A stretch of 64,000 bases of DNA from Bacteroidia bacterium (lineage in GTDB: Bacteria > Bacteroidota > Bacteroidia > M30B66), in contig JAIBAI010000009.1 of the NCBI GenBank assembly GCA_019695235.1, forward strand, positions 1 through 64,000, given 5' to 3'. The position numbers and the translations under genes were made by a program. Below, piece by piece: positions 1 to 64,000 of this stretch (within the stretch, counting starts at the first letter, position 1; each line of letters starts with the position of its first letter). A model generated the notes under the pieces. That model saw nothing but the letters and a program-made list of their open reading frames with translations, was not told where the DNA came from and did not search any database.

Positions 1-590
1 GTGGCTTTTACAGGAATATTGTGGCGTGCAAACGATTGAAGTATGCCTCTGATGTCTTCGCGGTTTACCTTGATGGTTAGTTCAAGGCGGGTAGAGTCGC
101 TTATTTCATCAATGTACAGACTTAAAATTTTTGCATCATTTTCTTCTACAATCCTTGCAATCTGGCTTAGTACAAAATCGTGCGCATTGAGTTCAAGAAT
201 AATTACACCACCCGGATTAGTAACTGCCGTCATGTCGGCAAAATGTTCTACCAATGAGCGCAGACTTATATTGCCTAAGTAATTGTTCTCGGCGTCGAGC
301 ACCGGAACAATGGTTAGCTGCATTTTGGCTACCAGTTTAAGCACCTCATAGATATGTTCATTTTCATAAACGAAGGGCCTGAAAAGCGATAATGGATGAT
401 TCCCCAGTGGCTCTTCAGGGGCATTCAAATCAAGAATGTCTGTGTCAGATACCACCCCAAGTAATTCGTGATTGTTTACTATGGGCAAGTGAGATACCTT
501 GAATTCGTCCATCCAGTTAAGGGCTTTAATGCCGGTGTCGGAGGTTCGAAGGGGCGGGATGGTGTCAGAAATCAGGGCAGAGGCTAACAT
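1..590 (-). CDS. CBS-domain protein with ACT-like tail (partial, 3' end outside window)
   Basis: The reverse-strand frame opens at the ATG at 590 and runs out of the window, giving 196 residues with no stop. Residues ~1-125 read as two CBS modules (segments such as HLPIVNNHELLGVVSDTDI and LTIVPVLDAENNYLGNISL), which usually bind adenosyl ligands. From ~133 the pattern GGVIILELNAHDFVLSQIAR followed by a beta-alpha-beta segment resembles an ACT fold, so the layout is like AcuB. Target and ligand are unknown. In many Bacteroidota this gene precedes NAD kinase, which would lie outside the window. A good promoter lies upstream at 633-662. Family call confident, role not. Confidence 0.8.
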   Translation of the reverse strand, partial: MLASALISDTIPPLRTSDTGIKALNWMDEFKVSHLPIVNNHELLGVVSDTDILDLNAPEEPLGNHPLSLFRPFVYENEHIYEVLKLVAKMQLTIVPVLDAENNYLGNISLRSLVEHFADMTAVTNPGGVIILELNAHDFVLSQIARIVEENDAKILSLYIDEISDSTRLELTIKVNREDIRGILQSFARHNIPVKA

Positions 591-632
591 GATTCACTTT
601 TTATCAATGAGGTGCAAAGAGATTAATCCCGA

Positions 633-662
633 CAAACCTAAGTAAATCACGTAAAATTGCAA
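633..662 (-). promoter_or_regulatory. Bacteroidota-type promoter for the CBS-domain gene
   Basis: On the minus strand TTG (660-662) is followed after exactly 19 bases by TAGGTTTG (633-640), matching the Bacteroidota -33/-7 consensus TTG-N19-TAnnTTTG. The -7 element ends 42 bases before the start codon at 590. Confidence 0.65.
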
Positions 663-744
663 GGATTATTTCAGCATCCCATGAAAACGTTGAAAAAATG
701 CCTTTTAAAGGATTGAGATTTCCCCTATCCATGCCGGATAAATG

Positions 745-752
745 TACCTTTG
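745..752 (+). promoter_or_regulatory. -7 element of pdxJ, four bases from the ATG
   Basis: TACCTTTG is a perfect TAnnTTTG -7 element. Only TAGC (753-756) separates it from the chosen pdxJ ATG at 757, so transcription would start at or next to the start codon. No TTG is seen at the usual -33 distance. Confidence 0.5.
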
Positions 753-756
753 TAGC

Positions 757-1470
757 ATGGTGAAGCTGAGTGTTAATATCAATAAGATTGCCCTGATACG
801 TAATGCGCGTGGAGGCAATGTGCCCAACCTTTCTGAGGCGGCGCAAAAGGCTGAACAGTTTGGGGCACAAGGAATTACCGTGCACCCCAGGCCTGATCAA
901 CGCCATATAACCTACCAGGATGTAGAAGACCTTAAGAAGCTGGTTACAACTGAATTGAATGTTGAGGGTTATCCTTCTGAATCGTTTATAGAGCTTGTAT
1001 GCAGGGTAAAGCCACATCAGGTAACATTGGTGCCTGACCCTCCTGATGCTCTTACCTCGAATGCGGGCTGGGATACGAAAGTGCATGAGATTTTCCTGCG
1101 TGAAGTGGTTACACATTTGAAAAACCATGGGATAAGGGTATCTATCTTCATGGATACAGATACTGCATTGTATGATTCAGCCGCCCGCACCGGAACTGAC
1201 CGAATTGAGTTGTACACTGAAGCTTATGCTACCGGCTGGCTTATCAATCCGGCAAAAGCTGTGAGCCCCTATACGGAAGCTGCCATCAGGGCACACTCAT
1301 TAGGTATGGGCCTGAATGCCGGGCATGACCTGAATATGCAAAATTTGAAGTTTTTTGCGCAACAGGTACCTCACTTACTTGAAGTGTCAATTGGTCATGC
1401 CCTGATTTCAGAAGCCTTGTATTTAGGGCTTGAAAATACCATTCAAATTTACCGCCGGCAACTACAATGA
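757..1470 (+). CDS. pdxJ: Pyridoxine 5'-phosphate synthase
   Basis: PdxJ condenses 1-deoxyxylulose-5-phosphate with 3-amino-2-oxopropyl phosphate to pyridoxine 5'-phosphate, the last ring-forming step of DXP-dependent vitamin B6 synthesis in the cytosol. The 237-residue protein is full length. Visible family motifs are the N-terminal [18 protein letters not shown], the HPRPDQRHI block with two His (~43 and 50), ELYTEAYA near 155 and GLNAGHDLN near 190, which carries the catalytic His. An in-frame ATG at 742 would add five residues, but 757 fits the family start and the -7 element. Its stop overlaps the next gene by 4 bases (ATGA). Dxs, which supplies DXP, is also in this window. Confidence 0.96.
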
Positions 1471-2240
1471 TTTTATTTCACCGACATTACGGGCAGGGTA
1501 CACCGCTGGTTATTTTACATGGCTTGTTCGGGCAATCAGATAACTGGGCAAGTATTGCAAGGCGGCTTGGAGAGCAGCACCTTTCTGTGTTTTGTATGGA
1601 TTTGCGAAACCATGGCCTTTCTCCACACAGTGAACAGGTAAGTTTAGCGCTGATGGCAGCAGATGTAGCTGAAACGCTTGAAGATTTGCGCATTCCAGCG
1701 GTACATTTGCTCGGGCACAGCATGGGCGGGAAAGTCGCCATGGAGTTTGCGCTATCATTCGCAGGGAAATTGAAAAGTTTGATTTTGGCTGATATCGGAC
1801 CAGGGTATTATCCGCCACATCATCAGGAAATAATTAAAGGGCTGATGGCCGTGAAGCCTGAAGAGGTTAAATCACGGCAGGAGGCAGAGGAGCGCCTTGC
1901 AGCTTATGTGAAAGATTTAAGTACGCGGCAGTTTCTCTTAAAGAACCTGTACCGAACCGACGATGGAGAGCATTTTGCCTGGCGCTTTAACCTGGAGGCC
2001 ATTGCAAAGAACATTGAAGAGGTAGGTAAAGCCTTGCCAGGAGAAACCATTAGGGTCCCCAGCTTGTTTTATCATGGTGGGCGTAGTAATTATGTAAAAC
2101 CAGCCGATTACTCCTCCATACAGCAGCAGTTCACTGCGGCAGAATTCAGACTCATGGAAGGTGCAGGCCACTGGCTGCATGCAGAACAGCCTGAAACTTT
2201 TATTAGCACGGTTATTGATTGGATACGGCCGTTTGCCTGA
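1467..2240 (+). CDS. Alpha/beta-hydrolase, YbfF-like esterase
   Basis: A 257-residue cytosolic alpha/beta-hydrolase. The strand HGLFG near 18-22 forms the oxyanion region, GHSMGG at 83-88 gives nucleophile Ser85, and the catalytic His lies in [12 protein letters not shown] near 231-242. The sequence resembles YbfF-type acyl-CoA/ester hydrolases, but the substrate cannot be read. It overlaps pdxJ by 4 bases, so the two are translationally coupled; there is no obvious metabolic link to vitamin B6. Downstream (2241-2396) are two small hairpins, GGTA/TACC and CTTGT/ACAAG, without a clear T-run. Confidence 0.88.
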
Positions 2241-2345
2241 AAATAATGTTGGTAGCATTACCAGCCTTGTGCAAAACAAGTTAATTCAGAATTTACAAGT
2301 TGTGAGGTGAAATTTTGCATTTTTCACAAACAGTGCAACAATATC

Positions 2346-2376
2346 TTGTGCATAATTTGATAAGATAGAACCTTTG
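2346..2376 (+). promoter_or_regulatory. Probable promoter of the small HTH gene
   Basis: TTG (2346-2348), a 20-base spacer and AACCTTTG (2369-2376), one mismatch from TAnnTTTG, lie 20 bases before the ATG at 2397. Confidence 0.45.
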
Positions 2377-2396
2377 GGCACTGTACATTCAGGCCT

Positions 2397-2756
2397 ATGG
2401 TACACATCGGTCAGGAAATAAAACGGGTAATAAAGGAGCGGAAAATGAAGGTTGTTGAATTTGCCCGTAATATTAATACAGACCGCAATAATGTTTATGA
2501 CATTTACCAACGATCTTCAATAGACACCGAGCTACTTGTAAGGATTAGTGAGACCCTGAAATACGACTTTTTCCATCTCTATTCGCATAATGCACTGCAA
2601 AAGAAATTTGGGCATGATTACCGGGATGCTTACACTGCGTACGGAAATGAGGCAAACCATGACTTGCTATATCTTGAAGAACGGATAAAGAATTTAGAGA
2701 AGCGACTTGATGATAAAGAAGAAATCATTCGTTTGTTAAAGCAAGGCAAGCCTTAA
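2397..2756 (+). CDS. Small HTH-type transcriptional regulator with C-terminal coiled coil
   Basis: A 119-residue protein. Residues ~3-65 look like a Cro/C1-type (XRE) helix-turn-helix domain (IGQEIKRVIKERKMKVVEFA, then a recognition helix around NTDRNNVYDIY). Residues ~85-119 (LEERIKNLEKRLDDKEEIIRL) have heptad-like spacing and would form a coiled coil, suggesting dimerization. No phage or toxin-antitoxin partner lies beside it; it stands alone between an esterase and trpS with its own promoter. The DNA target and signal are unknown. Similar stand-alone proteins are common in Bacteroidota. Confidence 0.82.
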   Translation: MVHIGQEIKRVIKERKMKVVEFARNINTDRNNVYDIYQRSSIDTELLVRISETLKYDFFHLYSHNALQKKFGHDYRDAYTAYGNEANHDLLYLEERIKNLEKRLDDKEEIIRLLKQGKP

Positions 2757-2771
2757 CCGCATCATTTTCGC

Positions 2772-2779
2772 TATTTTCG
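2772..2779 (+). promoter_or_regulatory. -7-like element of trpS, four bases from the ATG
   Basis: TATTTTCG differs from TAnnTTTG at one base and is separated from the trpS ATG (2784) by exactly four C residues, the same geometry as at pdxJ, 43567 and 58167. Confidence 0.4.
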
Positions 2780-2783
2780 CCCC

Positions 2784-3776
2784 ATGGAAACAGTGGTAAG
2801 CGGAATCAGAAGCACAGGGCACCTGCATTTAGGCAATTATTTCGGTGCAATCAGAAATTTTATTCAGATGCAACATGAGCATCAGTGCTATTTTTTTATT
2901 GCCGACCTGCATGCATTGACCACCCATCCAAAACCTGAAGATTTCAGGCAGAGTGTTCGGAAAGTGCTTGTTGAATATTTGGCGGCAGGGCTTGACCCGG
3001 AGGCCTGCACTTTATATATACAAAGTGATTTGCCACAGATTCCGGAGCTTTATTTGCTCCTGAATATGTATGCTTATGTTGGCGAGCTTGAACGCTGTAC
3101 TTCTTTTAAAGAAAAAATCAGAAAGCATCCGGATAATATCAATGCAGGCTTGCTGACCTACCCGGTGCTGATGGCTGCGGATATCATTATCCATAAAGCT
3201 ACAAAGGTGCCGGTGGGCAAAGACCAGGAACAACATCTGGAGATGGCAAGAAATTTTGTTAACCGTTTCAACCATTTGTACCAGACTGAATATTTTCCTG
3301 AACCACACGCCTACAATTTTGGCAAAGAGCTGGTTAAAGTACCAGGCCTGGATGGTTCAGGAAAGATGGGTAAATCAGAAGGTGAGGGGAATGCCATTTT
3401 TTTGGTAGATGAACCGGAGGTGATACGCAAAAAGGTAATGCGGGCGGTGACAGATACCGGACCTGGAAATCCCGGGCAAGAAATGTCGGAACCTGTTGCC
3501 AACCTGTTCAATTTGCTCAGCCTGGTATCAACTAAAGATACGGTTGATTATTTTAAAGAACAACATGATAAGGCAATTATCCGGTACGGTGATTTGAAAA
3601 AACAGCTGGCTGAAGACATTATAATGTTCACTGCACCGATACGTGAAAAGGTACGTGAGATTAGTGCTAACGACGACTATCTTGAGCAGGTTATAGCGCT
3701 CGGCGGGTTGAAAGCACGGGAGAGTGCTGCCAGAACACTGAAAGAAGTAAGAGCCATCATTGGTTTTACTAACTAA
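2784..3776 (+). CDS. trpS: Tryptophanyl-tRNA synthetase
   Basis: Class I synthetase that charges tRNA-Trp in the cytosol; 330 residues, the usual bacterial length. The HIGH-equivalent signature reads STGHLHLGNY at ~10-19. The KMSKS loop reads GSGKMGKSEGEGN near residue 195, with Gly in the third position of KMxKS, a conservative variant. GKDQEQHLEMAR near 145 matches the family's tRNA/ATP-binding block. It has its own -7 element and does not overlap its neighbours. No trp biosynthesis genes are adjacent. Confidence 0.97.
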   Translation: METVVSGIRSTGHLHLGNYFGAIRNFIQMQHEHQCYFFIADLHALTTHPKPEDFRQSVRKVLVEYLAAGLDPEACTLYIQSDLPQIPELYLLLNMYAYVGELERCTSFKEKIRKHPDNINAGLLTYPVLMAADIIIHKATKVPVGKDQEQHLEMARNFVNRFNHLYQTEYFPEPHAYNFGKELVKVPGLDGSGKMGKSEGEGNAIFLVDEPEVIRKKVMRAVTDTGPGNPGQEMSEPVANLFNLLSLVSTKDTVDYFKEQHDKAIIRYGDLKKQLAEDIIMFTAPIREKVREISANDDYLEQVIALGGLKARESAARTLKEVRAIIGFTN

Positions 3777-3819
3777 TAGATGATGAGCATCAGCTTGATT
3801 GATTTTGAATAAGATACTC

Positions 3820-5490
3820 ATGGCTGGTAAATGCCGGATAAATAAGTCTTTTAATGCCTGCCGGATAATTTTATTTCTGCTTGTACTATTTGGACTGAGT
3901 GCCTGTGCCAGCCGGATACCACCCTCTGGCGGGCCAAAGGATTCAAAAGCTCCTGAGATTGTAAGTTCAATACCTGCAAATGGCAGTACGGGCTTTGGTG
4001 GTGATGTGATTTCATTCAATTTCTCAGAGTACGTTCAACTTAAAGATGGTGGTTCAGGGATATTAGTGTCGCCACCGCTTAACGTACCACCTCAGGTTTT
4101 ACTGAAAGGCAAAACGGTTCAAATGAGCTTTCGTGAAAAACTTCATGAAAACACCACCTATTCGATAACCATTGGGAAATCGGTAGTTGATCTCACAGAA
4201 GGCAATGCTTTGCAGGAGCATTCGCTGGTTTTCTCAACCGGGGCGTCACTTGATTCTTTAAGTATAAAGGGTGCAGTTGCAGATGCTTTTACAGCAAAGC
4301 CTGTTGCCAGCGTATTGGTAATGCTCTATCCGGCATTAGAAGATAGTCTGCCTGAAAAGACCCTGCCTGTTAAGTTAGCCCGTACGGATGGCTCAGGGAA
4401 ATATCAAATTGATAATATCCGGCAAGGGACTTATATGGTGTTTGCGCTCAAGGATGAGAACAATAATTACAAGTATGATTTGCCGGAAGAAAAAACAGGT
4501 TTTTTAGACAGTTTGGTGGTGCTTACACCAAGGCTGCGGTCAGAAATTGACTTTCGAATTTCAGTCAACCCTGAAAAACGACAAAGACTTTTGAAGAAAT
4601 CGTTCAACCAACCTGGAAAGGTGCAATTGAAATATGCCGTTCCGGTGAGTGAATGGCGCATTCAATTGGCCGATGGACGCAGTGAGTCAAGCTGGACTGC
4701 TGGTTTTGTGCCAGGTACAGATTCACTTATTGCCTGGATACCCAGACCTAAAAAAGACAGTTTGGTACTTTATAGCGAAACGGTCAGTGATGGAAAAGCG
4801 CGTATTGATACACTTGTGTTTTTAACACATACTAGCCCGGTGGCTCGAGGCCGCAAAAGTGCTGAAGGCCGGGATACAAGCCTTCGTTTTAATATGAAAT
4901 TGCCCGGTGGAAAGTTAATTCCTGACGATACGCTTACAATAACTGCCTCCAGGCCCTTGTTACGTGTTGACCCTTCGCGCTTTCATTTACTGCGTGGCAA
5001 GGATACAATACCGTTTACATTCCCAGACTTGCTGAGTGAATACCAGCAACAGTATGTTGTTTCGGGGCTTCCGGCTTCAGAGAAAAAACACAAAATTCTG
5101 GCTTACCCTGGTGCATTTACAGATGTTTATGGCATGAAGAACGACACCTTGTTCTGGGAATTTCAGGAATTTCTTGAAGACGAACTCGGGATTTTTTCTA
5201 TGTTACTAAAAGGTAATCCGGGACAAGGTCGTTGGGTTTGGGAATTGGTTGATAAGTCAGGTACTGTGGTGTTGCAATCACTATTTGTGCCTGAAAAGCC
5301 ACTGAGTATTGATAATCTCATTCCTGGCACATACACCGTCAGGTTGTTCAGAGATGAGAATGCGAATAACCGATGGGATCATGGTAATTTTTACCGTAAA
5401 CAACAACCCGAACAGATATTGCATTATCAGGGCCAAATCAATGTGCGTGCCGGCTGGGATATAGAACAGACCTGGGAGCTACAACCCTGA
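3820..5490 (+). CDS. Ig-like-domain lipoprotein (SbsA Ig-like type)
   Basis: From the ATG at 3820 the product has 556 residues; an in-frame TTG at 3799 would add seven. Residues ~15-29 form a lipoprotein signal with lipobox LSAC, Cys29 being the lipidated residue. Residues ~40-140 (APEIVSSIPANGSTG...ISFNFSEYVQL) are a bacterial Ig-like SbsA-type domain. Residues ~145-220 (GKYQIDNIRQGTYMVFALKD) look like a carboxypeptidase-regulatory/Ig-like fold with an Asp/Asn-rich turn, and a similar motif recurs near the C-terminus (IPGTYTVRLFRDENANNRWD). It is probably an envelope-anchored structural protein of unknown role. It faces argH tail to tail with 18 bases between the stops. Confidence 0.8.
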   Translation: MAGKCRINKSFNACRIILFLLVLFGLSACASRIPPSGGPKDSKAPEIVSSIPANGSTGFGGDVISFNFSEYVQLKDGGSGILVSPPLNVPPQVLLKGKTVQMSFREKLHENTTYSITIGKSVVDLTEGNALQEHSLVFSTGASLDSLSIKGAVADAFTAKPVASVLVMLYPALEDSLPEKTLPVKLARTDGSGKYQIDNIRQGTYMVFALKDENNNYKYDLPEEKTGFLDSLVVLTPRLRSEIDFRISVNPEKRQRLLKKSFNQPGKVQLKYAVPVSEWRIQLADGRSESSWTAGFVPGTDSLIAWIPRPKKDSLVLYSETVSDGKARIDTLVFLTHTSPVARGRKSAEGRDTSLRFNMKLPGGKLIPDDTLTITASRPLLRVDPSRFHLLRGKDTIPFTFPDLLSEYQQQYVVSGLPASEKKHKILAYPGAFTDVYGMKNDTLFWEFQEFLEDELGIFSMLLKGNPGQGRWVWELVDKSGTVVLQSLFVPEKPLSIDNLIPGTYTVRLFRDENANNRWDHGNFYRKQQPEQILHYQGQINVRAGWDIEQTWELQP

Positions 5491-5508
5491 TGTTTACCTG
5501 ATATGGTT

Positions 5509-6828
5509 TTACGGCTGGTCAACAGGAAATTGGGAGAAAAGCAAAGTCATCCGCTCCTGAATGTTCTCTAAACAGAGATTGCCGATGCTGCCGGCATGTG
5601 TATGATGCAGCACAGGTGGCTTTTGGAGTTTCCTGCTTTGCACTTCTTCTGCTACGATTTTATATGCATCTCTAAACGGAACCCCATTCAGAACCAGCTC
5701 GTTGACACGCTCAACGCTAAATAGCTGCACATAACGCTCATCATCTAATATGTTTGCCTCTACTTGAATGTGTTCAAGCATAAAACCAGTCATTTGTATG
5801 CAAGCCTGCATGTCGCCCAAAGCGGGGAAGAGCATTTCTTTGGTCAACTGCAAATCACGATGATAGCCTGAAGGGAGATTTGCCAGCAGGATGGTAAATT
5901 CATTGGGCAATGCCTGGATACGGTTGCATTTTGCCCGAATAAGCTCGAACACATCAGGGTTTTTTTTGTGCGGCATAATGCTTGAACCCGTAGTTAATTC
6001 GTCAGGAAATGAAATAAATCCGAATTGCTGATTCATATACAGGCATACATCTGCAGCAAGTTTTGCAAGACTTGCGGCTATGGCCGCAAGGGCTTGTGCA
6101 AGAGATTTCTCAGTTTTACCACGCGTCATTTGGGCGTACACTACGTTGTAATTCAGCGCTTCAAAGCCAAGTAAGCGGGTAGTCAACTCTCTATCGAGCG
6201 GAAATGAAGAGCCATAACCAGCCCCGGAACCAAGAGGGTTTTTATTACAAATTCGGTATGCTGCCAAAAGCCATTCGAGGTCGTCGCTTAGGCTTTCAGC
6301 GTAGGCCGAAAACCACAAGCCAAATGAGGAGGGCATTGCCAATTGAAAATGCGTGTACCCTGGAAGTAATTTTTGTTTGTGCTCATCGGCAAGTTTGAGC
6401 AAGAGGTTAAAAAGTTCATTTACCTGTTTTGCAATTACAAGCATTTCACTGCGGAGAAACAATTTTATATCGAGCAATACCTGATCGTTGCGTGAGCGTC
6501 CGCTGTGAATCTTTTTGCCCGCCTCGCCAATACGGCGTGTGAGCATTAATTCAATTTGCGAGTGCACATCTTCTACACCCGGTTCGATGGAGAATTTACC
6601 ATTGGCAATTTCCTGTTCAATTTGTTTTAGTTCGCGGTCTATTTGTTGCCATTCATCTGCACTGAGCAGGCCGATATGGTGCAGCATCTGTGCATGTGCC
6701 ACGGAGCCAATTACATCGTGTTTTGCCAGTAGGATGTCAAATTCACGGTCACGACCAACGGTAAATTGTTCAATGATACGGGCTGTTTCAGAGGAAGTTC
6801 CTTCCTGATTTTTTTGCCAAAGTTTCAT
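5509..6828 (-). CDS. argH: Argininosuccinate lyase
   Basis: Last step of arginine synthesis: argininosuccinate to arginine plus fumarate. The 439-residue protein carries the fumarase/aspartase-superfamily signature GSSIMPHKKNPD near residue 280 and the N-terminal block KIHSGRSRNDQV near 105-116. It is the last gene of the arginine operon, and its ATG overlaps the argE stop by 4 bases. At 439 residues it is slightly shorter than the ~460 of enterobacterial ArgH. No terminator is evident in the 18 bases that separate it from the convergent lipoprotein gene. Confidence 0.97.
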   Translation of the reverse strand: MKLWQKNQEGTSSETARIIEQFTVGRDREFDILLAKHDVIGSVAHAQMLHHIGLLSADEWQQIDRELKQIEQEIANGKFSIEPGVEDVHSQIELMLTRRIGEAGKKIHSGRSRNDQVLLDIKLFLRSEMLVIAKQVNELFNLLLKLADEHKQKLLPGYTHFQLAMPSSFGLWFSAYAESLSDDLEWLLAAYRICNKNPLGSGAGYGSSFPLDRELTTRLLGFEALNYNVVYAQMTRGKTEKSLAQALAAIAASLAKLAADVCLYMNQQFGFISFPDELTTGSSIMPHKKNPDVFELIRAKCNRIQALPNEFTILLANLPSGYHRDLQLTKEMLFPALGDMQACIQMTGFMLEHIQVEANILDDERYVQLFSVERVNELVLNGVPFRDAYKIVAEEVQSRKLQKPPVLHHTHAGSIGNLCLENIQERMTLLFSQFPVDQP

Positions 6829-7919
6829 AGGCTTGATAATGATTCAATCAACTGGATGTAGCTGGAAATACCTTCCCTTATTTCATCCAAATAAATATAT
6901 TCGTCGGCGCTGTGTGATCGTGCTGAATCACCCGGGCCAATTTTTACCGATTCGCAAGGAATGAGTGCCTGGTCAGAAGTAGTAGGGGAGCCATAGGTCT
7001 TTTTTTTCATTGCTGCTGCTTGCAACACCAACGGATGGTCACTTCGGATGGAAGATGGGCGCAAACGCATTGATCTTGGTTCTACTTCGCATTTTACATG
7101 ATTGCGAATTTCTTCAAGCAATTCTTCCAGCGTATATGCATCGGTACATCGTATGTCTACGGTAAAACGACATTCTGATGGTACCACGTTGTGCTGGGCT
7201 CCTGCCTGAATAATGGTCACATTCATTTTAATTTCACCCAGGCTTGCAGATACCTTTGGAAATTTAAAGGTTCTAAACCATTCAATATCTGGCAAGGCAT
7301 TGTAAAGCGCATTCACCCCCTCGTTTCGTGCAGCATGGCCTGGCTTTCCATGGCTGATACAGTCGAGCACCATCAGACCTTTTTCTGCAATTGCAAGGTC
7401 CATTAAGGTGGGCTCACCAACTATGGCCAGGTCAATTCGCCCCAGTTTCGGCAGAACCAATTCAATTCCATTGACTCCTGAAATCTCCTCTTCTGCACTG
7501 GCAACGAATATGATATTAAAGTACAAATCTGTCCTCAAATAAAAATTAATGAAGGTAACTGCCAACGCAACCAGGGCCCCGCCGGCATCATTGCTTCCCA
7601 AACCGTACAGTTTGCCATTTTCAATTTCCGGAAGAAATGGGTCGCGGGTATATGCCGCATTGGGTTTTACGGTATCATGGTGCGAATTGAGTAGAAGCGT
7701 CGGAAGGCCTTCCCGAAAGTGGAAATTTCTTGCGATAATATTGTTCCCTACCTGCTGAAAGGGGATATTATGGTTTGCAAAAAAACCGGCGATTAATTGT
7801 GCAGTACCTTGTTCCTCTCCACTGAATGAAGGCGTGGCAATTAGGCTTTTAAGCAATTCTACTGCTTGCTTATACAAAACATTCAGCTCAAGCGACGATT
7901 CTGGTTCCTGTGTTTTCAT
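6825..7919 (-). CDS. argE: N-acylornithine/N-acylcitrulline deacylase, M20 family (ArgE-like)
   Basis: A 364-residue M20 metallopeptidase that would remove the acyl group late in the acylated arginine pathway. Metal-binding motifs are NSHHDTVKPN near 75-85, the LGSNDAGGALVAL block, and SAEEEISGVNG with the general-base Glu. In the transcarbamylase route used here the natural substrate is likely an N-acylcitrulline rather than acetylornithine. The ATG at 7919 is preferred; an ATG at 7952 would lengthen the overlap with argB from 32 to 65 bases. It overlaps argH by 4 bases. Confidence 0.9.
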   Translation of the reverse strand: MKTQEPESSLELNVLYKQAVELLKSLIATPSFSGEEQGTAQLIAGFFANHNIPFQQVGNNIIARNFHFREGLPTLLLNSHHDTVKPNAAYTRDPFLPEIENGKLYGLGSNDAGGALVALAVTFINFYLRTDLYFNIIFVASAEEEISGVNGIELVLPKLGRIDLAIVGEPTLMDLAIAEKGLMVLDCISHGKPGHAARNEGVNALYNALPDIEWFRTFKFPKVSASLGEIKMNVTIIQAGAQHNVVPSECRFTVDIRCTDAYTLEELLEEIRNHVKCEVEPRSMRLRPSSIRSDHPLVLQAAAMKKKTYGSPTTSDQALIPCESVKIGPGDSARSHSADEYIYLDEIREGISSYIQLIESLSSL

Positions 7920-8673
7920 TGTTAGAGATGAATGAAACAAGTTGAAGTGCATGAAGGATAGAAACCTCTTCTACTCCTGCATTAATTGCGGCAAACGCAT
8001 TGTCGAGTTTCGGAAGCATTCCATCAACAATTTTACCTTCGTTTTTTAAATTTTCGTAATCGTGCTTGTTGATGTGTGTAATCAATGATTCATTGTTGTT
8101 GACATCAAGCAGTACTCCTGCTTTCTCAAAGCAAAAATGCAGTCTTACCTTAAAAAACTGAACCATTGCAATTGCAATAAAAGAGGCTATCGTGTCGGCA
8201 TTTGTATTCAGCAATTGCCCCTGATGGTCATGAGTAACAGGTGCAATAACAGGATTCAATCCGGCAGTGATGAGTTGTTGAATCACCTTTGTATTTACTT
8301 TTTGAGGGTCGCCAACAAAACCAAAGTCAATTTCAGGATGAATTCTTTTTTGTGAATGGATGAGATTCGCATCTGCACCACACAAACCGATGGCATTGCA
8401 ATTGAAGCCCTGGAGCTGGGCAACAATTTGTTTGTTAATCAAGCCGGCGTAAACCATGGTAACAACCTGCAGGGTGTCCTGATTGGTAATACGCCTGCCG
8501 CCACTCATCTGTGTTGTGATGCCCAGCCGAGTAGATATGCTTGTGGCGATTTTTCCACCGCCATGCACAAGAATGAATGGCTGATTGAGCTGGGCAATTT
8601 GCTTTAAAAATGCAGTCAAGGCATCCGACTGATCAATGATGTTACCGCCAATTTTGATGATGTGGAGGGTCAT
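7888..8673 (-). CDS. argB: N-acylglutamate kinase (ArgB)
   Basis: Phosphorylates the N-acylated glutamate, the second arginine-pathway step. The 261-residue amino-acid-kinase fold shows KIGGNIID at 7-14, the glycine loop LVHGGGK near 36-42, the arginine of GGRRITN and the ATP-site lysine in DGMLPKLDNA near 218-228. Length is normal for ArgB without an N-terminal regulatory helix, so classical hexameric feedback inhibition by arginine is not evident. The acyl group (acetyl or succinyl) cannot be told from this gene alone. It overlaps argE; upstream is a 173-base gap holding inverted repeats. Confidence 0.95.
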   Translation of the reverse strand: MTLHIIKIGGNIIDQSDALTAFLKQIAQLNQPFILVHGGGKIATSISTRLGITTQMSGGRRITNQDTLQVVTMVYAGLINKQIVAQLQGFNCNAIGLCGADANLIHSQKRIHPEIDFGFVGDPQKVNTKVIQQLITAGLNPVIAPVTHDHQGQLLNTNADTIASFIAIAMVQFFKVRLHFCFEKAGVLLDVNNNESLITHINKHDYENLKNEGKIVDGMLPKLDNAFAAINAGVEEVSILHALQLVSFISNNENTGTRIVA

Positions 8674-8701
8674 TTTTGTGAGTAAAGATAAAAATGAATT
8701 T

Positions 8702-8786
8702 GGCTAAAGCCGGTTTACGGTTGGTGGATTTACAATCCCAATTATTTCATTGGCTTTAGCCCAGCAAGCCATTGTCAGTAAATCCA
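8702..8786. repeat. Interleaved inverted repeats in the argF'-argB gap
   Basis: GGCTAAAGCC (8702-8711) and its exact reverse complement GGCTTTAGCC (8752-8761) interlock with TGGATTTAC (8725-8733) and its exact reverse complement GTAAATCCA (8778-8786), giving the order A-B-A'-B'. The A arms are also nearly self-complementary (GGCT/AGCC). This could be a folded mRNA element inside the operon or a REP-like intergenic repeat. Confidence 0.6.
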
Positions 8787-8846
8787 TACTTCTCCATTGA
8801 CCGAAGGAAAAAGCTGCCCCTATTAAGGTGCAAGGCCCCATTTTAA

Positions 8847-9797
8847 TTATAGATTATCCAGCATCTTCTTCAACACTACCTGAGCTGCCCAAATCCGGTT
8901 ATCGGCTTGTGAAATGACCAAAGAGCGGGCGCTGTCGAGCAATTCATCGCTCAATTCAACATTGCGCCTGACAGGCAGGCAATGCATGATTTTGCCAAGT
9001 GAGGAATGGCGCAGTTTTTCTTCCGTTAACATCCATTCGGGCTGGTGGAGAGTATGGCCGTAATCCTGGTATGAAGACCAGTTTTTTACATAGATAAAAT
9101 CTGCATCCTGTAAGGCTTCATCCTGATGATGTATGATTCGCGCACCTCGGGTAAAATCTTCTTTGAGTTCCATACCTGGGGGATGAGTGATGCTGAGGTC
9201 CATTCCGGCGGCGAGCATCCACTCGGCAAATGAATTGGCTACAGCCTGGGGCAATGCCTTGATGTGTGGTGCCCAGGTAAGAACCACTTTAGGTTTGCGG
9301 CCTGATTCCTTCCAGGTTTCCCGGATGGTAATCAGGTCGGCCAGACTTTGCAGGGGGTGCAGGGTAGCTGATTCAAGACTGATTACCGGAACACCTGCAT
9401 AACGGATAAACTGGTTCAGGATAATTTCCGCGTAATCTTCCTCCCTGTTTTGCAGGCCGGGAAAACAGCGGATGCCGATGATATCACAATACCGCCCCAT
9501 TGCGGCTGCTGCATCTTTCACATGTTCAACTGTTGTTCCGTTCATTATGGCTCCTTCTCTGAATTCAAGCGCCCAGCCTTCTTTGTCCACATTTAGTACC
9601 ATCACTTCCATGCCCAGGCTGGTGGCGGCTTTCTGGCTGCTGATGCGGGTGCGCAGACTGGGGTTCATGAATATCAGGCCGAGTGTCTTGTGTTTCCCAA
9701 GCCCTTCCTGTGAAAAAGGAGCGTTTTTCAGCGCCAATGCTTCATCTGAAAGGCTCAATACGTCAGGTACATCTTTTACTGAGGTGAATTTTCTCAT
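8847..9797 (-). CDS. argF': N-acylornithine carbamoyltransferase (acetyl- or succinylornithine type)
   Basis: Transfers the carbamoyl group to an N-acylated ornithine, the Bacteroidota/Xanthomonas variant of the ArgF step. The 316-residue protein has the carbamoyl-phosphate motif FMNPSLRTR at 43-51, where classical OTCases read STRT, and HCLPVRRN near 273-280. The substrate-discriminating loop reads GTTVEHVKD with Val90 immediately before EH. In the Xanthomonas enzyme this position is Glu92 (acetylornithine) and in Bacteroides Pro90 (succinylornithine), so Val favours succinylornithine, if my alignment by eye is right. It lies mid-operon, 41 bases after argD. Confidence 0.93.
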   Translation of the reverse strand: MRKFTSVKDVPDVLSLSDEALALKNAPFSQEGLGKHKTLGLIFMNPSLRTRISSQKAATSLGMEVMVLNVDKEGWALEFREGAIMNGTTVEHVKDAAAAMGRYCDIIGIRCFPGLQNREEDYAEIILNQFIRYAGVPVISLESATLHPLQSLADLITIRETWKESGRKPKVVLTWAPHIKALPQAVANSFAEWMLAAGMDLSITHPPGMELKEDFTRGARIIHHQDEALQDADFIYVKNWSSYQDYGHTLHQPEWMLTEEKLRHSSLGKIMHCLPVRRNVELSDELLDSARSLVISQADNRIWAAQVVLKKMLDNL

Positions 9798-9838
9798 CGT
9801 GCTAATTTCTTGACATAGTGGTTGTTAGGTAGAGTTGT

Positions 9839-10978
9839 CTAATTGTGATTCGTAACGGGTGCAAGTTGTTGGATGGCTTTAAGGAAGAAATCTACTTCAA
9901 AGCGCCCCAGGTTAAGTGCCGGTAAAATGCGCAATGTATTCTTGTCGGATGACGAGCCGGTAAAGATGTGATGCTTTTCGAGCAGGGCTTTGCGGATAGG
10001 CGCACAAGCATGTTCAAACTCAACCCCTATCATTAACCCGTAGCCGCGCACTGCTTTGATACCCTGAAGATTTTCAAGACTATCCATCAGGTGTTTTCCG
10101 GTGAGTGCTGCTTGTTTAAGCAGGTTTTCTTCTTTAATTACGTCGAGTACAGCGATAGCTGCGGCACAGGCAAGGTAATTCCCGCCAAATGTTGTGCCCA
10201 GCAAACCATGTTTTGCCTTGAAATCAGGTGATATGAGTACACCGCCCACAGGAAATCCATTGCCCATGCCTTTGGCCATTGTTATCAAATCGGGTCGGAT
10301 GCTGGCATGCTGGTGGGCAAAAAATTTTCCCGAACGGCCATAGCCGGATTGCACCTCGTCGAGAATCATCATGGCACCGTATTGAGTACAAAGCTCTCTT
10401 ATTTTTAAAAGGAACTCAGTTGTAGGCACCTGTACGCCTCCAACACCTTGTATCCCTTCGATAATTACAGCTGCAGTTTGCTGGTCAATGGCTTTGTTCA
10501 GGCCATCAAAATCATTCAGGCAAACAAACTCAATTTGCTCATTTGCATTTACAGGGGCCTGAATTGATGGGTCGTCAGTTGCGGCCACAGCCAGCGACGT
10601 GCGCCCATGAAAAGAGCCTTTAAATGCAATGATTTTTTTGCGTCCGGTGTGAAATGATGCCAGCTTAAAGGCATTCTCATTCGCTTCTGCACCCGAATTA
10701 CACAAGAAAAGGCTGTAGTCAGGATAACCCGATAGCTCACCTAATTTCATTGCCAATTCTTCCTGCAATTGAATTTTTACTGAGTTAGAATAAAATGCAA
10801 TCCGGTCAAGTTGTTCCTTTATTTTTTGAAGGTAATGTGGGTGACTGTGCCCGATAGATATCACAGCATGGCCCCCATATAAATCAAGATAGCGTTGTCC
10901 TTTATTATCCCATAACCAGGAGCCTTCGGCTTTAACGGGTTCAATATCAAAAAGCGGATATACGTCGAATGTTTTCAT
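9839..10978 (-). CDS. argD: N-acylornithine aminotransferase
   Basis: PLP-dependent class III aminotransferase converting N-acylglutamate semialdehyde to N-acylornithine; 379 residues. Visible are GGHAVISIGHSHP near 35-47, NSGAEANENAFKLA near 93-106, the Asp of MILDEVQSGYGRSG near 200-213 and the Schiff-base lysine in ITMAKGMGNGFPVGG near 232-246. It sits between argC (11-base gap) and argF'. It is shorter than the ~405 of E. coli ArgD, as is usual for the compact form. Confidence 0.95.
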   Translation of the reverse strand: MKTFDVYPLFDIEPVKAEGSWLWDNKGQRYLDLYGGHAVISIGHSHPHYLQKIKEQLDRIAFYSNSVKIQLQEELAMKLGELSGYPDYSLFLCNSGAEANENAFKLASFHTGRKKIIAFKGSFHGRTSLAVAATDDPSIQAPVNANEQIEFVCLNDFDGLNKAIDQQTAAVIIEGIQGVGGVQVPTTEFLLKIRELCTQYGAMMILDEVQSGYGRSGKFFAHQHASIRPDLITMAKGMGNGFPVGGVLISPDFKAKHGLLGTTFGGNYLACAAAIAVLDVIKEENLLKQAALTGKHLMDSLENLQGIKAVRGYGLMIGVEFEHACAPIRKALLEKHHIFTGSSSDKNTLRILPALNLGRFEVDFFLKAIQQLAPVTNHN

Positions 10979-10989
10979 TGAGTATGGGT

Positions 10990-11973
10990 TTAAAAAGCAC
11001 TTGGTTTCAGGCGAAGGCCAGTATCTTCTGCAAATCCTGCCAACAGATTAAAATTTTGTACCGCTTGTCCTGACGCCCCTTTGAGCAAGTTGTCGGTTAC
11101 GGAGCTTATTACAAGCATATCATCTTTCTTCTCTAAATACAGGAAGCATTTGTTGGTGTTCACCACCTGTTTAATATCTACAGGAATATGACTCAGCCAT
11201 ACGAAAGGGTGCTCATGATAGGCTTGTTGAAAGAGGGTGTTAGCATCTTCTATTGAAAGGGTAGTGGGTATGTAAACTGTTGCAAAAATCCCCCGTGTAA
11301 AACTTCCCCGGTACGGAATAAAACGTATTTCCTGTAGTCCCTCAGGTTGTAAGTTGCGAAGGGTACGGCCTATCTCTGCCAGGTGTTGATGGTCAAGTGT
11401 TTTATAGTTGGATACATTGTTGCTTCGCCAGCTAAAATGACTGCTTTGGCTGAGCGACTGCCCCGCACCTGTTGAACCGGTAATGGCAGAAATATGAATA
11501 TCGTCATTTAGAAGCTGCCGGGCAGCCAAAGGCAGGAGTGCTAACTGAATGGTAGTTGCAAAGCATCCGGGATTTGCAATGTTTTTTCCTGAAGAGCGGA
11601 TAGCAGTTCGGTTTAATTCAGGCAGCCCATACACCCAGTTTTCGTCTAACCTGAAATCCTGGCTGAGGTCAATGATGCGGATATGTTTCGGCACCTGATG
11701 TTCTAAAAGGTACTTACGTGACTCCCCGTGTCCCAGGCAAAGGAAGAGAAAATCAATCTGCTGAAAATCAGGCTCAGTGAAACGAAGCTCTGTTTCGCCC
11801 AACAGGTCATGATGCACTTCATCAAGCCGTTTGCCAGCATTACTTCTACTATGCAGCCAGCAAAGTTCAACCCCTGGGTGGTTGAGCAGAAGCCGTATCA
11901 GCTCCCCGCCAGTGTATCCGGCTGCTCCTGCAATTCCGACACGTTTTAAAGTTATTTGTTCAAAGGTCATCAT
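10990..11973 (-). CDS. argC: N-acyl-gamma-glutamyl-phosphate reductase
   Basis: NADPH-dependent reduction of the acylglutamyl phosphate to the semialdehyde. The Rossmann motif GIAGAAGYTGGELIRLL lies at 13-29 and the catalytic cysteine in IANPGCFATT near 132-141. HFSWRSNNVSNYKTLDHQHL carries the family's His/Lys residues. The 327-residue length is normal. Its start overlaps the argG stop by 4 bases; a second ATG one codon later cannot be excluded. Confidence 0.95.
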   Translation of the reverse strand: MMTFEQITLKRVGIAGAAGYTGGELIRLLLNHPGVELCWLHSRSNAGKRLDEVHHDLLGETELRFTEPDFQQIDFLFLCLGHGESRKYLLEHQVPKHIRIIDLSQDFRLDENWVYGLPELNRTAIRSSGKNIANPGCFATTIQLALLPLAARQLLNDDIHISAITGSTGAGQSLSQSSHFSWRSNNVSNYKTLDHQHLAEIGRTLRNLQPEGLQEIRFIPYRGSFTRGIFATVYIPTTLSIEDANTLFQQAYHEHPFVWLSHIPVDIKQVVNTNKCFLYLEKKDDMLVISSVTDNLLKGASGQAVQNFNLLAGFAEDTGLRLKPSAF

Positions 11974-13172
11974 AGCTGCTTTTTTTGTGTTTCGCTGCGT
12001 ACCTGTTCATAGATTGCCACCTGATTACCGAAAATCTTTGCAAACCCTTTCACATCTTCACCAGACCATGAACGGTTCATTTCTCCATAACTGCCAAATT
12101 TTGGCGACATTAAATCGTAGCTTGATTCTATCCCGCTCATGGTAAATCTGTATGGATGAAGCTCGATATATACCTTGCCTGAAACATGTTCCTGCATGCT
12201 TTGCATCATTGTCTCAAGATTACGCATCACAGGGTCAAGAAACTGTCCTTCATGTAGCCAGTTGCCATAAAAATCAGCAATCTGGTCTTTCCAATACAAT
12301 TGCCATTTGGTAAGTACATGCTTTTCAAGCAAGTGATGTGCTTTGATAATCATCAATGGTGCTGCTGCTTCAAAGCCTACCCTTCCCTTGATACCGATGA
12401 TAGTATCACCAACGTGAATATCCCGGCCAATTGCATAAGGTGCTGCCAATACTTCAAGAGCGATAATTGCATCTACCGGATGGGCAAATTGCTGCTCATT
12501 TATCCCGATAAGTTCACCTTTTTGAAATGTAAGGCTGATTTGTTCAGTAGTATGTTTGCCCAATTGAGTTGGCCAGGCCTCTTCTGGCAAGGCTTGCCTT
12601 GAATTTAAAGTTTCACGGCCACCGATTGAAGTACCCCACAGTCCTTTATTAATACTGTATGCTGCTTTCTCAAAGTTCATCTTAACGCCGTTTTGTTGCA
12701 GGTATTCAATTTCTGCTTCCCGTGAAAGTTGCTGATCACGTATGGGGGTGATTACCTTCAGATCAGGGCAGAGGATGTTAAAAACCATATCGAACCTAAC
12801 CTGGTCATTTCCGGCACCTGTACTGCCATGGGCCACGGCATGGGCTCCGTGTTCTTTTGCAAATTCGGCGATTGCCATTGCCTGAACAAAACGTTCGGCA
12901 CTAACCGATAAGGGATAGGTATTGTTTTTTAGCACATTACCGAAAACCAGGTATTTTATAATTTTTTGGTAATAATTCTTTCGCTCGTCAATACAAGTGT
13001 ACGAGGATACTCCCAATTGTTCGGCATGCTTTTGGATGTCGCTGATTTCTTCTTCTGAAAAGCCTCCGGTGTTCACCGTAACAGCATGTACCTCGTGCCC
13101 CAGTTGCTTGTGTAAATAAATCGCACAATAGGTGGTGTCAAGTCCGCCACTAAATGCCAGGATTGTTTTCAT
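11970..13172 (-). CDS. argG: Argininosuccinate synthase
   Basis: Condenses citrulline and aspartate with ATP cleavage; 400 residues, typical. The N-type ATP pyrophosphatase loop AFSGGLDTTY lies at 6-15 (usually LDTS; here LDTT). HGSTGAGNDQVRFD near 116-129 binds citrulline/aspartate. The gene is second in the operon and overlaps both neighbours by 4 bases, so GNAT, argG and argC are probably translationally coupled. Placing argG near the front of the operon is a recurring Bacteroidota arrangement. Confidence 0.97.
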   Translation of the reverse strand: MKTILAFSGGLDTTYCAIYLHKQLGHEVHAVTVNTGGFSEEEISDIQKHAEQLGVSSYTCIDERKNYYQKIIKYLVFGNVLKNNTYPLSVSAERFVQAMAIAEFAKEHGAHAVAHGSTGAGNDQVRFDMVFNILCPDLKVITPIRDQQLSREAEIEYLQQNGVKMNFEKAAYSINKGLWGTSIGGRETLNSRQALPEEAWPTQLGKHTTEQISLTFQKGELIGINEQQFAHPVDAIIALEVLAAPYAIGRDIHVGDTIIGIKGRVGFEAAAPLMIIKAHHLLEKHVLTKWQLYWKDQIADFYGNWLHEGQFLDPVMRNLETMMQSMQEHVSGKVYIELHPYRFTMSGIESSYDLMSPKFGSYGEMNRSWSGEDVKGFAKIFGNQVAIYEQVRSETQKKQL

Positions 13173-13846
13173 CTTTTCTTTTTAAAAGGTTTGAGTTTGC
13201 TGTTTTGCAGGGCTTTTGTAAAACTGAATTGTTTGAGCCGGATAAGGCGCTCGTAAATTTTTGACTGTTTATTAAAATCCCAGAAGCGTTTCTTGGTTTT
13301 CTTTTTTTCTAATGGGTCGTACAACATAGCAGTACAAATGCAGTTTGTACGATTTTTACTGGTTAGAATATCGAAGTTCACACAACTTTTACAGCCTTCC
13401 CAAAAGGCATCGTCGTCGGTAAGTTCTGAGTATGTAACCGGCTCATAACCAAGCTCGCTGTTGATTTTCATTACAGCAAGGCCTGTAGTTAACCCGAAAA
13501 TTTTCGAATCAGGATATTTCTTTCTTGAGAGTTCGAAAATCTTCTTCTTGATTTCACGCGCCAAACCACTTTTGCGGTACAGTGGTGAAACAATTAAGCC
13601 TGAATTGGCTACGTATTTTCCATGCCCCCAGGTTTCGATATAACAAAAGCCAGCCCAGCTTCCATCTGAATACATCGCAATAACGGCCTTCCCTTCCTGC
13701 ATTTTTTTTATCAGGTAGTCAGGGCTTCTTTTGGCAATTCCTGTGCCCCGGGCCTTGGCAGAGGCAGCCATTTCTTCGCAAATAGAATTGGCGAAAAAGG
13801 TGTGGCTTTGATCAGCCACTACTATTTTGAAATCTTTCAGCGACAT
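13169..13846 (-). CDS. GNAT acyltransferase, probable N-acylglutamate synthase of the arginine operon
   Basis: First gene of the arginine operon, 225 residues. The GNAT acyl-CoA motif appears as YRKSGLAREIKKKIFEL near 90-106, with the core strand LIVSP before it. There is no amino-acid-kinase domain as in classical ArgA, and no ArgJ gene is present, so this protein is the best candidate for the first step, acylating glutamate with acetyl- or succinyl-CoA. The C-terminal third has a Cys-rich stretch (CKSCVNFDI, NCICTAM) and ends very rich in Lys. The acyl donor is unproven. It overlaps argG by 4 bases. Confidence 0.8.
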   Translation of the reverse strand: MSLKDFKIVVADQSHTFFANSICEEMAASAKARGTGIAKRSPDYLIKKMQEGKAVIAMYSDGSWAGFCYIETWGHGKYVANSGLIVSPLYRKSGLAREIKKKIFELSRKKYPDSKIFGLTTGLAVMKINSELGYEPVTYSELTDDDAFWEGCKSCVNFDILTSKNRTNCICTAMLYDPLEKKKTKKRFWDFNKQSKIYERLIRLKQFSFTKALQNSKLKPFKKKR

Positions 13847-14157
13847 GCAGAATGATTAAAATTTGCTCCTGATTCAAATCAGGAAGATTATTAAAAAGAA
13901 GAGAAAGGGCAGGGGGGTGAGCTAATCCGCGCAGGAAGCTCTTGAGATAACCGTACGCTTAGGCGCGTCGTGAGAAAAAGGCAGGTCTGACAGGAGCCAT
14001 AACCAATTTAGCCTTTTGACAAAACAAGGACAGCGCCAGATTTATTGTCGCGCCGATCAAGATATTCAACTTGTTTATTTTCATTTTCCGGTAAAGGATT
14101 CAAATGAATGGAATGGTAAATTTCATGCAAAGATGCATAAAAATAAAATACAATACC
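13847..14157 (-). promoter_or_regulatory. 311-base leader of the arginine operon
   Basis: No gene is seen here. A -7-like CATCTTTG (minus strand, 14128-14135; one mismatch from TAnnTTTG) lies near the ilvE stop, in an AT-rich tract with the partial palindrome ATGCATCTTTGCAT, loosely like an ARG-box half site. If it is the start, the mRNA leader is about 280 bases. Near the first gene lies a strong palindrome at 13867-13884. Arginine control by a repressor or by the leader is an inference. Confidence 0.4.
13867..13884. repeat. 18-bp palindrome before the arginine operon's first start codon
   Basis: TCCTGATT-CA-AATCAGGA: two perfect 8-base arms around a 2-base centre, 20 bases upstream of the start codon at 13846. 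As RNA it forms a 7-bp stem with a 4-base loop; as DNA it looks like an operator for a dimeric repressor. Confidence 0.55.
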
Positions 14158-15219
14158 TTAGAGCTTTGCTACCCAACCAAAAGGGTCTTCAATTTTTCCG
14201 GCCTTTAATTCATCAAGAAAATGCAGGGCTTTACCAGCAAAGGTTTCAGGCCCGGCCTCAGGAATACGAAAATCTTTTCCTTCATGGCCTATTACAGAGA
14301 TAGGGGCAATGTTGGCAGCTGTACCGGTACCAAATGCTTCCTGAAGGGTGCCGTTTTCTAATGCAGTGAGAATTTCTTCTACATAAACATCACGTTCTTC
14401 CACTTTCATGCCCCAGTGTTGTGCCAGCCGGATAACGCTGTCGCGGGTAATCCCTGCCAGCTTGCTTGGGCTGAGCGAAGGTGTTACCAATACATTGTTG
14501 ATGACAAACATCAGGTTCATGGTGCCAGATTCTTCTACGCGGCTATGGGTGGCCGCATCGGTCCAGATTACCTGATTATAACCCCTTTGCTGGGCAAGGC
14601 GGGTAGGGTAGAGTGCCCCGCCATAGTTTCCTGCAGCTTTGGCATAGCCTGTACCGCCTCTGTTTGAACGTGAATATGTTTTTTCTATTTCCACCTTCAA
14701 TTCATCAGTATAATAAGGTCCTGTGGGTGAAGTGAAAATAATAAATGTATAGTTTTCAGAGGCTTTTACCCCAATTACATCATCTGTTGCAAAATAAACC
14801 GGGCGTATATATAATGAACGCCCTTTGCCAGTGGGTATCCAGGCCTGGTCGAGCTTTATCAGCTCTTTCAATCCATCCATAAAGATTTCTTCCGGAACGG
14901 GCGGCATGCACAGGCGAATGGCGGAGCTTTGCATCCTTTTGTAATTCTCGTAAGGACGGAAGTATAACAGTTCGCCAGCTTCATTTTTGTAAACTTTCAT
15001 GCCTTCAAAAATGGCCTGGCCATAGTGCAAAACAGCACCCGCCGGACTTAAACTGATAGGGCTGAAGGGAATAATACGTGCATTAACCCAGGCTCCATGC
15101 TGATAATCAGCAACAAACATGTGGTCAGAGAAAATCCGGCCAAATGGCAATTGGTTGAAATCTATTTGAGAAATCCTTGATGGATTGGCCTGGGTAACCG
15201 GAAACGACATAGCTGACAA
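14158..15219 (-). CDS. ilvE: Branched-chain amino acid aminotransferase
   Basis: Class IV PLP aminotransferase for valine, leucine and isoleucine; 353 residues, as in the eukaryote-like BCAT subgroup. Visible are GAVLHYGQAIFEGMKVY near 61-77, the PLP lysine in GGTGYAKAAGNYGG near 195, VEESGTMNLMFV near 232 and AFGTGTAANIAPI near 300, which binds the PLP phosphate. A closer ATG three codons in (MSFPVTQ) is possible. It is transcribed toward the arginine leader but has no sign of co-transcription with that operon. Confidence 0.95.
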   Translation of the reverse strand: MSAMSFPVTQANPSRISQIDFNQLPFGRIFSDHMFVADYQHGAWVNARIIPFSPISLSPAGAVLHYGQAIFEGMKVYKNEAGELLYFRPYENYKRMQSSAIRLCMPPVPEEIFMDGLKELIKLDQAWIPTGKGRSLYIRPVYFATDDVIGVKASENYTFIIFTSPTGPYYTDELKVEIEKTYSRSNRGGTGYAKAAGNYGGALYPTRLAQQRGYNQVIWTDAATHSRVEESGTMNLMFVINNVLVTPSLSPSKLAGITRDSVIRLAQHWGMKVEERDVYVEEILTALENGTLQEAFGTGTAANIAPISVIGHEGKDFRIPEAGPETFAGKALHFLDELKAGKIEDPFGWVAKL

Positions 15220-15328
15220 TCAAATTTGAGCGCAAAATAAAACATTATAGAAACACCAGATTAGAAATATGTATGATGAAAATACCTTAAGCATCTGCCA
15301 TGAAAAAAAAAATATTTTTCCGTGCCGT

Positions 15329-15358
15329 TTGGATGAATGATTTTTTGTTCTACATTTG
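15329..15358 (+). promoter_or_regulatory. Promoter of tRNA-Glu/rpsT
   Basis: TTG (15329-15331), a 19-base spacer and TACATTTG (15351-15358) are a textbook Bacteroidota promoter, ending 17 bases before the tRNA. Confidence 0.75.
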
Positions 15359-15375
15359 CACTCCGTTTCAAAAAC

Positions 15376-15447
<72 letters not shown>

Positions 15448-15465
15448 CTAAAAAATTAAAAAGCG

Positions 15466-15720
15466 ATGGCAAACCATTCGTCAGCGATTAAAAGAATTAG
15501 GGCAAACGATGCCAAAAGAATTCAGAACCGTTATTTTCATAAGTCGGCCCGTACCGCTATTAAGAACTTGCGTCTGACTGCTGATAAAAAGGCAGCAGCA
15601 GGTTTGTTGGTAAACGTAAGCTCTATGCTCGACAAATTAGCGAAAAGAAATATTATTCACAAGAATAAAGCGGGTAACCTTATTGGTAAGCTTACACGTT
15701 ACGTGGGTACATTGAAATAA
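15466..15720 (+). CDS. rpsT: 30S ribosomal protein S20
   Basis: An 84-residue, Lys/Arg-rich helical protein that binds 16S rRNA. The N-terminal MANHSSAIKRIRANDAKRIQ and the C-terminal KNKAGNLIGKLTRYV are characteristic of S20. It lies just after tRNA-Glu without its own visible promoter and is followed by a strong hairpin terminator. Confidence 0.96.
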   Translation: MANHSSAIKRIRANDAKRIQNRYFHKSARTAIKNLRLTADKKAAAGLLVNVSSMLDKLAKRNIIHKNKAGNLIGKLTRYVGTLK

Positions 15721-15738
15721 GCAAATATTAAAGTTGTT

Positions 15739-15771
15739 AAGCCGCTCTAAGCAATTAGGGCGGCTTTTTTT
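15739..15771 (+). terminator. Rho-independent terminator after rpsT
   Basis: AAGCCGCTCTAA and TTAGGGCGGCTT form a 12-bp stem (one G-U pair) around GCAA, followed by a T-run. Confidence 0.9.
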
Positions 15772-15813
15772 ATGCACAAACTACAGGTGTTTCGCCGTGC
15801 CAAAGGTATCAAT

Positions 15814-15877
15814 CCTGCTGCTCCATACCTTCTTGCATAAAGCTGCCTGCTGCTCCATACCTTCTTGCTTAAAGCTG
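15814..15877. repeat. Two tandem 32-bp copies
   Basis: Copy one is 15814-15845 and copy two 15846-15877. They abut directly and differ at a single base (A in TGCATAAAG, T in TGCTTAAAG). They lie in the short non-coding stretch between the rpsT and OmpA-gene terminators. Only two copies exist and no spacer separates them, so this is not a CRISPR. Confidence 0.85.
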
Positions 15878-15925
15878 TCTTGTGGGGCTCCAAAATAAAG
15901 TAATACTGAAAACGCCGGTAAATAA

Positions 15926-15957
15926 AAAAGGCCGTCCTCAAAAAAGGACGGCCTTTT
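15926..15957 (-). terminator. Terminator after the OmpA-family gene
   Basis: AAAAGGCCGTCCT (15926-15938) and AGGACGGCCTTTT (15945-15957) are perfect 13-base arms around a 6-base loop. A T-run follows on the minus strand; the structure could work in both directions. Confidence 0.88.
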
Positions 15958-15964
15958 GAAAGTG

Positions 15965-18424
15965 TTATTCAAACACTATGGTCATTTCAACCCGGCGGTT
16001 CTTCTGGCGACCTTCGGGCGTGGTATTGGTGGCAGTTGGTCTGGTTTGCCCGAACCATTCAGGTTTGAGGCGTTTGATGTCAACCTGTTGGGCAGCAAGG
16101 TATTTCTGAACCGATATTGCCCGGTTCTTTGAAAGTACCATGTTACTTGCTGGTTTACCAACATTATCGGTATGACCACTTATAATAAGCGTCCACTCAG
16201 GTTTCTTAATCAGCAGTTTTGCCAGTTCATTCAATTCATCAAATGAACTTGCTTTGATGATTGCTTTACCGGTTTCGAATTCAAGATTTTCAAAAGCAGT
16301 ACGCAGAATCTCCTGTTCTTCCTTGCCAATCGGTGGACAGCCGTTATTCTCCGGAACGCCCGGTACTGTTGGGCATTTATCCAGTTTATCCGGCACCCCA
16401 TCACCATCGCTGTCGCTTAGCGGGCAACCTTTGTTTTCTGGTAGTCCGGGTACTGTCGGACAGGCATCCACATCATCTAACACCCCATCGCCATCCTGGT
16501 CTTTGTTGGGGCAACCTTTGTTGTAGGCAGGTCCTGGTTCATCCGGACAAGCATCAAGACGGTCTTCAACGCCATCACCATCACGGTCGGGGCAACCATT
16601 AAACTGTTTCAGTCCGGGCACATCAGGGCATTGGTCATCTTTGTCAATAATCTGGTCGCCATCTTTATCCGGACAACCACCGTACATTCTAAGACCAGGC
16701 TCATCAGGACACAAGTCATCTTTGTCGGGGATGCTGTCGCCATCACGGTCAGGGCAACCTTTAAAAGCAGGCAATCCGGCAAGGAACGGGCATTCGTCAT
16801 CTTTATCGGCAATGCCATCACCATCGGTATCAGGGCAGCCATCAAGTGCACGTGGGCCACGCTCATCCGGACATTTGTCAATCTTATCCGGAATACTATC
16901 CAGGTCACGGTCAGGGCAACCTTTTAGATAGCCAGGGCCTGGTTCTAAGGGGCAGTCATCGAATTTGTTGATGATACCATCCCCATCTGCATCGGGGCAG
17001 CCTCGCAAACCTGCCGGGCCTTTCTCATCCGGACAATCATCTTTTCTGTTAGGTACCCCATCTTTGTCCTTGTCGCAATAATCTTCATCTGTTGTTTCAC
17101 GATGGGTAACAAGAGAAATACCCACCCGGATATTGGCGGTACGACTGGTAAACGGACTGATAAAGCCTATCAGGTTATCGCTGGCCACTGTGAGTTGTAT
17201 CAGGCTAAGCCTGGCAGTAAATCCGGCACCTATATTCAATAAGCTGTTATTTTGGTACGACCAGTTGCTTGTAAAGTCGAAATGTGTGCCAATACGTTTG
17301 CTGAAACCAGCGGTAACAGTGGGGTACACTTTGCCGCCGAAGAAATTGCCCATCATCAGCAGGTACAAATCAGTTGAAGGGTTCAATAGCCAGTTGCCCC
17401 CTAAAAATATCCGCGTAGGGAGTTTTGAGTAATAAGAGTCATGGCGCTCCTTTATTTTTAGTACGTTGCTAATTGAGTCAACATAAGCATCGGCGCCTGA
17501 GTCAAGGCTGTCGGGGTTCGTGTTGAGTAGCTCGTTTAGATAGATGCCTTCGAATGAATAGGTTTGTGCCTGATTGGCATAATTTACCGGTTTATATTTC
17601 CATCTTATCCCGCCCAGGTCAACTACACTTGCAGAAAATCTGAATTGGTCGCTGAACACATATTCAGCCCCGAAATCAAAGCCCAATCCCCTGTTCCCAC
17701 GGTTAAACAGGTATGACATTTGTGTGAGCGAATCTGGCGAGAACTTATCCAAGCCGGAGGTATTTAATTGTAAAGTGGATACACCATATAAACGGAAGCT
17801 AACCGGATCGGTAATCAAAGTAAAATCTCCGGTGCTCAAATCGAGGTTTTCCATACCCTGCAAAAATTTAACACGGGCACCCAATCTTAATTTGCACTGA
17901 ATATCTCTTGAAAAGGCAATTCCGTACTCACGGTAATGGGTGCCTAATGCCCTTAAAGCGCCAAGGTTAATTTCTTCTCCTAGTTTTTCAGTATTACCAT
18001 TGATGCCTAATTCAGCCAATTCACGCGGGAAACGGAAGCGGAAATTCACCTTCTCGGTTACGTTGGCTGAAATATACCAGCGCTGCTGTTGCCAGCCCAC
18101 ACTGAACAGGTCTAAATTGACCTGGGTAGAGATAAAACTGTTTTTCCTGAGCTTGCCTAACCATCCGGTTAAATCAAAAAATACCTGCTCAGTACCTTCT
18201 TTCTGACGAATCAGATTTCTGTATGTAAACGAGCTGTTGCCATAGTGAACATAATTGTTTGATATCAGCGGAAGCCCAAGAAAATTATCAGTAACCAGCA
18301 TATATGCCGGATTAATATGCAAGCGGTGTGGATTTGTCTGCAAACCATACAAACTGATGTCAGATTGAGCATTGCCAAAGGCCGCGGACAAACAAAGCAG
18401 GGTAATTAGTAGATATCTTCTCAT
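15965..18424 (-). CDS. OmpA-family outer-membrane protein with thrombospondin type-3 repeats
   Basis: An 819-residue envelope protein. Residues 1-19 are a signal peptide (cleavage near FGNA). Residues ~20-440 are rich in beta-strand and fit the DUF5723-type barrel found in Bacteroidota. Residues ~445-690 hold about ten acidic repeats built on DxDxDG(I/V)xDxxDxCP, calcium-binding thrombospondin type-3 units. Residues ~700-819 are an OmpA peptidoglycan-binding domain (ISGHTDNVG near 755, NRRVEMTIVFE at the end). It probably links outer membrane to peptidoglycan. It starts 3 bases after the lipoprotein gene, so the two form an operon. Confidence 0.93.
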   Translation of the reverse strand: MRRYLLITLLCLSAAFGNAQSDISLYGLQTNPHRLHINPAYMLVTDNFLGLPLISNNYVHYGNSSFTYRNLIRQKEGTEQVFFDLTGWLGKLRKNSFISTQVNLDLFSVGWQQQRWYISANVTEKVNFRFRFPRELAELGINGNTEKLGEEINLGALRALGTHYREYGIAFSRDIQCKLRLGARVKFLQGMENLDLSTGDFTLITDPVSFRLYGVSTLQLNTSGLDKFSPDSLTQMSYLFNRGNRGLGFDFGAEYVFSDQFRFSASVVDLGGIRWKYKPVNYANQAQTYSFEGIYLNELLNTNPDSLDSGADAYVDSISNVLKIKERHDSYYSKLPTRIFLGGNWLLNPSTDLYLLMMGNFFGGKVYPTVTAGFSKRIGTHFDFTSNWSYQNNSLLNIGAGFTARLSLIQLTVASDNLIGFISPFTSRTANIRVGISLVTHRETTDEDYCDKDKDGVPNRKDDCPDEKGPAGLRGCPDADGDGIINKFDDCPLEPGPGYLKGCPDRDLDSIPDKIDKCPDERGPRALDGCPDTDGDGIADKDDECPFLAGLPAFKGCPDRDGDSIPDKDDLCPDEPGLRMYGGCPDKDGDQIIDKDDQCPDVPGLKQFNGCPDRDGDGVEDRLDACPDEPGPAYNKGCPNKDQDGDGVLDDVDACPTVPGLPENKGCPLSDSDGDGVPDKLDKCPTVPGVPENNGCPPIGKEEQEILRTAFENLEFETGKAIIKASSFDELNELAKLLIKKPEWTLIISGHTDNVGKPASNMVLSKNRAISVQKYLAAQQVDIKRLKPEWFGQTRPTATNTTPEGRQKNRRVEMTIVFE

Positions 18425-18427
18425 GGC

Positions 18428-20086
18428 TTAAAAGCTTGTTTTAATTTTGAATTGAGCAGATATCTTGATATTCAGCTTATTGTCTTCGTACACTTTTACA
18501 AGTTCGGTGCCATGATCATAGGTGGTCAGCCTTGCCCGTATGCGTATTCGGTTTGCTCCTGCAGCTCTGAGGGCTTTCCATTGTGCCCCGGTCAGGTAGC
18601 CATCTTCGATGCTAAGGGTAGGTTTGCTTACTTTTCCGTTTGAAGGGTTTACGATGCCCGATTTTAGTACAGGACGTGCACCTGTGTACAGGGAGTCAAG
18701 CGTGGTAAAAACAGGATTCCCGCCCTGGTCAGTACCGTCCTTGCAGAAATATACCTGTAAGGTGCCGTCAGAGGGGAAACCATTATTAATTATCACACGA
18801 AGCATCAGACGTTCAATTTCATCAGCAACTTCAGCAAACTCAAAATTAAATGTATCAAGCAGCGACAGGTTCAGGCTTAGACCATCAAGGGGCAGTCTGA
18901 CCTCTGCATAAACATGTATCCTTGAGGTATCATAAAGAAAATGATTGACAGCCGGATTGGTACCATGAACAAATTGGTGGCTTGTTTGATTGGTCATGTA
19001 TCGGGGAAACGAATTCAATACATTACCAATATTGGAAGCATTGTTTACTGTGAAGTCTATGTCGTTTTGCCCCTGAGCACCACCATCGGTTTGTGCTGGT
19101 ACATCTACCGGATAGCTTGTCCCGGATAAATTCACCGGAGGTATCATTGCCCCTGGTCTGAAGCCGGTAAATGCATTTAATGAGCTTTTGAGGGGTATTC
19201 CGGCAGAGTTACGAATTGAAATTTTTGCAGAAGGGTCTTCGAAATCAAGAATATCGGCTTCAATTGCATTTTTAAAAATACGTAGAAACAAGGTGTCATT
19301 GGTTACTATTGGCATTTCGAGCCCCGGAAAATAGCCTGTGATTTTTTTGAATTCCTGCTCTTTAAGCTGTACACTGCTGGTAAAGTGCCCTGAGGCAGGC
19401 ACAGTTTCTGAAGAACTCTTTTCAACCTCTGCAATCAAATGTACCTCAAGTTCCTGCTGACTATTCAGGTCAAGCAAAACCCCCGCCAGTGCTATCTCGA
19501 TATGTGCATTGCCGGGGGTACCTGAAGGAATTACCTGAGCAGATTGCCGAAGTGGAACTCCATTACGGCTTGCTCCCGGAATACTTATGGTGAAATTGAC
19601 TTTCTGGTTAATGTTTGATTTTAAATCGGCTAACAGCACCCCATCTTTCAACCAAATAGAATCAGGTAGCGCATTGGAGGCACCTTGCCCGCTTAAGGGA
19701 TAGGGAAGCATCAGCACGAGTGAGTCAGCTACCTTCGTGCCATTGGGCATCTGGTTGAGCAAACCTGAATTGGCCAGACTTAAGCCAAATGCGTTGTTGT
19801 CGCTCAGAACAGGAAGCGCTAACAGGTCGCCTGCCATTGCACTGTAGTTGTCAGACAGATAATAGACCTCGACAATGTTCTTGTCGTTAATCACTATCTT
19901 TTCAGGAGAGTCTTTTTTGAGAAAGATGTCGTTAACCCCTACATCAGCGTTTACCAGTGGAACCGAAAAGTCAGGTGCCCATTCGCTCTCAGCCATATTG
20001 CTGAAATCGTCTTTTTTGTAGCAGGAAGTACTTATCAGCAACAAGCTGACTGCGCTTGCAGCCAGATACTTTTTTGAAAAAATCAT
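18428..20086 (-). CDS. Lipoprotein of unknown function, partner of the OmpA/TSP3 protein
   Basis: A 552-residue protein with a lipoprotein signal; lipobox ISTSC places the lipidated Cys near residue 22. The remainder looks all-beta, with repeated hydrophobic strands and segments such as FSVPLVNADVGVNDIFL and PYPLSGQGASNALPDSIWLKDGVL. I recognise no named domain. Its stop lies only 3 bases before the OmpA-family start, so the pair is co-transcribed, implying a joint role in the outer membrane. A perfect -7 element TAAATTTG (minus strand, 20115-20122) lies 28 bases upstream. Confidence 0.75.
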   Translation of the reverse strand: MIFSKKYLAASAVSLLLISTSCYKKDDFSNMAESEWAPDFSVPLVNADVGVNDIFLKKDSPEKIVINDKNIVEVYYLSDNYSAMAGDLLALPVLSDNNAFGLSLANSGLLNQMPNGTKVADSLVLMLPYPLSGQGASNALPDSIWLKDGVLLADLKSNINQKVNFTISIPGASRNGVPLRQSAQVIPSGTPGNAHIEIALAGVLLDLNSQQELEVHLIAEVEKSSSETVPASGHFTSSVQLKEQEFKKITGYFPGLEMPIVTNDTLFLRIFKNAIEADILDFEDPSAKISIRNSAGIPLKSSLNAFTGFRPGAMIPPVNLSGTSYPVDVPAQTDGGAQGQNDIDFTVNNASNIGNVLNSFPRYMTNQTSHQFVHGTNPAVNHFLYDTSRIHVYAEVRLPLDGLSLNLSLLDTFNFEFAEVADEIERLMLRVIINNGFPSDGTLQVYFCKDGTDQGGNPVFTTLDSLYTGARPVLKSGIVNPSNGKVSKPTLSIEDGYLTGAQWKALRAAGANRIRIRARLTTYDHGTELVKVYEDNKLNIKISAQFKIKTSF

Positions 20087-20114
20087 GATATATTTATATA
20101 AAGCTTATTCAAAT

Positions 20115-20122
20115 CAAATTTA
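20115..20122 (-). promoter_or_regulatory. -7 element of the lipoprotein/OmpA operon
   Basis: Read on the minus strand this is TAAATTTG, a perfect TAnnTTTG. No TTG lies at the expected -33 distance. Confidence 0.45.
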
Positions 20123-20163
20123 TCAGGTTTTTTGAATGTACATCATAAATACTTACAGTAATT

Positions 20164-20760
20164 TTAAAGAGTTTTCAGAAGCCTGAACGATTTCCTGTGT
20201 TCTTCAAGCATCCCTAATTGTGCTATTGCTTCGCGGTGCATAAGGGTGCCATATCCCTTGTGTTGTTGAAAACCATAAGCGGGGTATTGTTGAGCAAGGT
20301 CAAGCATGTATTCATCTCTGTGGGTCTTGGCCAACACAGAAGCTGCAGCAATGCTGAGGTATTTGTTGTCGCCCCCCACAATCGTTCGGTGCTCAATTCC
20401 CGGAAAGGGTCTGAATCGGTTGCCATCAATGATTAAAAATGCCGGAATGGTTTGCAAGCCTTCAATTGCCCGGTGCATTGCTAAAAAAGTAGCCTGAAGT
20501 ATATTGATACTGTCTATTTCTTCAACACTGGCGCTTGCCACATGCCATGCAACAGCTTCCTGTTCAATGGTGATTCTAAGCTGTGCGCGTTGTTTGGCTG
20601 AAAGTTGTTTTGAATCTCTTAATAAGGGATGTTGAAAACCCTCAGGCAAAATAACCCCGGCAGCAAATACAGGGCCTGCGAGGCAGCCACGCCCGGCTTC
20701 ATCAATCCCGGCTTCCACTCCCGGATATTTGAAATATGGCAAAAGGCTATTTGCTTTCAT
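20164..20760 (-). CDS. rnhB: Ribonuclease HII
   Basis: Removes ribonucleotides from RNA-DNA hybrids. The 198-residue protein has the signature [14 protein letters not shown] at 18-31 (metal ligands Asp20 and Glu21), the Asp of LIIDGNRF near 106-113 and a further Asp in KTHRDEYM near 145-152. Length is typical. Its ATG overlaps the stop of the upstream response-regulator gene by 4 bases, an unusual functional pairing. Confidence 0.95.
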
Positions 20761-21461
20761 GCGCCGGACGTAAAGCGGTACCCGACACCACGTACCGAAT
20801 GAAAATAAACAGGTTCACGCGGGTTGGGCTCAAAAAGTTTGCGAAAAACCAAAATGAAATTGTCAATGGTACGGGTGGAAGGAAAGATATCATATCCCCA
20901 AACCTTTTCAAGAATCATTTTTCGCGAAACCACTTCACCTTCACGGTCAATAAGTAATTTCAGCAACTGAATTTCTTTCTTCGAAAGGGTATGGTGGGTG
21001 CCATTGTAACAAGTTATTTCAAAGGTGTTAAAGTTGATTGAATTGCCGCCAAAAGACCTTTCAGGCCCAATACTACTTCCGGTTTTTATCCGGTCAAGAC
21101 CTCTTTTTATAAGTGAATTTACCCGAAGCAACAATTCTTCTAAATCAAATGGTTTTGCCAGATAGTCATCTGCCCCCAATTTTAAGCCCTGTACCCTGTC
21201 GGTACTTGCATTTTTGGCTGTCAGAAATAAAATTGGCACGGTTGCGTTTTCAAGCCGGATGCTTTCGCACACAGCAAAGCCATCAAGCTCAGGCAGCATC
21301 ACATCAAGTATGAGCAGGTCAAAACGCTCTTCCCGGGCCTTGCGCAATGCCTGCATGCCGGTAGATACACTTACAGTATGGTACCCTTCAAGGTCGAGAT
21401 TCAGACTAATCATTTCTCGGAGACTGCCTTCGTCTTCTGCAAGTAATATCCTGTAAGCCAT
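20757..21461 (-). CDS. OmpR/PhoB-family response regulator
   Basis: A 234-residue two-component regulator. The receiver domain (1-~120) has the acidic pair Glu9/Asp10, phosphoacceptor Asp53 in [13 protein letters not shown], Thr in LFLTAK near 80 and Lys in YLAKPFD near 101. The C-terminal winged helix (~130-234) ends with [17 protein letters not shown] and SVRGVGYRF. No histidine kinase gene is adjacent, so the partner is unknown. A -7 element TAGCTTTG lies 8 bases upstream on the minus strand (21470-21477), back to back with the protease promoter. Confidence 0.95.
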
Positions 21462-21469
21462 AATCGTTG

Positions 21470-21477
21470 CAAAGCTA
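21470..21477 (-). promoter_or_regulatory. -7 element of the response regulator-rnhB operon
   Basis: On the minus strand this is TAGCTTTG, a perfect TAnnTTTG, 8 bases before the start codon at 21461, implying a very short leader. Confidence 0.45.
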
Positions 21478-21498
21478 AGGACCTTGATAAATATCTCC

Positions 21499-21506
21499 TA
21501 TTTTTG
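21499..21506 (+). promoter_or_regulatory. -7 element upstream of the M43 protease gene
   Basis: TATTTTTG matches TAnnTTTG and would give a leader of roughly 50 bases to the ATG at 21559. A clear -33 TTG is absent. Confidence 0.35.
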
Positions 21507-21558
21507 CACAGATTTACCGGATACTTTCATTGTAAAGTACCAGAATACCACAAAGTTC

Positions 21559-23355
21559 ATGAAGCACCTGATTGCGTTTTTTCTTCTCAGCTTGTTGATG
21601 GGTCAACCATATTTATTAGCGCAGGAGCGGTGTGGTACTACGCTTTTATTGCAACAGCGTGAACAAGAAGATCCTCAGCTAAAAGCCCGCCTGCAAGCAT
21701 TAAACCAACAGTTGCATGAATGGATTGATGCAAATGCTGACAAAGCAGCCTCACGGGCAGTCATTACCATTCCGGTAGTGGTACATGTGCTGCATCACCA
21801 GGCAGAACAAAACATTGCTGATGAGCAAATTTTCAGCCAGATCCAGGTGCTTAACGATGATTACCGCCGCCTGAATGCCGACAAGGTCAATACGCCTTCA
21901 ATTTTTCAAAGTGTTGCCGCCGATTGTGAGATAGAATTTGTGCTGGCAAAACAAGACCCTTCAGGTAATGCAACTACTGGAATTACCCGAACATATACCC
22001 AGGCCCAGGTATTTCAAATGGGCAATGCGATGAAACGCACCGAAACAGGAGGAAAAGCCGCCTGGGATACAAAAAAATACCTGAACATCTGGGTATGTAA
22101 CCTTAATACCGGTTTGCTTGGTTATGCAAGCGTACCGGGTTCAGAACTTGCAGCATACGATGGAGTAGTAATTTCATACAAGGCTTTTGGAAAGGGGGGG
22201 GCCACAGTGGCGCCATACAACCTTGGCCGTACAGCCACCCATGAAATAGGTCATTGGTTAAATTTACAACATATCTGGGGCGACAACGATGGCTCTGACC
22301 CTTGTTCAGGCACTGATAATGTGGCAGATACGCCCAATCAAGCTCTTCAAAATGAAGGTTGCCCTAATTTCCCAGCGCCAACTTGTGGTAATACCAGTGA
22401 TATGTTCATGAATTATATGGACTATACCCGTGATGCCTGTATGAATCTTTTTACCAAAGGGCAGAAAGACCGCATGAATGCTACATTGAATGGGGTGCGT
22501 TCAGGGATTCTCAGCTCATTGGGGGGCACGGTGCCTGTAATAAAACCGGTTTGTGACACGCTAACAAATGCTATCAGTCCGGATGGCCTTGTGTTATACA
22601 GGGTTGAGGAGTTTTCAGATGACCAGACAGGGTATTTAATTGGCCATAATGGATACAGAGATGCGGCATTTGCAGAGTATATTGGCTCAGTTGGGCAAAA
22701 ATCTATTGCAAGGATAATGTTTGATTTCGCCAGAGCTGAATTTGGTAATCCACTTGACTCAGTGCTGGTTTTTATCCGGAAGGCAGCAACAGAAGGCCCC
22801 GGAGAGGTGCTGGCAAGTCGTAAGCTGGCAATTGCAGCTATCGCAGCCAATATTGATAATTTTACTTATACAGAAGTTGATTTTGCACCAGGAATAACTG
22901 TAACAGGCAGTTTCTACGTGGGCTTTGAAATAACCTATCTGCCGGGTGATACGGTGGCGATGTATTCTACCCAGTACGATGAAGAAAGTTCAGGAAATGC
23001 CTGGTTTCAGGATTCTGCGGGGGTATGGTCATCGTATGATGATGTTTATGAAATTGCTATCTCATCAGGCGTTTATGTAGATATTTGTTCAACTGTTTCA
23101 ATTGCAGAAACCGCAGAGAATGTACCGGAAGTGATGGTTTACCCGAATCCGGTAAGTGAAATCTTGAATATATCGTTTGTTGAGAAGTTGTTTTCGTATG
23201 AAGTGCTTAGTACAGAAGGTCGCCTTGTCGGTAAGGGAAGCACAGCAACCGGCAGCGTGCAGTTACCTGTAAGCCGGCTTTCAAATGGGGTCTATTTTTT
23301 AAGGCTTATCGCCGGAGACAAAATTGCAGGTACTAAGTTTATCATTCAACATTAA
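21559..23355 (+). CDS. Secreted M43 (pappalysin-like) zinc metalloprotease with T9SS sorting domain
   Basis: From the ATG at 21559 the protein has 598 residues; the in-frame codons upstream (from 21484) lack a signal peptide and are probably untranslated. A signal peptide (MKHLIAFFLLSLLMG...LAQ) covers ~1-21. The zinc motif HEIGHWLNLQHIWGD (HExxHxxxxxH) and the Met-turn MNYMDYTRDACMN identify an M43B metalloprotease. The last ~75 residues (VMVYPNPVSEILNISF ... GTKFIIQH) are a T9SS type A sorting domain, so the enzyme is exported through the outer membrane. A -7 element TATTTTTG lies at 21499-21506. tatC follows after 3 bases. Confidence 0.93.
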   Translation: MKHLIAFFLLSLLMGQPYLLAQERCGTTLLLQQREQEDPQLKARLQALNQQLHEWIDANADKAASRAVITIPVVVHVLHHQAEQNIADEQIFSQIQVLNDDYRRLNADKVNTPSIFQSVAADCEIEFVLAKQDPSGNATTGITRTYTQAQVFQMGNAMKRTETGGKAAWDTKKYLNIWVCNLNTGLLGYASVPGSELAAYDGVVISYKAFGKGGATVAPYNLGRTATHEIGHWLNLQHIWGDNDGSDPCSGTDNVADTPNQALQNEGCPNFPAPTCGNTSDMFMNYMDYTRDACMNLFTKGQKDRMNATLNGVRSGILSSLGGTVPVIKPVCDTLTNAISPDGLVLYRVEEFSDDQTGYLIGHNGYRDAAFAEYIGSVGQKSIARIMFDFARAEFGNPLDSVLVFIRKAATEGPGEVLASRKLAIAAIAANIDNFTYTEVDFAPGITVTGSFYVGFEITYLPGDTVAMYSTQYDEESSGNAWFQDSAGVWSSYDDVYEIAISSGVYVDICSTVSIAETAENVPEVMVYPNPVSEILNISFVEKLFSYEVLSTEGRLVGKGSTATGSVQLPVSRLSNGVYFLRLIAGDKIAGTKFIIQH

Positions 23356-23358
23356 AAC

Positions 23359-24186
23359 ATGGCTTTAGACCAGCCCGAAGTAGAGAAGCCGGGAGGCGAA
23401 ATGACATTTTTAGAGCACCTTGAGGCTCTTCGCTGGCACCTTATCAGGTCGGTGCTGGCCATCATGATTTTCGCAGTAATTGCATTTTTCTACCGTGAAG
23501 TAGTATTTGATGGCATTTTACTGGCGGCAATGTACCCTGATTTCCTCACCTACAGGGCTTTGTGCTGGCTGTCGCATACGCTTTTACACGATAATTCATT
23601 GTGTATCGAGGCCATGCATTTTAATCTGATCAATGTTTCAATGTCGGGCCAATTCACCACCCACATGAAGGTTTCGTTGTTTGCCGGTTTGGTGCTTGCA
23701 TTTCCCTACCTGCTTTGGGAAGTATGGCGTTTTATAAAACCAGCCCTCTATCATAAAGAGCGACGGTATGCAAGCGGTTTGGTTTTTTGGGGTTCTTTCC
23801 TTTTCTTTTCAGGTATCGCCTTCGGGTACTATTTAATTGCCCCGATGAGCATCTATTTTTTAGGTAACTACCAGGTGAGCAGCCTTGTTACCAACCAAAT
23901 ACACGTAGGCAGTTTTATTGACACGGTTGTTGTGACTACTTTTGGGTCGGGCTTGTTGTTTGAGCTACCAATAGTGGTTTACTTTTTGGCAAAAGTGGGT
24001 ATTGTATCAGCTGCATTTTTACGCCGCACCCGTCGGATATCTTATGTAATTATTCTTATTGTGGCTGCTATTATTACTCCGCCCGATGCAACAAGCCAGA
24101 TTATTGTGAGTATTCCATTGTTCCTGCTGTACGAGGTAAGTATCTTTATTGCCCGGAAAATTGAGCGGGAGCAGGGGCGGAGTTAA
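23359..24186 (+). CDS. tatC: Twin-arginine translocase subunit TatC
   Basis: Inner-membrane receptor of the Tat pathway for folded proteins; 275 residues with six hydrophobic segments. The N-terminal MTFLEHLEALRWHLIRS near 15-31 is the conserved cytoplasmic motif, and GLVLAFPYLLWEVWRFIKPALYHKER near 110-135 the conserved loop. There is an insertion between TM1 and TM2 (YPDFLTYRALCWLSHTLLHDN). It lies 3 bases after the protease gene and is followed by tatA; no tatB is present. Confidence 0.95.
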   Translation: MALDQPEVEKPGGEMTFLEHLEALRWHLIRSVLAIMIFAVIAFFYREVVFDGILLAAMYPDFLTYRALCWLSHTLLHDNSLCIEAMHFNLINVSMSGQFTTHMKVSLFAGLVLAFPYLLWEVWRFIKPALYHKERRYASGLVFWGSFLFFSGIAFGYYLIAPMSIYFLGNYQVSSLVTNQIHVGSFIDTVVVTTFGSGLLFELPIVVYFLAKVGIVSAAFLRRTRRISYVIILIVAAIITPPDATSQIIVSIPLFLLYEVSIFIARKIEREQGRS

Positions 24187-24261
24187 GCCGGTTGTTTGCT
24201 GAAAATTGGAATATATAGAGAATACCTGCTCTTTTTCTTATTCGGTTTCCACGATAAAACT

Positions 24262-24269
24262 TACCTTTG
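24262..24269 (+). promoter_or_regulatory. -7 element of tatA-gatA
   Basis: TACCTTTG lies 20 bases before the tatA ATG; TTC rather than TTG occurs 18 bases upstream. Confidence 0.4.
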
Positions 24270-24289
24270 TAACCTGAATCAGAATCAAC

Positions 24290-24457
24290 ATGGGAAAATT
24301 CGGTGCAACTGAAATTATCATCATTCTTGCGGTTATTTTGCTTTTGTTTGGCGGAAAGAAAATCCCCGAACTGATGAAAGGCCTAGGTCGCGGTATGCGC
24401 GAGTTCAAAGATGCCAAAGATGGCAAGGGTGAAGATATTCAGGAAAAGAAAAATTAA
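24290..24457 (+). CDS. tatA: Twin-arginine translocase subunit TatA
   Basis: A short 55-residue gene, [18 protein letters not shown] continuing to the TAA at 24455-24457. It has one N-terminal membrane helix (~7-20), the hinge [17 protein letters not shown] and an amphipathic helix, then a charged tail (EDIQEKKN), exactly the TatA layout. It forms the pore for folded, cofactor-bearing proteins recognised by TatC. As the only TatA/B-type protein here it probably serves both roles, as is usual in Bacteroidota. gatA begins 20 bases downstream. Confidence 0.93.
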
Positions 24458-24477
24458 TCAGGCTACAGCAAAGCTAC

Positions 24478-25896
24478 ATGTACCGGTCACTCGCTGAAAC
24501 CCGGCAGGCACTGCAATCGGGCAAAACGAACATTGTAGAACTTACCAGAACCTACCTTCAAAGCATCCAGGAGCATTCGCACCTGAATGCCTTTCTGGAG
24601 GTGTTTACTGAAGATGCGCTTCGTCAGGCTGCAATGGCAGACCAGAAACGTCAGGCAGGCAATCCGGGTAAACTTTCCGGCATGGTGATTGGCCTGAAAG
24701 ACAATCTCTGCTATAAGGGCCATAAGGTAAGTGCTTCTTCAAAAATTCTTGAAGGTTTTACTTCACTTTACTCTGCAACAGTTGTTGAGCGGCTGATAGC
24801 CGAAGATGCCGTTATTATTGGGCGCCTTAATTGTGATGAGTTTGCCATGGGCAGCTCTAATGAAAACTCTGCATTTGGAAATGTGCAGCATCCACTTGAT
24901 AAGGCATTGGTGCCGGGTGGCTCATCAGGAGGTTCAGCTGTGGCAGTAGCTGCAGGCTTATGTCTGGCGGCTCTTGGCACCGATACCGGCGGCTCCATCA
25001 GGCAACCGGCTTCATTTTGTGGTGTTGTAGGCCTTAAGCCTACCTATGGCCGTGTTTCCCGCTGGGGTTGTATTGCTTACGCATCTTCGTTCGACCAGAT
25101 CGGTCCGATTACAAATAATGTTGATGACAGCGCATTGATTCTTGAGGTAATTGCCGGACAGGATGAATATGATTCTACCCTGAGTACGGTACCAGTTCAG
25201 GAGTACTCACAAAATCTGGCATTCAAAGGCAAAACGAAGATTGCTTACCTTAAAGATTGTCTTGAAAGCGAAGGGCTTGATCCGGCAATTAGAGCATCAA
25301 TGGAAGCCTTGTTCGACAAATTGCGTGCTGAAGGGCATATCGTAGAGCCGGTAAATTTCCCCTATTTAGATTATGTGATTCCGGCGTATTATGTGCTAAC
25401 AACAGCCGAGGCCTCTTCTAATCTTTCACGCTACGATGGTATTCATTTCGGTTATCGCAGCAAGAGGGCAATTGATTTGGAAACCACCTATAAATATTCG
25501 CGTACAGAAGGCTTCGGCAAAGAGGTGAAACGCCGCATCATGTTGGGCACTTTTGTACTTAGTGCCGGATATTATGATGCCTACTATTCAAAAGCCCAGA
25601 AGGTACGTCGCCTGATTCGTGAGCAAACCCTGGCAACATTAAAAGAATATTCGTTCATCATTGGGCCAACAACACCTGGAACTGCATTTCCCTTTGGGGC
25701 TCATGCAAATGATCCGGTAAAAATGTACCTTGAAGATATATATACCGTTCAGGCAAACCTTGCCGGTATTCCGGCCATTTCGCTTCCGGCCATTAAACAT
25801 CCAAGTGGCTTGCCTTCTGGCGTGCAACTGATGTCGGCCCCCTTCTCTGAAACTGAGCTTTTGTCATTTGCACGGTATTTGTCAGCCCTGAACTAA
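24478..25896 (+). CDS. gatA: Glutamyl-tRNA(Gln)/aspartyl-tRNA(Asn) amidotransferase subunit A
   Basis: Amidase subunit of GatCAB, which supplies ammonia from glutamine to amidate mischarged Glu-tRNA(Gln) or Asp-tRNA(Asn). The 472-residue protein has the Ser-cisSer-Lys triad: Lys74 in GLKDN, Ser149 in PGGSSGGSA and Ser173 in DTGGSIRQPASF. gatB and gatC are not in the window. It follows tatA by 20 bases and is probably co-transcribed. A weak hairpin with a T-run follows at 25895-25913. Confidence 0.96.
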   Translation: MYRSLAETRQALQSGKTNIVELTRTYLQSIQEHSHLNAFLEVFTEDALRQAAMADQKRQAGNPGKLSGMVIGLKDNLCYKGHKVSASSKILEGFTSLYSATVVERLIAEDAVIIGRLNCDEFAMGSSNENSAFGNVQHPLDKALVPGGSSGGSAVAVAAGLCLAALGTDTGGSIRQPASFCGVVGLKPTYGRVSRWGCIAYASSFDQIGPITNNVDDSALILEVIAGQDEYDSTLSTVPVQEYSQNLAFKGKTKIAYLKDCLESEGLDPAIRASMEALFDKLRAEGHIVEPVNFPYLDYVIPAYYVLTTAEASSNLSRYDGIHFGYRSKRAIDLETTYKYSRTEGFGKEVKRRIMLGTFVLSAGYYDAYYSKAQKVRRLIREQTLATLKEYSFIIGPTTPGTAFPFGAHANDPVKMYLEDIYTVQANLAGIPAISLPAIKHPSGLPSGVQLMSAPFSETELLSFARYLSALN

Positions 25897-25913
25897 CCTG
25901 CTAAAGGTTTTTT
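25895..25913 (+). terminator. Possible weak terminator after gatA
   Basis: AACCT/AGGTT 5-bp stem with loop GCTAA, then several T residues. The hairpin overlaps the gatA stop codon and is short. Confidence 0.35.
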
Positions 25914-25985
25914 CAGTACTTAGGTTGTGAACAATGCTGTGTTGAATTTGCCGGAAGGAAAAGTTTTACGTAAACGAAAAACGTG

Positions 25986-25993
25986 TAGGTTTG
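25986..25993 (+). promoter_or_regulatory. -7 element upstream of the lytic transglycosylase
   Basis: TAGGTTTG matches TAnnTTTG, with TTT rather than TTG 19 bases upstream. The leader to the ATG at 26068 would be ~70 bases. Confidence 0.4.
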
Positions 25994-26067
25994 AAAAATT
26001 CCTTGCTAGACGTGGGTTTTAGCCGGAGAATTGAATACTAATAAATGATTAATACCGTTATCGGGGG

Positions 26068-27606
26068 ATGAAGTTCCGGGCATTGCTATGGATTATGCTG
26101 TTCTGGTCAGTACAGCTGAACGCACAACGACGCAGTTATATACCGTCGTCAAGAGACACATCAGTAAAACTGCTGAGCGATGACCCTATTTCAGCCGCAT
26201 TAGATAGTCTTGCCTTTCTAAAGTTGTTTGATAACGTGAAGTACACCGGAGAATTCGGAAGGATAACTATTCCGGGAATGAACAGCGATTCGGTACCTGT
26301 TTTTGAAGCTTCGGTCATTGCTGACAGAATTGCAAAATTAGATGCGCAATCGCCTTTTAAGCTCATATATAACGATGAAGTACGTGCATATATCAATATG
26401 TACTCTATCCGGAAACGCAATCAGGTTTCCAGAATGATTGGGCTTTCTGAATTGTATTTTCCAATGTTTGAAGAAAAATTGGCTAAGTACAAGATGCCTT
26501 TAGAGCTAAAGTACCTGGCCATCGTTGAATCAGCACTGAATCCTGCGGCACGTTCACGCGCGGGAGCACAGGGTTTGTGGCAATTCATGTATGGTACTGG
26601 CAAGCTATTCGGACTTAAAGTGAACAGTTACGTAGATGAGCGTTGTGACCCGCTTAAAGCAACTGAAGCAGCCTGCTTGTATATGAAGTATCTCTATTCA
26701 ATATACAAAGACTGGTCGCTGGTATTGGCAGCCTACAATAGTGGCCCCGGAAATGTCAATAAAGCCATCCGTCGCTCAGGAGGCAAGACGAATTACTGGG
26801 ATTTGCGACCCTACCTGCCCCGTGAAACTGCCGGCTATGTTCCGGCTTTTATTGCGGCGGTGTATGTAATGCATTATGCAAAAGAACATAACCTCCACCC
26901 AATAATGCCAAGGGCGATATTTAATGAAATTGATACCTTACATATCCGGCGCAGAGTTACCTTCACCCAATTGGCAAATGTTTTGGATATGCCCACAGAA
27001 GACATTGCCTTTTTAAATCCTTCTTTCTTGCTTGAAGTGATTCCGGAAACTGAAACACACCATGTTCTCACCCTTCCACGTTCGAAAGTTGCCACCTTTA
27101 TTAACAATGAAGAAACGATATATAACTATAAACTGAGTGCTTCTGCACGAACTGATACAGCAAGTATCAACCAGGCCTTGCCAAAAGTTCGCATTCACAC
27201 CGTACGTTCTGGCGAGAGCATTTCTATGATTGCCCGCAAGTATGGTGTTACAGTGGCTGAGGTGAAAAAGTGGAACCATCTAAAGTCGTCGCAATTGAAG
27301 CGGGGCCAGAAACTGAAGGTTAGCTCGCCCTATAAAGTGCAGGTGCAGGAAGTAGTAGCTGCTTCAGGCGCTTCAAATTCCCAGAGTACAGAACCAACAC
27401 CTGCAGAGACTCAACAAGCAAACAACCAAAATGATAACACCGCCCCCAAGGCGTATGTTACATATAAGGTTCGGTCGGGTGATACGCCCTGGAAAATCGC
27501 TGTAAACCACGGTATGACATTGAATGAATTCAGGTCGCTAAACGGTTTTGGAAATAAAACCGTTTTAAAGGTTGGTATGAGGGTAAAGGTAAAACCCAAG
27601 AAATAA
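26068..27606 (+). CDS. Membrane-bound lytic murein transglycosylase D-like protein, SLT plus two LysM
   Basis: Cleaves peptidoglycan glycan strands with formation of 1,6-anhydromuramic acid. The 512-residue protein has a signal peptide (1-20). The SLT domain (~140-270) carries catalytic Glu154 in AIVESALNPAARS, then GAQGLWQFM and LAAYNSGPGNVNKAI. Two LysM domains lie at ~375-420 (HTVRSGESISMIARKYGV) and ~465-510 (YKVRSGDTPWKIAVNHGM), joined by a Thr/Asn/Gln-rich linker. It is MltD-like in layout but has no obvious lipobox. It shares a bidirectional terminator with rpmA. Confidence 0.94.
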   Translation: MKFRALLWIMLFWSVQLNAQRRSYIPSSRDTSVKLLSDDPISAALDSLAFLKLFDNVKYTGEFGRITIPGMNSDSVPVFEASVIADRIAKLDAQSPFKLIYNDEVRAYINMYSIRKRNQVSRMIGLSELYFPMFEEKLAKYKMPLELKYLAIVESALNPAARSRAGAQGLWQFMYGTGKLFGLKVNSYVDERCDPLKATEAACLYMKYLYSIYKDWSLVLAAYNSGPGNVNKAIRRSGGKTNYWDLRPYLPRETAGYVPAFIAAVYVMHYAKEHNLHPIMPRAIFNEIDTLHIRRRVTFTQLANVLDMPTEDIAFLNPSFLLEVIPETETHHVLTLPRSKVATFINNEETIYNYKLSASARTDTASINQALPKVRIHTVRSGESISMIARKYGVTVAEVKKWNHLKSSQLKRGQKLKVSSPYKVQVQEVVAASGASNSQSTEPTPAETQQANNQNDNTAPKAYVTYKVRSGDTPWKIAVNHGMTLNEFRSLNGFGNKTVLKVGMRVKVKPKK

Positions 27607-27633
27607 AAAAGCCCCCGCAATGCGGAGGCTTTT
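27607..27633. terminator. Bidirectional terminator between the transglycosylase and rpmA
   Basis: AAAAGCCCCCGCA and TGCGGAGGCTTTT form a stem with one C-A mismatch, flanked by A- and T-runs on the two sides, between convergent genes. Confidence 0.75.
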
Positions 27634-27651
27634 ACAAAGTAAGTTGTTTTT

Positions 27652-27915
27652 TTAGTTTTGTTCGAAGGGCTCAACAGAGACAAATGATTTGTCGTCTTTT
27701 CTTCTTTTAAACTGAACAATACCATCAGTAAGTGCAAATAGCGTATGGTCTTTGCCAATGCCAACATTCAAACCCGGGTGGTGCTTGGTACCACGCTGGC
27801 GAATAATGATATTTCCGGCAATTACAGCCTGACCTCCGTAAATTTTAACACCTAAGCGTTTACTGTGTGATTCGCGCCCGTTCTTGGAACTACCGGCTCC
27901 TTTTTTGTGTGCCAT
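27652..27915 (-). CDS. rpmA: 50S ribosomal protein L27
   Basis: An 87-residue basic protein near the peptidyl-transferase centre. The N-terminus [33 protein letters not shown] near 39-47 and [17 protein letters not shown] near 52-68 are diagnostic. There is no N-terminal extension requiring cleavage as seen in Firmicutes. It lies 18 bases after rplU, in the usual rplU-rpmA operon. Confidence 0.97.
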
Positions 27916-27933
27916 TTCTTAAGTAATTTTAAA

Positions 27934-28245
27934 TCAGGCTTTTATGCCTTCGATTTGAATTTGAGTGAATTGTTGCCGGTGACCATTTGACTTTTGGTAA
28001 CCTTTACGGCGTTTCTTCTTGAAAACGATCACCTTGTCACCTTTTAGATGACTGAGCACTTTAGCGCTCACTGATGCACCGCTTACGGTGGGAGCTCCGA
28101 CTTGCACCTTCCCTTTGTTGTCAACCAATAATACATTGTCAAATGTAACGGTTGCGCCGGCTGCTTCTGGCAGACGGTGTACAAAGAGCTGCTGGCCGTT
28201 CTCCACTTTGAACTGCTGACCTGCGATATCTACGATTGCGTACAT
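27934..28245 (-). CDS. rplU: 50S ribosomal protein L21
   Basis: A 103-residue 23S-rRNA-binding protein. [18 protein letters not shown] at the N-terminus and [20 protein letters not shown] near 73-92 are the L21 signatures. It is the first gene of the rplU-rpmA operon, with a strong promoter at 28286-28315. Confidence 0.97.
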
Positions 28246-28285
28246 GATTTGAAAATAGTTTAATCCCTGAATTTTTAAGGGGATG

Positions 28286-28315
28286 CAAAAGTATTAAATC
28301 TTATTGAAAGCGCAA
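28286..28315 (-). promoter_or_regulatory. Promoter of rplU-rpmA
   Basis: On the minus strand TTG (28313-28315), a 19-base spacer and TACTTTTG (28286-28293) match the Bacteroidota consensus exactly. The leader is ~35-40 bases. Confidence 0.75.
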
Positions 28316-28423
28316 AATATGGTAAATTTTTTGACCAAAACCCTGCCTAAATTGTCAGGTAATGGCTAATTAACAAGTGAGTGCGAAGAAAACTTAAATT
28401 GCGCGGCCTAAAATTTGATAAAA

Positions 28424-29338
28424 ATGTCAGACAAGCAACCACTTTTATTGGTCATCGGTGGACCTACCGGAAGTGGGAAAACGGCGATGGCTGTTCGTTT
28501 GGCCGAGGCAATGGGCACATCAGTGATTTCTGCTGATTCACGACAAGTATATAAAGCATTAAAGATAGGCAGTGCAGCACCTTCTGACGAAGAATTGGCA
28601 AGTGTGCCGCATTATTTTGTAGGCTCACTTGAAATAGGAGAGCCGTTCAGTGCCGGTATCTTTGCCACACAGGCTTCACAGCTTTTAACAGAAAAGCTTT
28701 TTGTAAAAAACCCGGTACAGATTGTTTGTGGCGGTTCCGGCTTATATATCCATGCATTACTTAATCCTTTTGATGTTTTGCCGGAAGTTCCACAAACCGT
28801 TCGTAAGGCTTTAATTGAGCAGTTCGAAACGAACGGAATTGAAGTCTTAAAGGATGAATTAAGGCAGCTCGACCCTGACTATTTTAATAAAGTAGACCAA
28901 AATAACCCGCAGCGATTAATACGTGCACTCGAATTGATTAAATCGAGTGGAAAAACCTATTCGTCAATGTTGGGGCAAAGCAATAATAGTTTACCTTACA
29001 GGGTATGCTATCTGGCAATTGATTTGCCCCGTGAAAAATTGTATCACCAGATTAATGAAAGGGTACATAGAATGATTGCCTCCGGATGGATTGAAGAAGC
29101 ACGGGCACTCATTCCGAATCGAACAATAAATGCCTTGCAGACCGTGGGCTATAAAGAACTTTTTGAGTACTTTGATGGGAAGCGTAATCTGGATGCCACC
29201 ATTGAGTTGATAAGTCAAAACACCAGGCGGTTTGCAAAACGACAGCTTACCTGGCTGCGAAACAAAGAAAATGTGCGCTGGATTAGTCCGGATACAGCCA
29301 CAGAAGAGCTAATGAAGCTTATCCTGACGAATAAATAG
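28424..29338 (+). CDS. miaA: tRNA dimethylallyltransferase
   Basis: Adds the isopentenyl group to A37 of tRNAs reading UNN codons. The 304-residue protein has the P-loop VIGGPTGSGKT near 10-20, SADSRQVYKALKIGSA near 37-52 and the substrate motif VCGGSGLYIHAL near 100-112. Near the C-terminus TVGYKELFEYF is the family signature. The ATG at 28424 is preferred over an upstream in-frame TTG at 28415. Its substrate DMAPP derives from the DXP pathway, whose first gene, dxs, follows. Confidence 0.95.
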   Translation: MSDKQPLLLVIGGPTGSGKTAMAVRLAEAMGTSVISADSRQVYKALKIGSAAPSDEELASVPHYFVGSLEIGEPFSAGIFATQASQLLTEKLFVKNPVQIVCGGSGLYIHALLNPFDVLPEVPQTVRKALIEQFETNGIEVLKDELRQLDPDYFNKVDQNNPQRLIRALELIKSSGKTYSSMLGQSNNSLPYRVCYLAIDLPREKLYHQINERVHRMIASGWIEEARALIPNRTINALQTVGYKELFEYFDGKRNLDATIELISQNTRRFAKRQLTWLRNKENVRWISPDTATEELMKLILTNK

Positions 29339-29358
29339 GAGCAGGTTAAGGATTTGTG

Positions 29359-29366
29359 TATCTTTG
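29359..29366 (+). promoter_or_regulatory. -7 element of dxs
   Basis: TATCTTTG lies 25 bases before the dxs ATG at 29392; no TTG at the -33 position. Confidence 0.45.
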
Positions 29367-29391
29367 AAATTCTTTTCTCAGAGAAAATTTC

Positions 29392-31308
29392 ATGCAATTT
29401 ATACCCGGTGAATTACTTGCCCAGATTGACAGTCCAGCCGATCTACGCCGCTTTCGCGAAGAAGATCTTGGGCAAATTTGTCAGGAACTAAGGCAATATA
29501 TTGTTGATGTTGTGTCAGTAAATGGCGGGCATTTTGCTGCAAGCTTGGGAACTGTTGAGTTGACCGTTGCACTGCATTATGCATTTAATACACCATACGA
29601 TCAGTTAGTATGGGATGTTGGCCATCAGGCCTACGGACATAAAATGCTAACCGGCAGGCGCGATATCTTCCCGACAAACAGGATTTACAAAGGAATCAGT
29701 GGCTTCCCTAAGCGTTCAGAAAGTGAATACGACACATTTGGAGTGGGGCACAGCTCAACATCTATTTCTGCTGCACTTGGTATGGCAGTTGCGTCTGAAC
29801 TCAACAAACATGACGACAGGCAACATATCGCAGTAATAGGTGATGGGGCAATGACCGGAGGAATGGCTTTTGAAGCGCTCAACCATGCCGGAATGCTTCG
29901 CAGCAATATGCTGGTGGTATTGAACGACAACTGCATGTCAATTGACCCTAATGTAGGAGCATTGAAAGAATACCTTACCGACATCACAACCTCTCCTACC
30001 TGGAACCGGATGAAAGATGATGTATGGAATTTACTGGGAAAGCTTTCAACTTTTGGCAAGAGTGCCCAGGGAATTGCTTCGAAGTTGGAGAATGCCGTAA
30101 AATCAGCGCTTCTGCAACAAAGTAACTTCTTTGAATCGTTAAAGTTTCGGTATTTCGGACCAGTTGATGGCCATGATGTAAATCGTTTGGTGCAGGTTAT
30201 GAACGACCTGAAAGAAATCCCTGGCCCCAAAATTCTTCATGTCTTAACCACCAAAGGCAAAGGGTATAAACTGGCTGAGCTTGACCAAACGCTTTGGCAT
30301 GCACCAGGGCTTTTCGATAAAACCACCGGGGAAATAAAGAAAACCGAAAAGTTAACACCAGAACCCCCTAAATACCAGGATGTCTTTGGCCATACCCTGG
30401 TAGAATTAGCCAAAGCCGACCAACGTATCATTGGCGTTACACCGGCAATGCCTTCAGGTTGTTCACTGAATATCATGATGAAGGAAATGCCTGAGCGCGC
30501 TTTTGATGTCGGCATTGCGGAGCAACATGCAGTTACTTTCAGTGCCGGAATGGCTACCCAGGGTCTTATCCCGTTCTGTAATATCTACAGCACCTTTATG
30601 CAAAGGGCATACGACCAGGTGATTCACGATGTGGCGATTCAGAATTTACACGTTGTGTTTTGCCTTGACCGGGGTGGTTTGGCCGGAGCTGATGGGCCAA
30701 CACATCATGGAGCATACGATTTGGCATATATGCGCTGTATCCCAAATATGGTGGTAGCTGCCCCCATGAACGAAGAAGAATTGCGCAATATGATGCACAC
30801 CGCTGCTTTAAGGCCCGGGCCGTTTAGTATACGCTACCCCCGTGGCAATGGGGTAATGCCTGATTGGCAAACGCCTCTTCAGCAGTTGCAAATAGGGCAG
30901 GGCAGAAAGGTACGTGCAGGAAAAGACATGGCAATTCTTAGTATTGGCCATATTGGTAATCTTGCATTGAAGGCAGTTGAACTTCTTGCCGAAACGGGCC
31001 TGGAGGTTGCACTTTACGATATGCGTTTTGTAAAGCCTCTCGATGAAGCATTGCTACATGAGGTGTTTGCTGACTTCGACCGGATAATAACCGTTGAAGA
31101 CGGTTGCATTCAGGGTGGCTTTGGCTCTGCAGTGCTTGAGTTTATGGCCGACCACCACTATCATGCACGTGTAAAACGCTTGGGCATTCCTGATGCTGTG
31201 ATTGAACAAGGTACCCAGCCTGAACTGTGGGCTGAGTGTGGTTATGACACCAATGCAATGGTGAAGGCCGCACTTGAATTGGTTGATGCAACACAAGTAA
31301 TCAGGTAA
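29392..31308 (+). CDS. dxs: 1-deoxy-D-xylulose-5-phosphate synthase
   Basis: Thiamin-diphosphate enzyme condensing pyruvate and glyceraldehyde-3-phosphate, the entry to MEP isoprenoid synthesis and source of DXP for PdxJ. The 638-residue length is typical. Visible are DVGHQAYGHKMLTGRR near 75-90, the ThDP/Mg motif GDGAMTGGMAFEALNHAG near 152-169, DVGIAEQHAVTFSAGMA with the catalytic Glu near 370, and DRGGLAGADGPTHHG near 428. It lies 53 bases after miaA and is convergent with the FAD dehydrogenase gene, 16 bases apart. Confidence 0.97.
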   Translation: MQFIPGELLAQIDSPADLRRFREEDLGQICQELRQYIVDVVSVNGGHFAASLGTVELTVALHYAFNTPYDQLVWDVGHQAYGHKMLTGRRDIFPTNRIYKGISGFPKRSESEYDTFGVGHSSTSISAALGMAVASELNKHDDRQHIAVIGDGAMTGGMAFEALNHAGMLRSNMLVVLNDNCMSIDPNVGALKEYLTDITTSPTWNRMKDDVWNLLGKLSTFGKSAQGIASKLENAVKSALLQQSNFFESLKFRYFGPVDGHDVNRLVQVMNDLKEIPGPKILHVLTTKGKGYKLAELDQTLWHAPGLFDKTTGEIKKTEKLTPEPPKYQDVFGHTLVELAKADQRIIGVTPAMPSGCSLNIMMKEMPERAFDVGIAEQHAVTFSAGMATQGLIPFCNIYSTFMQRAYDQVIHDVAIQNLHVVFCLDRGGLAGADGPTHHGAYDLAYMRCIPNMVVAAPMNEEELRNMMHTAALRPGPFSIRYPRGNGVMPDWQTPLQQLQIGQGRKVRAGKDMAILSIGHIGNLALKAVELLAETGLEVALYDMRFVKPLDEALLHEVFADFDRIITVEDGCIQGGFGSAVLEFMADHHYHARVKRLGIPDAVIEQGTQPELWAECGYDTNAMVKAALELVDATQVIR

Positions 31309-31324
31309 GTTAATTCTATCTTTT

Positions 31325-32902
31325 TTATTTTGAGCTCACAAACCGTGCAGCAGCTTCTGCACATTTCTGCCCGTCCATGGCTGCTGAAACGATGCCACCT
31401 GCATAACCGGCTCCTTCGGCGCAGGGAAACAAACCACTTATTTGCGGATGTTGCAGTGTTTCGGCATCTCTTTGAATACGTACCGGTGATGAGGTGCGCG
31501 ACTCGACGGCATGTACTACTGCCTCATTGGTGAAGTACCCACGCATTTTTTTACCAAACAACCTGAAGGCATTTTGAAGTCTTTGATGAACAAATGCTGG
31601 TAACACTTCTTCTAAGCCCACACTTGTAATACCGGGCAGGTATGAAGAAGGTGGCAGGGTACCTGAAATGCGCCCTTCAGAAAAATCAACCATGCGCTGT
31701 GCCGGTGCGGTTTGGGTACCTCCACCTGCCTGGCAGGCTGCCTGTTCAACCGACTGCTGAAAATACATGCCCGCAAGAGGGCCGTGTTGCCTGAAACATG
31801 CCGGGATATCTGTTTCTCTAATTTCTACCACAATACCTGAGTTGGCAAAGGGATTGTCGCGTTTGGAGGGCGACCAGCCATTGGTGACCACCTCCCCATT
31901 CTCGGTAGCACAAGGGGCTACAATGCCTCCCGGGCACATGCAAAACGAATAGACCCCACGGCCATCAACCTGTTCTACCAAGGCGTACGAGGAGGGAGGA
32001 AGGAAGTTCCCACGGGTATCACAATGGTATTGAATGCGGTCAATAAGGGTTTGTGGATGCTCAATTCGAACTCCCAGCGCAAATGGTTTGAATTGCACCC
32101 CGATGCCTTCATTGGCCAGCATGCTATATATATCACGGGCAGAATGGCCTGTAGCTAAAATCAGCGCCTTTGCAGGTACATTAATAGCATTGTTAACTAC
32201 CACACCATTGAGTGCCCCCATGCTGTGGTTTATCTGGGTTATCCGGCTTGAAAAGTGAATTTCGCCACCATGAGCAAGGATGGTTTCGCGCATTGATACG
32301 ATAATGCCCGGCAATTTGTTGGTGCCAATATGCGGATGGGTATCAATCAGGATATCTTCTACAGCACCATGGGCAAAGAAAGTACCCAACACTGAACGGA
32401 TTTCACCCCGTTTATTACTGCGGGTATATAATTTACCATCTGAATAAGTGCCGGCTCCACCCTCACCAAAGCAATAATTTGAATCAGGGTTCACCTGATG
32501 TTCACGATTTATAGCAGCTAAATCACGCCGGCGTTCACGTACATTCTTCCCCCGTTCAATAATAATTGGTTTTATACCCAGTTCCAACAGGCGAAGGGCG
32601 GCAAAAAGACCGGCCGGCCCGGCCCCCGCAATAATCACTTCAGGGGCACTTGCAACATTGTGGTATAGAGGTTCTGAATAGTCTGATGCTGGAAGGGCCT
32701 CCTGATAGTAAACTTCTAATTTGACTATCACCTTTACTTTCCTGCTTCTGCTGTCAATTGAGCGTTTCAGCAGGCGAATATGGAAAGCTGAACCTTGCTG
32801 TATGCCCAACAAATTGGCAACGTGCAGCGCCAGGGCTTCGTTCGAAAAACCGGTTTCGGGTGATACGGTGAGGGTCAACTGCTGAGGCATCCCTTTACTC
32901 AA
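31325..32902 (-). CDS. FAD-dependent dehydrogenase (COG2509-like)
   Basis: A 525-residue flavoprotein of the kind often annotated NAD(FAD)-utilizing dehydrogenase. The FAD-binding Rossmann motif VIIAGAGPAGLFAALRLLELG lies near 89-109. FGEGGAGTYSDGKLYTR near 144-160 and ILATGHSARDIY near 250 are typical of the family, and the C-terminal GAGYAGGIVSAAMDG near 496 is the second flavin-contact motif. The N-terminal ~85 residues form a separate small alpha/beta domain. The substrate is unknown. It is last in a five-gene operon and overlaps porT by 8 bases. Confidence 0.88.
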   Translation of the reverse strand: MSKGMPQQLTLTVSPETGFSNEALALHVANLLGIQQGSAFHIRLLKRSIDSRSRKVKVIVKLEVYYQEALPASDYSEPLYHNVASAPEVIIAGAGPAGLFAALRLLELGIKPIIIERGKNVRERRRDLAAINREHQVNPDSNYCFGEGGAGTYSDGKLYTRSNKRGEIRSVLGTFFAHGAVEDILIDTHPHIGTNKLPGIIVSMRETILAHGGEIHFSSRITQINHSMGALNGVVVNNAINVPAKALILATGHSARDIYSMLANEGIGVQFKPFALGVRIEHPQTLIDRIQYHCDTRGNFLPPSSYALVEQVDGRGVYSFCMCPGGIVAPCATENGEVVTNGWSPSKRDNPFANSGIVVEIRETDIPACFRQHGPLAGMYFQQSVEQAACQAGGGTQTAPAQRMVDFSEGRISGTLPPSSYLPGITSVGLEEVLPAFVHQRLQNAFRLFGKKMRGYFTNEAVVHAVESRTSSPVRIQRDAETLQHPQISGLFPCAEGAGYAGGIVSAAMDGQKCAEAAARFVSSK

Positions 32903-33632
32903 ATGTAAATGAAATGTAAAATGCCTTTGAGCGCAGGCGATCTAATGGATTAATATAGACATTGTTCTCACGTACAATGAGATTATTCAATCCGTAGGCC
33001 ATTTTGAATTCAGGAGTAAATTTGAAATACTGTGTATAGAAATCAAAGCCTACACCAATTTCCCAATTCAGGTCGTTTCTCTTGAGTTTAAGTATCTTCT
33101 CTCCTTTGTCGTCAACTTTATCTTGCGAAGCCAAGTCAATTACCGGCTTTATACCTCCAATTACATAAGCCCTGAAATTGTTGGCGCGTGCAGACTTGAA
33201 CTTTAGAAGCAATGGAAATTCAAGAAAGGTTGATTCAACACGCTTGTCTTTTAAAAACGAGCTGTCAGTGCCGGCCACTCTTATGGTATAGGTAAGTTTT
33301 CGCTCCCCAAAGGCCAGGGTTGGCAAGAAACGCAAATCTAAATTATCTGTAAGGTGCAGGTTGCCGACAATGCCAAGGTTGAAACCATTGCCACTGCCGG
33401 GTGTAATAGCTAATACCGTGTCGTTCTGCCGTAAATCATCAACCGGCCGGTACATGAAATTCAGGCTGTTGATGCCTAAAATAAAGCCAAAGTGAACCGT
33501 TTGTTTGTCGTAATTCGGTAGGTTCAGCACCTTGCGTCTTTGAGCAATTCCGTTCTGCTGAATGCACAGAAGCAAACCAACCAATATCATGGCTGGTTTG
33601 AACCTGCTAATAAGAGAAAGAATGCTTTTCAA
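32895..33632 (-). CDS. porT: PorT-like protein, type IX secretion component
   Basis: A 245-residue outer-membrane beta-barrel protein with an N-terminal signal (hydrophobic MILVGLLLCIQQNGIAQ near 15-31). Alternating strands fit an 8-stranded barrel and the protein ends in Phe-Glu (YISFTFE). Length and the position directly after ubiE match PorT/SprT, a protein required for T9SS export and gliding in Bacteroidota. It fits with the two T9SS-sorted proteins in this window (21559 and 58179). The general PorT-family barrel is the alternative call. Confidence 0.82.
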   Translation of the reverse strand: MKSILSLISRFKPAMILVGLLLCIQQNGIAQRRKVLNLPNYDKQTVHFGFILGINSLNFMYRPVDDLRQNDTVLAITPGSGNGFNLGIVGNLHLTDNLDLRFLPTLAFGERKLTYTIRVAGTDSSFLKDKRVESTFLEFPLLLKFKSARANNFRAYVIGGIKPVIDLASQDKVDDKGEKILKLKRNDLNWEIGVGFDFYTQYFKFTPEFKMAYGLNNLIVRENNVYINPLDRLRSKAFYISFTFE

Positions 33633-33645
33633 TTCCTTTTGTTAA

Positions 33646-34374
33646 TTACTTGTTTCCGGTATAAAGGGTTACGATACCAAATGTAAGTCTGCTGCTCTTT
33701 GTTTCTTTGAAGCCTGCATCCTGCATCTGCTTTTCAAAAGATGCCCCATCAGGGAAAGCCTGAACTGAATCATATAAATACTGATAAGCCGAAACATTTT
33801 TAGAAAATAATTTACCAATAAACGGACAAAAATACCGGAAATATATATCGTACAACTGCTTGACAGGGAATACATGTGGGCGTGAAAACTCAAGAATCAC
33901 AACCTTACCGCCCTCGCTGAGCACCCGGTTCATTTCCTGAAGCCCCGCTTGTAAATTTTCGAAGTTCCTTACCCCAAATGCGACAGTAACAGCGTCGAAT
34001 TGCCGGTCAGTAAATGGCAGATTTTCTGAGTCTGCTTTTTTTAACTCAATTAGGTGCGACAGACCTTTTTGTTGAACCTTTTTCCTGCCTATCGCAAGCA
34101 TCCCTTCAGAAAGGTCTATTCCTGTGATTTTCTGAGGGCCTAATTTTCGCAAGGCAATGGCCACATCAGCAGTTCCGGTAGCAATATCAAGGATTTGTTG
34201 TGGATTGCACCGTTTTAACGCAGCTACCATTTTTTTTCTCCACCATATATCAATGCCTACTGATAAAAACCTGTTGAGAAAATCGTAACGATGTGCTACA
34301 TCGTCAAACATTTGTTCGACTTGTTCTTTTTTGCCGGAATCAGAACCGGCATAAGGGGTGACCACTTTTGACAT
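33646..34374 (-). CDS. ubiE: Demethylmenaquinone methyltransferase
   Basis: SAM-dependent C-methylation in the last step of menaquinone synthesis (menG function). The 242-residue protein shows YDFLNRFLSVGIDIWWRKKM near 30-49, SAM motif ILDIATGTADVAIAL near 61-75, and RVLSEGGKVVILEFSRP near 150-166, the UbiE signatures. Bacteroidota use menaquinone, so menG is the expected role. Its start overlaps the stop of the heptose-kinase gene by one base (TAATG). Confidence 0.95.
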   Translation of the reverse strand: MSKVVTPYAGSDSGKKEQVEQMFDDVAHRYDFLNRFLSVGIDIWWRKKMVAALKRCNPQQILDIATGTADVAIALRKLGPQKITGIDLSEGMLAIGRKKVQQKGLSHLIELKKADSENLPFTDRQFDAVTVAFGVRNFENLQAGLQEMNRVLSEGGKVVILEFSRPHVFPVKQLYDIYFRYFCPFIGKLFSKNVSAYQYLYDSVQAFPDGASFEKQMQDAGFKETKSSRLTFGIVTLYTGNK

Positions 34375-35366
34375 TACCCAATAAAACGTTTTGCTTCATC
34401 AAAAAGTTGTGTTGCATTGACCGGAACAACTCCCGGTTTCTCACAAACCTGTCCGCCGGCTAAATTCGAAAGAAACGCCAAAGTACTCAGGTTACTTTTT
34501 GCGGCAAGACAAAGGCTCGCAATGCTGATGACCGTGTCGCCAGCGCCACTTACATCGGCAATCGTTCTTACATGTGCTGGCAAAAAGTAAGATTCATGTT
34601 CGCCCGAGGCAAACACCCCATGCTCCGAAAGGGTAATAAGTGAAATCTGATGCCCCAGTTGTTTGCGTAACAGGCCGTCAGCTTGTAGGATAGAAGGTTT
34701 CTCTGCCGCATTCACCTCTGTTTTTAAACCCTCACGAATTTCTTTCAGATTTGGTTTAAACAAAGTAACACCCTTGTAAGCTGAGAAATTTCTTTTCTTT
34801 GGGTCAACCGCTACCGGAATTTGTTTCTTAGAAGCCAGCTCAACAACTGTCTGAATTAATAAAGGATTGATAAGTCCTTTATCATAATCTTCAAACACCA
34901 CAGCATCAAAATTATTCGCGTCAAACAGTTGTTCAATATGCATTCTGAAAGCTTCTGAATGGGCCTGATTGAGTGGAGTGTCATCTTCTTCATCTACCCT
35001 GAGCAGCTGGCTTTTGTTACCCATGATGCGTATTTTTAGGGTGCTTTTCCTATCAATACGTAAAATCCCTTGTTGATGAAGTGCCAGCTTGCTCATACTT
35101 TGCAAAATGGCATCACCGGCATGGTCATTTCCGATAACCGAAGCAAGGGTAACTTTAGCCCCCATCGCCACGATATTTTGTGCAACGTTGGCAGCACCTC
35201 CCATGCGGTCTTCATGACTGCTTACATTCACAACAGGTACAGGTGCTTCAGGCGAAATGCGGTCAACTTTACCATGTATGTACCGATCGAGCATAACGTC
35301 GCCTATAACCAATACATGAAGGCTTTTAAACTTCTCAAATAATATGCTTAATTCCTGCTGGTTCAT
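34374..35366 (-). CDS. D-glycero-beta-D-manno-heptose-7-phosphate kinase-like (HldE/RfaE domain I)
   Basis: A PfkB-family sugar kinase of 330 residues, matching the kinase half of HldE. The N-terminal LVIGDVMLDRYIHGKVDRIS near 16-35, GGAANVAQNIVAMG near 56-69 and the C-terminal DVSGAGDTVISIASL near 268-282, with its anion-hole Gly and catalytic Asp, fit the family. The adenylyltransferase half is absent, so the pathway needs a separate gene elsewhere. The product feeds ADP-heptose for lipopolysaccharide core. It overlaps neighbours by 4 bases and 1 base. Confidence 0.85.
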   Translation of the reverse strand: MNQQELSILFEKFKSLHVLVIGDVMLDRYIHGKVDRISPEAPVPVVNVSSHEDRMGGAANVAQNIVAMGAKVTLASVIGNDHAGDAILQSMSKLALHQQGILRIDRKSTLKIRIMGNKSQLLRVDEEDDTPLNQAHSEAFRMHIEQLFDANNFDAVVFEDYDKGLINPLLIQTVVELASKKQIPVAVDPKKRNFSAYKGVTLFKPNLKEIREGLKTEVNAAEKPSILQADGLLRKQLGHQISLITLSEHGVFASGEHESYFLPAHVRTIADVSGAGDTVISIASLCLAAKSNLSTLAFLSNLAGGQVCEKPGVVPVNATQLFDEAKRFIG

Positions 35367-36559
35367 GCTGTAAGGCTTAACAGGCCTTGCTTCAAGCGTT
35401 TTATTGCTTCAATTATCTGGTCATCTGAAGTTGCATAAGAAAGCCTGATTGAATGAGGGCAGCCAAAGGCCAGCCCGCTAACAGTAGCAACATGGAAATT
35501 GTAAAGCAGATAATGACATAATTCCATGGTGTCGTTGAGTACCTTTCCATTACCTGTTTTACCAAGGTAGGTGCTCACATCCGGGAAAAAATAAAAGGCG
35601 CCTTGCGGAAGATTTACGCGAACATCCGGTATCTCACAAAGCAAACGGTACATCAGATCACGCCGGGTTTTGAATGCCCTGGTCATATCAGCCAAACACG
35701 AAGGGTCGGCATCTAAAGCAGAAATGGCTGCACGTTGTGTAATGGTGCTCGTGCCGGAAGTAATCTGCCCCTGAAATTTATCACAGGCCTCGGCAAGCCA
35801 AGCTGGAGCACCGATATACCCCAAACGCCATCCGGTCATTGCAAAACCTTTTGACAAACCATTCACGGTAACTGTTCGTTCATACATCCCCTCAAGCGAG
35901 GCAATACTAACATGACTGCCTTCAAATTGAATCAGCTCATAAATTTCATCCGAGATAATGATAACATCCGGAAAACGCCGAAGCAATGCTGCCAGCTCTT
36001 CAAGTTCTTGCTTGCTCATTACTGAACCGGTGGGATTGCATGGAGAGCTGAAAATCAACAATTTGGTTTTAGAATTTAAAAAAGGAGCTATTTGCTCCGC
36101 CTTTACTTTAAAGTCCTGATGGATACCAGCATACACCGGCACAGGGATTCCTCCGGCTAATTTTATCATTTCGGCATAGCTAACCCAATAAGGGGCAGGC
36201 AAAATTACCTCCTCGCCAGGGTTCACCAAACTCATGATTACATTGGCAATGCTTTGTTTCGCTCCGGTTGAAACTACAATTTGGTTGGGTTTGTACCTTA
36301 AGCCGTTATCACGTAAAAATTTGCGGCTGATGGCTTCACGTAACTCAAGGTAGCCTGAAACCGGTGGGTAGTGCGAAAAATTCTCGTCAATAGCTTTTTT
36401 TGCTGCCGCTTTAATAAAATCAGGAGTGTTAAAATCGGGCTCCCCCAGACTCAGGCTGACAATGTCAATTCCCTGGGCTTTCAATTCACGGCTGGCTCTT
36501 GCCATAGCAAGCGTTTCTGACTCGCTGAGTGCTTTTAAACGGTCTGATAGCTGATTCAT
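35363..36559 (-). CDS. Class I/II PLP aminotransferase, aspartate aminotransferase type
   Basis: A 398-residue fold-type I aminotransferase from the ATG at 36559; an upstream ATG at 36595 would add 12 residues absent from the family. SLSLGEPDFNTPDFIK near 36-51, SPCNPTGSVMSKQELEE near 175-191, SDEIYE near 205 and the Schiff-base lysine in VNGLSKGFAMTGWRLGY near 235-251 are clear. It fits the group Ib aspartate aminotransferases, which can also act on prephenate or aromatic substrates. It is divergent from the DAHP synthase pair, suggesting a remnant of an aromatic amino acid cluster. It starts the five-gene minus-strand operon. Confidence 0.92.
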   Translation of the reverse strand: MNQLSDRLKALSESETLAMARASRELKAQGIDIVSLSLGEPDFNTPDFIKAAAKKAIDENFSHYPPVSGYLELREAISRKFLRDNGLRYKPNQIVVSTGAKQSIANVIMSLVNPGEEVILPAPYWVSYAEMIKLAGGIPVPVYAGIHQDFKVKAEQIAPFLNSKTKLLIFSSPCNPTGSVMSKQELEELAALLRRFPDVIIISDEIYELIQFEGSHVSIASLEGMYERTVTVNGLSKGFAMTGWRLGYIGAPAWLAEACDKFQGQITSGTSTITQRAAISALDADPSCLADMTRAFKTRRDLMYRLLCEIPDVRVNLPQGAFYFFPDVSTYLGKTGNGKVLNDTMELCHYLLYNFHVATVSGLAFGCPHSIRLSYATSDDQIIEAIKRLKQGLLSLTA

Positions 36560-36567
36560 GTTGGCTG

Positions 36568-36575
36568 CAAACCTA
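36568..36575 (-). promoter_or_regulatory. -7 element of the aminotransferase-heptose kinase-ubiE-porT operon
   Basis: On the minus strand this is TAGGTTTG, a perfect TAnnTTTG, 8 bases before the ATG at 36559; no -33 TTG. Confidence 0.4.
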
Positions 36576-36658
36576 AGGTAATTTTTACAATACACACGAA
36601 TAGACTATAATTGCAGGCTATTTTATCAGCAACCATCAACAGGCGTTTCACCCGACCC

Positions 36659-37582
36659 ATGCGCATTTCAGCTTCAGTAAGTACAATTCCATACAGAGAA
36701 TTACCTGGGATAATCCGTGAAATGGAACTTGCCGGAGTGGATGCATGGCATCTTGACAGTATTGAAAACCGGGAAATTTTTGACCTTGCCGAATTCCTTT
36801 CAAAACTGTCTGACCGGCCACGTGACCTGCATTTAATTACGTCAGACCCAGTTAAGTACTGGGATGAAATAAGAAGAACCGGCATTGAAGCAAGCACAAT
36901 TCAATTAGAACGCTTGCATTCACCATTGTACATACCCAGAGATCTGGTGGGTAAAGTAGGTATAGCGCTGCTGGCAAATACCCCGGCGGAAGCCTTTCTG
37001 CCTTACGTTGCTGAGGCAGCCTGGTTATTAATTATGACCACAACACCAGGCTACTCTGGAGGCACCTTTCAGACTTCTCATTTCGAGAAAATTGTTAGAT
37101 TTCGGCTATCCTATCCAAACACCCCGGTTTTTGTTGATGGGGGAGTGGTGCCGGAAATTGCTGCGGTTTTAAAGTTAATCGGTGTGGTGCAGGTAGTGTC
37201 GGGCTCATTTTTACTCAGCGGTACCGGTGTTGAAGAACGTGCAATTAGCCTCAAAGAAGCAAAGATTGAAGAGGGCCGTGTGAAAGAAATTATGGTACGC
37301 AGAAGCCACTGGCCGGCCGACTTTAAGAAGTTTCTTGAAGAAACCCCTGCTGATAACAGTGCAGAATTTCAATGGTTTATCAATAAAAGAGGTGAACTTT
37401 CGCGGATAAATAAAGTTTTATCAGGTAACCTGCCGCTGATGATTCACGAAGAATTACCCTTAACCCTGCTGGTGAAGGCGATGGAGCGCTTCGATGGAGA
37501 CACCTCTGCTGTGGCGGTGGTAAACGATTTGTTTCAATTTACCGGTATGCTCGTACTGGCTTCTCATCTTTCAAAAAAATGA
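36659..37582 (+). CDS. Ribulose-phosphate-3-epimerase-like TIM barrel with extra C-terminal domain
   Basis: From the ATG at 36659 the protein has 307 residues; an in-frame TTG at 36611 is less likely. Residues 1-~210 align by eye with ribulose-phosphate 3-epimerase. The metal/acid-base residues are all present: His31 and Asp33 (AWHLDS), His58 (DLHLI) and Asp160 (FVDGG), with PGYSGGTF near 130-137 replacing PGFGGQ. The usual VMDxxYVPN after the first ligands is lost. Residues ~215-307 form an added domain ending like one CBS module (VAVVNDLFQFTGMLVLASHL). It overlaps the DAHP synthase start by 4 bases. The substrate is unknown; a sugar-phosphate epimerase or regulator is possible. Confidence 0.7.
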   Translation: MRISASVSTIPYRELPGIIREMELAGVDAWHLDSIENREIFDLAEFLSKLSDRPRDLHLITSDPVKYWDEIRRTGIEASTIQLERLHSPLYIPRDLVGKVGIALLANTPAEAFLPYVAEAAWLLIMTTTPGYSGGTFQTSHFEKIVRFRLSYPNTPVFVDGGVVPEIAAVLKLIGVVQVVSGSFLLSGTGVEERAISLKEAKIEEGRVKEIMVRRSHWPADFKKFLEETPADNSAEFQWFINKRGELSRINKVLSGNLPLMIHEELPLTLLVKAMERFDGDTSAVAVVNDLFQFTGMLVLASHLSKK

Positions 37583-38577
37583 TTGTACATCTTAAAGATA
37601 ACATTTCAGAACCCCAGTCGCTTGAATTGGCCCATAGCCACAAAGCGGTTTATTTTCGTTCAAAAAACACCCCTGTTTTGGTGCTGCCTTCAGCGATAAA
37701 GGTACTCCCGGTGGCATTAGAGCCATTAACCAAAGCGCACTGGCCTTGTGATTCAGATATTCAGTTGGCCTCTAAGGCATACAAGCCTGAAACCCGGGAG
37801 GTACGTTGGGGGAAGACCGTGGTAGGGGGTAATTCAGGAAATACAGTAGTTATTACAGGGCCTTGCTCGGTAGAAAGCCTTGAACAGATTGAGCAATCGG
37901 CTTCATTGTTGAACGAGCTGGGCATCAATACCTTGCGTGCCGGGGCATTTAAACCACGCACTTCTCCATATACCTTCCAGGGTATGGGCATCGAAGGGCT
38001 TCAGCTCCTTGCCCGGATGCGTGAAAAACACGGGTTTTCTATAATTACTGAGGTACGTGATGCAACGCACATTGAGCAGGTGATTGAATATGCTGATATT
38101 ATTCAGATAGGGGCTAAGGCAATGTATGACCATGGTATCCTCCGTCGCTGCGGAAAAGCCGGAAAGCCTGTGTTGCTCAAACGTGGTTTTGGCTCCACCC
38201 TGCAAGAGTTTGTTCAATGTGCCGAATTCATCCTTTCGGGTGGCAATGAACAGGTGATGCTCTGTGAGCGTGGTATCCGGACATTCGAGACAAAAACACG
38301 CTTTACGCTTGATTTGTGCGGTGTAGCCTACCTGAAAGAATACACCAATCTGCCTGTTATTCTTGACCCAAGCCACGCCATGGGCTATGCATACGGGGTA
38401 GCTGATCTTGCCAGAGCCTGTGTGGCAATGGGGGTTGACGGTATCCTGATTGAAACCCACCCTCAACCACGGGTTGCACTCTCAGATGCCTCGCAACAGC
38501 TTAACCATGATGAATTCAGAACACTGTACCGGAGTTTACAGCCTGTAGCTGCTGCCGTTAACAGAAAACTGGTGTAG
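37579..38577 (+). CDS. aroF: 3-deoxy-7-phosphoheptulonate (DAHP) synthase, type I-beta
   Basis: First step of the shikimate pathway, from phosphoenolpyruvate and erythrose-4-phosphate. The 332-residue protein has an N-terminal ~85-residue segment resembling the ferredoxin-like domain of I-beta enzymes. The (beta/alpha)8 barrel then has VITGPCSVES near 90-99, RAGAFKPRTSPYTFQG near 120-135, KRGFG near 207 and ILDPSHAMGYA near 262. The KDO8P-synthase-like layout marks type I-beta. It is translationally coupled to the epimerase-like gene upstream. The nearby aminotransferase could complete phenylalanine/tyrosine synthesis. Confidence 0.93.
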   Translation: MIVHLKDNISEPQSLELAHSHKAVYFRSKNTPVLVLPSAIKVLPVALEPLTKAHWPCDSDIQLASKAYKPETREVRWGKTVVGGNSGNTVVITGPCSVESLEQIEQSASLLNELGINTLRAGAFKPRTSPYTFQGMGIEGLQLLARMREKHGFSIITEVRDATHIEQVIEYADIIQIGAKAMYDHGILRRCGKAGKPVLLKRGFGSTLQEFVQCAEFILSGGNEQVMLCERGIRTFETKTRFTLDLCGVAYLKEYTNLPVILDPSHAMGYAYGVADLARACVAMGVDGILIETHPQPRVALSDASQQLNHDEFRTLYRSLQPVAAAVNRKLV

Positions 38578-38594
38578 GTTTTTATAGTTTAGCA

Positions 38595-39269
38595 ATGACT
38601 ACACAGTTCAAACAAAATATTCAGCACTTGGGCAATGGAGATTTTTTGAATGATTTAGTTTGTCCGGAAATTCCAATGGAGCGAAAAATGCTCTTATGGC
38701 ATGGTACCAGCTTGCCCGATGCCTTAGAGTTGCTCTACATTAGCAATCACTATGCGATCGCTATTGACCGCCTGCTCAAATTTGACCTGACTGTTTCAAA
38801 GCGATTTTCTGATACGATAAAGCTGGTTGTTTTCGATGTAGATGGAGTTATGACAGATGGGGGAATGTATTACACCGAGAGTGGTGACGAGTTAAAGAAA
38901 TTTAATGCCAAAGATGGTTTAGCCATCCGGCAACTGGTAGCCAAAGGGGTAATTACAGGTATCATCAGCCATGGAATTAACAAAAATCTCATTGAACGCA
39001 GGGCGGCATTGCTTGGCATATCAAGGGTTTATTGCGGAAATCAGTCAAAAGCCGAAGTGTTAACCGGATGGTGCAATGAAATGGGTATCGCTACCCGGGA
39101 AGCAGCATTTATTGGCGACGATATCAATGATTTACCTGTAATACGCCTGGTAGGATTTTCAGCCTGCCCAGCAGATGCTGTGCCGGAAGTGCAAAAGGAA
39201 GTTGATCTTGTGTTGCGCAAAAGAGGTGGAGAAGGCTGTGTTCGTGAATGGCTCGACATGCACATTTAG
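38595..39269 (+). CDS. KdsC-like HAD phosphatase with N-terminal extension
   Basis: Residues ~75-224 match 3-deoxy-D-manno-octulosonate-8-phosphate phosphatase. HAD motif I is VVFDVDGVMTDGG with Asp81 and Asp83, motif II is IISHG (KdsC normally IITGR), and motif IV is FIGDDINDLP near 173-182. The enzyme would free KDO for lipopolysaccharide. Typical KdsC is ~170-190 residues; here ~74 residues precede the HAD domain (DALELLYISNHYAIAIDRLL near 42-61) and match nothing I know. A later start at an internal Met (28 or 32) is possible. It follows DAHP synthase by 17 bases. Confidence 0.8.
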   Translation: MTTQFKQNIQHLGNGDFLNDLVCPEIPMERKMLLWHGTSLPDALELLYISNHYAIAIDRLLKFDLTVSKRFSDTIKLVVFDVDGVMTDGGMYYTESGDELKKFNAKDGLAIRQLVAKGVITGIISHGINKNLIERRAALLGISRVYCGNQSKAEVLTGWCNEMGIATREAAFIGDDINDLPVIRLVGFSACPADAVPEVQKEVDLVLRKRGGEGCVREWLDMHI

Positions 39270-39318
39270 TGCTTCATGAATAAAATGAATGGTAAGTGAA
39301 AAGCTAATGGCGGTTTCT

Positions 39319-39326
39319 TAAATTTG
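39319..39326 (+). promoter_or_regulatory. -7 element before the GT2 gene
   Basis: TAAATTTG lies 16 bases before the GTG at 39343; no TTG at -33. Confidence 0.35.
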
Positions 39327-39342
39327 CCCTCCTGCTATTGAA

Positions 39343-40083
39343 GTGAACTCTGAGAGCCTTATAATAATTCCCACCTATAATGAACGCGAAAACATCGAAA
39401 AGATGGTTCGCAAAGTAATGTCATTACACCGTGCCTATGATTTGCTCATCATTGATGATGGCTCTCCCGACGGAACCGGTGGCATCGTCAAAACACTTCA
39501 AAAGGAGTTTGACAAGAGGCTCCATTTGGTTGAACGCAGTGGCAAACTGGGTCTTGGAACCGCTTATATTCTTGGCTTTAGGTATGCACTTGAACGCGGC
39601 TATCAATTCATTTTTGAGATGGATTGTGACTTTTCACATAACCCTGACGACCTGGAGCGACTTGAAGATGCCTGCCGCAATGAGGGCGCTGATTTGGCTA
39701 TAGGCTCAAGATATATCACCGGCGTGAATGTGGTAAACTGGCCTATGAGCCGTGTACTGATGTCATATTATGCTTCAGCCTATGTGCGTAGAATAACCGG
39801 TATGAAAATACGTGATACCACAGCCGGTTTTAAGTGTTACAAACGACAGGTTTTAGAAACCCTTGAACTTGATAAAATTAAGTTTATGGGGTATGCATTT
39901 CAGATAGAAATGAAGTTTACCGCCTGGATGTGCGGTTTTAGAATAAAGGAGGTTCCTATCATTTTCTACGACAGAACTGAAGGGAAATCAAAAATGTCAG
40001 GAAAAATTTTCCGTGAAGCAGTTTTTGGCGTGATTGAAATGAAAGTAAAGAGCTGGTTCAGAAAATACCCGAGAGTTAAGTAA
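39343..40083 (+). CDS. Polyprenol-phosphate mannose synthase-like glycosyltransferase (GT2)
   Basis: A 246-residue GT2 enzyme in the dolichyl-phosphate mannosyltransferase group. SLIIIPTYNERENIEKMV near 4-21, IDDGSPDGTGG near 37-47 and MDCDFSHNPDDL near 95-106 (the DxD) are the classical motifs. No membrane segment is apparent, so the soluble DPM1-type form is likely. The GTG at 39343 is the only start that keeps the N-terminal strand. It would charge undecaprenyl phosphate with a hexose for periplasmic glycosylation. It is followed after 19 bases by an acyltransferase. Confidence 0.92.
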   Translation: MNSESLIIIPTYNERENIEKMVRKVMSLHRAYDLLIIDDGSPDGTGGIVKTLQKEFDKRLHLVERSGKLGLGTAYILGFRYALERGYQFIFEMDCDFSHNPDDLERLEDACRNEGADLAIGSRYITGVNVVNWPMSRVLMSYYASAYVRRITGMKIRDTTAGFKCYKRQVLETLELDKIKFMGYAFQIEMKFTAWMCGFRIKEVPIIFYDRTEGKSKMSGKIFREAVFGVIEMKVKSWFRKYPRVK

Positions 40084-40102
40084 GTGCCTGAATTGCAGGT
40101 TA

Positions 40103-41203
40103 ATGCGTAAAAATATTGAGCTTGTTCAAATGCTGCGTGGCCTGGCAGCGTTGCTGGTATGCCTGTTTCACATGAAAGGCTTATTGCCCGACGACAAACT
40201 TGGGGCACGTCTTTTTGGCAATGGCTCTATAGGAGTGCCCCTTTTTTTTATGATAAGTGGCTTTATCATGTACCATACTACATGGCAGAAACAAAAGCCA
40301 GATTGGGCATATATCATACAATTTGCAAAAAAACGACTTGTCAGGGTGGTGCCGCTCTATTACCTCTGCACTGTAATTGCAATAAGCATTTTTGAACAAT
40401 GGCCATTTTACCTTTTTGAGCATCCTGAACGTCTGTTGGCCGGGGTACTCTTCATGCCGAGCTTTCACATTATGTTAGGGCCTTCCTATGGTTTACCTCC
40501 CTTGGCAGTAGGATGGTCATTGAATTACGAGATGTACTTTTATCTGCTGCTGACACTTGCAATGTTGCTTCCTGCAGCCAGGTGGTATGCACTTGGAAGC
40601 TTTATCCTGGTGTGTGTTTTTCTGGTTCCCTTGTTGCAGTTTGGGTATCTTAATAGCAGTATGGCTGCCAGCTATCGTTTTAGCACTAACTACTTTAACC
40701 TGATGAGCAACCCGGTGATGTTGTTCTTTCTTGCCGGAATACTTGCCGGAGCAGGCTATGAAAAAATTCCTCTTAAAGTTAGCACCAAGCTTGCAAACAT
40801 ATTGCTGGGTATTGCGCTTACCGTTTTTTTCCTTCATTTTGCCAGGGTAGGTATGAATATTTCCGGATATTCAGCTTCTCTGATATCATGTGGCTTTTTG
40901 TTGATTGCCTGCCTGGTACGCGATAAGGCGGGGCCGGTAAGGATTCCGGAATTTCTATTGTTTACAGGCGATGTTTCGTACTCAATGTACCTGATACACC
41001 CGCTTGTGTTGAGTGGCATCCCGGTGTTGGCAGGCATTGCGGGCCTACCCATTCGAGGTCAGGGATGGCTTTACTTTCTGTTTATTTTAGTACTTATTCT
41101 AATTGTTTCGCATTTCTCTTACCGTTACATCGAACAAGCACTTGGGAAATGGTTAATGAACTTTCAGCTACGCAGCCGGGTTACCGGGCAAGCTCCTGAT
41201 TAA
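40103..41203 (+). CDS. Acyltransferase family 3 (OafA-type) membrane protein
   Basis: A 366-residue integral membrane O-acyltransferase. The catalytic block IELVQMLRGLAALLVCLFHM near 5-24 contains the conserved Arg and His. About ten hydrophobic segments follow and VGWSLNYEMYFYLLL near 136-150 is the second family motif. It acylates surface carbohydrate; the acceptor is unknown. It follows the GT2 gene in the same direction. Its last 23 bases overlap the end of the convergent patatin gene, and no terminator is visible. Confidence 0.9.
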   Translation: MRKNIELVQMLRGLAALLVCLFHMKGLLPDDKLGARLFGNGSIGVPLFFMISGFIMYHTTWQKQKPDWAYIIQFAKKRLVRVVPLYYLCTVIAISIFEQWPFYLFEHPERLLAGVLFMPSFHIMLGPSYGLPPLAVGWSLNYEMYFYLLLTLAMLLPAARWYALGSFILVCVFLVPLLQFGYLNSSMAASYRFSTNYFNLMSNPVMLFFLAGILAGAGYEKIPLKVSTKLANILLGIALTVFFLHFARVGMNISGYSASLISCGFLLIACLVRDKAGPVRIPEFLLFTGDVSYSMYLIHPLVLSGIPVLAGIAGLPIRGQGWLYFLFILVLILIVSHFSYRYIEQALGKWLMNFQLRSRVTGQAPD

Positions 41204-43490
41204 GTCTTGATAATGTTAACTGGTTGGCCTTGAGGTCAATGGCTTCCCTTATTTTTCTTTTTTCAAGAGAGGTAAGGTGAAAACTCATTGAAATTATTTC
41301 GTCTTCCGGCCGTGGATAAGGGTTCAAATCCAGCTCCAGTAACGAGATATTCCCCTTATACCATGAGCGTGCATACTCTAACAGTTGTGCATGCGAATAG
41401 TCTTGTATTCGGAACATATTTTCGTAAACATTACCCAATGGCGATATGATAGATTCGGCAAGGGTACTTTTGCCATGGGTTTTCAAATCGAAGTTACGGT
41501 GGTTTTCTCTCACCTGAAGTATTAGAATGCCGGCGGTGTTCTGTTCAATCCATTGCCGGAAGAAAAATAAATATTCAAGGCTTGTTTTTAATCCGAAATT
41601 GTCTCTGAAACCGGCGTCCATCAACTCCATGGTAGGGTTGGTCGGCAGGTCAACCGCCGGAAGTATATAAGGGAAAGTGGCTGACATCCGAATAGCGGTA
41701 GAAAAACGAAGGTTTTCAGCTCCTTGCTCCTTGAAAAAGCGCATAAATTCAATGTCTTCCGGCAAGGTGTAACCATTTAAGCCACCAACACGACTTAAAA
41801 AGGCAAGCGGCTGCGATGAAATGAGCATCCTCCGTCCGTCGTTTATCACCGTTGGCGAAAATATCATAGTCGGGATAACTGCCTTGCTTTCCGCCTTCCG
41901 GTAATCACTCAGTTTTTTATCAAGTACTCCTGCTGTATTCTCATGCAGCGCATATTCAAATTCATAGCCGCGGTCACGGGTATAGAAATAATCGCCAACT
42001 TTTTCCTGTTGGGTTCTGAAAAAAACATCACTTACGGCAAGCGAGAAGCTTACCGGGTTAAGAATATCACGACTGATGCACTCTGCGTAATAAGGATTGA
42101 CAGAATTTAGGGTGTCTGTATGTTGTTGCCGCAGGTACAATTCACGAAAATAGGATGCCCCAATCATTCCGCCGGAAGAGCCTGTTATCAGATGGGTGTT
42201 GCGAAAAAGCTTCCCAGCACTCTTGGTTTGAGCATGTTGCAAGGCAATCATAGTCCACATTGCTGATTTGATGCCCCCGCCACTTACATTTAACAGCACC
42301 ATTACCGGCTTTCCGCTATCTCCCTGCAAGGCATTGGCTTTCCAGTTTTCAAGTCTTTGTATCCCCAACAGGGAGTCACTTTTGCAGGTAGCGGCTATTT
42401 CAGCAATATTGCCCTGACTACCGGAAAGGTCAACACGGTGTTGGTCATATTTTAAGCCATAAGCGCGGCTGCGTTTTCCAAAAGATGCATAAGCCGATAA
42501 GGTATTTATTCCTATTGCCAGAAGTATAAATAGGGTGATTGACCAACCCTTTAGCCAATTGTGAAACGCACTGGCCAGCATAAGCCACATGGTAAAACTT
42601 AAAAATATACTGGCTCCGGCAGGGATAAACATTGCAGGAATGGTGCGGAAATAGCCCATGATGAATATCAACACCACCACCACAATTTCGAAAATGGCGG
42701 CCACAGAATGGTTCTGAACGAATACCGCCTGAATCATTCCAGGGTCATAATGTGAGGTGTCGCGAGTGAGGTTAATGGTAAAAAGATGGGCAAAATAATT
42801 GTCTACAAAAACTACCTGCTCGTTCTTTACCTGATGCGAAACACGTTTCCATTCTTTACCTGATAGCTGTATCCGGCGCGACTTTCTATTTTGCTTTTTG
42901 TGAACAGTATCCACTCCGAAGATGCGAAATACATCCTTACTGACTTTTATAAAATAACCGATGCTAAGCAGCAGAAAGGTGCAAAGACCAATATATAAGC
43001 CTGATAAATGGAGCAGAATACCACCCAGAGAGCCAAATTCATTCCGGTATTGAAATACAATAATATTATACGTGTAAAACCCAATAAAAAACAGGGGTAT
43101 TAAAGAGTTGTTCCAGATGTATTTTAGAAATGGCTTTGAAAGCGCAGCAAGAAACGGAAAGCGGTTGCTATTAACAATATAGCTTGCAATGTGAAACGCA
43201 ATGATAAATGCCCCGCAGCAAAACCCTACCAAAAACCACGAAAGAAAGTCAACGTTACCGAGGTACTCAGGGTCTAAAAACAAATAGGGTATACCGAAGT
43301 CATTGCCAAAAGACCGCGTAACAAATGCAAATAAAATGACCCAGAAAAAAAGCAGCAATTGATTGTGCTTTAGATGAACCATCAGCAATTGCACCGGAAA
43401 CGAGTACCGGATACGATAGAACAAATGGTTAGAATCTGTATGCATGCTTAGGTTTAACGAAGGTAAATGCAGTGATGATATACCTTTCAA
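41181..43490 (-). CDS. Patatin-like phospholipase with N-terminal membrane domain
   Basis: A 769-residue protein. Residues ~30-340 hold several hydrophobic segments (LLLFFWVILFAFVTRSFG, FLSWFLVGFCCGAFIIAFHI, LCTFLLLSIGYFI and others), so the protein is polytopic. Residues ~395-700 are a patatin domain: oxyanion loop NVSGGGIKSA near 400-409, nucleophile in GSSGGMIG near 437, and the dyad Asp in MDAGFRDNFG near 625. It probably hydrolyses acyl esters of membrane lipids with the active site facing one side of the inner membrane. A start at the internal ATG (43445) cannot be excluded. Physiological role unknown. Confidence 0.85.
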   Translation of the reverse strand: MKGISSLHLPSLNLSMHTDSNHLFYRIRYSFPVQLLMVHLKHNQLLLFFWVILFAFVTRSFGNDFGIPYLFLDPEYLGNVDFLSWFLVGFCCGAFIIAFHIASYIVNSNRFPFLAALSKPFLKYIWNNSLIPLFFIGFYTYNIIVFQYRNEFGSLGGILLHLSGLYIGLCTFLLLSIGYFIKVSKDVFRIFGVDTVHKKQNRKSRRIQLSGKEWKRVSHQVKNEQVVFVDNYFAHLFTINLTRDTSHYDPGMIQAVFVQNHSVAAIFEIVVVVLIFIMGYFRTIPAMFIPAGASIFLSFTMWLMLASAFHNWLKGWSITLFILLAIGINTLSAYASFGKRSRAYGLKYDQHRVDLSGSQGNIAEIAATCKSDSLLGIQRLENWKANALQGDSGKPVMVLLNVSGGGIKSAMWTMIALQHAQTKSAGKLFRNTHLITGSSGGMIGASYFRELYLRQQHTDTLNSVNPYYAECISRDILNPVSFSLAVSDVFFRTQQEKVGDYFYTRDRGYEFEYALHENTAGVLDKKLSDYRKAESKAVIPTMIFSPTVINDGRRMLISSQPLAFLSRVGGLNGYTLPEDIEFMRFFKEQGAENLRFSTAIRMSATFPYILPAVDLPTNPTMELMDAGFRDNFGLKTSLEYLFFFRQWIEQNTAGILILQVRENHRNFDLKTHGKSTLAESIISPLGNVYENMFRIQDYSHAQLLEYARSWYKGNISLLELDLNPYPRPEDEIISMSFHLTSLEKRKIREAIDLKANQLTLSRLNQELAR

Positions 43491-43566
43491 TAGCGGTACA
43501 CTATTTATTAACGTACATAATTCAATTCAGTTTAGTGGCTGTAGGTGGCAAATCATGCATCAGGCA

Positions 43567-43574
43567 TATATTTG
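43567..43574 (+). promoter_or_regulatory. -7 element of the permease gene, four bases from the GTG
   Basis: TATATTTG is a perfect -7 element, separated by ACCT (43575-43578) from the GTG start at 43579. Confidence 0.5.
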
Positions 43575-43578
43575 ACCT

Positions 43579-45303
43579 GTGAAATTTTCAACGCTCTTCA
43601 GGAGAAAGATAATTGAAACCTCGTCTGAGGTGGATGCAGGAGGCTTAAAGGCTCCGGAAATGGTACGCAATCTCAGCCTGAAAGACCTCACCTTTATGGG
43701 CATTGCTGCAATTATCGGGGCAGGGATATTCTCTACCATCGGCAATGCAAGCTTTCATGGCGGACCGGCTGTAAGTCTGTTGTTTGTCTTTACAGCCATT
43801 GCCTGTACCTTCTCGGCACTTTGTTATGCACAGTTTGCGTCTTCTGTACCACTGAGCGGTAGCGCATATACTTATGCCTACGTGACTTTCGGCGAGCTAA
43901 TAGCGTGGATGATAGGATGGGCATTGATTGTAGAATACGCCATCGGCAACATTGCGGTAGCCATTTCCTGGTCTGATTATTTTACCGGGCTTTTAAGAGG
44001 AATGACCGGAATAGAAGTGCCCCCCTGGCTTTCAATGGATTATTTATCGGCTTCAAGGGGCTTTGAAGAAGTAAATTCCCTGCTGGCTGCAGGTCAAACG
44101 CTCAGTGATTTACCAATCTACCAGCAGGAAGCCTGGCTGGCATGGACGAATGCTCCGGTGCTTGCCGGGCTTCGTTGCATTTTAGATATTCCGGCACTGG
44201 CTATTGTTTTCCTTATTACTGCCCTTGTTTACCGGGGCATACATGAATCAAAGAATGTTGCAAACTTGTTTGTTTACCTGAAGTTGGGGGTTATTTTATT
44301 AGTGATTGTTGCCGGTGTGTTTTATGTAAATCCTGATAATTGGAGTCCTTTTGCACCCAATGGTATTCGTGGGGTTTTACAGGGTGTTTCGTCTGTGTTC
44401 TTTGCCTACATCGGCTTTGATGCACTTTCTACCACAGCCGAAGAATGCAAAAACCCTAAACGTGATTTGCCACGGGCTATGATTTATTCACTGGTAATAT
44501 GCACGGTGCTGTATATTTTAATTACCCTGGTGCTTACGGGCATGGTGAGTTACACTGAGTTGGCACTGGGCGACCCGCTTTCGTATGTTTTTGAGAGGGT
44601 AGGTTTACATTGGGTGTCGGGTATTGTAGCTGCTTCAGCCGTGGTGGCTATTACAAGTGTATTGCTGGTGTTTCAGTTAGGCCAGCCCCGCATCTGGATG
44701 AGTATGAGCCGTGATGGTTTGTTGCCCAGGAAGTTCGCCCGCCTGCATCCACGTTATCGCACCCCTGCGTTTTCAACAATTATTACAGGGCTCCTAGTGG
44801 CAATACCTGCATTGTTCATGAATCTCAAAGAAGTAACTGACCTGAGCAGTATCGGCACACTTTTCGCATTTATTGTGGTTTGTGCCGGCGTATTGCGGAT
44901 GGACCCAAAAGAGGTTAAAAAATCAGGGGCATTTACGGTACCTTATTTTAATGGTCGTTGGGTTTTACCAGTTTTGTTTATCATCATTACCCTCATTGTT
45001 TTGGTACAGTTTCCTGATTGGTTTGGCACGTTTTTTAACTTCTCTGATGATTCTTTTGAAAGTTTCTCGCATAAAATTCCAATGCTTTCGTTTATAGGCT
45101 TGAGTGTTTTTATGGTCAAAGAAACCTTTGTCAAAAACCTGTCACTGATACCTGTACTGGGCCTTCTCACCAACTTTTACCTGATGACCGAACTGGGCTT
45201 TAGCAATTGGGCGTTTTTCTTCCTATGGCTGATGGCAGGCCTGGTAGTATATTTTACCTACGGGGTACGCCATAGCAAAGCCAAACCTGTAGGGGCAGGG
45301 TAA
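43579..45303 (+). CDS. APC-superfamily amino acid permease
   Basis: A 574-residue inner-membrane transporter of the amino acid-polyamine-organocation family, cationic amino acid transporter type. The substrate motif MGIAAIIGAGIFSTIGNAS near 46-64 (helix 1 GxGIF) and IGFDALSTTAEECKNPKRDLP near 278-298 are typical, with about 12-14 hydrophobic helices. There is an inserted loop after the third helix (~140-190). The start is GTG at 43579, since the next in-frame Met (43663) would remove the cytoplasmic N-terminus, and a -7 element sits directly before it. Substrate not assignable. Confidence 0.9.
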   Translation: MKFSTLFRRKIIETSSEVDAGGLKAPEMVRNLSLKDLTFMGIAAIIGAGIFSTIGNASFHGGPAVSLLFVFTAIACTFSALCYAQFASSVPLSGSAYTYAYVTFGELIAWMIGWALIVEYAIGNIAVAISWSDYFTGLLRGMTGIEVPPWLSMDYLSASRGFEEVNSLLAAGQTLSDLPIYQQEAWLAWTNAPVLAGLRCILDIPALAIVFLITALVYRGIHESKNVANLFVYLKLGVILLVIVAGVFYVNPDNWSPFAPNGIRGVLQGVSSVFFAYIGFDALSTTAEECKNPKRDLPRAMIYSLVICTVLYILITLVLTGMVSYTELALGDPLSYVFERVGLHWVSGIVAASAVVAITSVLLVFQLGQPRIWMSMSRDGLLPRKFARLHPRYRTPAFSTIITGLLVAIPALFMNLKEVTDLSSIGTLFAFIVVCAGVLRMDPKEVKKSGAFTVPYFNGRWVLPVLFIIITLIVLVQFPDWFGTFFNFSDDSFESFSHKIPMLSFIGLSVFMVKETFVKNLSLIPVLGLLTNFYLMTELGFSNWAFFFLWLMAGLVVYFTYGVRHSKAKPVGAG

Positions 45304-45329
45304 CAATACTTATATCCTGAAGGAGGCTT

Positions 45330-46520
45330 TTACGCAATAATGCCCATGCTTTTACCCACTTTGGTAAAGGCAGCTACAGCTTTTTCAAGGTGATGTCTTT
45401 CATGGGCAGCTGAAATCTGTACCCTGATTCGGGCCTGGTCTTTCGGTACTACCGGATAAAAGAAGCCAATTACATAGATGCCTTCCGCAAGCAGCTTCTC
45501 GGCAAATTCCTGTGCTACTCTGGCATCATACAACATGATTGGGCAAATAGGATGAATCCCTTCCTTGATGTCGAAGCCCGCAGCCTTCATTTGCGACCTG
45601 AACCATGCTGTGTTTTCCATTAGTTTATCCCGCAGTGCCGTAGTAGAACTAAGTAAATCCATAACAGCGATGCCAGCTCCCACAATGGATGGTGCTAATG
45701 AATTTGAAAACAGATAAGGTCTTGAACGCTGGCGTAGCATTGAGATAATCTCTTTCCGGCCGGATGTGAAACCACCCATTGCACCACCCAAAGCTTTTCC
45801 AAGGGTTCCGGTGATGATGTCAATTTTGCCAGTTACCCCACAATGCTCAGCAGTACCTCTTCCTGTTTTGCCTAAAAAACCGGTAGAATGACAATCATCA
45901 ACCATGATCAAAGCCTGGTATTTTTCGGCAAGAGCCACGATTTTATCTAATTGTGCGATATAACCATCCATTGAAAACACCCCATCAGTAACAATAATGC
46001 GGTAACGCTGTGCCTGTGCTTCTTGCAGCCGGGCTTCAAGGTCAGCCATATTATTGTTTTCATACCGGTAGCGTACTGCTTTGCACAGACGCACCCCATC
46101 AATGATAGAAGCATGATTAAGCGAGTCGGAGATAATAGCATCTTCCGGCCCAAAGAGGGGTTCAAATACACCACCATTTGCATCAAATGCGGCTGCATAA
46201 AGAATGGTGTCTTCCGTTCCTAGAAACGCAGAGATTTTTTCCTCAAGTGTTTTATGGATATCCTGAGTGCCACAAATAAAACGAACGCTGCTCATGCCAA
46301 ACCCGTGGCTGTCTAAAGTCTTATGGGCGGCTTCAATTACTGCCGGATGCGATGAAAGGCCGAGGTAGTTGTTCGCACAGAAGTTAATCACTTCCTGGCC
46401 TGAATTAATTTTTATATCGGCACCCTGCGGGTTGATGATGATGCGTTCTTTTTTAAATAAACCAGCTGATTCAATGGTTGAAAGCTCGTTTTGGAGAAAT
46501 TGCTGAAATGATCCGTACAT
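45330..46520 (-). CDS. kbl: Glycine C-acetyltransferase (2-amino-3-ketobutyrate CoA ligase)
   Basis: PLP enzyme of the alpha-oxoamine synthase family that, with threonine dehydrogenase, splits threonine into glycine and acetyl-CoA. From the ATG at 46520 it is 396 residues, the family length; an upstream ATG at 46571 adds 17 extraneous residues. [13 protein letters not shown] near 48-60, [13 protein letters not shown] near 134-146, [17 protein letters not shown] near 207-223 and the PLP lysine in [15 protein letters not shown] near 238-252 fit. No tdh is in the window. It lies 51 bases after nadC. KBL versus the similar serine palmitoyltransferase is settled by length and the [11 protein letters not shown] motif. 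Confidence 0.93.
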
Positions 46521-46571
46521 GGTGCCTTTTTTGTGGCGCGAAGTTAAAAAATGATGTGAATACTGTTGCAA

Positions 46572-47429
46572 TTAACAGGCTTTCAGACTAAGATCGAGAC
46601 TGCGTACCTGATGGGTCAACGCTCCAATGGAGATGAAGTCAACACCCGTCTGTGCATATTCAAGCAGATTGTGTTCTCCAATACCGCCAGAGGCCTCGGT
46701 TTGGTACTTTTTATCAATCAATTGAAGGGCTTCTGGAATAGTCTCAGGCCGGAAGTTATCGAGCATAATTCTTTGCACTCCACCTTTTCGCATGATCTGC
46801 TCCACCTCGTTAAGATTGCGGGCTTCAATTTCAATGTTCAGTTCTAATTTATTTGCAATCAAATAGGCACGTGTGCGTTCAATTGCCTGGGCAATGCCAC
46901 CAGCGTATTCAATATGATTGTCTTTTATCATCACCATGTCGAACAAGCCCATCCGGTGGTTTAGTCCGCCCCCCGTTAGCACCGCCCATTTCTCCAGTAC
47001 CCTCATGCCCGGTGATGTTTTGCGGGTGTCAAGCAGCACAGCCGGAGTGTGGCTAATCAGGCTGCTAAGTTTTTTGGTAAAAGTTGCAATCCCGCTCATG
47101 CGCTGCATACAGTTGAGCAACAATCGTTCGGCGAGAAGTATTGATTGTGCAGGTCCTTCAATAAAAAATGCTGTCATGCCCGGCAATATATCAGCTCCCT
47201 CTTGAAGGCGAAAATCTATTTTTAAGGCAGGGTCAACTTGTTGGCAAACCCGTTTGGCAATATCTAAACCGCAGAGCACACCGGGCTCCTTCACCAGTAA
47301 ATGCGCTTTTTGGCAGGCTTCAGCCGGAATACAAGCCAAACTGGTATGGTCACCTGTTCCGGTGTCCTCATCGAGGGCCAATTGAATCAGCCGGTGCACC
47401 AGCTCTTCCTGAAAGTTGTTGAGAATCAA
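46572..47429 (-). CDS. nadC: Nicotinate-nucleotide pyrophosphorylase (carboxylating)
   Basis: Converts quinolinate and PRPP to nicotinate mononucleotide in de novo NAD synthesis. The 285-residue protein shows DEDTGTGDHTS near 20-30, LNCMQRMSGIATFTKKL near 107-123, LDTRKTSPGMRVLEKWAVLTGGG near 138-160 and MIKDNHIEYAGG near 170-181. nadA and nadB are not in the window. It overlaps the DUF4783 gene by 4 bases, an arrangement suggesting one transcript with kbl at its end. Confidence 0.96.
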   Translation of the reverse strand: MILNNFQEELVHRLIQLALDEDTGTGDHTSLACIPAEACQKAHLLVKEPGVLCGLDIAKRVCQQVDPALKIDFRLQEGADILPGMTAFFIEGPAQSILLAERLLLNCMQRMSGIATFTKKLSSLISHTPAVLLDTRKTSPGMRVLEKWAVLTGGGLNHRMGLFDMVMIKDNHIEYAGGIAQAIERTRAYLIANKLELNIEIEARNLNEVEQIMRKGGVQRIMLDNFRPETIPEALQLIDKKYQTEASGGIGEHNLLEYAQTGVDFISIGALTHQVRSLDLSLKAC

Positions 47430-47812
47430 TGGGTAGACTTTTCGGGTTCAATACTTAATTGTTGCAGAAATTCCTGGTTGCCAATTCTGCGAATGACAAA
47501 ATAAATTCGAAATTGCTTGTGTTGGGTACTCAGATAGGTGCCAATTCCATATTGAGAGGCTCCGGAGCCAGCGGGTTGGTGGGTCAATCTGAATTGCAAG
47601 GGAGGGTTTTTTTGAAAGAAACCGCGCATGATTTGTTCAGCCTGGGCCTTTGAGTACATGTCTTCCTTCCCTGCTAAAGTAAGGTCAATATTGGTCCCAA
47701 AATGCTTCGCCAATTCTTTGGCATTGCCTGTACGAATGCAGGTTGCAATCTCCTGGCTGATATCAACAAACAGCGCAAGACATAAGAATATGGTTGCCAA
47801 AATGGCCTTCAT
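47426..47812 (-). CDS. DUF4783 domain protein, secreted
   Basis: A 128-residue protein with an N-terminal signal-like stretch (MKAILATIFLCLALFVDIS). The rest (IATCIRTGNAKELAKHFGTN, SKAQAEQIMRGFFQKNPPLQF, GIGTYLSTQHKQFRIYFVI) fits the NTF2-like DUF4783 family common in Bacteroidota, often directly upstream of nadC. No catalytic residues are known. A -7 element TATCTTTG lies on the minus strand at 47873-47880, 60 bases upstream. Function unknown. Confidence 0.82.
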   Translation of the reverse strand: MKAILATIFLCLALFVDISQEIATCIRTGNAKELAKHFGTNIDLTLAGKEDMYSKAQAEQIMRGFFQKNPPLQFRLTHQPAGSGASQYGIGTYLSTQHKQFRIYFVIRRIGNQEFLQQLSIEPEKSTH

Positions 47813-47872
47813 GAATAGTTAAGGTCATTCAAAAACCAAGCCAGATAAGCAGTCAAGCATGGAATTTTGGGG

Positions 47873-47880
47873 CAAAGATA
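47873..47880 (-). promoter_or_regulatory. -7 element of the DUF4783-nadC operon
   Basis: On the minus strand this reads TATCTTTG, matching TAnnTTTG; no clear -33 TTG. Confidence 0.4.
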
Positions 47881-47925
47881 TGATATCATGTGTTGAATCA
47901 TTGATAGAAAGCGTAACTTCACGCT

Positions 47926-48399
47926 ATGAAAATCAGGTTGCTGCAAATTGGTAAAACCCAGCATGATTATTTATTGCAGGGTGTCTCTTTTTATGAACAA
48001 CGTTTGAAGCATTACCTGCCCTTTGTTTGTGAAACCATTCCTTCGCCTAAACTGCCATCAGGCTCAACAGCAGCGCATGTGAAATTAAAAGAAGGCGATT
48101 TGATTCTTTCAAGGTTACAAGTTGATGAGCGCTTAATCTTACTCGATGAAAAGGGTAAAAAGTTCAATTCTCCGGGTTTTGCTGACTTTTTACAAAAAAG
48201 GATGAATGAAGGCCACAAGTCGCTTACTTTTCTTGTTGGAGGAGCCTACGGCTTTTCAGACCAGGTGTACAGCCGGGCCAACTGGCAAGTGTCTTTATCA
48301 GATATGACCTTTTCGCACCAATTGGTTCGTTTGTTATTTATGGAACAACTGTATCGTTCTATGACCATTCTGAACAACCACCCTTACCATCACGAATGA
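47926..48399 (+). CDS. rlmH: 23S rRNA (pseudouridine-1915 N3)-methyltransferase RlmH
   Basis: SPOUT-class SAM methyltransferase acting on the 70S ribosome at position 1915. The 157-residue protein has the trefoil-knot motif FLVGGAYGFSDQVYSRANWQVSLSD near 103-127 and MTFSHQLVRLLFMEQLYRSMTILNNHPYHHE at the C-terminus. Length is typical. Upstream, TAACTTCA (6/8 match to TAnnTTTG) lies exactly four bases before the ATG, repeating the geometry seen elsewhere. The last 10 bases overlap the convergent glycosyltransferase gene. Confidence 0.95.
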   Translation: MKIRLLQIGKTQHDYLLQGVSFYEQRLKHYLPFVCETIPSPKLPSGSTAAHVKLKEGDLILSRLQVDERLILLDEKGKKFNSPGFADFLQKRMNEGHKSLTFLVGGAYGFSDQVYSRANWQVSLSDMTFSHQLVRLLFMEQLYRSMTILNNHPYHHE

Positions 48400-49616
48400 A
48401 GCCGGGCATAGATTTTCTCATATCGTCTAACGCCTTCTTCTAACGAGAACATTGCCCTGGCACAATGAATATTATTGTTCCGGTTGGCTTTAAGCAGCTC
48501 GTCAATTTGCGCTATACTCCTGCTCATTTCTTCTTTGCTAAGTGAGTTGATAATCAGTCCGTTGCCCCCGCTTCTCAAAACACTTTCAACATCTCCGACA
48601 CCTGCATTGCACACCAATGGGATTCCAAGTCCCATTAGTTCGGCCATTTTTGTCGGCGAGGAAGCTTTTTTTGAATACAATGGCCGGATGAAAAAGAGCG
48701 AAAGGTCTGATAAAGAAGCCCATGCAGGAACGTCCTTGCGTTCAGCCTTTTCAATAACGATTTTTCCGGGTGCTATATCAGGTAATTGTTTTTTTACCTC
48801 ATTCAGAATTTGTTCGGGCTTGTCAGGACTTATTATTAAAAAAATTGCATGGGGTTTTTTTTCAAGCAGCAGGCCGAAAAATTGTAACATTTCGGGCAAC
48901 ATGTACCAGGTGCCAACCGAACCCAGATACGACACTACAAAGCTTCCGGGAGCGATACCCACCTGTTGGCTAAGGGTTTGCTTTTGTTCAGGGAGAACCT
49001 TTTCGGGCGAAAACAAATCTAAATCAGCACAGCAGGGTATTACATCAATTGACAACTGAGTGCATCCTTGCCAGGATAGTATCTCTGTACGTGCGTTATC
49101 TGTTAATGAAACGATAGCATCGGCATTCAGTAAAAATGCACGCTCTTTTTGTTTAAAGTAATTGTAAATCAAACGGTATAACCAGTTTGAAAGATGCCAG
49201 ATTCCGCCATCAACCCGCTCGTCGGCCCAGAAACCACGCATGTCGAAAATGAATTTTGTTCCAAACCGTTTTTTTGCCCAAAGTCCACAGAGGGCACTGA
49301 TATAACTCCTGCAGTGAACTACCTGTATCTTTTCTTTTTTGATGAATGCAAATGCGCGTTTGCGCATAATAAATATATCATAAATGGTAGAGATAACAGG
49401 CGGTTTTTCGGTGTAGGTGCATGGGACCCATACAATACCGGCGCGTTCAAGTAATGCTTTTATTTGGGCGCCACCTGAGATAAAACGCTCTTTTTTTTCA
49501 AAACTAATCAGCCAAAATTGATGCCCATTCTTTGACAAACCTTGCAGGTAGGGTATTACCTGCGATTGCCCGAGTGGGTCGGTCATCCCATCGTATGATA
49601 TATAGAGTGCTTTCAA
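48390..49616 (-). CDS. Glycosyltransferase, GT4 (GT-B fold)
   Basis: A 408-residue GT-B enzyme. The N-terminal half begins with LYISYDGMTDPLGQSQVIPYL near 4-24, as in family 4 capsule/LPS glycosyltransferases; the C-terminal half has VVSYLGSVGTWYMLPEMLQFF near 231-251 and ASSPTKMAELMGLGIPLVCNAGVGDVE near 333-359, where the Glu binds the nucleotide diphosphate. The sugar is unknown. It lies divergent from the membrane protein gene at 49675 and is probably part of the surface-glycan group up to 57003. Confidence 0.9.
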   Translation of the reverse strand: MKALYISYDGMTDPLGQSQVIPYLQGLSKNGHQFWLISFEKKERFISGGAQIKALLERAGIVWVPCTYTEKPPVISTIYDIFIMRKRAFAFIKKEKIQVVHCRSYISALCGLWAKKRFGTKFIFDMRGFWADERVDGGIWHLSNWLYRLIYNYFKQKERAFLLNADAIVSLTDNARTEILSWQGCTQLSIDVIPCCADLDLFSPEKVLPEQKQTLSQQVGIAPGSFVVSYLGSVGTWYMLPEMLQFFGLLLEKKPHAIFLIISPDKPEQILNEVKKQLPDIAPGKIVIEKAERKDVPAWASLSDLSLFFIRPLYSKKASSPTKMAELMGLGIPLVCNAGVGDVESVLRSGGNGLIINSLSKEEMSRSIAQIDELLKANRNNNIHCARAMFSLEEGVRRYEKIYARLHS

Positions 49617-49674
49617 ATTATCCCCGAAATGATTTTCTTTGCAAGGATGCTAAAATAAGCCATTTCAGACACAG

Positions 49675-51069
49675 ATGGGCAACGAGCTTTTTACAGGGAG
49701 AGACATGGCTTTGATGCCGCTGTATATTGTGGCGGTTCTATTTATTGCGAGAGCGGTAAAGCAACGCAATATTGCCAGCCAGCCTATCTATAAATACTAT
49801 GTGAGGGGGATGATGATGAAGGTATTTGGGGCAGTTGGCTTGTGTTTTATTTACGTATTTTATTATGGTGGGGGCGACACCACAGGGTTTTACGAATCAA
49901 GTCTGCTGCTTTCAAAATTGGTAGCTTATAGTCCGGATGCCTTTTTTTCAGTACTTGCGGGAGACCTGTCGTATGAAAACCTGGGTGAATTTGCCAAGTA
50001 CGGGCTGTGCTGCCCCGATTATTATCGCGACCCGCAATCGTTTGCCGTTGTACGGATTGCAGGTGTTTTAAATTACCTCGGGTTTTTTAGTTATTTCACC
50101 ACCTCTATCTTGTTTGCAGCAATGGCTTATGGTGGAGCATGGAGGCTTTTTATGTTGTTTAATGAACTTTATCCGGGTTTGGAGAAGAAGTTTGCCATCG
50201 CCATTTTGTACATGCCCTCTGTTTTATTCTGGGGTTCAGGTATTTTAAAAGATACTATTACATTTTCTGCGGCCTGCTGGCTGGCATACAGCGTGTACAA
50301 TGTATTTATTAAAAAACACAAGCGGGTAAAGTTCACTGCTGTGCTTTTGTTAAGTTCTTATATTTTAATACTGATAAAACCATATATTTTCGTTGCTATG
50401 CTGCCAGGCTCAGCTATCTGGATATCGTTTGTAAGGGTGAGCAGAATACGGAGTACTGCAATTCGCTTGATGATTGCACCAGCAATAGTGGCAATAGGTT
50501 TGGTGATTTCTTCTACCATCATGGGAGCCTTTTCGTCAGACCTTGGGGCCTTTGCCAGTATTGACACGGCGCTTGACAAGGCAGTGGTAACTAAAAATGA
50601 CCTGACACGTGATGTTTATGGAAAAAACTCATTTAACATTGGCGAGTTCGACGGGTCAATTGGCGGGGCATTGTCAAAATTTCCCCAGGCTGTAATGGCA
50701 GGTCTGTACAGGCCGTTTCTGTGGGAAGCCGGAAGCGTGGTGATTTTGGTTGCGGCCCTTGAAAATACACTGCTATTGCTGCTTACTATTCGCGCTTTTG
50801 CACGTGCCGGAGTTGGCGGCTTCATAAGTCGTGTAACTGCTGAACCTTTATTGTTGTTTTCATTGGTTTTTACCATATTCTTTGCTTTTTCTGTAGGCTT
50901 GTCAACTTCTAATTTCGGGGCATTGGTACGTTATAAAATTCCCTGTGTGCCGTTTTTTATGTCGAGTTTGTTTATTCTTGACAGCCGAAGAAAAGAGGTA
51001 CGACTCCTTGATGAGGAGGAAGAATCGAATGCCGAATTTTCATTATCCGGAAGGCCTTATGAAACTTAA
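49675..51069 (+). CDS. Polytopic membrane protein, polysaccharide polymerase-like
   Basis: A 464-residue protein with about nine to ten hydrophobic segments (PLYIVAVLFIARAV, VFGAVGLCFIYVFYYG, FTAVLLLSSYILILIKPYIF, PLLLFSLVFTIFFAFSVGLS). Periplasmic-looking loops carry an Asp/Asn-rich stretch near 300-330 (DKAVVTKNDLTRDVYGKNSFN). No catalytic motif is visible; the pattern of many helices with large loops beside glycosyltransferases suggests an O-antigen polymerase-like (Wzy) role, but this is inference. The last 11 bases overlap the next gene, so both are expressed together. Confidence 0.65.
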   Translation: MGNELFTGRDMALMPLYIVAVLFIARAVKQRNIASQPIYKYYVRGMMMKVFGAVGLCFIYVFYYGGGDTTGFYESSLLLSKLVAYSPDAFFSVLAGDLSYENLGEFAKYGLCCPDYYRDPQSFAVVRIAGVLNYLGFFSYFTTSILFAAMAYGGAWRLFMLFNELYPGLEKKFAIAILYMPSVLFWGSGILKDTITFSAACWLAYSVYNVFIKKHKRVKFTAVLLLSSYILILIKPYIFVAMLPGSAIWISFVRVSRIRSTAIRLMIAPAIVAIGLVISSTIMGAFSSDLGAFASIDTALDKAVVTKNDLTRDVYGKNSFNIGEFDGSIGGALSKFPQAVMAGLYRPFLWEAGSVVILVAALENTLLLLLTIRAFARAGVGGFISRVTAEPLLLFSLVFTIFFAFSVGLSTSNFGALVRYKIPCVPFFMSSLFILDSRRKEVRLLDEEEESNAEFSLSGRPYET

Positions 51070-52528
51070 CCTGCACGATCGCCTGCTTACTTTTTTTTCT
51101 TTTTTTGCCGGAATGGGCATTGCAGGCTGTGCAATGATAGGCTATGGTTATACAGTACCATACGCTGGTGCTGGTTTCATTGTGAAGCAAATATGCCTTT
51201 TTATGGTTCTTTTTGCTGTTGCCGGAGGTAGTTTGGCTGGAGCGCTTGTTTCAGAATACAAACGCAATGATAAGATTTTACTTTTGTCGGTATTGGCTGC
51301 CGGTGTACTGGTGTTGTTGCTTCCATTTTACAGTAATTATGCTGAGAAAATTTCACTGCAGTTGAATGGGTTTGCTGCATTGGTCATATACACAGCCCTG
51401 GTGCTTACCTTACCCATTGCATGCATCAGTATGGTAATTCCATTGACTGTTGCCGGGTTAAAAAAGGGTGATGCTGGCTCTTATGCCCGCAAAACGGGGG
51501 TTGTTTTTGCTGTAATTATGATGGGCATTGCGCTGGGAAGCATGCTCTATCCAATGTTGATTATTCCTGCGCTGGGCCTGATTTGGTCGGCTATTGTTAC
51601 CGGGTTCTCATTGGCAATTATTCCGGCAATTCAGATATTCAGGCAGGGATGGCGCAAACCGGGCATATTGGGGATATTATTCGTGATTTTATTGCCCGGA
51701 ATGCTCATTGGTGGGGGCTTTACTGAAAAGCAGAGAGGTGTAAGTCTGCTTGACCTCGATGAACAATGGCAGATGAAGAAGGCGCAACTATACCTGAATG
51801 GGGCTCCTGTGAGCATTGGTTTTGACGCTTTGCCCGGAGATACTGCTAGGGTTTTAGATAATATCCTTGAGAATTGCTTCCAAGAGTCGGAAATACTTTA
51901 TATCGGGCCATTTAGTAATACGCTTGTAAGGCTATGTGCTGCTAATAATTTACGATTGACCCAGCTTGACGTCACAGGGTTAAATACCATTGATACCACT
52001 AACTCAACTTTTACAAGGGCGGGCTCGTTGAATTCACCAGTGGAGCCCAGGGTATTTCTGAATTCAACTTCTCAGCAATTCGATATTATTATACTTGACC
52101 TTATGCGAGGCGATGCCATCCGGGAAGGTCTTTTTTCTGTTGAGGTATTTATCAGACTAAGAAACCTTCTAAAGGCGGGTGGTCTTGGATTAATCCGTCT
52201 TCCGGATATTGAAGGGGAAGCAATTCATTGGTATGGAGTACGTTCGTTGTACAAAACAATTCGAAGTTTGGGCTTGTTCACTGAAGTGAGTAAGCCGACC
52301 AGGTCAAGCCCTTCAATGCTTTTATTTTCGGGTTCACGTGATGCTTTTGATGACCGTTTAGACGAGGTGCCCGGAATCAGCTATTTCTCTCAGGACTCAA
52401 TTCAGGTACAGGATGTACGCATATTAACAGACAATCGTCCAATGGCATCGCTGTATTTCCGGCATCAAATGGCTATGTTACGCCAGGAGCGACTTGCCTC
52501 AATGAGTAAGGTTAAGGCGCTCAAGTGA
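51059..52528 (+). CDS. Membrane protein with degenerate spermidine-synthase-like domain
   Basis: From the ATG at 51059, which overlaps the upstream gene by 11 bases, the protein has 489 residues. Residues ~10-225 contain six or seven hydrophobic segments. Residues ~240-480 follow the Rossmann pattern of spermidine-synthase-like methyltransferases (ILYIGPFSNTLVRLCAANNL near 276-295, FDIIILDLMR near 341-350, LKAGGLGLIRLP near 371-382), but the glycine-rich SAM loop GxGxG is replaced by GPFSN and the acidic residue after strand 2 sits in QLDVTG. Catalysis is therefore doubtful. An upstream start (50945) would overlap the previous gene by 125 bases. Function unknown. Confidence 0.65.
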   Translation: MKLNLHDRLLTFFSFFAGMGIAGCAMIGYGYTVPYAGAGFIVKQICLFMVLFAVAGGSLAGALVSEYKRNDKILLLSVLAAGVLVLLLPFYSNYAEKISLQLNGFAALVIYTALVLTLPIACISMVIPLTVAGLKKGDAGSYARKTGVVFAVIMMGIALGSMLYPMLIIPALGLIWSAIVTGFSLAIIPAIQIFRQGWRKPGILGILFVILLPGMLIGGGFTEKQRGVSLLDLDEQWQMKKAQLYLNGAPVSIGFDALPGDTARVLDNILENCFQESEILYIGPFSNTLVRLCAANNLRLTQLDVTGLNTIDTTNSTFTRAGSLNSPVEPRVFLNSTSQQFDIIILDLMRGDAIREGLFSVEVFIRLRNLLKAGGLGLIRLPDIEGEAIHWYGVRSLYKTIRSLGLFTEVSKPTRSSPSMLLFSGSRDAFDDRLDEVPGISYFSQDSIQVQDVRILTDNRPMASLYFRHQMAMLRQERLASMSKVKALK

Positions 52529-54343
52529 TTTGTGCAAAACTACTATTTGCCAGAGGCGGTTGTAATAATAGGTATGGCCAGCTTCAAATTGCTCCTTGTA
52601 AAACCGAAGTACCTTTTCATTGATTAAACCAAAGTTCCGGCATGCATCATCACTGCAATAGCGGTCAATTAAATAGTGCAGGTCTTTTTGGAGCCACTTG
52701 TCTAGCGGGATACTAAAACCCCACTTGGGGCGGTCGAAGAAGTGAGCAGGCACGTAATCAAAAAGAACCTGCTTTAACAGGTACTTCGCAACACCACTTT
52801 TATTTTTCAGTTCAGGGCTCAGGTTGAGGGCAAAAGTAACGATGCGGTAGTCGAGCAATGGAACACGTGTTTCGAGCGAGAATTGCATAGAAGCACGGTC
52901 TACCTTGGTGAGAAGGTCATCTTTGAGGTAATAACGTAAATCAAACAATGCTTGTGCCTCGTCTGCCATCAATTTTCTGGGAGTTGAAAAATTCAGGGGC
53001 GTAAAAGTATGACTGGGTTTGTTTATCAGCTGCTGTACCTCATTTTCTGAGAAATAATATTGTTCCTGCGAAAAAATATGTGGCCGAATTTGCGTTTCCG
53101 GCACATCAATGAACAGCCCGGCAGCCCTTTTCATTCTGTTGTTTCCGAAAGTAGCAAGTGTTTGGTGAATGGGGTATTTAAAAGCCTTAACAAAGGGATT
53201 GGCAAGACGCCTTGCCCAGGTATAGGCCCCATAGCCTAGAAAAAGTTCGTCACCACCATCACCCGAAAGGGTCATGGTTACGTGTTTGCGTGCCAGTTTA
53301 GAAACGAGCATTGTCGGAATGGCAGATGAATCAGCATAAGGCTCATCATAAGCATCAACCATACGGTCGAGGCATTCAAGCGCATCATGTTCAGTTACAG
53401 TAAATGTGTGATGATGCGTACCAAGGTAATTGGCAACTTGTTCGGCATAATGCGATTCATTGTGCTTTGAATCGTTAAAACCAATACTGAACGTGTTTAC
53501 AGGATGCCCTGAATTGTGTTGTGCTACGGCAGTAACCAGACTGGAGTCAATGCCCCCACTGAGAAAAGTTCCAAATGGTACATCACTGATCATGCGGTAT
53601 TTTACCGAGCTGTTAACAAGGCTTTTGAGTTGTTCTTTGGCTTTTATTTCATTTGTCAGGCACTCAGCAAAGACTTGCTCTTCAGGTTGCCAATAGGATT
53701 CAATAAGTAATTTGCCGTTTTTATAAAGTGCGTAAGAGCCGGAAGGAAGTTTTCTGACTTCTGCCACAATGCTTTGAGGTTCAGGAATATAGCCCAAAAG
53801 CAGGAAATCATGCACAGCTTGTGCATTGAGTGTGAAAGGGTAATGATTGCGAAGGCTTAATAGGCTTTTTAACTCAGATGCAAAAGCAATGCCATCTTCG
53901 TTTTGGAGATAATAAAGGGGTTTTATCCCCATCCGGTCGCGACATATAAACAGCTCTTGTTTGGGTTCATGCCAAATTGCGAATGCGAACATCCCGTTGA
54001 ACCTATGAATAGCCTGCGGGCCCCAGGCGAGGTATGCCTCCAGTAAAACTTCTGTATCAGAGCTGGTACGTGTGTTAAGGCCCAGGTCGGCAGCGATTTC
54101 CTTGAAATTATATATCTCACCATTAAAAATCACCAGCGCATTACCATCTGCCGAACGCATTGGCTGGTTTGCGGCAGAAGATAAATCAAGAATACTCAGG
54201 CGACGGTGTCCGAGGCCTACAGGCCCGTTCAAATGATAGCCGGCGGCATCCGGGCCACGATGGGCCAGGGCAAGGGTCATTGCTTCGAGGGTTTCCTGAT
54301 TGAATTTCCCCGCAGAATGGTAGAAGCCTGCTATTCCGCACAT
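52499..54343 (-). CDS. asnB: Glutamine-hydrolysing asparagine synthase (AsnB type)
   Basis: A 614-residue two-domain enzyme. Cys2 (MCGIAGF) is the N-terminal nucleophile glutaminase, with HRGPDAAG near 29-36 and NGEIYNF near 74-80. The synthetase domain has PPi loop LSGGIDSSLV near 256-265 and LSGDGGDELFLGYGAY near 358-373. It could make asparagine or, given its place beside YfhO and a glycosyltransferase, amidate a sugar uronate as AsnB-like enzymes in surface-polysaccharide clusters do. It follows the YfhO gene by 2 bases and overlaps the convergent gene at its 3' end by 30 bases. Confidence 0.93.
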   Translation of the reverse strand: MCGIAGFYHSAGKFNQETLEAMTLALAHRGPDAAGYHLNGPVGLGHRRLSILDLSSAANQPMRSADGNALVIFNGEIYNFKEIAADLGLNTRTSSDTEVLLEAYLAWGPQAIHRFNGMFAFAIWHEPKQELFICRDRMGIKPLYYLQNEDGIAFASELKSLLSLRNHYPFTLNAQAVHDFLLLGYIPEPQSIVAEVRKLPSGSYALYKNGKLLIESYWQPEEQVFAECLTNEIKAKEQLKSLVNSSVKYRMISDVPFGTFLSGGIDSSLVTAVAQHNSGHPVNTFSIGFNDSKHNESHYAEQVANYLGTHHHTFTVTEHDALECLDRMVDAYDEPYADSSAIPTMLVSKLARKHVTMTLSGDGGDELFLGYGAYTWARRLANPFVKAFKYPIHQTLATFGNNRMKRAAGLFIDVPETQIRPHIFSQEQYYFSENEVQQLINKPSHTFTPLNFSTPRKLMADEAQALFDLRYYLKDDLLTKVDRASMQFSLETRVPLLDYRIVTFALNLSPELKNKSGVAKYLLKQVLFDYVPAHFFDRPKWGFSIPLDKWLQKDLHYLIDRYCSDDACRNFGLINEKVLRFYKEQFEAGHTYYYNRLWQIVVLHKSLERLNLTH

Positions 54344-54345
54344 AC

Positions 54346-57003
54346 TTATTTGGCTTCTGCTTTGGTGGAATTTCTGAAATAGAATGCTAAAAATGCCAAA
54401 GCAACAGCCAATAGTAGCGAAGATGCAGCGTATGAAATCATTTCAGTATTGCTATATACCGCTGGTTCAAAACGAAATTCTATTTCGTGTTTCCCCGCAG
54501 GAATTAACATACCACGAAGAATATAATTTGTTCGAAAGTGCTGAGTTTCTTTGCCGTCAACAAAGGCCTTCCAGCCATTCGCGTAATAAATCTCAGAGAA
54601 GACTGCAAGTTGTGTAGAAGCAGCCTGCGACGAATATACCAGGCGGTTAGGTGCATAACTGTTAAGCGTGATGGTAGCATTACTATCAGGTGCAGGCGAC
54701 CATGCTTTAACTTGCTCAGCGAAACGCTCATCCACTATGGCGACTTCTGCAGGGTTAACTTTCCCAACAGTTGTAATTTCTTCATCTGCGTTTTTAACAG
54801 TTTTTATAGACGACACGAACCAGGCATTGCCAAGGGCAGCAGGATTCACCAGTGGCGGTGCTTTTTCATTATAGATGATATAGCGCGTATTAAGCATGTT
54901 GAATGCGTACAGTTTGCCCATTTGTTCTTTCAACATTGAATCAGAGGGACGGCTGTTGAGAATACCATAAAGGCCACGGATATTTGAGTCAAGATGAAAC
55001 TCAATAAACTCCTGATAACGTTCGAGTTTGGCGGCACTGTAACCACCAACTGACTTATGGAAAAACGAGGTAGCAGCATCATTGAAAATTCCGGCACGTG
55101 CTGTAAGGTTCAATACACGATAATCAGTATTGGCAAGCAGTGCCCTGAAGCGGTATTTGGCATCTTCAGCGGCGCTACGCTGCATCTTTGATTTTTCTCC
55201 CTTTGTGCGTTCTGATTGATAAGTTTTAATTTTCGCTGACAGGCTTGGGTCGGCTGCCAGTTCCATTTGGTAGATTGCCTCATCCGCTTCAGAGGGCATA
55301 AAGGGAATTTCAGCTTTGGCTACCGGTACGAAATCTTTGCTGTTCACGTAACGTTTATCAACAGAAAAAAGGTCGCCAGTGATAAAAACACCACAAACAA
55401 TAGCCAGTACCAGTGCTGGTAGCTTGAAACGGTCAAATACCCATATTGTGGCTGCACCCAGCAGAATTAATAAAAATGAGCGAAGAGCATCCGCTTTGAA
55501 TACGGCAACACGTACTGCTTCCAGACTACTTTGCATACCTGCCATCCATGAAGTGGCCGCATTTTGATCCATTCCGTTTTGTTGGAGGGCATCAAGAATC
55601 TGGTTTGAAATTGCAGGATTCAGGTAGTCGAAGCTGAAAAAAGTATCCGGCAGCAAATAAAACAACAATGAGAGCCCCCCTGTAAGGGTAAATGCAGCAA
55701 AGAATTCTTTTTGTTTTTCGCGAAGGATACCTGGATTTTTTACCACTTCATTAATGCCCAGAATAGCCATGAATGGAAGAAGGAAGTCGGTAATAATCAG
55801 TGTCATCTTCACCGCCCTGAACTTGTTGTAAAGGGGGAAGTTGTTGAGCATAAAGACTGAAAATGCTTCTGCGTTTTTACCCCAGGAGAGTACGATAGCG
55901 AATATAGCTGCTGCGAGAATTGCCCACCTGAGTGGCCCTTTTACAAGCATTAAGCCAAGTACAAAAAAGAAGCAAATAATAGCACCAGCGTAGAACGGTC
56001 CTGTTGTTGAAGTGTCAGACCAATACTGGGGCAATCGAGCGATCATCGTACGGTATTGTTGTTCTGCCTCTTTTAGTGCAGACTTTTCAGTACCCAAATC
56101 AGTGTTAGATGCTCCTCCGTATATATTGGGGATCATGTACGAAAAAGTTTCACCAACACCATAACTGTAATCAAGTGCATAGTTTTTATCCAAACCTCCG
56201 TCATCACGGTGTTCTTTGATTGTCAGCTCAGATTTGCCCCTGATAGAATCTTTCCCATAGTCGTAAATAGTGTACAATGATGAACTATTGGTAAGCAGGC
56301 CAAATATTCCGGCAATTGCAATGGCGGCAAATGCTTGGCCAAACTGAGGCAATTGCTTTTGTATGAAGGCGTTTACCAATTGTGCAAGTACATAAAAACC
56401 GAGTATGAATGAAAGGTAATACGTTACCTGAAGGTGGCCTGCTTTAATTTGCAGACTCAGAAACAGGGCTGTAATGATTGCCCCGGCCCAAGCGCGCCCG
56501 TTAAATGCCATGATTACCCCAGCGAAAACCCAGGGAATCCATGAGATACCGTCAACTTTCGACATGTGCCCTGCTTCCATAATCAGCAGGTTATAGGTGC
56601 TAAAACAATATGCTGCAGCCCCCACTACTGCAAGAGGTGGCCTTACTTTAAGGATAAGTAAAAGGAAGTACATTCCCAGCATGAGCACAAACATTGAGTC
56701 TGCCGGGCGGGGTAGCCCTAATTTTATGAATTTACCAACATATTGAACCAGGTTTCCGTGATACACTACCGAAATGAGGTACCCTGGCATTCCACCGAAC
56801 ATTGAGTTGGTCCATAAGGCTTCTTCACCGGTGCGTTCACGAAAATCAGCCAACTCATTCGACATGCCTTTGTGCTGCTCAATATCATCCATCCGGAGGG
56901 TTTTGTTATCGAGCAACTCAGGAAAATAAAAGAAAATCAGGCAGATAAAGACAAGAATAGCCGCCAGATGCGGCAAAATCGTACGGAAGTTAAACGGCTT
57001 CAT
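54346..57003 (-). CDS. YfhO-family membrane protein
   Basis: A large inner-membrane protein of 885 residues from the ATG at 57003 (57048 would add 15). About 12-14 hydrophobic segments cover ~10-560, with the motif GHMSKVDGISWIPWVFAGVIMAF near 143-165. A soluble beta-rich domain follows (~560-860, including YANGWKAFVDGK) and a last membrane helix at ~860-880. YfhO family proteins are GT-C-like and in Firmicutes help glycosylate lipoteichoic acid. Here the acceptor is unknown. It is 2 bases upstream of asnB, so they form an operon. Confidence 0.9.
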   Translation of the reverse strand: MKPFNFRTILPHLAAILVFICLIFFYFPELLDNKTLRMDDIEQHKGMSNELADFRERTGEEALWTNSMFGGMPGYLISVVYHGNLVQYVGKFIKLGLPRPADSMFVLMLGMYFLLLILKVRPPLAVVGAAAYCFSTYNLLIMEAGHMSKVDGISWIPWVFAGVIMAFNGRAWAGAIITALFLSLQIKAGHLQVTYYLSFILGFYVLAQLVNAFIQKQLPQFGQAFAAIAIAGIFGLLTNSSSLYTIYDYGKDSIRGKSELTIKEHRDDGGLDKNYALDYSYGVGETFSYMIPNIYGGASNTDLGTEKSALKEAEQQYRTMIARLPQYWSDTSTTGPFYAGAIICFFFVLGLMLVKGPLRWAILAAAIFAIVLSWGKNAEAFSVFMLNNFPLYNKFRAVKMTLIITDFLLPFMAILGINEVVKNPGILREKQKEFFAAFTLTGGLSLLFYLLPDTFFSFDYLNPAISNQILDALQQNGMDQNAATSWMAGMQSSLEAVRVAVFKADALRSFLLILLGAATIWVFDRFKLPALVLAIVCGVFITGDLFSVDKRYVNSKDFVPVAKAEIPFMPSEADEAIYQMELAADPSLSAKIKTYQSERTKGEKSKMQRSAAEDAKYRFRALLANTDYRVLNLTARAGIFNDAATSFFHKSVGGYSAAKLERYQEFIEFHLDSNIRGLYGILNSRPSDSMLKEQMGKLYAFNMLNTRYIIYNEKAPPLVNPAALGNAWFVSSIKTVKNADEEITTVGKVNPAEVAIVDERFAEQVKAWSPAPDSNATITLNSYAPNRLVYSSQAASTQLAVFSEIYYANGWKAFVDGKETQHFRTNYILRGMLIPAGKHEIEFRFEPAVYSNTEMISYAASSLLLAVALAFLAFYFRNSTKAEAK

Positions 57004-57135
57004 GCGAGAAAATGAGCGGTAAAGATATTGTTTTCTACTTCGCTTCATTGAGCATTCTTTTATATGCCTGATTATTAGACTAATACAGGTAATAACAACT
57101 TAGAAAAAAATACAGCTTAATTGCGAACATTTTAC

Positions 57136-57143
57136 TAATTTTG
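57136..57143 (+). promoter_or_regulatory. -7 element of rpoD
   Basis: TAATTTTG lies 39 bases before the rpoD ATG at 57183; a TTG occurs only 12 bases upstream, too close for a good -33. Confidence 0.35.
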
Positions 57144-57182
57144 CCGTTTCTTTTTTTACCCAAACTTTACTTTTCAAAACCC

Positions 57183-58046
57183 ATGAGGCAACTAAAGATC
57201 ACAAAACAGGTAACCAATCGCGAAACAGCCTCATTAGATAAGTACTTACAAGAAATTGGTAAAGTTGAACTGATTACCGCAGAAGAAGAAGTTGAACTGG
57301 CACGTCGTATTCGTCAGGGCGATCAGGCTGCCCTAGAGAAGCTGACCAAAGCGAACCTGCGTTTTGTGGTTTCAGTATCAAAGCAGTATCAGAATCAGGG
57401 TTTAAGCCTGCCTGACCTTATTAACGAAGGGAACCTTGGTTTGATAAAAGCTGCACAGCGTTTTGATGAAACCCGTGGGTTTAAGTTTATTTCTTATGCA
57501 GTTTGGTGGATTCGCCAGTCAATTCTTCAGGCTTTGGCTGAGCAATCACGTATTGTAAGGCTCCCACTAAACAAGATTGGTTCGATCAATAAGATTAATA
57601 AAGCGTTTTCAAAATTAGAGCAGGAGTACGAGCGCGAGCCAAGTGCCGAAGAAATTGCTGCTTTGCTTGAGCTTACAGAGAACGATGTAAAAGAAAGCAT
57701 GAAAAATTCAGGGCGTCACGTTTCGATGGATGCCCCTCTGGTACAGGGTGAGGAAAGCAATATGTATGATGTATTGCGTTCAAGTGACAGCCCAAGTCCG
57801 GAAGCAGGTTTGATTAATGATTCTTTACGCCGGGAGATTGACCGGGCACTTAGCACACTTACCTCCCGTGAGGCAGATGTTATTAAGTACTATTTTGGTT
57901 TAAACGGAGAGCATGCCATGACTTTAGAAGAAATTGGCGAGAAGTTCGACCTCACCCGTGAGCGTGTGCGCCAAATTAAGGAGAAGGCAATTCGCAGGTT
58001 AAAGCAAACTTCCAGAAGTAAGATTCTGAAAACTTATTTGGGCTAA
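57183..58046 (+). CDS. rpoD: Primary RNA polymerase sigma factor
   Basis: Housekeeping sigma of the short Bacteroidota form: 287 residues lacking region 1.1. Region 2 contains [58 protein letters not shown] (~57-115). Region 3 follows, and region 4 has the helix-turn-helix [18 protein letters not shown] near 256-273. The ATG at 57183 matches the family N-terminus [14 protein letters not shown]; the in-frame codons before it (from 57141) are leader. This factor should read the TTG-N19-TAnnTTTG promoters found in the window. Confidence 0.97.
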
Positions 58047-58166
58047 GCTTCATTGTACTTGGGTGGGGCATTTTTCCACGAAATTTGCCATAGCTGATTA
58101 ACTAATTATTGAAGATGCTATTGCTTGTTCTGTCCTTTTGGATAGGTGCTTCATCTTTTCTTTTCA

Positions 58167-58174
58167 TAGCTTTG
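58167..58174 (+). promoter_or_regulatory. -7 element of the T9SS-protein gene, four bases from the ATG
   Basis: TAGCTTTG is a perfect -7 element followed by CCGA and then the ATG at 58179. Confidence 0.5.
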
Positions 58175-58178
58175 CCGA

Positions 58179-59504
58179 ATGAATAGATTGAAGTTTTCAA
58201 GCCTGGTGCTTGGTGTGTTTTTTACACAATTTACCCTTCAGGGGCAGTGTACCCTTACGATAGATTCGGTAGTTACAACACAAGTAAGTTGTTATGGTCA
58301 ATCTGATGGCAGTATTACCGTTTATGCAAGTGGAAATACCGGTGCAATACAATACAGCAATGGCTCAGGCGGCGATGGTATAGTGCCGGAAGTAAAGTTT
58401 GATGCACCTGCTGATTTAAGCACCGCAGGTGGCTCCGGGCCTACTGATCGCTGGTGGTCGCCTTCGTCGTGTAATAGTGGTGTTTATTTCCAATACAGCA
58501 CGCAACAGGGTTGTCCGGCGGGTTCGGCACTCTTTACAGGAGGTTTTAGCGGTTTTGCCGGATGTTTTCTGCGCTCACCAAAAATCAATATGAACGGTAT
58601 TGACCAGGTAAGTGTGCAGATGGATTTGACCCATAGTTTTTCATCCGGCAGGCCCAATGACAACCTCCGTTTCTATGTATGGGTAAACGGGGCTTATCGG
58701 TCAACCCCGGGGCTTTTTACTATTAATGGTGTAAGTGGAAATACCCTTAAGTTTGATCAGGAAAGAACTTGTGAGAATACTATTGTTACAGTTGATTTAT
58801 CAGCCATTGATGCGAACAGCCGCCAGGATTTTATGTTTTATATAGAATCTGCATGTGCTTATGCCAATTGCAGCCCCTATATGGTTTCGGTTGATAATAT
58901 AAATATCTCACAAGGCCAGAGTTACCAGGTGAGCCAAACGTTCTCAGGTCTGGCACCAGGTTCGTACCCGATTACAATAAAAGATGCTTCAGGTTGTGTG
59001 GCACGTCTTTCAAGCCCGGTACTCATTACAGCGCCCGATTCGGTTCAACCGCTTGTTTCGCTGGAAGGCGCAGTATTAAGCACCGGCGAATATTCAGCAT
59101 ACCAATGGTTTCTTGATGGAAATGTGATAGAAGGGGCCACAGAGCAGCAATATATCATTGCAGCCAATGGCGAGTATTCGGTAAGCGTGATTGATTCAAA
59201 TGGTTGTGGCGGTAGTTCGGATGAATTTACGGTTTTAACAACAGGGCTGACATGTGAAGATTTGGGGCGGGATATGAAAACCATGCCTAACCCGTTCCAG
59301 GATAAAGTTCTGTTGAGGTGGACAGCATCCGGAACAAGATTGGTTGAGCTGAGAAATTTAAGTGGCCAGCTGCTGCTTTCGAAAATTAGTCGTAACAATT
59401 CTGAGCTTATTGACACTGGCTTAATTGCTCCAGGCATTTATGTGTTGAAGGTTACTGAGGCGGGTGTTCATTATAGCAGGATGCTTGTAAAATCGGCAGA
59501 TTAG
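58179..59504 (+). CDS. Secreted protein with SprB-type repeat and T9SS sorting domain
   Basis: A 441-residue exported protein. Residues 1-~22 form a signal peptide ([15 protein letters not shown]). [20 protein letters not shown] near 32-51 is the start of a SprB-type repeat, interrupted by a jelly-roll-like middle section (~65-245, with paired Cys) before the closing part of the repeat ([22 protein letters not shown]). An Ig-like segment ([20 protein letters not shown] near 309-328) precedes the type A sorting domain (~365-441, ending [16 protein letters not shown]). It is a surface or extracellular protein, possibly an adhesin. korA begins 44 bases downstream under its own promoter. Confidence 0.88.
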
Positions 59505-59513
59505 TTATATTTG
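59485..59513 (+). promoter_or_regulatory. Promoter of korAB
   Basis: TTG (59485-59487), an 18-base spacer and TATATTTG (59506-59513) fit the consensus. It overlaps the stop codon of the upstream gene. Confidence 0.7.
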
Positions 59514-59547
59514 TTTAATTCATAATGTACGGAAAAAACGTTTGAAA

Positions 59548-61389
59548 ATGGAAAAAGACTCACTGGTTGTTCCAGATGCAACCATTTTGTTTGCTGGTGA
59601 TTCGGGTGATGGGATGCAGTTGACTGGCAGTCAGTTTACCACCACCACAGCTTTGTTTGGAAATGACGTAAGTACTTTCCCCAACTTCCCGGCAGAAATT
59701 AGAGCACCACAGGGTACACTGGCTGGTGTTTCAGGCTTTCAAATACGCTTTTCAAGTGAACAGATTTATACCTCTGGTGACCACTGTGACATGTTGGTGG
59801 TGATGAATGCTGCTGCACTGAAGGCAAACCTGAAGCAATTAAAAGCAGGGGGTACAATCATTGCCAATACCGAAGGTTTTGATGCAAAAAACCTCCGTCT
59901 CGCAAAATATCCTGATGGTGTTAACCCACTTGAGGATGGCAGTTTAGAGGGGTACCGTTTGCTTACAATTGATGTAACACGCCTTACCAAGGCAACGCTT
60001 GAAGGCAGCGGACTTGGAACCAAAGAGATTGACCGCACCAAAAACATGTTTGTTCTTGGGTTTATCTATTGGATATATAACCGTCCGCTCGACAATACCA
60101 TCAAGTTTATTGAGCAAAAGTTTGCCAAAAGGCCAGAGATTGTTGAGGCAAACCTAAAGGCCCTCAAGGCCGGATATCATTACGGCGACACTACAGAAAC
60201 CATGATACCGCGGGTGCAGGTTGAGAAGGCCAAAATTGAACCCGGCATATACCGCAATATTAATGGAAATCCCGCAACGGCTATCGGGCTTGTTGCAGCA
60301 GCGAAAAAATCGGGCTTAAAGCTCTTCTTAGGTTCTTATCCCATTACACCGGCATCGGATATTTTACATGAATTATCAAAGTACAAGAATTTCGGTGTAG
60401 GCACATTTCAGGCTGAAGATGAAATTGCTGCAATTTGTTCTGCAATAGGTGCGTCATTTGGGGGAGCACTAGCGGTGACTACTTCTTCAGGCCCTGGAAT
60501 AGCGCTTAAAACAGAGGCAATTGGTCTGGCTTTAATGTTAGAGTTGCCGCTTGTTATCATCAATGTTCAACGCGGCGGACCTTCTACCGGTTTGCCTACC
60601 AAGACCGAACAGTCTGATTTGTTACAGGCGGTTTATGGCAGAAATGGTGAAGCGCCGGTACCGGTAATTTCAGCCAACACCCCATCTGATTGTTTTTATG
60701 CAGTTTATGAAGCCTGTAAAATTGCTGTAGAGCATAGTACGCCGGTATTTTTTCTGAGTGATGGTTATATTGCCAATGGAGCTGAACCCTGGCGGTTTCC
60801 AAAGGAGGCTGATTTGAAGCCGATTGCACCTGTTTTTGCAGAAAAACCGGCTGAAGGGGAGAAATTTTTGCCCTACAAGAGAGACGAAAAATTAGCCCGT
60901 AAATGGGCGATACCTGGTACTGCTGGTATTGAACACCGCATTGGCGGTATTGAAAAGGAACACGAAACCGGTAATATATCTTATGATCCTGAAAACCATG
61001 AATTTATGGTGAAGCTTAGGGCGGAAAAGGTAGCCAGAATCGCCGATTACATTCCGCTTCAGGAAATAGATAACGGACCTGCAAAGGGGAAATTATTGGT
61101 ATTAGGATGGGGCTCAACTTATGGGTCCATCAAAACAGCGGTTAAATCTGCCTTGGCACAAGGCTACAGTGTAGCACACGCGCAGGTGCGTTACCTGAAT
61201 CCGTTCCCGAAGAATCTGGGTGAACTATTACATAACTACGATTATGTTTTGGTGCCGGAAATGAACAACGGTCAATTGGTGCGTATGATAAGAGATCAAT
61301 ATCTGGTTCCTGCTGAAGGTTTTAATAAGATCAAAGGTGTACCATTTACAGCAGATGAACTTTTTACAAAAATTAAAAGTCTGGCATAA
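59548..61389 (+). CDS. korA: 2-oxoacid:ferredoxin oxidoreductase, alpha subunit (gamma-alpha fusion)
   Basis: Together with KorB it oxidatively decarboxylates a 2-oxoacid, probably 2-oxoglutarate, reducing ferredoxin. The 613-residue chain starts with a gamma domain (~10-200; [20 protein letters not shown] near 13-32), followed by the alpha pyrimidine-binding domain (~215-430; [16 protein letters not shown] near 264, [16 protein letters not shown] near 290) and a C-terminal domain. The ATG at 59548 is used; an in-frame TTG lies two codons before. korB begins 2 bases after the stop. Confidence 0.94.
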
Positions 61390-61391
61390 GC

Positions 61392-62420
61392 ATGAGCACA
61401 AGCATACAAGAAGCAGGTAAACTTTCTGCAAAAGATTTTGCATCAGAACAGGATATACGTTGGTGCCCGGGCTGTGGCGATTATTCAATCCTTAAACAGG
61501 TTCAAACGGTGATGCCTGAACTGGGGCTGCCAAAGGAAGATATTGTGTTTATAAGTGGTATAGGCTGTTCCTCCCGTTTTCCGTATTACATGGATACTTT
61601 CGGGATGCACAGTATTCACGGCAGGGCGACCGCTATTGCATCCGGATTAAAAGCAACCAGACCAGACCTGAGCGTTTGGATTATCACTGGTGATGGTGAC
61701 TCAATGTCAATAGGAGGGAACCATTTTATTCATTTGTTGCGCCGGAATTTCGATGTGAATGTATTGTTGTTCAATAATGAGATTTACGGCTTAACCAAAG
61801 GACAGTACTCTCCCACATCAGAGTTAGGCAAAGTAACAAAATCAACCCCTTACGGTTCATTAGATCATCCGTTTAACCCGATGGCATTGGCTATGGGAGC
61901 CGACGGTACATTTGTTGCCCGCTCAATGGATCGTGATCCTGTACATTTGAGAACAATTCTCAAACGGGCACATGCGCACAAAGGCACCTCCCTGGTAGAG
62001 ATTTACCAGAACTGCAATGTGTTTAATGATGGTGCTTTTGAGGTGTTTACTGAAAAATCAAGTAAAGCCAATGAGACATTGTTTATTGAAAATGGTCAAC
62101 CATTAATTTTTGGAGCAGAAAAAGACAAGGGTATCCTTCTTGATGGGTTTACTCCAAGGGTTGTTTCCTTGTCGGATGTTTCCGCAAATGACCTATGGAT
62201 TCACAATGAACAGGATCGTTTGAAGGCTAATATTTTAGTGCGGTTTTTTGACGACCCGCGAATTGAAGGACATTTCCCAAGGCCATTCGGGTTGTTCTAT
62301 GTTGAAGACCGTTTTACCTACAATGAGGCATTTGTTGCACAAATTGAACAGGCACAGTTGAAAGGCGAACCCGACCTGAATAAGTTACTCAGTGGGGGCA
62401 GTGTTTGGGTGGTTGAATAG
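61392..62420 (+). CDS. korB: 2-oxoacid:ferredoxin oxidoreductase, beta subunit
   Basis: A 342-residue thiamin-diphosphate subunit. Cys residues in [10 protein letters not shown] near 24-33 and [11 protein letters not shown] near 56-66 ligate an iron-sulfur cluster together with a downstream Cys ([10 protein letters not shown] near 207). The ThDP/Mg motif is [20 protein letters not shown] near 97-116 followed by [16 protein letters not shown]. No separate ferredoxin (delta) subunit is present, as in the two-subunit Bacteroidota/Mycobacterium type. It faces ruvC tail to tail across two small hairpins. Confidence 0.95.
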
Positions 62421-62450
62421 GCATCATAAGCCTATAAGCGTACCGCTTAT
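62417..62450. terminator. Double hairpin between korB and ruvC
   Basis: ATAGGC/GCCTAT (62417-62435, 7-base loop) and ATAAGCG/CGCTTAT (62434-62450, 3-base loop) lie between convergent genes and overlap both stop codons. Neither has a good T-run, so terminator activity is uncertain. Confidence 0.3.
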
Positions 62451-63016
62451 TTCACCCTGTCGGGATTTTGTGAGACGAAAGCTTTCCACCCGGTGAGTTT
62501 TGTTTTGGCATTTGGTTCAGGCAAACCAGGTTTGTACTGATAGTAATGGCACATTGCTGCAGCCAGTCCGTCAGTGGCATCTAACTTTTCAGGCATATCT
62601 GTTTCGGGTATTGCGAGTACCCTCTGAAGCATAAGGGCTACCTGTTCTTTGGATGCTGCCCCTTTTCCGGTAATACTTTGTTTTATTTTTCGCGGCGAAT
62701 ACTCAAAGATTGGCAAATTGCGGTAGAGGGCGGCTGCGAGTGCAACGCCTTGTGCACGCCCTAACTTTAGCATTGATTGCACGTTTTTGCCAAAGAAAGG
62801 CGCTTCGGCAGCTAATTCATCCGGCTTATAGGTGTCAATCAGGTGTAGTGTACGTTCAAAAATGAGCTTGAGTTTAGTACCATGATCATCGTACTTGTGT
62901 AGTAAAAGCGTGCCAAAGTGTAACAGTGAAGGCTTGTTGTTTTTAACATGGATAAGACCATAGCCCATAATGGTTGTTCCGGGGTCAATACCAAGAATAA
63001 TTTTGTCTTTGATCAT
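62447..63016 (-). CDS. ruvC: Crossover junction endodeoxyribonuclease RuvC
   Basis: Resolves Holliday junctions with RuvAB. From the ATG at 63016 the protein is 189 residues, the family length; the frame stays open upstream to 63121, but that portion lies in the start of the divergent gene. Acidic catalytic residues appear in ILGIDPGTTIMGYG (Asp11), AAEAPFFGKN near 68-77, and KLDATDGLAAAMCHY near 143-157. QSMLKLGRAQGVALAAAL is the DNA-binding helix. ruvA/ruvB are not in the window. Next to a GT2 gene, as is common in Bacteroidota. Confidence 0.95.
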   Translation of the reverse strand: MIKDKIILGIDPGTTIMGYGLIHVKNNKPSLLHFGTLLLHKYDDHGTKLKLIFERTLHLIDTYKPDELAAEAPFFGKNVQSMLKLGRAQGVALAAALYRNLPIFEYSPRKIKQSITGKGAASKEQVALMLQRVLAIPETDMPEKLDATDGLAAAMCHYYQYKPGLPEPNAKTKLTGWKAFVSQNPDRVK

Positions 63017-63068
63017 CAGGTACGCAAGGTACAAATGAAAAAGGCCGAATTTTGCGACAAATTCTTCT

Positions 63069-64000
63069 ATGCAGAAAAATGCAGCCATTGACATAATTAT
63101 TCCATTTCGCAATGAAGCCATGAACCTTCCCGGCTTGATGGATTCATTAGGTGTAGTTGAAGTTCATCCGAATGACCGGTGCATATTAGTAGACGATGCT
63201 TCAAATGATAATGGGGCACAACTCATTAAAGAGACAGCTTTTTTCAAGCTTATTCAATTAAGCAGCCAGCAGAGCAGGGGCAAGAAAGATGCGCTGCAAG
63301 CAGGTATTGAAGCAGGAACGAAGCCATTTATTCTCACTACTGATGCCGACTGTATGTTTCAGCCTGAATGGATGGAAACAATGCGCCAGGCAATTCACGA
63401 CAATACACGGCTATTGATTGGGCCGGTTCTGGTCAGGCGGGAATCGGGTTTTATCGCCTGGTTACAAGAGCAGGAAGCTATGGTACTTCTGGCTATAACA
63501 AGATACACAGCGCTTAAGAAGCAGGCAATTTTATGCAGTGGAGCCAATTTGCTTTTTTCAAGAGTCGCATTCAAGGAAGCCGGGGGCTATCAGGCGCATA
63601 TTGAAAAGTCGTCAGGTGATGATGTTTTGCTGTTGAGAACATTTTTTGCAATTGGTTCCGGGGGAATTACTTTTGTTGATGAACCTAATGCCTGTGTATT
63701 TACCCGCCCGGTTCGTACCTGGCGACAATGGTTCGGGCAGCGTTTTCGATGGGCAGGAAAAACAGCTCATCTTCACAGCCCTCTGCGGAAGCTAATAAGT
63801 GCGTGGCTTGTTGTACAATTGTTTCTTCCCTGGATTTTGATTTTTGTATTCTGGCCACTTGCGGTTTTAATTCCTTTTTTTGAATACCCTTGGTTACTCA
63901 AGGTGGCAATTAGGTACCGCCGCAGGTTTTTTATTGGTGATTGGTTTTTCTTTCGCTTTATTTATCCATTACCGGTGTTGTTGCTTTTTCTGCTTATGCC
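63069..64000 (+). CDS. GT2 glycosyltransferase (partial, 3' end outside window)
   Basis: The frame from the ATG at 63069 runs to the window edge (310 codons, no stop). IDIIIPFRNEAMNLPGLMDSL near 7-27, ILVDDASNDNG near 39-49, TDADCMFQPEWMETM near 92-106 (the DxD), and RTWRQWFGQRFRWAGK near 215-230 (the (Q/R)xxRW motif) mark a processive-type GT2 with membrane helices beginning near residue 240 (LISAWLVVQLFLPWILIFVFW). It probably builds a surface polysaccharide or glycolipid. It is divergent from ruvC with 52 bases between starts; a -7-like GAATTTTG lies upstream. Confidence 0.88.
   Translation, partial: MQKNAAIDIIIPFRNEAMNLPGLMDSLGVVEVHPNDRCILVDDASNDNGAQLIKETAFFKLIQLSSQQSRGKKDALQAGIEAGTKPFILTTDADCMFQPEWMETMRQAIHDNTRLLIGPVLVRRESGFIAWLQEQEAMVLLAITRYTALKKQAILCSGANLLFSRVAFKEAGGYQAHIEKSSGDDVLLLRTFFAIGSGGITFVDEPNACVFTRPVRTWRQWFGQRFRWAGKTAHLHSPLRKLISAWLVVQLFLPWILIFVFWPLAVLIPFFEYPWLLKVAIRYRRRFFIGDWFFFRFIYPLPVLLLFLLM

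Follow-up and report, generated by a model that had tools for sequence, protein, structure and literature searches.

KDO (3-deoxy-D-manno-octulosonate) anchors outer-membrane lipopolysaccharide and is made by most Gram-negative bacteria; KdsD and KdsA, which carry out the standard first steps, are treated as drug targets. The CBS pair of KdsD is a sensor of CMP-KDO. In DAHP synthases the arginine of a GARNxQN motif binds the phosphate of PEP, and in KdsA the loop that comes after the motif lies near the sugar phosphate. The standard route leads from ribulose-5-phosphate to arabinose-5-phosphate (KdsD), and from there to KDO-8-phosphate (KdsA), KDO (KdsC) and CMP-KDO (KdsB) (PMC3149649), and KdsD itself combines a SIS domain with two CBS domains (PMC10448790).

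The locus described here lies in a genome of the class Bacteroidia (assembly GCA_019695235.1; 2.83 Mb, rated 100% complete), in the 64,000 nucleotides at the start of contig JAIBAI010000009.1 that we call the window. Three adjacent genes encode proteins resembling ribulose-5-phosphate 3-epimerase (RPE), DAHP synthase (DAHPS) and KdsC. We put at roughly four in five the probability that this trio is a KDO cassette that replaces KdsD and KdsA; the assignment of the cassette as a whole is strongly supported, and the chemistry of each enzyme is inferred.

Results

An RPE-like barrel with a worn CBS region

The first gene (36659..37582, forward strand) encodes a protein of 307 residues, of which approximately the first 200 make up the barrel. 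Pfam PF00834 matches residues 3-184 (1.2e-13), and among solved structures ribulose-5-phosphate 3-epimerases come closest. With RPE the protein shares its fold, the metal/acid-base set His31, Asp33, His58 and Asp160, on which the original prediction had drawn, and the phosphate-site glycines; the four residues do not vary across 44 relatives and the glycines are likewise invariant, which suggests that the protein is catalytic. It differs from RPE in its remodelled beta-2 loop, in a change from His to Gln at position 82 and in an added CBS region, and the VMDxxYVPN segment is indeed missing, as had been predicted, with HLDSIENREIF standing there instead. Against the RPE equivalog profile TIGR01163 it scores 51 bits, below the cut-off of 212.6. 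We reject the notion that it is an ordinary RPE, given that it falls far below the cut-offs and that an ordinary RPE (264.7 bits) is encoded on another contig, where it can serve as the pentose-phosphate epimerase of the cell. The catalytic domain of KdsD, KpsF and GutQ is of the SIS type, whereas a SIS domain was not found in this protein and its barrel is of the RPE type. It is nonetheless as a replacement for KdsD, that is, as a putative arabinose-5-phosphate isomerase, that we propose to read it.

The C-terminal part of the gene (37259..37579, forward strand) encodes about 105 residues that look like a worn CBS pair, the end being best preserved, and this bears out the extra CBS-like region of the original prediction. 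AlphaFold confidence is modest over the region, and an hhalign comparison between the C-termini of the window's order and the intact CBS pairs of relatives gave a probability of 87% (E 4e-6). Relatives outside the order are about 335 residues long and carry an intact CBS pair. In the case of Thiohalophilus, for which the AlphaFold model has a pLDDT of 91, the barrel matches RPE, and the CBS pair, when used in a fold search, found its best match in 4o9k, a CBS-pair structure from a putative D-arabinose-5-phosphate isomerase; the KdsD CBS pairs 3fna and 3k2v were also listed. Among the CBS proteins of the PDB, 4o9k also came top for the relatives' pair by sequence (8.6e-9) and by profile (5.3e-14), and its ligand is presumably CMP-KDO. 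The KpsF profile matches all 16 of the RPE-like members tested. The C-terminal region is a CBS pair of the KdsD type in relatives outside the order and only an eroded remnant of one in the window, so that feedback control may have been lost in the window's order.

A DAHPS-like partner and a KdsC-like phosphatase

The stop codon (TGA) of the RPE-like gene and the start codon (ATG) of the next overlap in the sequence ATGA (37579..37582, forward strand), an arrangement that would couple their translation. This overlap, already part of the original prediction, is conserved, since an identical one was found in 59 of 75 related loci. The partner (37579..38577, forward strand; 332 residues) resembles type I-beta DAHP synthases (AroA/AroG-like) along its whole length, including the N-terminal domain, the KPRTSPY motif and most of the PEP-site residues, and it scores above the DAHPS cut-offs of TIGR01361 (317.3 bits against 267.75) and NF006421 (358 against 335), while remaining below that of the KdsA profile TIGR01362 (119.2 against 314). 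It departs from these enzymes at the active-site motif, where GAKAMYD replaces GARNxQN. Throughout the family the substitution holds: GARNxQN was found in none of 100 trio loci, all of which have [AS]K[AS]MYD, KPRT[ST]PY being kept in the family, and in two Brumimicrobium genomes a separate I-beta enzyme carries GARNAQN. It departs from them also in genomic role, which follows KDO and not shikimate. From KdsA, with which it would share its reaction, the protein differs by having neither KANRSS nor PAFLCRQ. The gene occurs in genomes that have KdsB and lack KdsA, and we propose that it encodes a KDO-8-phosphate synthase in the place of KdsA.

The third gene (38595..39269, forward strand) encodes a KdsC-family HAD phosphatase, for which a KDO-8-phosphate phosphatase is the proposed identity. 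The HAD motifs are those of KdsC, and the score exceeds the TIGR01670 subfamily cut-off (137.6 bits against 106.95) and lies below that of the KdsC equivalog PRK09484 (132.4 against 208). It differs from KdsC in its second motif, which is SHG or SSG and not TGR or TAR, and in an N-terminal extension of about 70 residues (38595-38816). This extension may be a worn HTH domain, because its counterpart at one locus (L074) scores weakly as HTH_3 (8.9e-5). Five Chromatiales-type MAGs (L091, L092, L094, L096 and L119) have two KdsC-family phosphatases, the trio copy with the SSG motif and an ordinary copy, with TAR or TGR, in the lpt operon; since Chromatiales with the trio retain an ordinary kdsC, the trio phosphatase could act on a different substrate.

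Conservation of the trio and of its neighbours

The DAHPS-like gene directly follows the RPE-like gene in 20 of 20 diverse genomes of the class, with the KdsC-like gene next in 17 (as first scored), and comes after it in 75 of 80 loci in a wider scan of species genomes. Together with the recurrent overlap, this led us to reject a chance neighbourhood, and the special link to the DAHPS-like gene that had been predicted survives, the gene being neither the only RPE-like sequence of its organism nor placed in an unconserved setting. Against the trio as a unit stand four loci (L104, L108, L150 and L162) in which the RPE-like gene has no adjoining DAHPS-like gene; at two of them, L150 and L162, it is followed at once by the KdsC-like gene.

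The other neighbours of the window are not kept in the 20 diverse genomes. A heptose-7-P kinase-like gene (34374-35366) and an aminotransferase gene (35363-36595), both on the reverse strand, are close to the trio, as the original prediction observed of them and of the phosphatase. They belong to a block (31325-36595) of FAD-protein, outer-membrane protein, UbiE, heptose kinase-like and aminotransferase genes that stands beside the trio across the window's order and not beyond; being conserved in that order only, these genes and other neighbours were rejected as parts of the system. In other members of the order a uroporphyrinogen decarboxylase-like gene lies between the KdsC-like gene and a glycosyltransferase gene, and it is missing from the window at 39269-39343.

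Absence of the standard enzymes and mutual exclusion

The genome that contains the window encodes KdsB (252 bits, cut-off 155). A profile search did not find KdsA in it, nor did the KpsF profile find KdsD, matching at an E-value of 1e-3 only CBS regions, one of them part of IMP dehydrogenase, and no SIS region. The genome therefore encodes the enzyme for KDO activation but neither of the standard starting enzymes. An assembly gap is an unlikely explanation, given that the genome is rated complete and that the pattern is seen again across 81 genomes and in a further 14. PF00793 matches two of its proteins: besides the DAHPS-like partner there is a fusion of DAHPS with chorismate mutase, whose gene adjoins one resembling prephenate dehydratase.

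When 395 genomes of the class were searched, the RPE-like profile (called at E < 1e-40) detected family members in 81, with a clean gap before the ordinary RPEs, which appeared only at E > 1e-22. KdsA (TIGR01362, E up to 1e-55) was present in 288 and KdsD (TIGR00393, E up to 1e-25) in 226. The RPE-like family and KdsA never share a genome where about 59 overlaps would be expected (Fisher p about 1e-61, a value that ignores relatedness), and the RPE-like family and KdsD coincide in a single genome, G002, through a weak KdsD match (Fisher 1e-34, again ignoring relatedness). Most of the sampled genomes are MAGs and the sample is not phylogenetically independent. Four genera (g19, g24, g27 and g49) each contain both pathway states, however, and several separate switches are therefore needed. 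Of 62 RPE-like genomes examined for KdsB, 60 have it. Neither the RPE-like family nor KdsA is found in 26 genomes, several of which are incomplete, some having KdsD and some KdsB. There are also 70 KdsA genomes in which the KdsD profile finds nothing at E up to 1e-25; a further isomerase, not yet recognised as such, may supply arabinose-5-phosphate there.

The exchange can be seen in place within g19. At one locus kdsA-kdsD lies between the flanking genes C1(-C8) and C4-C5-C6 in two genomes (G133 and G102), and in a third (G066) the trio is found there. At a second locus kdsA-kdsD stands beside C11-C10-C9 in G163, while the trio is beside C11-C10-C9 in G192 and beside C11 in G023. The trio and kdsA-kdsD act as alternative cassettes.

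The trio in Gammaproteobacteria

The wider scan also recovered Chromatiales-type MAGs, a Halorhodospira MAG and an isolate, Thiohalophilus thiocyanatoxydans DSM 16326. In these Gammaproteobacteria kdsB adjoins the trio, in several arrangements. The order in Thiohalophilus is RPE-like, DAHPS-like, KdsC-like, GT9 heptosyltransferase and KdsB, with overlapping ends. In L119 it is yrbG, RPE-like, DAHPS-like, KdsC-like, kdsB, kdsC, lptC, lptA, lptB, and comparison with E. coli (yrbG, kdsD, kdsC, lptC, lptA, lptB) shows that the trio and kdsB occupy the kdsD slot of the yrbG-kdsD-kdsC-lptCAB operon. Neither KdsA nor KdsD scored above its cut-off in any of 14 further trio genomes, three Brumimicrobium isolates included, and for most non-Bacteroidota among them the best match to the KpsF profile is the RPE-like gene itself. 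The RPE-like family has in common with KdsD, KpsF and GutQ its genomic role and position, its exclusion pattern, the neighbours kdsC, kdsB and lptCAB and, in most members, the KdsD-type CBS pair.

Discussion

Our reading of the trio as a KDO cassette is based on co-occurrence, mutual exclusion, in-place swaps, operon context and domain origin, all of them computed. Within it, the RPE-like protein is probably an isomerase for arabinose-5-phosphate that lacks the SIS fold, having kept the CBS pair of KdsD and exchanged its catalytic domain for an epimerase barrel; together with a KDO-8-phosphate synthase derived from DAHPS it would form a second, transferable route to KDO in Bacteroidota and Gammaproteobacteria. 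In a search of open-access papers such a KDO route was not found described. The barrel, with the metal/acid-base set of RPE, would convert ribulose-5-phosphate into arabinose-5-phosphate by proton transfer between C1 and C2 and not at C3. Its translationally coupled partner, the DAHPS-like enzyme, would condense arabinose-5-phosphate with PEP to give KDO-8-phosphate, from which the KdsC-like phosphatase would free KDO for activation by an ordinary KdsB; in most members the CBS pair may allow feedback control by the end product, CMP-KDO. There are counterpoints to both assignments. RPE normally works at C3 through a 2,3-enediolate, and a 1,2-isomerisation needs the substrate to be shifted within the pocket, while the partner has kept the KPRTSPY of DAHP synthases and not the KANRSS of KdsA.

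On a rival reading, with which the same KPRTSPY motif and the changed loop next to it would agree, the trio might make a different 3-deoxy-ulosonic acid, for example from ribose-5-phosphate or another aldose phosphate supplied by the RPE-like enzyme, which would replace KDO in lipopolysaccharide and still be activated by KdsB. The SSG or SHG motif of the trio phosphatase, where KdsC has TGR or TAR, and its coexistence with an ordinary KdsC in Chromatiales would fit such a product. We think this improbable, however, for the KdsB tree does not follow pathway state, with the two labels mixed, and KdsB does not diverge with state: congeners of opposite state share 74-80% identity in three genera, and a fourth genus gives 61% (in a comparison that left out 9 of 30 KdsB sequences). 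Tree and identities favour KDO as the common product, and the in-place swaps with kdsA-kdsD favour one shared end product, as does the retention by most members of a KdsD-type CBS pair. That same CBS pair tells against a similarly improbable alternative, in which the DAHPS-like protein is the KDO-8-phosphate synthase and the RPE-like protein is regulatory or accessory, with another SIS enzyme providing arabinose-5-phosphate through a side activity. Such side activities exist, since an E. coli mutant that lacks arabinose-5-phosphate isomerase can be rescued by eukaryotic GFAT enzymes (PMC11301363). Yet the invariant metal/acid-base residues and phosphate-site glycines point to catalysis, the RPE-like gene sits in the kdsD slot of a Chromatiales operon, and the family is excluded from genomes that have KdsD.

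The original prediction saw in the RPE-like protein an epimerase of a related sugar phosphate or a ligand-sensing regulator at the entry to the shikimate pathway. Much of this holds, namely the related sugar phosphate, the link to a DAHPS-like partner and a C-terminal domain of ligand-sensing origin, and the partner does score above the DAHPS cut-offs. The connection to shikimate falls away and we give it very little credence: the genome has a separate DAHPS in the chorismate mutase fusion, besides its normal RPE, the presence of the family tracks the absence of KdsA and KdsD, and in other genomes it lies near kdsB, lptCAB and a heptosyltransferase gene. The partner would stand in for KdsA, and the pathway to which both proteins appear to belong is that of KDO and lipopolysaccharide.

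If the KDO cassette reading is true, KDO synthesis in roughly a fifth of the genomes sampled from the class, and in some Gammaproteobacteria, depends on two different enzymes, which profile-based annotation labels as RPE and DAHP synthase. It would mean also that a regulatory domain was retained while the catalytic domain beside it was swapped. What had looked like a gap in the pathway would become a question that experiment can decide, and the trio appears to be a second, independently evolved route to KDO in Gram-negative bacteria, one that replaces the textbook enzymes KdsD and KdsA.
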